16,222 nt of DNA. Origin: Candidatus Zixiibacteriota bacterium (GTDB taxonomy: Bacteria; SM23-81). Below the pieces are notes generated by a model. That model saw nothing but the letters and a program-made list of their open reading frames with translations. It made no database searches and had not been told where the DNA came from. Positions within the stretch are counted from its first letter, which is position 1; each line of letters begins with the position of its first letter. The stretch lies in assembly GCA_030628225.1 (NCBI GenBank), contig DAOVRJ010000020.1:1-16222 (forward strand), written 5' to 3'. Positions 1 through 16,222 of this stretch are shown here, one piece after another. The position numbers were made by a program, and so were the translations under genes.

Positions 1-1023
1 CACTCTGAAATCGACCCGCGCGCCGAGGCCCTGACCGGTCAGGACCCCGCTTTCGACCCGCTGGCCTATATTCTGAAGCTGGGCCATGAAGCCGGGCTGG
101 AGGTCCACGCCTGGATCAATGCCATCTACATCTGGTCCAAAGCTGACCCGCCCGTGGACAAGGATCACGTGCTGCATCGCCACCCCGAGTGGATGATGGT
201 GGACGACGAGGGCCGGTCCCTGGCCGATTATGACCAGCGGGACATCGCCATCAAGGGCATCGAGGGTGTGTTCGTGGAGCCCGGCATGGAAGAGGTGCTG
301 GACTACCTGCTGTCGGTCTACATGGAGGTGGCCACCAACTATCCGGTGGATGGCATCCACTTCGACTACATCCGCTATCCGGGAGTGCATTTCGGCTACT
401 CCGAGGATATCTGCCGCCGGTTCCAGGAACAGCACGGGGTGGACCCGCGCCTGCTCTCCAACGGGGTAAAAGGATACGCCGCCGAGAAACATCTGCTGGG
501 TAACCAGCCTATCCTGGATGAGTGGAACTACATCCACTACGCCCGGTGGAATAAAGTCAAGGCCGACCAGATAACCGAGCTGGTCAGACGCGTCTCCCGG
601 GCGGTAAAAAAAGCCCGCCCCCAGATCAAGGTCTCGGCAGCCGTCTTTCCCGATCCCGGCACGGCCTACTGGCGGGTGAGCCAGGATTGGCGCGCCTGGA
701 TGGCCGAGGGGTTGGTGGACATCATCTGCCCCATGGCATACAGCGGCCAGCCCGAGCTGGTGGCCAAAAGGATCGCCGCCGCTCTGGAGAGTGCGAATGG
801 AAAGCTCATCTACGCCGGGCTGGGAGCCTGGCGGAAGGAGCCATCCAAGATCCTGGAGGAAATTCGCCTGATCAGAGAGCTGGGCGGCCACGGATTCAGC
901 CTGTTCGCCTTCTGGCCGATAGCCGAAAAAGAGGGCTATTTAGAGACACTGCGGGAAAAAGCTTTTCCCACGCCCACTGCCATCCCGCCCATAGCCGATG
1001 ACCAACCCTCGGGGGCTCGTTAG
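1..1023 (+). CDS. GHL10-family (PF02638/DUF187) glycosyl-hydrolase-like protein, 5' partial
   Basis: The frame is open from base 1, so the N-terminus lies outside the window; the GTG at 154 is internal, because the codons before it already encode family sequence (GLEVHAWIN near residues 34-42). About 340 residues are visible. Family hallmarks are HPEWMMVD (about 61-68), DGIHFDYIRYP (about 117-127), a lysine-rich segment leading to KVSAAVFPD, and DIICPMAYS near the end of the barrel; these match the TIM-barrel GHL10 fold. The E. coli member DigH (YddW) cleaves peptide-free peptidoglycan glycans, so a glycan-hydrolysing role in the envelope is likely, but the substrate is not readable here. It ends with a short Pro-rich tail and has none of the extra C-terminal domains of the paralogue at 1990. 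The TAG stop directly abuts the ATG of the next gene, suggesting translational coupling. Confidence 0.88.
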   Translation, partial: HSEIDPRAEALTGQDPAFDPLAYILKLGHEAGLEVHAWINAIYIWSKADPPVDKDHVLHRHPEWMMVDDEGRSLADYDQRDIAIKGIEGVFVEPGMEEVLDYLLSVYMEVATNYPVDGIHFDYIRYPGVHFGYSEDICRRFQEQHGVDPRLLSNGVKGYAAEKHLLGNQPILDEWNYIHYARWNKVKADQITELVRRVSRAVKKARPQIKVSAAVFPDPGTAYWRVSQDWRAWMAEGLVDIICPMAYSGQPELVAKRIAAALESANGKLIYAGLGAWRKEPSKILEEIRLIRELGGHGFSLFAFWPIAEKEGYLETLREKAFPTPTAIPPIADDQPSGAR

Positions 1024-1929
1024 ATGTCCCGGTTCATGATAGCGGCGGCCCTGATCCTGCTGGTGGTCTCCTGTGCCCCCCCACCGGACATAGCCCCGGA
1101 TATATCCGCTGTGCTGGCCACGGTGGGTCAGGCACGGATCACCGGGGTAGAGGTACAGCGGATGATGGCCGGCATGGACAGGCCGGAGCTGAGCCGCTCA
1201 CAACTTCAGCAGGAGGCCATAGAACAGTTGATTGCCCAGGAGCTGCTTTACCAGGAGGCCCGGCGCAGAGAAATTGAGGTGGCCGAGAATGAGATCTCCG
1301 GCCATCTGGATCTGCTCCGGCAGGAGTTCCTCAGCCGGGATGCGCTTGAGGAGGCAAAGAGAGAAAACGGCCTGGATGACGAGAAGCTTCGCCAGCAGGT
1401 CCACCGGAAGCTGACCATCGCCCGGCTTCTGGACGAGGAGGTGTATGCTAAAACGGCCATCGGCGATGCCGAGATGGTCAAAACTCCCCGGCAGGTCCAC
1501 GAGCTGTATATCTACCGCAAGGTCTATCCGGGAGCGCCGCGGGCCAAACGCCAGGAAGCCTGGCGGAAAATGCAGGAGGCTCTGGACCGGCTCAAGGCCG
1601 GCGCGGACTTCGCCCGCGTGGCCGAGGACTACTCCCAGTCGGGCCTGGCCAAATACGGCGGCGACGCCGGCTTCATCACCCTGAACCCCAACAGCCAGGT
1701 CTGCAAGGCCCTTTTTGCCCTGGGCGAAGGCCAGATCAGCGAGATCATCGAGACCCACTGGGGGCTGTTCATCCTCCAGGCCCAGGAGATCCGGCCCGAG
1801 ATGATGCGAGTTTACGCCGAGTTGAGCCCAAAGCTGAAGCGGATTGTGCTGCAGCAGCGCATGCAGAAACGATTAGACGAGTTCGTCGAGGAGCTGAGAC
1901 GAAATACGGATGTGCAGATAGTTAGCTGA
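1024..1929 (+). CDS. Parvulin-type peptidyl-prolyl isomerase lipoprotein (PpiC/SurA/PrsA-like)
   Basis: A 301-residue protein. Residues 1-17 are a lipoprotein signal peptide (hydrophobic stretch, then VVSC, with Cys17 as the lipidated residue), so the mature protein should be membrane-anchored in the periplasm or on the surface. Residues about 30-140 are a charged, mostly helical SurA/PrsA-like chaperone segment. Residues about 153-256 form a rotamase domain: HELYI, then GADFARVAEDYS, YGGDAGFI (211-218) and ALFALGEGQISEIIETHWG (229-247), ending LFILQ. A helical tail of about 40 residues follows. The start has no spacing from the upstream stop, and only a weak G-rich stretch precedes it, so translation probably depends on the upstream gene. 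Lying between two secreted GHL10 proteins, it is a plausible dedicated foldase for them; this is inference from position. SurA- and PrsA-class proteins generally help exported proteins fold. Confidence 0.88.
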   Translation: MSRFMIAAALILLVVSCAPPPDIAPDISAVLATVGQARITGVEVQRMMAGMDRPELSRSQLQQEAIEQLIAQELLYQEARRREIEVAENEISGHLDLLRQEFLSRDALEEAKRENGLDDEKLRQQVHRKLTIARLLDEEVYAKTAIGDAEMVKTPRQVHELYIYRKVYPGAPRAKRQEAWRKMQEALDRLKAGADFARVAEDYSQSGLAKYGGDAGFITLNPNSQVCKALFALGEGQISEIIETHWGLFILQAQEIRPEMMRVYAELSPKLKRIVLQQRMQKRLDEFVEELRRNTDVQIVS

Positions 1930-1989
1930 GACGAGAACTCACCCGATTTTTCAGCGAATACGGAGACGGAGACGAATGAGGAGCGGAAT

Positions 1990-4248
1990 ATGAAAAATAG
2001 CGCAGGGGTCAGAACGAAAATGCCCTGGAAAGCCCTGATGGCGACCGGCCTGTTGGCCCTTCTGGGGATATCCGCGGGTGTTCCGACCGCCGCACTGGCC
2101 GACGAGGCCCGGGCAGTTTGGTTTCACCGGTGGGAGTGGAACGACCGCCAGGACATCGAGGACGAGATCACCAACATCGACAACTGTCATATGAACGCCG
2201 TCCTGTTCCAGATCCGCGGGCAGGGCGACGCTTTTTATATCTCCGAGCATGAGCCCTGGTCCAATTTAGTGGGCGACGAGTACCCGGGCTACGACCCCCT
2301 GGCCGTGGCCATCTACGAGGCCCACAAAAAGGGGTTGGAGCTGCACGCCTATGTCAACACCATGCCGGCCTGGTCCGGCTCTACCCCCCCGGTATCTCCC
2401 GATCACATATACAACGCCCACCCGGAGTGGATCATGGTGGATGCTTCCGGGACACCCATGGATCCTTCCAGCGGCTACGCCGACATCAGCCCGGGCATCC
2501 CCCAGGCGGCCCAGCACGTCAACGACGTGATCATGGACATCGCCACCAACTACGACGTGGACGGTATCCATTTAGACTACATCCGTTACCCGGGCTGGGA
2601 CATTCCCGACAAGGATTACTCCCACGACGACTCCAGCCTGGCCCGCTTCGCCCGGGACTATTCCGGGTGCACGCCCAGCACCTGTCCCCCCCAGTGGGAT
2701 GCCTTTCGCCGGACCCTGGTCACCGAGATGGTGGCGGCCTGTCACGACAGCGTCACCACCCTGAAGCCCTGGGTGAAGATCTCCGCCGCCACGTGGGGGA
2801 TCTTCTACTACGGCTATACCTACTACTTCCAGGACTCCCACGGCTGGATGGAGGCCGGCATCCTGGACTTCTCCGCCCCAATGATCTACACCGGCAATAC
2901 CTCTGACTTTCAAAGCCGCCTTCACGACCATGTGGTCAACTCATACGGAAGGCACGTCTATGGCGGCATCGGCATCTATCTGGGAGATGTTACTCCCTCT
3001 GTGATGGTGGACGAGATCAATATCTGTCGAAGTGAGGGCGCCGAGGGCCAGGTGATGTTCGCGGCCAGCGACCTGACCTCAAGCTACCGACTCACCTTGG
3101 TGGGCTCCGGCGGACCGTATGAGTATCTCGCTGATATTCCGGCCATGGCCTGGAAGGGCAGCCGGCCGTTCATCGCCTCCGTGGCCCTGCCCATCGACTC
3201 CACCCATGTGGATCTGTTCTTCAGCCGGGATGTGGATGCCACCACCGGCCAGAATCCTTCCAACTACACTTTCGACAACGGCCTGGTCGCCCTGAGCGCC
3301 GTGCGCGACGCCTCCGACCACCGCTTGATCAACCTGACCACCAGCACACATTATGAGCAAACCATATACACCCTGACGGTGAGCAACGTCGCCGACGAGG
3401 GGACCAAGGAAGTGGTATCCTGGCCCAACAATCAGCGCAAGTTCTACGGCATGGCCCAGGCCCCGGAGGTCATCGTGGACAACCAGCACGGCTGGCCGGC
3501 CTTCACCTTCGTGGGCGAGTGGCCGATCGGCACATTCGGGAACTGCTGGCTGGACAATAAACGCTATCACGCTGGCCCGGGCGATGGAGATGAGACGGCC
3601 ACATGGACCACCCCCATCACCACCCCGGGCAATTACAAGGTCTATTTCTGGGTGAACAGCAGCGCTTACACGGCGGATGCCCACTACTACATCGACACCT
3701 ACGCCGGGCCGGACAGCGCCATCGGCGACCAGAACTCAGTCCCCCAACCGGAGACCTGGCAATATCTGGGCACCTTCCCCTTCGCCGACACGGCCCGGGT
3801 GACAGTCACCGATTACTGGGAATCCGCGTTTGGTACTGTCATCGCCGACGCCATCAGGTGGGTGTTCGTCAGCCCACTGGACCCCGACGCGCCCCCGGCG
3901 GCCATCACCGATCTGGCCAGCCACAAGTCCAACGCGGACATCGTGCTGACCTGGTCCGAGGTGACCAGCGACACCCTGGGCAACCCGGAGACCATCTCCG
4001 AGTATGTGATCTACCGCGACACGCAGCCCCACTCCCCGCCGGGCGACTCCGTGGGCAGCACCACGAATACCACCTTCACCGATCCCGGTGCCGCCGGATC
4101 TACGGGCACCAACTATTACTACGTGGTCCGGGCGGTGGACGATGGCCAGGCCAAGTCGGTCAACTCCAACCAGGTGGGCGAGTTCGACCGGGGCCTGAGC
4201 AGCGGGTCGAAGGCGGCCGAATCCGGAATGACCGGAACCCACCGCTAA
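1990..4248 (+). CDS. Secreted multidomain GHL10 protein with Ig-like, golvesin-like and FN3 domains
   Basis: A 752-residue protein. ATG 1990 is preceded by GAGGAG at 1978-1983 with 6-base spacing. Residues 1-38 are a Sec signal peptide ending ALA-DEA. Residues about 39-375 are the GHL10 barrel: ARAVWFHRWEW (40-50), GLELHAYVN (115-123), HPEWIMVD (144-151), DGIHLDYIRYP (191-201) and DFSAPMIYT (293-301). Residues about 392-485 look like a bacterial Ig-like (SbsA-type) domain. Residues about 493-627 resemble the golvesin C-terminal / Xly carbohydrate-binding-like domain (VIVDNQHG, ATWTTPITTPGNYKVYFWV, ADAIRWVFV). Residues about 635-733 are an FN3 domain ending NSNQVGEFDRG. The barrel is a paralogue of the protein at the window start, but the three C-terminal modules suggest binding to a polymer or surface. 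Probably extracellular; the substrate is unknown. It is followed by an intrinsic terminator. Confidence 0.9.
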   Translation: MKNSAGVRTKMPWKALMATGLLALLGISAGVPTAALADEARAVWFHRWEWNDRQDIEDEITNIDNCHMNAVLFQIRGQGDAFYISEHEPWSNLVGDEYPGYDPLAVAIYEAHKKGLELHAYVNTMPAWSGSTPPVSPDHIYNAHPEWIMVDASGTPMDPSSGYADISPGIPQAAQHVNDVIMDIATNYDVDGIHLDYIRYPGWDIPDKDYSHDDSSLARFARDYSGCTPSTCPPQWDAFRRTLVTEMVAACHDSVTTLKPWVKISAATWGIFYYGYTYYFQDSHGWMEAGILDFSAPMIYTGNTSDFQSRLHDHVVNSYGRHVYGGIGIYLGDVTPSVMVDEINICRSEGAEGQVMFAASDLTSSYRLTLVGSGGPYEYLADIPAMAWKGSRPFIASVALPIDSTHVDLFFSRDVDATTGQNPSNYTFDNGLVALSAVRDASDHRLINLTTSTHYEQTIYTLTVSNVADEGTKEVVSWPNNQRKFYGMAQAPEVIVDNQHGWPAFTFVGEWPIGTFGNCWLDNKRYHAGPGDGDETATWTTPITTPGNYKVYFWVNSSAYTADAHYYIDTYAGPDSAIGDQNSVPQPETWQYLGTFPFADTARVTVTDYWESAFGTVIADAIRWVFVSPLDPDAPPAAITDLASHKSNADIVLTWSEVTSDTLGNPETISEYVIYRDTQPHSPPGDSVGSTTNTTFTDPGAAGSTGTNYYYVVRAVDDGQAKSVNSNQVGEFDRGLSSGSKAAESGMTGTHR

Positions 4249-4273
4249 TAACAAAAACCAGGATATAAAAACA

Positions 4274-4325
4274 GGGCGGTAACCCCAGGTTACTTAAAAA
4301 ATAGCCTGAGACAGCCGCCCTTTTT
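4274..4325 (+). terminator. Branched intrinsic terminator after the GHL10 operon
   Basis: GGGCGG (4274-4279) pairs with CCGCCC (4315-4320) and is followed directly by TTTTT (4321-4325). Inside the loop GTAACC (4279-4284) pairs with GGTTAC (4288-4293) over a CCA loop, giving a second hairpin. On the minus strand the outer stem is followed by TGTTTTT, so it could also stop transcription arriving from nagB. The inner hairpin makes it more elaborate than a plain terminator, but I do not recognise a riboswitch. Confidence 0.75.
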
Positions 4326-4344
4326 GTATCTGGTATACCTTGAA

Positions 4345-4490
4345 GGGGTTGGGGGTTAGGGGTTGGGGGTTAGGGGTTAGGGGTTAGGGGTTAGGGATTC
4401 CGCCTCCATCCCCCAACATACAACTCACTGTGATAGAAAATGGTTTTCTTGTTTTCCCCTAAACCCTAACCCCTCTACCCTAAATCCTGC
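4345..4490. repeat. Heptad inverted-repeat element A (GGGGTTA family)
   Basis: The left arm 4345-4400 is eight in-phase heptamers: GGGGTTG, GGGGTTA, GGGGTTG, then four GGGGTTA and a degenerate GGGATTC. The right arm 4456-4490 is five heptamers of the complementary strand (CCCCTAA, ACCCTAA, CCCCTCT, ACCCTAA, ATCCTGC). Between them lies a 55-base spacer containing ACTCACTGTGATAGAA (4423-4438). The arms can pair as a long hairpin, and the G-rich arm is a strong G-quadruplex candidate. A copy in inverted orientation lies at 13174-13336. Confidence 0.9.
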
Positions 4491-4549
4491 TGGGGCGGGG
4501 ACGGGAAGGACCCCTTTTTAATCCAATTTTCAATCTTAAACGCACTTCA

Positions 4550-5353
4550 TCACGACTTCTTCCCCTTCTGCCTCTTGATGTAGGCTACAGCCTCACTCAA
4601 ATCGTGGGGAGAGTCCCGGTAGGAACACTTGAGCTCCGCCGCTGCCTGGCGGTCCACAACCAGGGTCGCCTGACGGTGCAGTTGGACGATGGTGGCCGGC
4701 ACCAGGGCTGTGATCGGCCCCTCCACGGTGATGGCGATGGCGTGGGCCTTGTTGACGCCGGTGGCCAGCAGCAGAAGGCGCTGTGAGTTCATGACCGTGC
4801 CGATGCCCATGGTGATGGCGTACTTGGGCACGTCCTCGATGCGCTCGAAAAAGCGGGAATTATTTTGTATGGTGTTATTGTCCAGTGTTTTGACCCTGGT
4901 TCTGGAACCCAGGGAGGAGCCGGGCTCGTTGAAGGCGATGTGCCCGTTGACCCCGATGCCCAGAAGCTGGATGTCAATGCCACCCGCATCTTTGATGTCT
5001 TGCTCGTACTGCCGGCAGGCTTCCAATAGATTCTCGACCATGCCCGGGGGCAGGTGGATGTTGCCCGGTGGGATATTGATGTGGTCGAAGAAGTTCTCCT
5101 TCATAAAATAGTGGTAGCTCTGCTCGTGCTCCGGCGGCAGCCCGATGTACTCGTCCAGGTTGAAGGTGACTACCTGGGAGAAGTCCAGCCCCTCTTCCTT
5201 GTGCAGCCGGATCAACTCCTTGTAGGTACCCATGGGCGTGCTGCCCGTGGCCAAACCCAGGACGGCCCTCGGCTTCTCGCGCACCACCTCGGCGATAATC
5301 TTGGCCGCCAGCCGGCTCATCTTATCGTAGTTTTCCTTGACGATCACTTCCAT
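4550..5353 (-). CDS. nagB: Glucosamine-6-phosphate deaminase
   Basis: Converts glucosamine-6-phosphate to fructose-6-phosphate and ammonia in the cytoplasm, the last committed step of amino-sugar catabolism. A 267-residue protein aligning end to end with the B. subtilis-type NagB: VLGLATGSTP (31-40), TFNLDEY with catalytic Asp67 (63-69), GIGVNGHIAFNEPGSS (132-147) carrying His138 and Glu143, with Asn136 where E. coli has Asp (as in B. subtilis), then SRTRVKTL and ALTMGI-like AITMGIGT. The reading frame could be extended to 5431, but ATG 5353 fits the family N-terminus (MEVIVKENYD), has AAAAGGA 9 bases upstream, and the longer version would run through the -10 and -35 boxes. It is monocistronic and convergent with the GHL10 operon. 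Catabolism of hexosamine released by those enzymes is an attractive link, but inferred. Confidence 0.95.
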   Translation of the reverse strand: MEVIVKENYDKMSRLAAKIIAEVVREKPRAVLGLATGSTPMGTYKELIRLHKEEGLDFSQVVTFNLDEYIGLPPEHEQSYHYFMKENFFDHINIPPGNIHLPPGMVENLLEACRQYEQDIKDAGGIDIQLLGIGVNGHIAFNEPGSSLGSRTRVKTLDNNTIQNNSRFFERIEDVPKYAITMGIGTVMNSQRLLLLATGVNKAHAIAITVEGPITALVPATIVQLHRQATLVVDRQAAAELKCSYRDSPHDLSEAVAYIKRQKGKKS

Positions 5354-5402
5354 GTGGCAAGGTCCTTTTGTGAAAAATGGTGAACCTGTCGTTTGAATCA
5401 AA

Positions 5403-5431
5403 AATATAACATCGGCTGGCAGGAGGGTCAA
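5403..5431 (-). promoter_or_regulatory. Sigma70-type promoter of nagB
   Basis: Read on the minus strand: TTGACC (5431-5426), 17-base spacer, TATATT (5408-5403). Transcription would begin near 5396, giving a leader of about 43 bases to ATG 5353. CCCC precedes the -35 box, as at other promoters in the window. Confidence 0.75.
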
Positions 5432-5517
5432 GGGGAAATGAGGATCATGGATCGGGACCGTGAGAAATACCGCAAGCTGGAAGCTAGTTTAAGGTTGTGG
5501 ATACTGGTATTAAGACC

Positions 5518-5606
5518 GGATCCTGGATACTAGATGCTGGATTCTGGTTGGAAAAAGGTATTTTTCGAACATAGACAGTTTTTTCCAGAATCCAGGATCC
5601 AGCATC
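5518..5606. repeat. Heptad inverted-repeat element (GGATNCT family), copy 1
   Basis: The left arm 5518-5547 reads GGATCCT, GGATACT, AGATGCT, GGATTCT, GG in exact 7-base phase. The right arm 5585-5606 reads CCAGAAT, CCAGGAT, CCAGCAT, C, the complementary heptamers. The 37-base spacer is A/T-rich. CCAGAATCCAG is an 11-base perfect match to the complement of the left arm's inner end. Related copies lie at 13038-13111 and 14344-14551. Confidence 0.88.
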
Positions 5607-5735
5607 GGCGAGCGCAAACTGAATCTTAACTGCTAGTCGTGACCATCGGGCCATAGGCGTCACTGAGTGCTACAACCTGATCTACCCGCATGAGGGGGTG
5701 GCGGAAGACAGCTGCTGTCATTCTTTGAATGACGG

Positions 5736-5844
5736 AATGAAAAATGGAAAATGGAAAATGGATCAATTCAAACCGGCGATATAAGATAACGATCTGTAAG
5801 TGAAGTTCATTTTGAAATTTGCACTTTACATTTTTCAATTTGCA
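5736..5844. repeat. Heptad inverted-repeat element (TTTTNCA family), copy 1
   Basis: The left arm 5736-5763 has AATGAAA, AATGGAA, AATGGAA, AATGGAT-type heptads (TG dinucleotides at 5738, 5745, 5752, 5759). The right arm about 5817-5844 has ATTTGCA, CTTTACA, TTTTTCA, ATTTGCA (CA at 5822, 5829, 5836, 5843). The two arms are inverted and separated by about 55 bases. Confidence 0.82.
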
Positions 5845-5847
5845 TTG

Positions 5848-5867
5848 GCGGCACCGACAGGTGCCGC
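5848..5867. repeat. Palindromic hairpin next to heptad array
   Basis: GCGGCACC (5848-5855) and GGTGCCGC (5860-5867) form a perfect 8-bp stem with loop GACA. No T-run follows on either strand, so it is not a canonical terminator. AGGTGCCG also begins the hairpin beside the same heptad family at 14508. Confidence 0.7.
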
Positions 5868-5990
5868 TAAAGCGCCGGCTGAAGCGAGGGAGGGCGGAGG
5901 GATGCAACCCAAGGGAGCATCAGGTGGGGTGGACATCCCCCTCCCGAATTCTCAGGAGGGCCTTGATCTTTCCGCCTCACCGGCGGTAGA

Positions 5991-7625
5991 TTATTCACTC
6001 CCGGCGAATGGTCCCCTACGAATGACCGCGTTTTTCCCCTTGAGCGTGAACGGTCGGTTAATGACCAACGAAGCCCCGGAATAAGTGTTATCGGACCCGG
6101 CCTTGAATATCAGCGTGGCGTAATCTGGCGCCTCGACAATGGCCTCCTCGATGTCCTCGTATGGATCGTTGGGAGTGCCATCGCCTGGATTGGAGTCGCC
6201 GACAAACCTGACCACACCCTGCGGCGCTATGCGGGTGGTGTGCTGCTGGTCGATGTTGAAAGGACCTGGAACATTATCGCAGGTATACCAGGCCGCGGCG
6301 CCACCCCAGCCCATGTTCATCTTGAACTGCCTGTCCGGATCGGTCCATTTGTTATAGCCCAACACCACCCAGGCATGTCCCCCTCCCCCTAAGGTATCGT
6401 GCCGGGTTCCTCTGAGGTGCAAGGGCCGCAGCCACTGAATCTCCCCGGTCATGGTGTTGATGTTCCTGGATCCATATGTGGCATCGATGTCGTAGCGAAA
6501 ATGGTCCTGGAGGGCGCTTTCAACATTCGCGCTGTTCGCCAAAGATCCTTTCACCCCGTAAGTCATATCAACCGCAATCCCAGCATGATAGCACAGCTCG
6601 GCCACCTCGTCATCGCCGGCATCTGGGGGATCCGTGTGATCGTCTTCCATAAGGCTCCAGTTGTAGGTTGTGGCCCCGAAATTAGCATAGGAGTATGTTG
6701 ACGCAGGGGTGAGGTGGTTGCAAAGAGTTTGCAGGGCATTTTGATAACTGGCATCATCCCTGATATTCCATGCCTTAATGTAGAGGCTTTCATCCCAGTA
6801 GCCGTTCATGCGCAGTTTGCCGCCCCCGGCCGCCGCCCATTCCAGACGGCCCACCCAATCCGGATCCGCCCCAATGTTGGGGTTTGTCGCCAAAGGCTCC
6901 TCATCCCAGGTGTTCCGCCATCGGTAATTGTAATGCACATGCCCGTCACTTTGGCCCTTGTTGGGCCATTTCCAGTAGTACATGAGCTGGGACGTGGCCG
7001 TGGCCACACACCCGACCACACAATGCTCATCCGCTCCGGGGGTGAGCTGGGGGCAGCGGTCATTATAGGGCGAGCCCTGGTCCCAGGTGCAGGTCAGATC
7101 CACCTCCATCTGCATCGGCTCGACTTTGTTTTCCCCTCTCGGAGGAACGCAACCGGCTATGAGATCTTCCCAGAAATTGGTTCTCTTCGCCAAAGCCTCT
7201 CGGTAGCGGAGCACTTCCGGGTCGCCTTTCCGCAAACCTGCCCGCAGATATTTCAGCCTGGTCTCAATCTCCCAGAGAAAATACTGGTAGTCCGGATTCT
7301 GCGGGTCATATGTCCCCTGGGGGCAGTATAAATAGATGGGCAGGACCAGATCATCGGCCCCGCACAGGCAGAACCCACCACCCATAAGGTGCGCGATATA
7401 GCCCACGGTCTCTCCGTCAACTTGATGGGCTTCCATCCTCTCGATGACGGCCTCGGGCTGCGCATCTGCCGTAACGTGGCGCACCCAGGTCTGCACGGCG
7501 GCGCGGACCTCCCCTGCATCCAGCTCTCTGGCTTGAAGAAGCGCAGGCGTCAGAACCAGACAAAAGACCAGAATGGAGATCAGCCACCGGCCTGTCCTGG
7601 ATATGTTGTTTTTCGTCCTTTTCAT
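5991..7625 (-). CDS. Secreted streptopain-family (C10) cysteine protease
   Basis: A 544-residue protein. The start is ATG 7625 with AGGAGGT 6 bases upstream. Residues about 1-32 are a signal peptide. Residues about 35-160 resemble the Spi-type propeptide of C10 proteases. The peptidase domain runs from about 175 to 465: VVGCVATATSQLMYYW (203-218) carries nucleophile Cys206, GGGGHAWVVLGYN (413-425) carries His417, and MGWGG (438-442) matches the conserved Trp-Gly region, so the catalytic residues are intact. A tail of about 75 residues (VRFVGDSNPGDGTPNDPYEDIEEAI... to TLKG near 530) looks like the opening of a right-handed beta-helix (DUF1565-like) and is short, either a remnant or a small targeting module. 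The gene starts 15 bases after the fibre-like gene stop and is almost certainly co-transcribed. Predicted to be exported and autoprocessed; substrate unknown. Confidence 0.92.
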   Translation of the reverse strand: MKRTKNNISRTGRWLISILVFCLVLTPALLQARELDAGEVRAAVQTWVRHVTADAQPEAVIERMEAHQVDGETVGYIAHLMGGGFCLCGADDLVLPIYLYCPQGTYDPQNPDYQYFLWEIETRLKYLRAGLRKGDPEVLRYREALAKRTNFWEDLIAGCVPPRGENKVEPMQMEVDLTCTWDQGSPYNDRCPQLTPGADEHCVVGCVATATSQLMYYWKWPNKGQSDGHVHYNYRWRNTWDEEPLATNPNIGADPDWVGRLEWAAAGGGKLRMNGYWDESLYIKAWNIRDDASYQNALQTLCNHLTPASTYSYANFGATTYNWSLMEDDHTDPPDAGDDEVAELCYHAGIAVDMTYGVKGSLANSANVESALQDHFRYDIDATYGSRNINTMTGEIQWLRPLHLRGTRHDTLGGGGHAWVVLGYNKWTDPDRQFKMNMGWGGAAAWYTCDNVPGPFNIDQQHTTRIAPQGVVRFVGDSNPGDGTPNDPYEDIEEAIVEAPDYATLIFKAGSDNTYSGASLVINRPFTLKGKNAVIRRGPFAGSE

Positions 7626-7640
7626 CGCCGCACCTCCTCC

Positions 7641-10157
7641 CTACTGCAGGGTGACCAGGACCAGGACCAGACCCCGTCCCTCTTTGAGTGAGCTCATAGC
7701 CTTGCCGATGACCGCGCCCTGAGCCCGGGCATGATCGGTGACCTTCATGGCGTGGCCGGAGATGTCCGAGGTGGTCAGCAGATCTCCGGGCAGGATGGAA
7801 CTGTCGGCGGCATCGGCCCAGCAGTAAACGCGGCCGGTCAGGGCGATAGGGTATGATCCGTCGGCGCTCGAGCCCCTCTGCCCCATGAGCATGCCCGTCT
7901 CGATGCCGCCGGCCCCGCTGATGATGCCGGCCACCTTGTGGTCATAGGCCTGGGTGCTGAGAGTCAACTCTCCAGGGTGTTTGGGGTCGATGGACACCAA
8001 CATTCCAGGCTGGGCATCTGCTTCCCCTGTCTTGACCTCGAACTGCTCGGAGAGGTCGCTTCCGCCGGTGAGCTCCAGGACGGAGCAGACCACCCGACCG
8101 TCGTTCTCCACCTTGAAAACGGGATGCCAGCCGCCGGTCCAGCTATCGCAGCGCAGGATGTCGCCACTGCCGTGTTGGGACACCAGCACGACCAGATCGC
8201 TGGACTCGCCGTCGAAGATGCCGGCGATGCCGCTAGAGTGGTCATTCTCCACGTACACCGTGGAACCGCCCACCCCGCTGACAGAGGATTTCGCATATAG
8301 CCTGTGGCTGCCCGGGCTGGAAGTGCCCATGCCCACGTTGCCCTGGACCAGCAATCCGTTGCTCGGGGCGGTGGATGAACCCGAATATGATGATCCGACG
8401 ACCATCGCTCCTTCCACGTCGAGCTTGTTTTGCGGATTCGTCGTCCCAAGGCCGATGTTGCCTTGCACCAACAATCCATTAGTCGGAGCAGTATTTGAAC
8501 CTGAATATGACGATCCCACCACCATGGCACCTTCCACGTCGAGCTTGTTTTTTGGGTTCGTCGTCCCGATGCCGATTTTTTCGCTCACGTAAGCCTTCCC
8601 GGAGAAATAACCGGCCCAGGTAGCGCCATTGGCTGAGGCCCAAATTGCATAACCGACGCCTGATGAGCCACTGGCATAGATGGCGCTCCTCCCCGAGCCA
8701 TCGGCAATGGCCTGAATGGCGTCGCCGCCGGTGCCCGTGTTCTTGGCCAACAGGGCAGCACCCAAACTGGACCCATCCCATTCTGAGCGGATTGTATAAG
8801 AGGCTCCTGACGGCCGCACATCCAGATTCGCGGACGGGCTCATCGTCCCGATGCCCACCCTTTGAGTGCCCGTATTAAACCGAATCCAGTCCGAGCCGCC
8901 GTCGGCCAGAATACGCACATCGTCATCTGGCTGCAGATAGATATCGTCATCAGCGGTGAGAAACAAATCATTCGAGTATTCGTAAACCCTGGTGTTATCA
9001 TCGTAAAAGGCGATGTCACCACCGGCATTGAGCCTGATGTCCCCGGCGACGTGAAACTTCTCGGCGGGGCTGGTGGTCCCGATGCCCACGTTGCCGGTTG
9101 CATCGTCGATGTACAGGCGGGTCGTTCCAGCCGTCTGCAACTGTAATGGGCTGTTGCTGGAGAGATTGCTGGAAAATAGGGTGTTGTCGACCTTTACGCT
9201 CCCGGCCACATGTAGTTTTTGAGCAGGGCTCGCCGTCCCGATGCCCACGTTGCCGGACACGGCGGAGTACATGTCGGAGCCGGAAATGGTCCAGTCGCCA
9301 TCAGCGCCACCTGCTGCCGGCAGCCAGCTCCCCTCACCCGATACATTTGAGGTGAGAACATAACCGTCCGATGCACCGGCAGTCATCTTGAGCCCCGTCA
9401 TCTTGACCGTTCCGGCCACATCCAATTTCTCAGCCGGACTGGTCGTCCCGACGCCCACGTTGCCGGTTGCATCAACATAAAGGGCATTAGCCGGATCGCC
9501 ATCGGCGGCATCTAGATGATCCAGATCCCCCTGGTTCACCCAGCGGCCGTCCAGATCGCTCAACGCTTGACCCTCAAGATGATGGGCATCGTCGGCCACC
9601 GCCGCGCTGTCGGCCACCGTCGAGGCGGCCGTCTGGCTAAACGCTGCCGTGTCGGCATGGACGGCGTGCTGGGCATCTGTGGCCCAATCGGACGTGGCGG
9701 CGTGATCGGCCGTCTCAGCCCGTATGCCGTAGGCCACACTGATCAGCGGCTTGCGCGGAGACAGGACCTCAACACCCACCTCTGTCTGCAGCCACAAAGT
9801 CGAGCCGTCGAAGAGATCCCCCGGAAATGCGGTGACGCTTCCCAGAAGGACCTGAAATAGGCCGTTGCTGACCTCTACCGCCGGATGCGTCTCAGACCAC
9901 AGCTCAACGCCTTTAATCTCGGAGTCGTAGAGCCGGAAGGTCATCTCCAAAGTTGCGTTGATGGCCACCGAATCTGCGGCATCCACCAGGTAGCCCTGGT
10001 AGTTCAACTGGTTGGGCACCGATTTTGAGAAGCCCAAGTTGCGCACGTGGCCGTCCAGACCCGCCGTTTTCCCCGTGGCCATCGTGGGGGCCACACAGAC
10101 AAAAAGGCAGACAAGGGCGGCCAGAGCCACGAAGACCACTGGATTTCTGGCTCTCAC
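7641..10157 (-). CDS. Large secreted fibre-like protein with GIGT repeats
   Basis: An 838-residue protein. I place the start at GTG 10157: AAGGAGGT sits 5 bases upstream and a signal peptide follows at once (RARNPVVFVALAALVCLF). The frame is open to 10232, but that extension has no ribosome site and precedes the signal. Residues about 48-145 form a domain common in surface proteins of candidate phyla (LNYQGYL, MTFRLYD, LWSETHP, GLFQVLLGS, SPRKPLISVAYGIRAE). An Ala/Asp/His-rich linker (about 147-195) follows. Seven GIGT-type motifs (such as NVGVGTTSPAEKLDVAG) begin near residues 233, 303, 356, 433, 527, 566 and 606, as in tail-fibre-like trimeric proteins. The C-terminal domain about 695-838 (DLSEQFEV, PGMLVSIDP, VAGIISGAGG, ALTGRVYC, PGDLLTTSD, GHAMKVTD) ends GRGLVLVLVTLQ. 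Probable extracellular adhesin or fibre; function not shown by sequence. Confidence 0.88.
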   Translation of the reverse strand: MRARNPVVFVALAALVCLFVCVAPTMATGKTAGLDGHVRNLGFSKSVPNQLNYQGYLVDAADSVAINATLEMTFRLYDSEIKGVELWSETHPAVEVSNGLFQVLLGSVTAFPGDLFDGSTLWLQTEVGVEVLSPRKPLISVAYGIRAETADHAATSDWATDAQHAVHADTAAFSQTAASTVADSAAVADDAHHLEGQALSDLDGRWVNQGDLDHLDAADGDPANALYVDATGNVGVGTTSPAEKLDVAGTVKMTGLKMTAGASDGYVLTSNVSGEGSWLPAAGGADGDWTISGSDMYSAVSGNVGIGTASPAQKLHVAGSVKVDNTLFSSNLSSNSPLQLQTAGTTRLYIDDATGNVGIGTTSPAEKFHVAGDIRLNAGGDIAFYDDNTRVYEYSNDLFLTADDDIYLQPDDDVRILADGGSDWIRFNTGTQRVGIGTMSPSANLDVRPSGASYTIRSEWDGSSLGAALLAKNTGTGGDAIQAIADGSGRSAIYASGSSGVGYAIWASANGATWAGYFSGKAYVSEKIGIGTTNPKNKLDVEGAMVVGSSYSGSNTAPTNGLLVQGNIGLGTTNPQNKLDVEGAMVVGSSYSGSSTAPSNGLLVQGNVGMGTSSPGSHRLYAKSSVSGVGGSTVYVENDHSSGIAGIFDGESSDLVVLVSQHGSGDILRCDSWTGGWHPVFKVENDGRVVCSVLELTGGSDLSEQFEVKTGEADAQPGMLVSIDPKHPGELTLSTQAYDHKVAGIISGAGGIETGMLMGQRGSSADGSYPIALTGRVYCWADAADSSILPGDLLTTSDISGHAMKVTDHARAQGAVIGKAMSSLKEGRGLVLVLVTLQ
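8341..8580 (-). repeat. 120-bp tandem duplication inside the fibre-like gene
   Basis: Bases 8341-8460 and 8461-8580 are adjacent, gap-free, diverged copies. They encode two 40-residue units, each with GTTNP, NKLDVEGAMVVGSSYSGS and GLLVQGN, differing at only a few residues. The second GIGT-motif pair therefore arose by recent in-frame duplication. Confidence 0.9.
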
Positions 10158-10162
10158 GGCAC

Positions 10163-10170
10163 ACCTCCTT
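10163..10170 (-). promoter_or_regulatory. Ribosome binding site fixing the GTG start at 10157
   Basis: On the minus strand AAGGAGGT lies 5 bases before GTG 10157. No comparable site precedes the upstream ATG codons at 10232 or 10202, so this decides the start. Confidence 0.85.
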
Positions 10171-10258
10171 GAAAGGGTGAGAGTTTTGAAACCAGAGAAC
10201 ATCGAAATTGAGAGGCATTTTGCCTCACACAACTAAAACCCTCCGAAATATTCACCAT

Positions 10259-10287
10259 ATTAAGGGTTAATGGAGCATTGGTGTCAA
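10259..10287 (-). promoter_or_regulatory. Probable promoter of the fibre-like/C10 protease operon
   Basis: On the minus strand: TTTTTTC tract, TTGACA (10287-10282), 17-base spacer, CTTAAT (10264-10259); a TTAATA alternative sits one base further. The -35 box is perfect, the -10 moderate. The leader to GTG 10157 would be roughly 95 bases. Confidence 0.6.
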
Positions 10288-10324
10288 GAAAAAAGTGAAA
10301 TAATTCCAGGGCTCAGAGAAGTAC

Positions 10325-10345
10325 CGTGAAACGTGGATCGTGAAG
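10325..10345. repeat. Short heptad array CGTGAAA/CGTGGAT/CGTGAAG
   Basis: Three in-phase heptamers. Complementary ATCCACG-like heptads occur at 10987-11014, so the two arrays bracket the whole repeat-rich gap in inverted orientation. A related run is at 5442-5462. Confidence 0.65.
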
Positions 10346-10350
10346 AAGAG

Positions 10351-10470
10351 GGATTTAGAGTTGAGCGGTCCCACTCCTCTCCTCCATTGCTTACTTTCAG
10401 TGATAGAACTTGAGCTTTTGGGATTCTATTCTTTTCCCTAATCCCTATTTAACTCCCTAATCCGCAATCC
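10351..10470. repeat. Degenerate heptad element C (GGGGTTA family)
   Basis: A weak left arm (GGATTTAGAGTT, 10351-10362) and a right arm with CCCTAAT and CCCTATT (10436-10449) enclose a spacer containing CAGTGATAGAA (10398-10408) followed by a T-rich segment. Order and orientation match element A, where the core is CACTGTGATAGAA and the right arm begins CCCCTAA. Treated as a diverged copy. Confidence 0.55.
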
Positions 10471-10511
10471 TGGACTAAAGGTAGGTCATAGGGGCAAGGG
10501 CGGGAGGGGTA

Positions 10512-10546
10512 AATTTTCAATTTAAAATGTACAATTTGCAATTTTA
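10512..10546. repeat. AT-rich heptad array (TTTTNCA family), copy 2
   Basis: AATTTTCAATTTAAAATGTA followed by CAATTTGCAA shows CA dinucleotides at 10518, 10532 and 10539, i.e. in 7-base phase with one unit lacking CA. It lies directly beside the hairpin cluster that starts at 10561. Confidence 0.65.
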
Positions 10547-10560
10547 AATGAGTTTTTTAT

Positions 10561-10634
10561 GAGGGGGAAGTGTCCCCCTCGCTTCAGCCCGCGCGGCGCT
10601 TCGCGCCACCGGCTGGCTATGGCCTGCGGCCATA
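10561..10634. repeat. Cluster of three G/C-rich hairpins
   Basis: GAGGGGG/CCCCCTC (10561-10567 with 10574-10580, loop AAGTGT), GGCGC/GCGCC (10595-10607, loop TTC) and TATGGCC/GGCCATA (10618-10634, loop TGC) follow in tandem. Bases 10576-10594 match the complement of 5872-5890 at 18 of 19 positions. Confidence 0.75.
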
Positions 10635-10765
10635 CGGTCCTCGCTTTTAGCTCGGCCCGCCGCCAGCCTCGCGGTCTTCCGCTACCCCCTCTGCGGTACG
10701 ATTTGGGAATAGCTCTCAGTTGAGGTTTATTGCCGCAGAGACACAGCCCTATCTTATGCCCATGT

Positions 10766-10794
10766 GTAGGGGCGGGTTTGAAACCCACCCCTAC
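10766..10794. repeat. 29-base palindrome of the GTAGGGG type
   Basis: GTAGGGGCGGGTTT (10766-10779) pairs with AAACCCACCCCTAC (10781-10794) with a single C/A mismatch and a one-base centre. Palindromes starting GTAGGGG are dispersed in many environmental bacterial genomes. No T-run follows. Confidence 0.8.
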
Positions 10795-10815
10795 TAATAA
10801 GAACACAGGCCACAT

Positions 10816-10836
10816 CGATCTCCGATTCCCGACAAC
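10816..10836. repeat. Short heptad array CGATCTC/CGATTCC/CGACAAC
   Basis: CGA recurs at 10816, 10823 and 10830, then out of phase at 10838. Weak, but it has the same 7-base period as the other arrays. Confidence 0.45.
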
Positions 10837-10884
10837 CCGACTCACGTAACGCATATCTAAACCGACAACCAATCTCCGACAAAT

Positions 10885-10910
10885 AAAAAAAGGGCGAGGA
10901 AACCTCGCCC
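10885..10910 (-). terminator. Intrinsic terminator downstream of the FN3 gene
   Basis: Read on the minus strand, GGGCGAGG (10910-10903) pairs with CCTCGCCC (10899-10892) over a TTT loop and is followed by seven T (10891-10885), then ATTT. It lies about 100 bases after the stop of the FN3 gene. The flanking GTAGG shows it also belongs to the GTAGGGG palindrome family, so a dispersed repeat appears to supply the terminator. Confidence 0.8.
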
Positions 10911-10964
10911 CTACAAGAAAAATCCAAACGGTTATCGAATCACATCCGGCATTTCCAGACGCGC

Positions 10965-10984
10965 GGGCACGGCATGCCGCGCCC
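10965..10984. repeat. Palindrome GGGCACGGCATGCCGCGCCC
   Basis: A 20-base palindrome with one A/C mismatch pair, a third member of the G/C-rich palindrome set in this gap. Confidence 0.65.
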
Positions 10985-10986
10985 CT

Positions 10987-11014
10987 TCGATCCACAAATC
11001 ACGATCCACGGATT
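10987..11014. repeat. Heptad array TCGATCC/ACAAATC/ACGATCC/ACGGATT
   Basis: Four in-phase heptamers that run into the stop codon of the FN3 gene (11013-11015). They are complementary in style to the CGTGGAT array at 10325-10345. Confidence 0.6.
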
Positions 11015-11588
11015 ATTTGATCCCGCTTATCATCTGACTGTCGAACTCCCCCACGCGATTGGAATCCTCCGCTAGGTTGCGGCTGGGATCGGTCGCCTTG
11101 ACCACGTAAAAATAATTGGTGAGTGTATCTCCAGCGGCACCGGGGTCGAGATACGAGGCGCCCTTGGTCCCGTAGATGGAATCCCCGGCGCTGGGCTCAA
11201 AAAGCGGATCCGCCCCCCGGTAGACCACGTAATGGTCGATGGCCACATTGTCCTTGGCGTGGGACCACTGCAACACGATGTCGCTGACCGAAAGACTAGC
11301 TGTCAGGTCGCCGATAGCCGAAGGAGCCACCGGATCCTGGTACCAGAACCCGGCGCCCACCTGAAAATTGGTGCTGGTGGAAGGTCCGATGGGCGTGGAC
11401 TGGCCCAGGGTGGACTTCATCTTGAAATTCGTGGAGCTGGCCTCTCCGCCGGAGGAGGCTACCACCGAGGTAGCCAATTCTGTGTCCGCCGTGGCCAGGC
11501 CGGTCAAAGTGAAAGAGAGCAGAAAAGCAGCCACCAGCAGGATCAAGTTGCCAGTGAGCTTTTTCGGTCTTGCTTTTTTCACATCCAT
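11013..11588 (-). CDS. Small secreted FN3-domain protein
   Basis: A 191-residue protein; ATG 11588 is preceded by GAGGAGGGG about 8 bases upstream. A basic N-terminus and hydrophobic segment (about 14-34, ending ATA) form a signal peptide or anchor. Residues about 43-83 carry a motif seen in surface proteins of candidate phyla (VVASSGGEASSTNFKMKSTL, then GQSTPIG, TNFQVGAGFWY). Residues about 88-181 are one FN3 domain (IGDLTASLSVSDIVLQW, HYVVYRG, TNYFYVVKATD) ending SNRVGEFD. The same SN-x-VGEFD ending closes the FN3 of the GHL10 protein at 1990-4248. It starts 68 bases after the fibre-like gene at 11657 with no terminator between, so the two are probably co-transcribed. Likely a structural or binding protein; no catalytic domain seen. 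Confidence 0.8.
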   Translation of the reverse strand: MDVKKARPKKLTGNLILLVAAFLLSFTLTGLATADTELATSVVASSGGEASSTNFKMKSTLGQSTPIGPSTSTNFQVGAGFWYQDPVAPSAIGDLTASLSVSDIVLQWSHAKDNVAIDHYVVYRGADPLFEPSAGDSIYGTKGASYLDPGAAGDTLTNYFYVVKATDPSRNLAEDSNRVGEFDSQMISGIK

Positions 11589-11656
11589 CTCAACGCCCCT
11601 CCTCGATTCCTTGCTGTATAGACAAAGGACCAGTGGTTTCTATATCTCTCCGCTAG

Positions 11657-12850
11657 CTACTTTTTCTCCACCTCCTGCAGAACGAATCTAAACACCTTGC
11701 CTGTCTTCAAGTTCTCCAAATACAGCCCTTCTTCGTCCTCGAACATCCTCCACAATTCCTGGCCATCCTTCTGGAAGAATATATCCCCGGTATGGTAAGC
11801 ATAGGCTTGTATGTCGCCTTCGACATCCAGCTTGTATGCCGGGCTGGTCGTGCCGATGCCCACATTGCCTGTGGTGGCATTTACAGCCACTCGTGTGGCG
11901 CCTGCATCCCAGTCGTAAATTCTAAAATCTCTGTTGGTACCGGTTAGAGGAACACCTATCGCCCAAAGATTCACATCGTTGTCCGCGAACAGGATCCGGG
12001 AGATGGCATTGGTACCGTTGTGAGCGTTCAATTTAAGTTCCGCATCTCCATGAGTGGCCTTCAATCGCAGATAAGCCGCTTCACCATAGCCATCTGATAA
12101 AACGTCTAACTTCACCCCGGGCGACGAGGTTCCGATGCCCACATTGCCGTTCTGTGAAAGGAACATCGTTGTGCTGGGGCTGGCATCATCATCCCGAAAG
12201 TATAATCCCTGTCCGTATAACACATACATGCTGTTATCGCCGGCCCGGGGCCAGAGGTAACGTTCATAGGTCCCGCCTGTGTTCCTGGCCACGAAGCAGG
12301 TGGCGTTCTCCACGCCAAAAAGATTGCCTGGGCCTCCGCCAAGGGTGAGTGGAAGTGTCGGACTGGTCGTCCCGATGCCCACGTTGCCGCTGACCCGATA
12401 GACATCGCCGCCGGAGATGGTCCAGTCCCCGTCATCGCCAACCGGCGCATTCCGAGCATAATCGGCGCTGTCAGCCTCGGCGGCCCGAAATGCATAGCCC
12501 ACTCCCCCAATTTTCTGTCTGGGCGACAGCTCGGGGTCACCCCCCACCTGGACTGCCAACCACCTTGAAGATTCGTTGAAAACCGTGTCCGGGATGGCGT
12601 TCACCCGACCCAGAAGGACATTGAAAAGTCCCTGACTCACCGTCACCAACGATTGTGTTTCGCTCCAGACCTGAATTCCCCCCGTCGAATCGGTGTAAAT
12701 AGCGAAGGCCATGGAGACGGTGGTGTCCAGGGCCACGCCGTACTGATCGCACAGGGTCCCCTGCCAGCCCATCTCACAGACGCAATCGGCCAAGGCGTTG
12801 GCCGACAGCATGACGATGCATAATACGAGGATAATAACGATGGTTCTCAT
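11657..12850 (-). CDS. Secreted fibre-like protein with GIGT repeats (shorter paralogue)
   Basis: A 397-residue protein. The start is ATG 12850, with GGAGGT 6 bases upstream and a signal peptide immediately after (MRTIVIILVLCIVMLSANAL); the frame is open to 12964, but that extension would overlap the promoter -10. Residues about 25-125 repeat the N-terminal domain of the 838-residue protein (MGWQGTL, VSMAFAIYTD, VWSETQS, GLFNVLLG, ELSPRQKIGGVGYAFRA). GIGT-type motifs start near residues 156, 236 and 329. The C-terminus differs from the larger paralogue: GDIFFQKDGQELWRMFEDEE (355-374), then GLYLENLKTGKVFRFVLQEV, a short capping module seen in other fibre-like proteins. Four Cys lie in the first 35 residues (11, 23, 25, 34). 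Probably extracellular; role unknown. Confidence 0.86.
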   Translation of the reverse strand: MRTIVIILVLCIVMLSANALADCVCEMGWQGTLCDQYGVALDTTVSMAFAIYTDSTGGIQVWSETQSLVTVSQGLFNVLLGRVNAIPDTVFNESSRWLAVQVGGDPELSPRQKIGGVGYAFRAAEADSADYARNAPVGDDGDWTISGGDVYRVSGNVGIGTTSPTLPLTLGGGPGNLFGVENATCFVARNTGGTYERYLWPRAGDNSMYVLYGQGLYFRDDDASPSTTMFLSQNGNVGIGTSSPGVKLDVLSDGYGEAAYLRLKATHGDAELKLNAHNGTNAISRILFADNDVNLWAIGVPLTGTNRDFRIYDWDAGATRVAVNATTGNVGIGTTSPAYKLDVEGDIQAYAYHTGDIFFQKDGQELWRMFEDEEGLYLENLKTGKVFRFVLQEVEKK

Positions 12851-12856
12851 GGCTGC

Positions 12857-12862
12857 ACCTCC
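12857..12862 (-). promoter_or_regulatory. Ribosome binding site fixing the start at 12850
   Basis: On the minus strand GGAGGT is followed by GCAGCC and then ATG 12850. It rules out the longer open frame from 12964. Confidence 0.82.
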
Positions 12863-12954
12863 CGTGGGAAAAAGTTCGGAAATAAAACGAGAGCAAAAAA
12901 GTAATGCTGTCAATAGGCCACTTTTTCTCAAAAAATCTCCTTGATCTCCATTAC

Positions 12955-12983
12955 ATTCTAGCACAAGATGCCGTTTTTGTCAA
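12955..12983 (-). promoter_or_regulatory. Strong sigma70-type promoter of the 397-aa/FN3 operon
   Basis: On the minus strand: TTTTTCCCC tract, TTGACA (12983-12978), 17-base spacer, TAGAAT (12960-12955). The leader to ATG 12850 is about 98 bases. Confidence 0.82.
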
Positions 12984-13037
12984 GGGGAAAAATACTTCTG
13001 TGTATTAAGCTTGAGACCCGTTATGGGTTTCAAAGCT

Positions 13038-13111
13038 TGATTCTGGATACTGGATTCTGGATAAAAAAAGAATATCCGCTGGGGGTTGTTGTTTTCTAGG
13101 ATCCAGGATCC
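13038..13111. repeat. Heptad inverted-repeat element (GGATNCT family), copy 2
   Basis: The left arm has TGATTCT, GGATACT, GGATTCT, GG (13038-13060). The right arm has AGGATCC, AGGATCC (13098-13111). The spacer is A-rich then G/T-rich, about 37 bases, the same size as in copy 1. Confidence 0.85.
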
Positions 13112-13118
13112 GCTTTTT

Positions 13119-13132
13119 ACGATTCACGATTA
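13119..13132. repeat. Two-unit heptad ACGATTC/ACGATTA
   Basis: Two in-phase heptamers followed by ACGG. Similar to the ACGATCC units at 10987-11014. Confidence 0.45.
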
Positions 13133-13173
13133 ACGGCTTTTTCCCTTGACAAAAGCACCTCCCAACCCAACCA

Positions 13174-13336
13174 GGATTTAGGGTATAGGGTATAGGGGTT
13201 AGGGTAAAAGCAAGAAGACCATGTTCTATCACAGTGAGTGGCATGTTGGGGGTGGAGACGGGGTCCCTAACCCCTGCCCCCTAATTCCTGTCTTTCCGGG
13301 GTAACTAACCCCTAACCCCTGATCCCTAACCCCCAT
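13174..13336. repeat. Heptad inverted-repeat element B (GGGGTTA family)
   Basis: The left arm 13174-13208 has GGATTTA, GGGTATA, GGGTATA, GGGGTTA, GGGTAAA. The right side has TCCCTAA, CCCCTGC, CCCCTAA, TTCCTGT (13264-13291) and, after a phase break, CCCCTAA, CCCCTGA, TCCCTAA, CCCCCAT (13309-13336). The spacer contains TTCTATCACAGTGAGT (13224-13239), the exact complement of the element A core, and the similarity continues on both sides. Element B is therefore an inverted copy of element A. Confidence 0.88.
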
Positions 13337-13345
13337 TCTTTTTCC

Positions 13346-13374
13346 TTGACAAACTCCTCCCCTGACCTTACCCT
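13346..13374 (+). promoter_or_regulatory. Possible promoter of the GNAT gene
   Basis: TTGACA (13346-13351), 17-base spacer, TACCCT (13369-13374). The -35 box is perfect and the -10 poor. It lies 43 bases before ATG 13417 and next to the end of element B. Confidence 0.5.
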
Positions 13375-13416
13375 ATCACCAGACGATTCCAACCAATCAC
13401 AATCACAAGGAAAGTC

Positions 13417-14310
13417 ATGGAGATCACCACCATCGTCCCGGGGGACCTGCCGGCCCTGAGCCGCTTTTGCAACCAGAACATCGAATACGACACATTCACC
13501 CCGCAGCTCATCGAGGACAAAACCTTCGGGGACCCACACTTCGATCCCGAAAGCGTCCTGGTGAGCAAGGAGGGGGGCCGGATCGTGGCTTTCATGCCCG
13601 GGCTGTGGAAGGAAAAGGACGGCCGGCGTGTGGGCTGGATAAAGTGGTTTGCCGTAGAGCGGGACCGAAGGCGCCGGGGGATCGGGTCGCTCCTGTTGGA
13701 GGAGCTGGAGGATCGTTTCCGAAAACAGGGGGTTCAGGAGATCCGCGTCTCCGACTGCGCCCCCAACTATCTCCAGCCGGGCATCGATCCCCGCAACACC
13801 GCAGCCGTGGCCTTTCTGCTCAGAAGAGGCTATGCCAAGACGGGGGATTTCTTCCACATGGAGACGGAACTGGCCGAGCTGGATTTGAAGACGGAACAGA
13901 GGGAAAAAACCTTAGGGGAAGAGGGATTCAGCTTTCGTCGGCTGGAACTTCAAGATCGCGAAGGATTTCTGGCTTTTTTGGGGGGAGATCCCCGCGAGGA
14001 GGCCTACCGGGTGGACAAATGCTATCAGCAGGAGCCCATCAGCTGCCACATCGCTCTGCACGGTGGGAACGTGGTGGCCTACGCCCAGTACGATGTGGAC
14101 CGTCCCGGCTGGTTCGGGGGCATGCGTACCGCCGACCAATTCCGCCGAACCAAAGGACTGGGTACCATCCTGTTCAAGCGGTGCCTGGCGGATATGCGCC
14201 GGCTGGGCTATCGCAGCGCGCTCATCGGCTGGGTGGCTCCCCTGTACTTCTACGCCAAGATCGTTGATGCCCGGGTGTGTAGGACGATGTGGCTGATGCG
14301 CAAGAGTTGA
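13417..14310 (+). CDS. Two-domain GNAT N-acetyltransferase
   Basis: A 297-residue protein; ATG 13417 is preceded by AAGGAAAG. Residues about 1-150 are a complete GNAT domain: the acetyl-CoA motif A is WFAVERDRRRRGIGSLLLEE (77-96), with the R-x-x-G-x-G loop at 86-90, and RNTAAVAFLLRRGYAKTG (126-143) closes it. Residues about 170-295 form a second, more divergent GNAT domain with RRTKGLGTILFKRCL (243-257) and a shortened end (LYFYAKIVDARVCRTMWLMRK) where FYxKLGF is usual. The acceptor is not readable; tandem GNAT proteins act on antibiotics, small amines or thiols. The stop codon lies at the start of a purine-rich repetitive stretch (14303-14340), so the natural C-terminus may have been altered by repeat sequence. 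Transcribed alone. Confidence 0.82.
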   Translation: MEITTIVPGDLPALSRFCNQNIEYDTFTPQLIEDKTFGDPHFDPESVLVSKEGGRIVAFMPGLWKEKDGRRVGWIKWFAVERDRRRRGIGSLLLEELEDRFRKQGVQEIRVSDCAPNYLQPGIDPRNTAAVAFLLRRGYAKTGDFFHMETELAELDLKTEQREKTLGEEGFSFRRLELQDREGFLAFLGGDPREEAYRVDKCYQQEPISCHIALHGGNVVAYAQYDVDRPGWFGGMRTADQFRRTKGLGTILFKRCLADMRRLGYRSALIGWVAPLYFYAKIVDARVCRTMWLMRKS

Positions 14311-14402
14311 GAGAGCTCGGAGAGGTGGGAGAGTTGGAAAGGCAGATGCTGGATGCTAGATACTGGATCCTGGATAAAGGCAAATACAATGCAAAGGCGG
14401 AG

Positions 14403-14430
14403 ATTCGAGATTCGAGAATCGAGATTCGTA
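14403..14430. repeat. Heptad array ATTCGAG
   Basis: ATTCGAG, ATTCGAG, AATCGAG, ATTCGTA in exact phase. TTCGAGAATCGA is nearly self-complementary, so the array can fold on itself. Confidence 0.85.
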
Positions 14431-14456
14431 AAAGCAGCGTTCAACTGCCATTCATA

Positions 14457-14491
14457 TTTTGCATTTTTCACTTTTCATTTTTCATTTTGCA
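14457..14491. repeat. Heptad array (TTTTNCA family), copy 3
   Basis: TTTTGCA, TTTTTCA, CTTTTCA, TTTTTCA, TTTTGCA: five exact-phase units with CA at 14462, 14469, 14476, 14483 and 14490. A G/C-rich hairpin follows 16 bases later, as beside copies 1 and 2. Confidence 0.88.
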
Positions 14492-14507
14492 TTTATTATT
14501 CGTAGGT

Positions 14508-14533
14508 GCCGTCGGGTGGCCTCACCCGACGGC
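14508..14533. repeat. Perfect 11-bp palindromic hairpin
   Basis: GCCGTCGGGTG (14508-14518) and CACCCGACGGC (14523-14533) with loop GCCT. GTAGGT precedes it. No T-run on either strand, though it sits between convergent genes and could still hinder read-through. Confidence 0.8.
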
Positions 14534-14602
14534 CCGGTGGATCCAGGATCATTCTTTAATGACACCCATAATTCTTGCGACGAGGCAGAAAAAGGAAGGG
14601 TA

Positions 14603-16126
14603 TTAGCTTTTTGTGGGGATCTTGCCCAGCCGCTGGTTGAGTTCCCGGCGTCTTTTCAGAGCACGCTGGCGAGCCACGGTCTTGTTCCACAGCTTCATGC
14701 GCTCGGATCGCTTGGCGTCGGTATTGCCCGGGTGCCGCCGGTAGCGGTACAGCACCTGGTGTACCCGGTCCAGATCGTATTTCTCGGTGACCTTCAATAC
14801 CAGATCGTAATCCTCGCCATAGTGGCCCAGCTCTTTCTCGTCGAAGCCCCCGAACTCGGCGATGACCTTCCTGTGCCACACCCGCACCGCCCCGGCCCCA
14901 TCGCAGCGCATGATGTTGTTGCGGCTGTATTCTAAGTGTTTGATGACCCCGAACTCCTCCAGAACCTGTCCCGATTCATCCATCAAATCGTAATAGGAAA
15001 CGGCCAGCCCGGCCTTGGGATGGCTCTCCAGATGGTCTGTCATGGCCTTCAGGGTGCCGGGCAGATACTCGTCGTCGGAGTCCAACTGGGCGATATACTT
15101 GCCCCGGGCCGCCCGCCAGCCCAGGTTCAGGGACAGCGCGATGACATTCTCGCTGTTCTCGATGAGCCGCACCCGGGAGTCCTTCTTGGCAATCTCTCTT
15201 ACCACATCTCTGGTCCCGTCCGTGGAGCCGTTGTCCACCACCACCACCTCGATCTGCTGCAAAGTACCCCGCAGAACACTCTCCATGGCCCTGCCGATGA
15301 ACCGCTCCCGGTCGTAGACGGGGATGACCACGCTGGCCAGTACCTCGAATTTCTCGTCAGGGCCGTAGATCACCTGCTGGTTCTGGTGATCAAGAAAGGC
15401 TTTTCGCCGCTTGAGCATCTGGTAGCAGGCCCGCTCGATCTCCTGCTCTTCTTCCTTATTGTAAAACAGGTAGGAAAAACCTCCATATTTGCCGCTGCCC
15501 GGAAAGAATAGCTTTGAAGCCCCAATGTTGGCCTGCTCTCGCTCCTCCTGGCTGACCTGGACATCGTAGAGCGCACGGGAGAGATGGATGATCCCGTATT
15601 TCTCCATCAGGCGTAGCTGCAGATCATAGTCATGCGCCGAGTTATAGCCTTCATCCCAGCCAGAAAGCTCCTTCAGTGCCTGGGTGCGGCAGGCCCGGAT
15701 GTGGCCGAAATCGAAGCGCTCGGTGATGTCGCCGAAGTAATCCATCAGCTTCCTGTCTTCCCGGGTGCTATCGGGCAGAACCTCCTGGTAGTCGGCGTAG
15801 AACATGGCCGCCCGGGGGTTGTTCCCGGCCGCCTGGAGCAAAGCAGCGCAGGCATCCGGGTGCAGCCGGATGTTGGGCGGCAGCTCCATGAAGATCTCTC
15901 CCTGAGCCCGGGAGAGGGCCTGGTTGCGCATGGCGGCGATGTTGTCGAACTGCCCGGGCAGATCGACCGCTCTCTTCTCTGATTCCAGAACCACTCTGGC
16001 CGGCCGGGAGGTGGTCCCCTGTCCACAGTGATCGACCATCAGGATCTCGATGTCCTCGAGATCCTGGTCGACAAGGCCGCTGAGCTGAATATCCACCGCC
16101 TGATCCTGGCAGTAGATGGGCAACAC
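14603..16126 (-). CDS. Two-domain family 2 glycosyltransferase, possible 5' damage
   Basis: 507 residues from GTG 16126. Residues about 258-460 are a full GT2 (GT-A) domain: ASVVIPVYDRERFIGRAMES (264-283), EVVVVDNGSTDGT (293-305), the nucleotide-sugar motif QLDSDDEY (347-354), GGFDE (426-430) and HYGEDYDL (435-442). Residues about 1-200 are a second GT2-like domain that keeps its outline (LPIYCQDQA, GWDEGYNSAHDYDLQL at 156-171) but has ELPPN where DxD is expected, so it is probably non-catalytic. Enzymes of this class transfer sugars onto lipid, glycan or protein acceptors at the cytoplasmic membrane; no membrane segment is visible. GTG 16126 lacks a ribosome site and begins exactly on the first beta strand. 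An ATG at 16183 is in frame but separated by TGA at 16135-16133, which suggests a nonsense mutation or sequence error. Confidence 0.83.
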   Translation of the reverse strand: MLPIYCQDQAVDIQLSGLVDQDLEDIEILMVDHCGQGTTSRPARVVLESEKRAVDLPGQFDNIAAMRNQALSRAQGEIFMELPPNIRLHPDACAALLQAAGNNPRAAMFYADYQEVLPDSTREDRKLMDYFGDITERFDFGHIRACRTQALKELSGWDEGYNSAHDYDLQLRLMEKYGIIHLSRALYDVQVSQEEREQANIGASKLFFPGSGKYGGFSYLFYNKEEEQEIERACYQMLKRRKAFLDHQNQQVIYGPDEKFEVLASVVIPVYDRERFIGRAMESVLRGTLQQIEVVVVDNGSTDGTRDVVREIAKKDSRVRLIENSENVIALSLNLGWRAARGKYIAQLDSDDEYLPGTLKAMTDHLESHPKAGLAVSYYDLMDESGQVLEEFGVIKHLEYSRNNIMRCDGAGAVRVWHRKVIAEFGGFDEKELGHYGEDYDLVLKVTEKYDLDRVHQVLYRYRRHPGNTDAKRSERMKLWNKTVARQRALKRRRELNQRLGKIPTKS

Positions 16127-16222
16127 ATAGGTTCAGTTTTTGGGGCTTTGAAGTTTCCAGAAACGAAGTTTGAGCGCAGGCATAACATATTTACAGTCTA
16201 TGAAGATAAGTCTATGATCGCA

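Follow-up and report, generated by a model that had tools for sequence, protein, structure and literature searches.

Many of the heptamer arrays that lie between the genes of this Candidatus Zixiibacteriota genome form the arms of short hairpins that recur at dispersed sites. With a confidence that only somewhat exceeds an even chance, we read them as families of short hairpins, repeated at scattered sites, whose tandem heptamer arms grew by slippage and which have spread by copying. This reading builds on the period itself, the unrelated words, the homologous dispersed hairpins of some families and their nesting, together with arrays that have turned over at orthologous sites and hairpins inserted in frame into genes of a different genome.

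In the window, that is, the whole stretch of 16,222 nucleotides that was analysed, we took in the five gaps that each exceed 250 bp. The fraction of matches at lag 7 in these gaps is 0.361, compared with 0.2505 in dinucleotide-preserving shuffles (z 12.2). Eight period-7 arrays are found there, against a mean of 0.02 and a maximum of 1 in 400 such shuffles, while each other period from 4 to 13 yields at most one array; a signal at period 14 is present because period 7 is. No period-7 array was found in the coding DNA of the window, and no recognised gene holds one, consistent with an earlier sequence-only reading that had placed the arrays in gaps and not in genes. Likewise, Tandem Repeats Finder (TRF) locates the arrays listed by that reading almost where it had put them (Table 1), and the words are indeed unrelated, with a mean pairwise circular distance of ~3.0 versus 3.2 for random heptamers. 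To say that the arrays fill the intergenic regions was too strong, since they cover ~15% of the five large gaps. Several of the sites hold copies of the same few elements, and not every array is therefore independent of the others. The proposed CGTGGAT/ATCCACG array was recovered in part: about two units are present at 10334-10345 and 10986-11008, with no longer array, and its best form is the related word ACGATTC, with three units at 13115-13136.

Table 1. Heptamer arrays and associated repeats in the window
Feature	Position	Strand	Evidence
GGGGTTA array, 5' arm of G-rich element	4344..4400	+	TRF 4344-4396, score 92; period-7 scan
Conserved core (loop) of G-rich element, CTCACTGTGATAGAAAATGGTTTTCTTG	4401..4456	+	Aligns with at least 8 other copies in the genome
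TAACCCC-type array and element end CCCTAAATCCTG, 3' arm of G-rich element	4457..4501	+	TRF 4457-4488; alignment
GGATNCT array, 5' arm of hairpin	5518..5547	+	TRF; period-7 scan; ssDNA fold z -4.6
AGNATCC array, 3' arm pairing with 5518..5547	5582..5607	+	TRF 5584-5606; ssDNA fold
AAAATGG array	5734..5766	+	TRF 5736-5762; period-7 scan
Weak TTTTNCA-type partner of AAAATGG array	5802..5852	+	Matches copies in L136, L141 and L135
Weak A/T-rich heptamer array	10512..10544	+	TRF; period-7 scan
Dispersed palindrome-rich repeat, not heptameric	10554..10868	+	90% identical to L156 over 317 bp
GGATNCT array, 5' arm	13035..13064	+	TRF 13039-13063; period-7 scan; ssDNA fold
AGGATCC arm, two units, same hairpin as 13035..13064	13095..13112	+	ssDNA fold with 13045-13061, z -2.7
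ACGATTC array, relative of ATCCACG	13115..13136	+	Period-7 scan
Second copy of G-rich element, inverted relative to 4344-4501	13158..13333	-	84% identical to 4377-4501; alignment
GGATNCT array	14344..14376	+	TRF 14345-14375; period-7 scan
ATTCGAG (CGAGATT) array	14397..14429	+	TRF 14400-14428; period-7 scan; homologous composite in L027 and L150
TTTTNCA array linked to CGAGATT array	14455..14496	+	TRF 14456-14494; period-7 scan
Short AGGATCC-type match, two units, possible outer partner of 14344-14376	14538..14551	+	Sequence only

Of six window segments folded as single-stranded DNA, two did no better than shuffles and one surpassed them only weakly. The segment at 4352-4490 of the G-rich element reached a z of -3.2, and the AAAATGG array with its weak partner folded no better than shuffles. 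The second copy of the G-rich element has its arms at 13172-13205 and 13260-13333 (TRF arrays at 13179-13206 and 13305-13333), and the composite at 14400-14494 is 86% identical to L027:5042-5136. Judging from the letters, a G-quadruplex of the kind linked to GGGNATC-type heptamer repeats would be possible at 4345-4396, where there are at least four runs of GGG/GGGG, an option that the other families do not have.

The host genome consists of 306 contigs, of which 61 were read; periods were surveyed on 50 unselected ones. Period 7 accounted for 34 intergenic arrays in this set and, even though coding DNA is ~8 times larger, for 15 "coding" ones, which are mostly doubtful. Among those listed, the "coding" arrays fall mostly in short or spurious open reading frames or at the ends of reading frames, and for none was a position inside a conserved domain demonstrated. 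Period 9 was the next highest between genes (12 intergenic and 6 "coding" arrays), and the corresponding counts were 0/0, 0/0 and 0/7 for periods 4, 5 and 6 and 3/3, 1/2, 0/2 and 0/2 for periods 8, 10, 11 and 13. The excess over neighbouring periods expected from the sequence-only reading is thus present across these 50 contigs, and the opposite outcome was not seen. The main words of the genome are AACCCCT, AATCTCG, AGGATCC, AAAAATG and AACTCGG, and five unrelated words recur in 34, 33, 21, 20 and 12 arrays. Within a family most positions are more than 80-90% conserved and one or two are free, as is the third position of AGGATCC (34/27/22/17). In 20 relatives no GGGGTTA word turned up, so it is not a word of the whole family.

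Members of the G-rich family span ~150-250 bp, their inverted arms enclosing a core that is conserved, and at least nine copies could be aligned. Dispersed copies with inverted-repeat ends were seen for this family, other families being without homologous loops or consisting of single arrays; loops are homologous in 27 of 45 pairs in the G-rich family and in all three pairs of the GGAACTC family. Copying of hairpin elements accounts for part of the recurrence of words within the genome, and the G-rich family shows this best. Nesting is evident from the palindrome-rich repeat: its copies in the window, L156 and L144 have a plain loop, whereas the loop of those in L022 and L141 contains a heptamer hairpin. 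Among neighbouring arrays, pairs from one family are direct in 28 cases and inverted in 26, and most neighbours (87) come from different families. Inspection by eye of nested and in-gene copies showed no target-site duplication. A Y1 transposase (Y1_Tnp) was considered as the mover and set aside as not discriminating: all 11 heptamer-bearing genomes checked carry one, but so do 20 of 30 background genomes.

The G-rich arm lies 5' in 56 of 63 scorable inverted pairs across all genomes and in 23 of 26 in the genome of the window. Other intergenic inverted repeats of the latter genome lean the same way (15 to 4), so that the bias is clearly special only in the distant genome G228. A universal rule of G-rich arm first was rejected, as part of G186 shows no preference, G068 gives no support and contigs of a viral collection run counter to it, and we treat the order as lineage specific.

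Period 7 with other words was also found in G001, from the same family, and in the unrelated genomes G068, G186 and G228. It is from such a genome, G228, and not from that of the window, that the evidence for in-frame insertion in genes comes. Hairpins of the form (GTTTCGA)n-loop-(TCGAAAC)n interrupt prmC, carA and the gene for a CopA-like copper ATPase in G228 without loss of frame, and most of the 26-35 residues at precisely these positions are missing from solved homologues. The loops of these in-gene hairpins are homologous in none of 10 pairs, which is not what copying of whole units predicts. At one orthologous Butyricimonas site, the word differs between relatives and the period stays at 7. 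The sequence-only reading had taken a shared period without shared sequence to indicate a common generating mechanism or a structural constraint; a common process with a step of 7 and a free word is supported by G001, G068, G186, G228 and Butyricimonas, but the idea had already been published.

In the reading that we favour, a seed hairpin would be copied to new intergenic sites, giving several families, sometimes one within the loop of another. Each arm would lengthen, shorten and drift in 7-nt steps through strand slippage, leaving the word free and the step fixed, and a putative enzyme may drive the transposition-like spread. The biased arm order and the concentration of arrays towards contig ends also speak for this reading, and slippage of the arms would fit the pure 15-unit arrays of G193, the 14-nt higher-order repeats in L126 and the expansion of a TTTTAGA unit in Butyricimonas. 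Weighing against it are the near-equal numbers of direct and inverted neighbours within a family, the predominance of neighbours from different families, the window segments that fold poorly and the non-homologous loops in G228, and the in-gene cases belong to other genomes with other words. We think that the elements are mostly tolerated parasitic sequence. More tentatively, and with considerable doubt, they might belong to a cross-phylum class of mobile hairpins with stems always in 7-nt units, in which one conserved copying process would set the step, the word would be free and differ by lineage at the same sites, and genes would be invaded in frame at surface loops of the protein.

Polymerase slippage acting independently at each locus, with 7-nt steps arising via polymerase contacts and with inverted neighbours and shared words as secondary effects, strikes us as rather unlikely. 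A 2007 report, as described in PMC4679880, found that heptanucleotides rank first among long simple repeats in most genomes of prokaryotes and proposed polymerase slippage as the cause. In agreement with this explanation, a single TTTTAGA unit in Butyricimonas L070 is an expanded array in L083 and L081, and G193 contains pure 15-unit arrays. However, identical unrelated words at dozens of sites, conserved cores between arms and a biased arm order all argue against it, and position-specific conservation with one or two free positions would not be predicted locus by locus.

That same conservation would suit arrays that serve as binding sites for a DNA- or RNA-binding protein, or as structured RNA, and regulate neighbouring genes, as would the sharing of words with distant genomes (GATNCTG x3 has 84 matches outside the genome of the window versus 2 for the reversed word) and the proposal that TAACTGA repeats upstream of starts in Beggiatoaceae are translational sites (PMC4679880). 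We nevertheless consider such a function improbable. Arrays are densest in convergent gaps (1.7 per kb versus 0.7 in divergent ones), which implies no promoter preference, a genome holds many unrelated words, no Rfam family matched the elements at the gathering threshold, and the G228 hairpins lie inside coding sequence.

Telomerase-like addition, in which heptamers would be added to broken ends by a reverse transcriptase that uses a short template RNA, yielding head-to-head arrays of fixed arm order, was suggested by that order, which fits addition followed by joining, and by the TTAGGGG-like word; the bacterial reverse transcriptase DRT10 does make tandem-repeat DNA (PMC12632851). It was rejected as extremely improbable, given that no RVT_1 reverse transcriptase was found in three array-rich genomes (G000, G001 and the array-richest, G068; 92-94% complete), that arm order is opposite in the viral-collection contig L372 and apparently in L388, that the DRT10 period is 9 nt in the tested system and that many words would require many templates. 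We attach equally little weight to the idea that the arrays are an artefact of assembling or binning a fragmented genome from a metagenome. They do concentrate towards the ends of contigs (44% lie within 300 bp versus 9% expected), which dispersed repeats would bring about by breaking the assembly, yet they also lie well inside contigs, are present in dozens of them, and recur in other genomes, including that of a DSM strain, Butyricimonas synergistica DSM 23225 (L095).

Heptamer arrays, several words per genome and heptamer-built stems were already known (PMC4679880, PMC4692102, PMC4476775). What is new is that many of the arrays here serve as the arms of hairpins that are dispersed and in some cases nested, that distant genomes are alike with other words, one with in-frame hairpins in genes, and that an orthologous site has changed its word and kept its period. 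As far as we found in the literature, the cause of the preference of bacterial long simple repeats for 7 has been open since 2007. Genomes with several words, orthologous sites that change word and in-frame hairpins in essential enzymes offer material to separate slippage from transposition. The insertions also account for odd heptad peptides (e.g., SSFEFRVSS and NPKPETRN) that turn up in proteins predicted for uncultured bacteria and can lead annotation and structure prediction astray.

Among known systems, Rickettsia palindromic elements (RPEs) and MITEs are likewise small palindromic repeats with several families per genome (PMC10969869). RPEs sit in frame inside genes, like the G228 hairpins, whereas no in-gene case is demonstrated in the genome of the window; they measure ~150 bp and have a conserved peptide, and heptamer arms are not described in that review. 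The TAACTGA repeats of Beggiatoaceae, cyanobacteria and Bacteroidetes are intergenic heptamer arrays as well, but with one word across distant phyla, essentially direct (one indirect set) and upstream of start codons (PMC4679880), in contrast to the inverted pairs, many words and lack of promoter preference seen here. The short tandemly repeated repetitive sequences (STRRs) of cyanobacteria (Calothrix, Nostoc; also GGGAATC in Xanthomonas) are tandem heptamers that are mostly intergenic, dispersed and of several words per genome (PMC4692102). The sequence-only reading had credited STRRs with one or few words, yet three in Calothrix and a range in Microcystis are published (PMC4692102, PMC4679880). 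The STRR words are not among the main words of this genome, Nostoc GGGGAYT resembling the G-rich word without being identical, and many of the arrays here are inverted arms around conserved cores. That reading had further described STRRs as lacking the inverted nested layout, yet heptamer-built stems are published too: in P6b of the Nostoc trnL group I intron, complementary heptamer repeats (TDNGATT / NNTGAGT) build a stem, with alternative words in relatives and added side stem-loops (PMC4476775). P6b is one site inside an intron, whereas the hairpins described here are dispersed intergenic elements of several families.

In the window, which is contig C164 of a 2.34-Mb genome in 306 contigs, heptamer arrays are confined to the gaps between genes, as a sequence-only reading had claimed: each of the five gaps over 250 bp contains some, and the ten recognisable genes contain none. 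These genes include GHL10 glycosidases, a PPIC isomerase, a glucosamine-6-phosphate isomerase, a C10 peptidase, a GNAT protein and a family-2 glycosyltransferase. The array coordinates of that reading were correct to a few bases. Against 400 dinucleotide shuffles, these gaps held eight period-7 arrays (null maximum, 1), with a lag-7 match z of 12.2; every other period from 4 to 13 yielded at most one array. About 15% of the five gaps is array. A 120-bp tandem duplication (8337-8576) lies in a long repetitive ORF without a Pfam match.

The proposed genome-wide excess of period 7 was also found: 50 unselected contigs (346 kb) contained 34 intergenic arrays at period 7, compared with 0 to 3 at periods 4, 5, 6, 8, 10, 11 and 13; period 9 ranked second with 12. 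A laxer scan of all 61 contigs read gave 154 arrays, most commonly of AACCCCT (34), AATCTCG (33) and AGGATCC (21), followed by AAAAATG (20), AACTCGG (12) and AACCGGG (7). The real number is probably higher, because arrays concentrate at contig ends (44% lie within 300 bp of one, against 9% expected). The main words are indeed unrelated, their mutual distance being that of random heptamers; each word family combines strong conservation at most positions with free variation at one or two.

Several arrays are arms of larger structures. The G-rich family consists of dispersed copies of an element about 150 to 250 bp long, made up of a GGGGTTA array, a conserved core (CTCACTGTGATAGAACATGGTCTTCTTG) and a TAACCCC array; the window has two oppositely oriented copies. 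Loops were homologous between copies in 27 of 45 pairs in this family and in 3 of 3 in the GGAACTC family. Hairpins of GGATNCT arrays at 5518-5607 and 13035-13112 gave single-stranded DNA fold z scores of -4.6 and -2.7, respectively; 14400-14500 and 5728-5850 folded no better than shuffles. The loop of a dispersed palindrome (10554-10868) is plain in the window, L156 and L144, and the L022 and L141 copies have a TTTTNCA hairpin nested inside. Neighbouring arrays of the same family were direct in 28 cases and inverted in 26. Non-heptameric palindromes of the GTAGGGGCGGGTTT..AAACCC.CCCCTAC type occur at 10766-10797 and 10891-10912 and on other contigs of this genome; a CATTGCGAG..GCAATC palindrome is common to the genome (L026, about 235-275) and the distant genome G186 (L300, L304, L316, L319).

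We favour a reading in which hairpin repeats would spread through the genome while their arms grow by slippage. A Y1 transposase is a possible agent of spread, although the evidence does not point to one; addition of heptamers by a reverse transcriptase is unlikely. The G-rich arm leads in 56 of 63 scorable pairs. We did not adopt this order as a rule, because the bias is partly due to common descent, other inverted repeats of the genome show the same lean, and L372 and apparently L388, viral-collection contigs that carry at least a dozen heptamer arrays, place CCAGAAT arms ahead of TTCTGG arms, the reverse of the usual order.

In G001, from the window's own family, period 7 accounts for 12 intergenic arrays; the words CGAGATT and ATTCACG are common to both genomes. 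Among 336 genomes, three-unit GATNCTG was found in 7 (84 matches outside the window's genome versus 2 for the reversed pattern) and three-unit CGARTYT in 6. Two unrelated genomes, picked for matching a word rather than as a random sample of bacteria, were counted in contiguous 20-kb tiles: in G068 (1.0 Mb), 180 kb held 55 period-7 arrays between genes, of more than ten words, with period 8 second (9), and in G228 the period-7 count was 19 in intergenic and 13 in coding DNA, no unrelated period exceeding 3 in intergenic DNA. One intergenic region of G068 holds five distinct heptamer arrays within less than 300 bp (L344:3998-4275). The trait is patchy across bacteria, since 80 nagB loci spanning many phyla showed no dominance of period 7 (intergenic arrays at periods 7, 8 and 9: 10, 8 and 11).

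Arrays turn over at two orthologous sites in Butyricimonas. The first, an intergenic site compared in four genomes, carries (ATTGAAA)n in L095, (TTTTAGA)n in L083, TTTTAGA and AAATCGT arrays in L081 and one TTTTAGA unit in L070; at the second, an ATTGAAA array is common to L095 and L081 and missing from L070.

Several genes of G228 contain the hairpin (GTTTCGA)n-loop-(TCGAAAC)n in frame; it codes for SSFEFRV..loop..KPETRNSK-like peptides, and SSFEFRVSS and NPKPETRNSK mark the insertions. Solved homologues of three products lack most of the hairpin peptide (table). By inspection, similar insertions occur in a histidine kinase, a GHMP-like kinase and a glycosyltransferase-like ORF, named from sequence only. 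None of 10 pairs of these in-gene hairpins had homologous loops. G002 belongs to the window's phylum, and its CAGTGGT arrays code for SGQRSAVS within repeated C-terminal domains.

Positions of the first Butyricimonas site and of in-frame hairpins in G228, with flanking residues aligned to solved homologues
Feature	Position	Query residues	Homologue residues
First Butyricimonas site	L095:7394-7430
First Butyricimonas site	L083:7474-7500
First Butyricimonas site	L081:4785-4815
First Butyricimonas site	L070:8407-8418
Hairpin, prmC	L337:2335-2431	129 to 165	HemK 106 to 113
Hairpin, carA	L230:1495-1530	178 to 206	CarA 180 to 188
Hairpin, CopA-like ATPase	L217:1451-1529	499 to 526	CopA 426 to 428

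In the open-access literature searched, we found no account that combines these features as dispersed hairpins of many different words, together with in-frame insertion in other phyla. Each component is known singly: heptamers dominate long simple repeats, for which a polymerase-contact explanation was offered (Mrazek 2007, as described in PMC4679880); multiple heptamer words occur in one genome (PMC4692102, PMC4679880); the word TAACTGA is common to different phyla (PMC4679880); stems can be built from heptamers (PMC4476775); and RPE are palindromes in frame within genes (PMC10969869).
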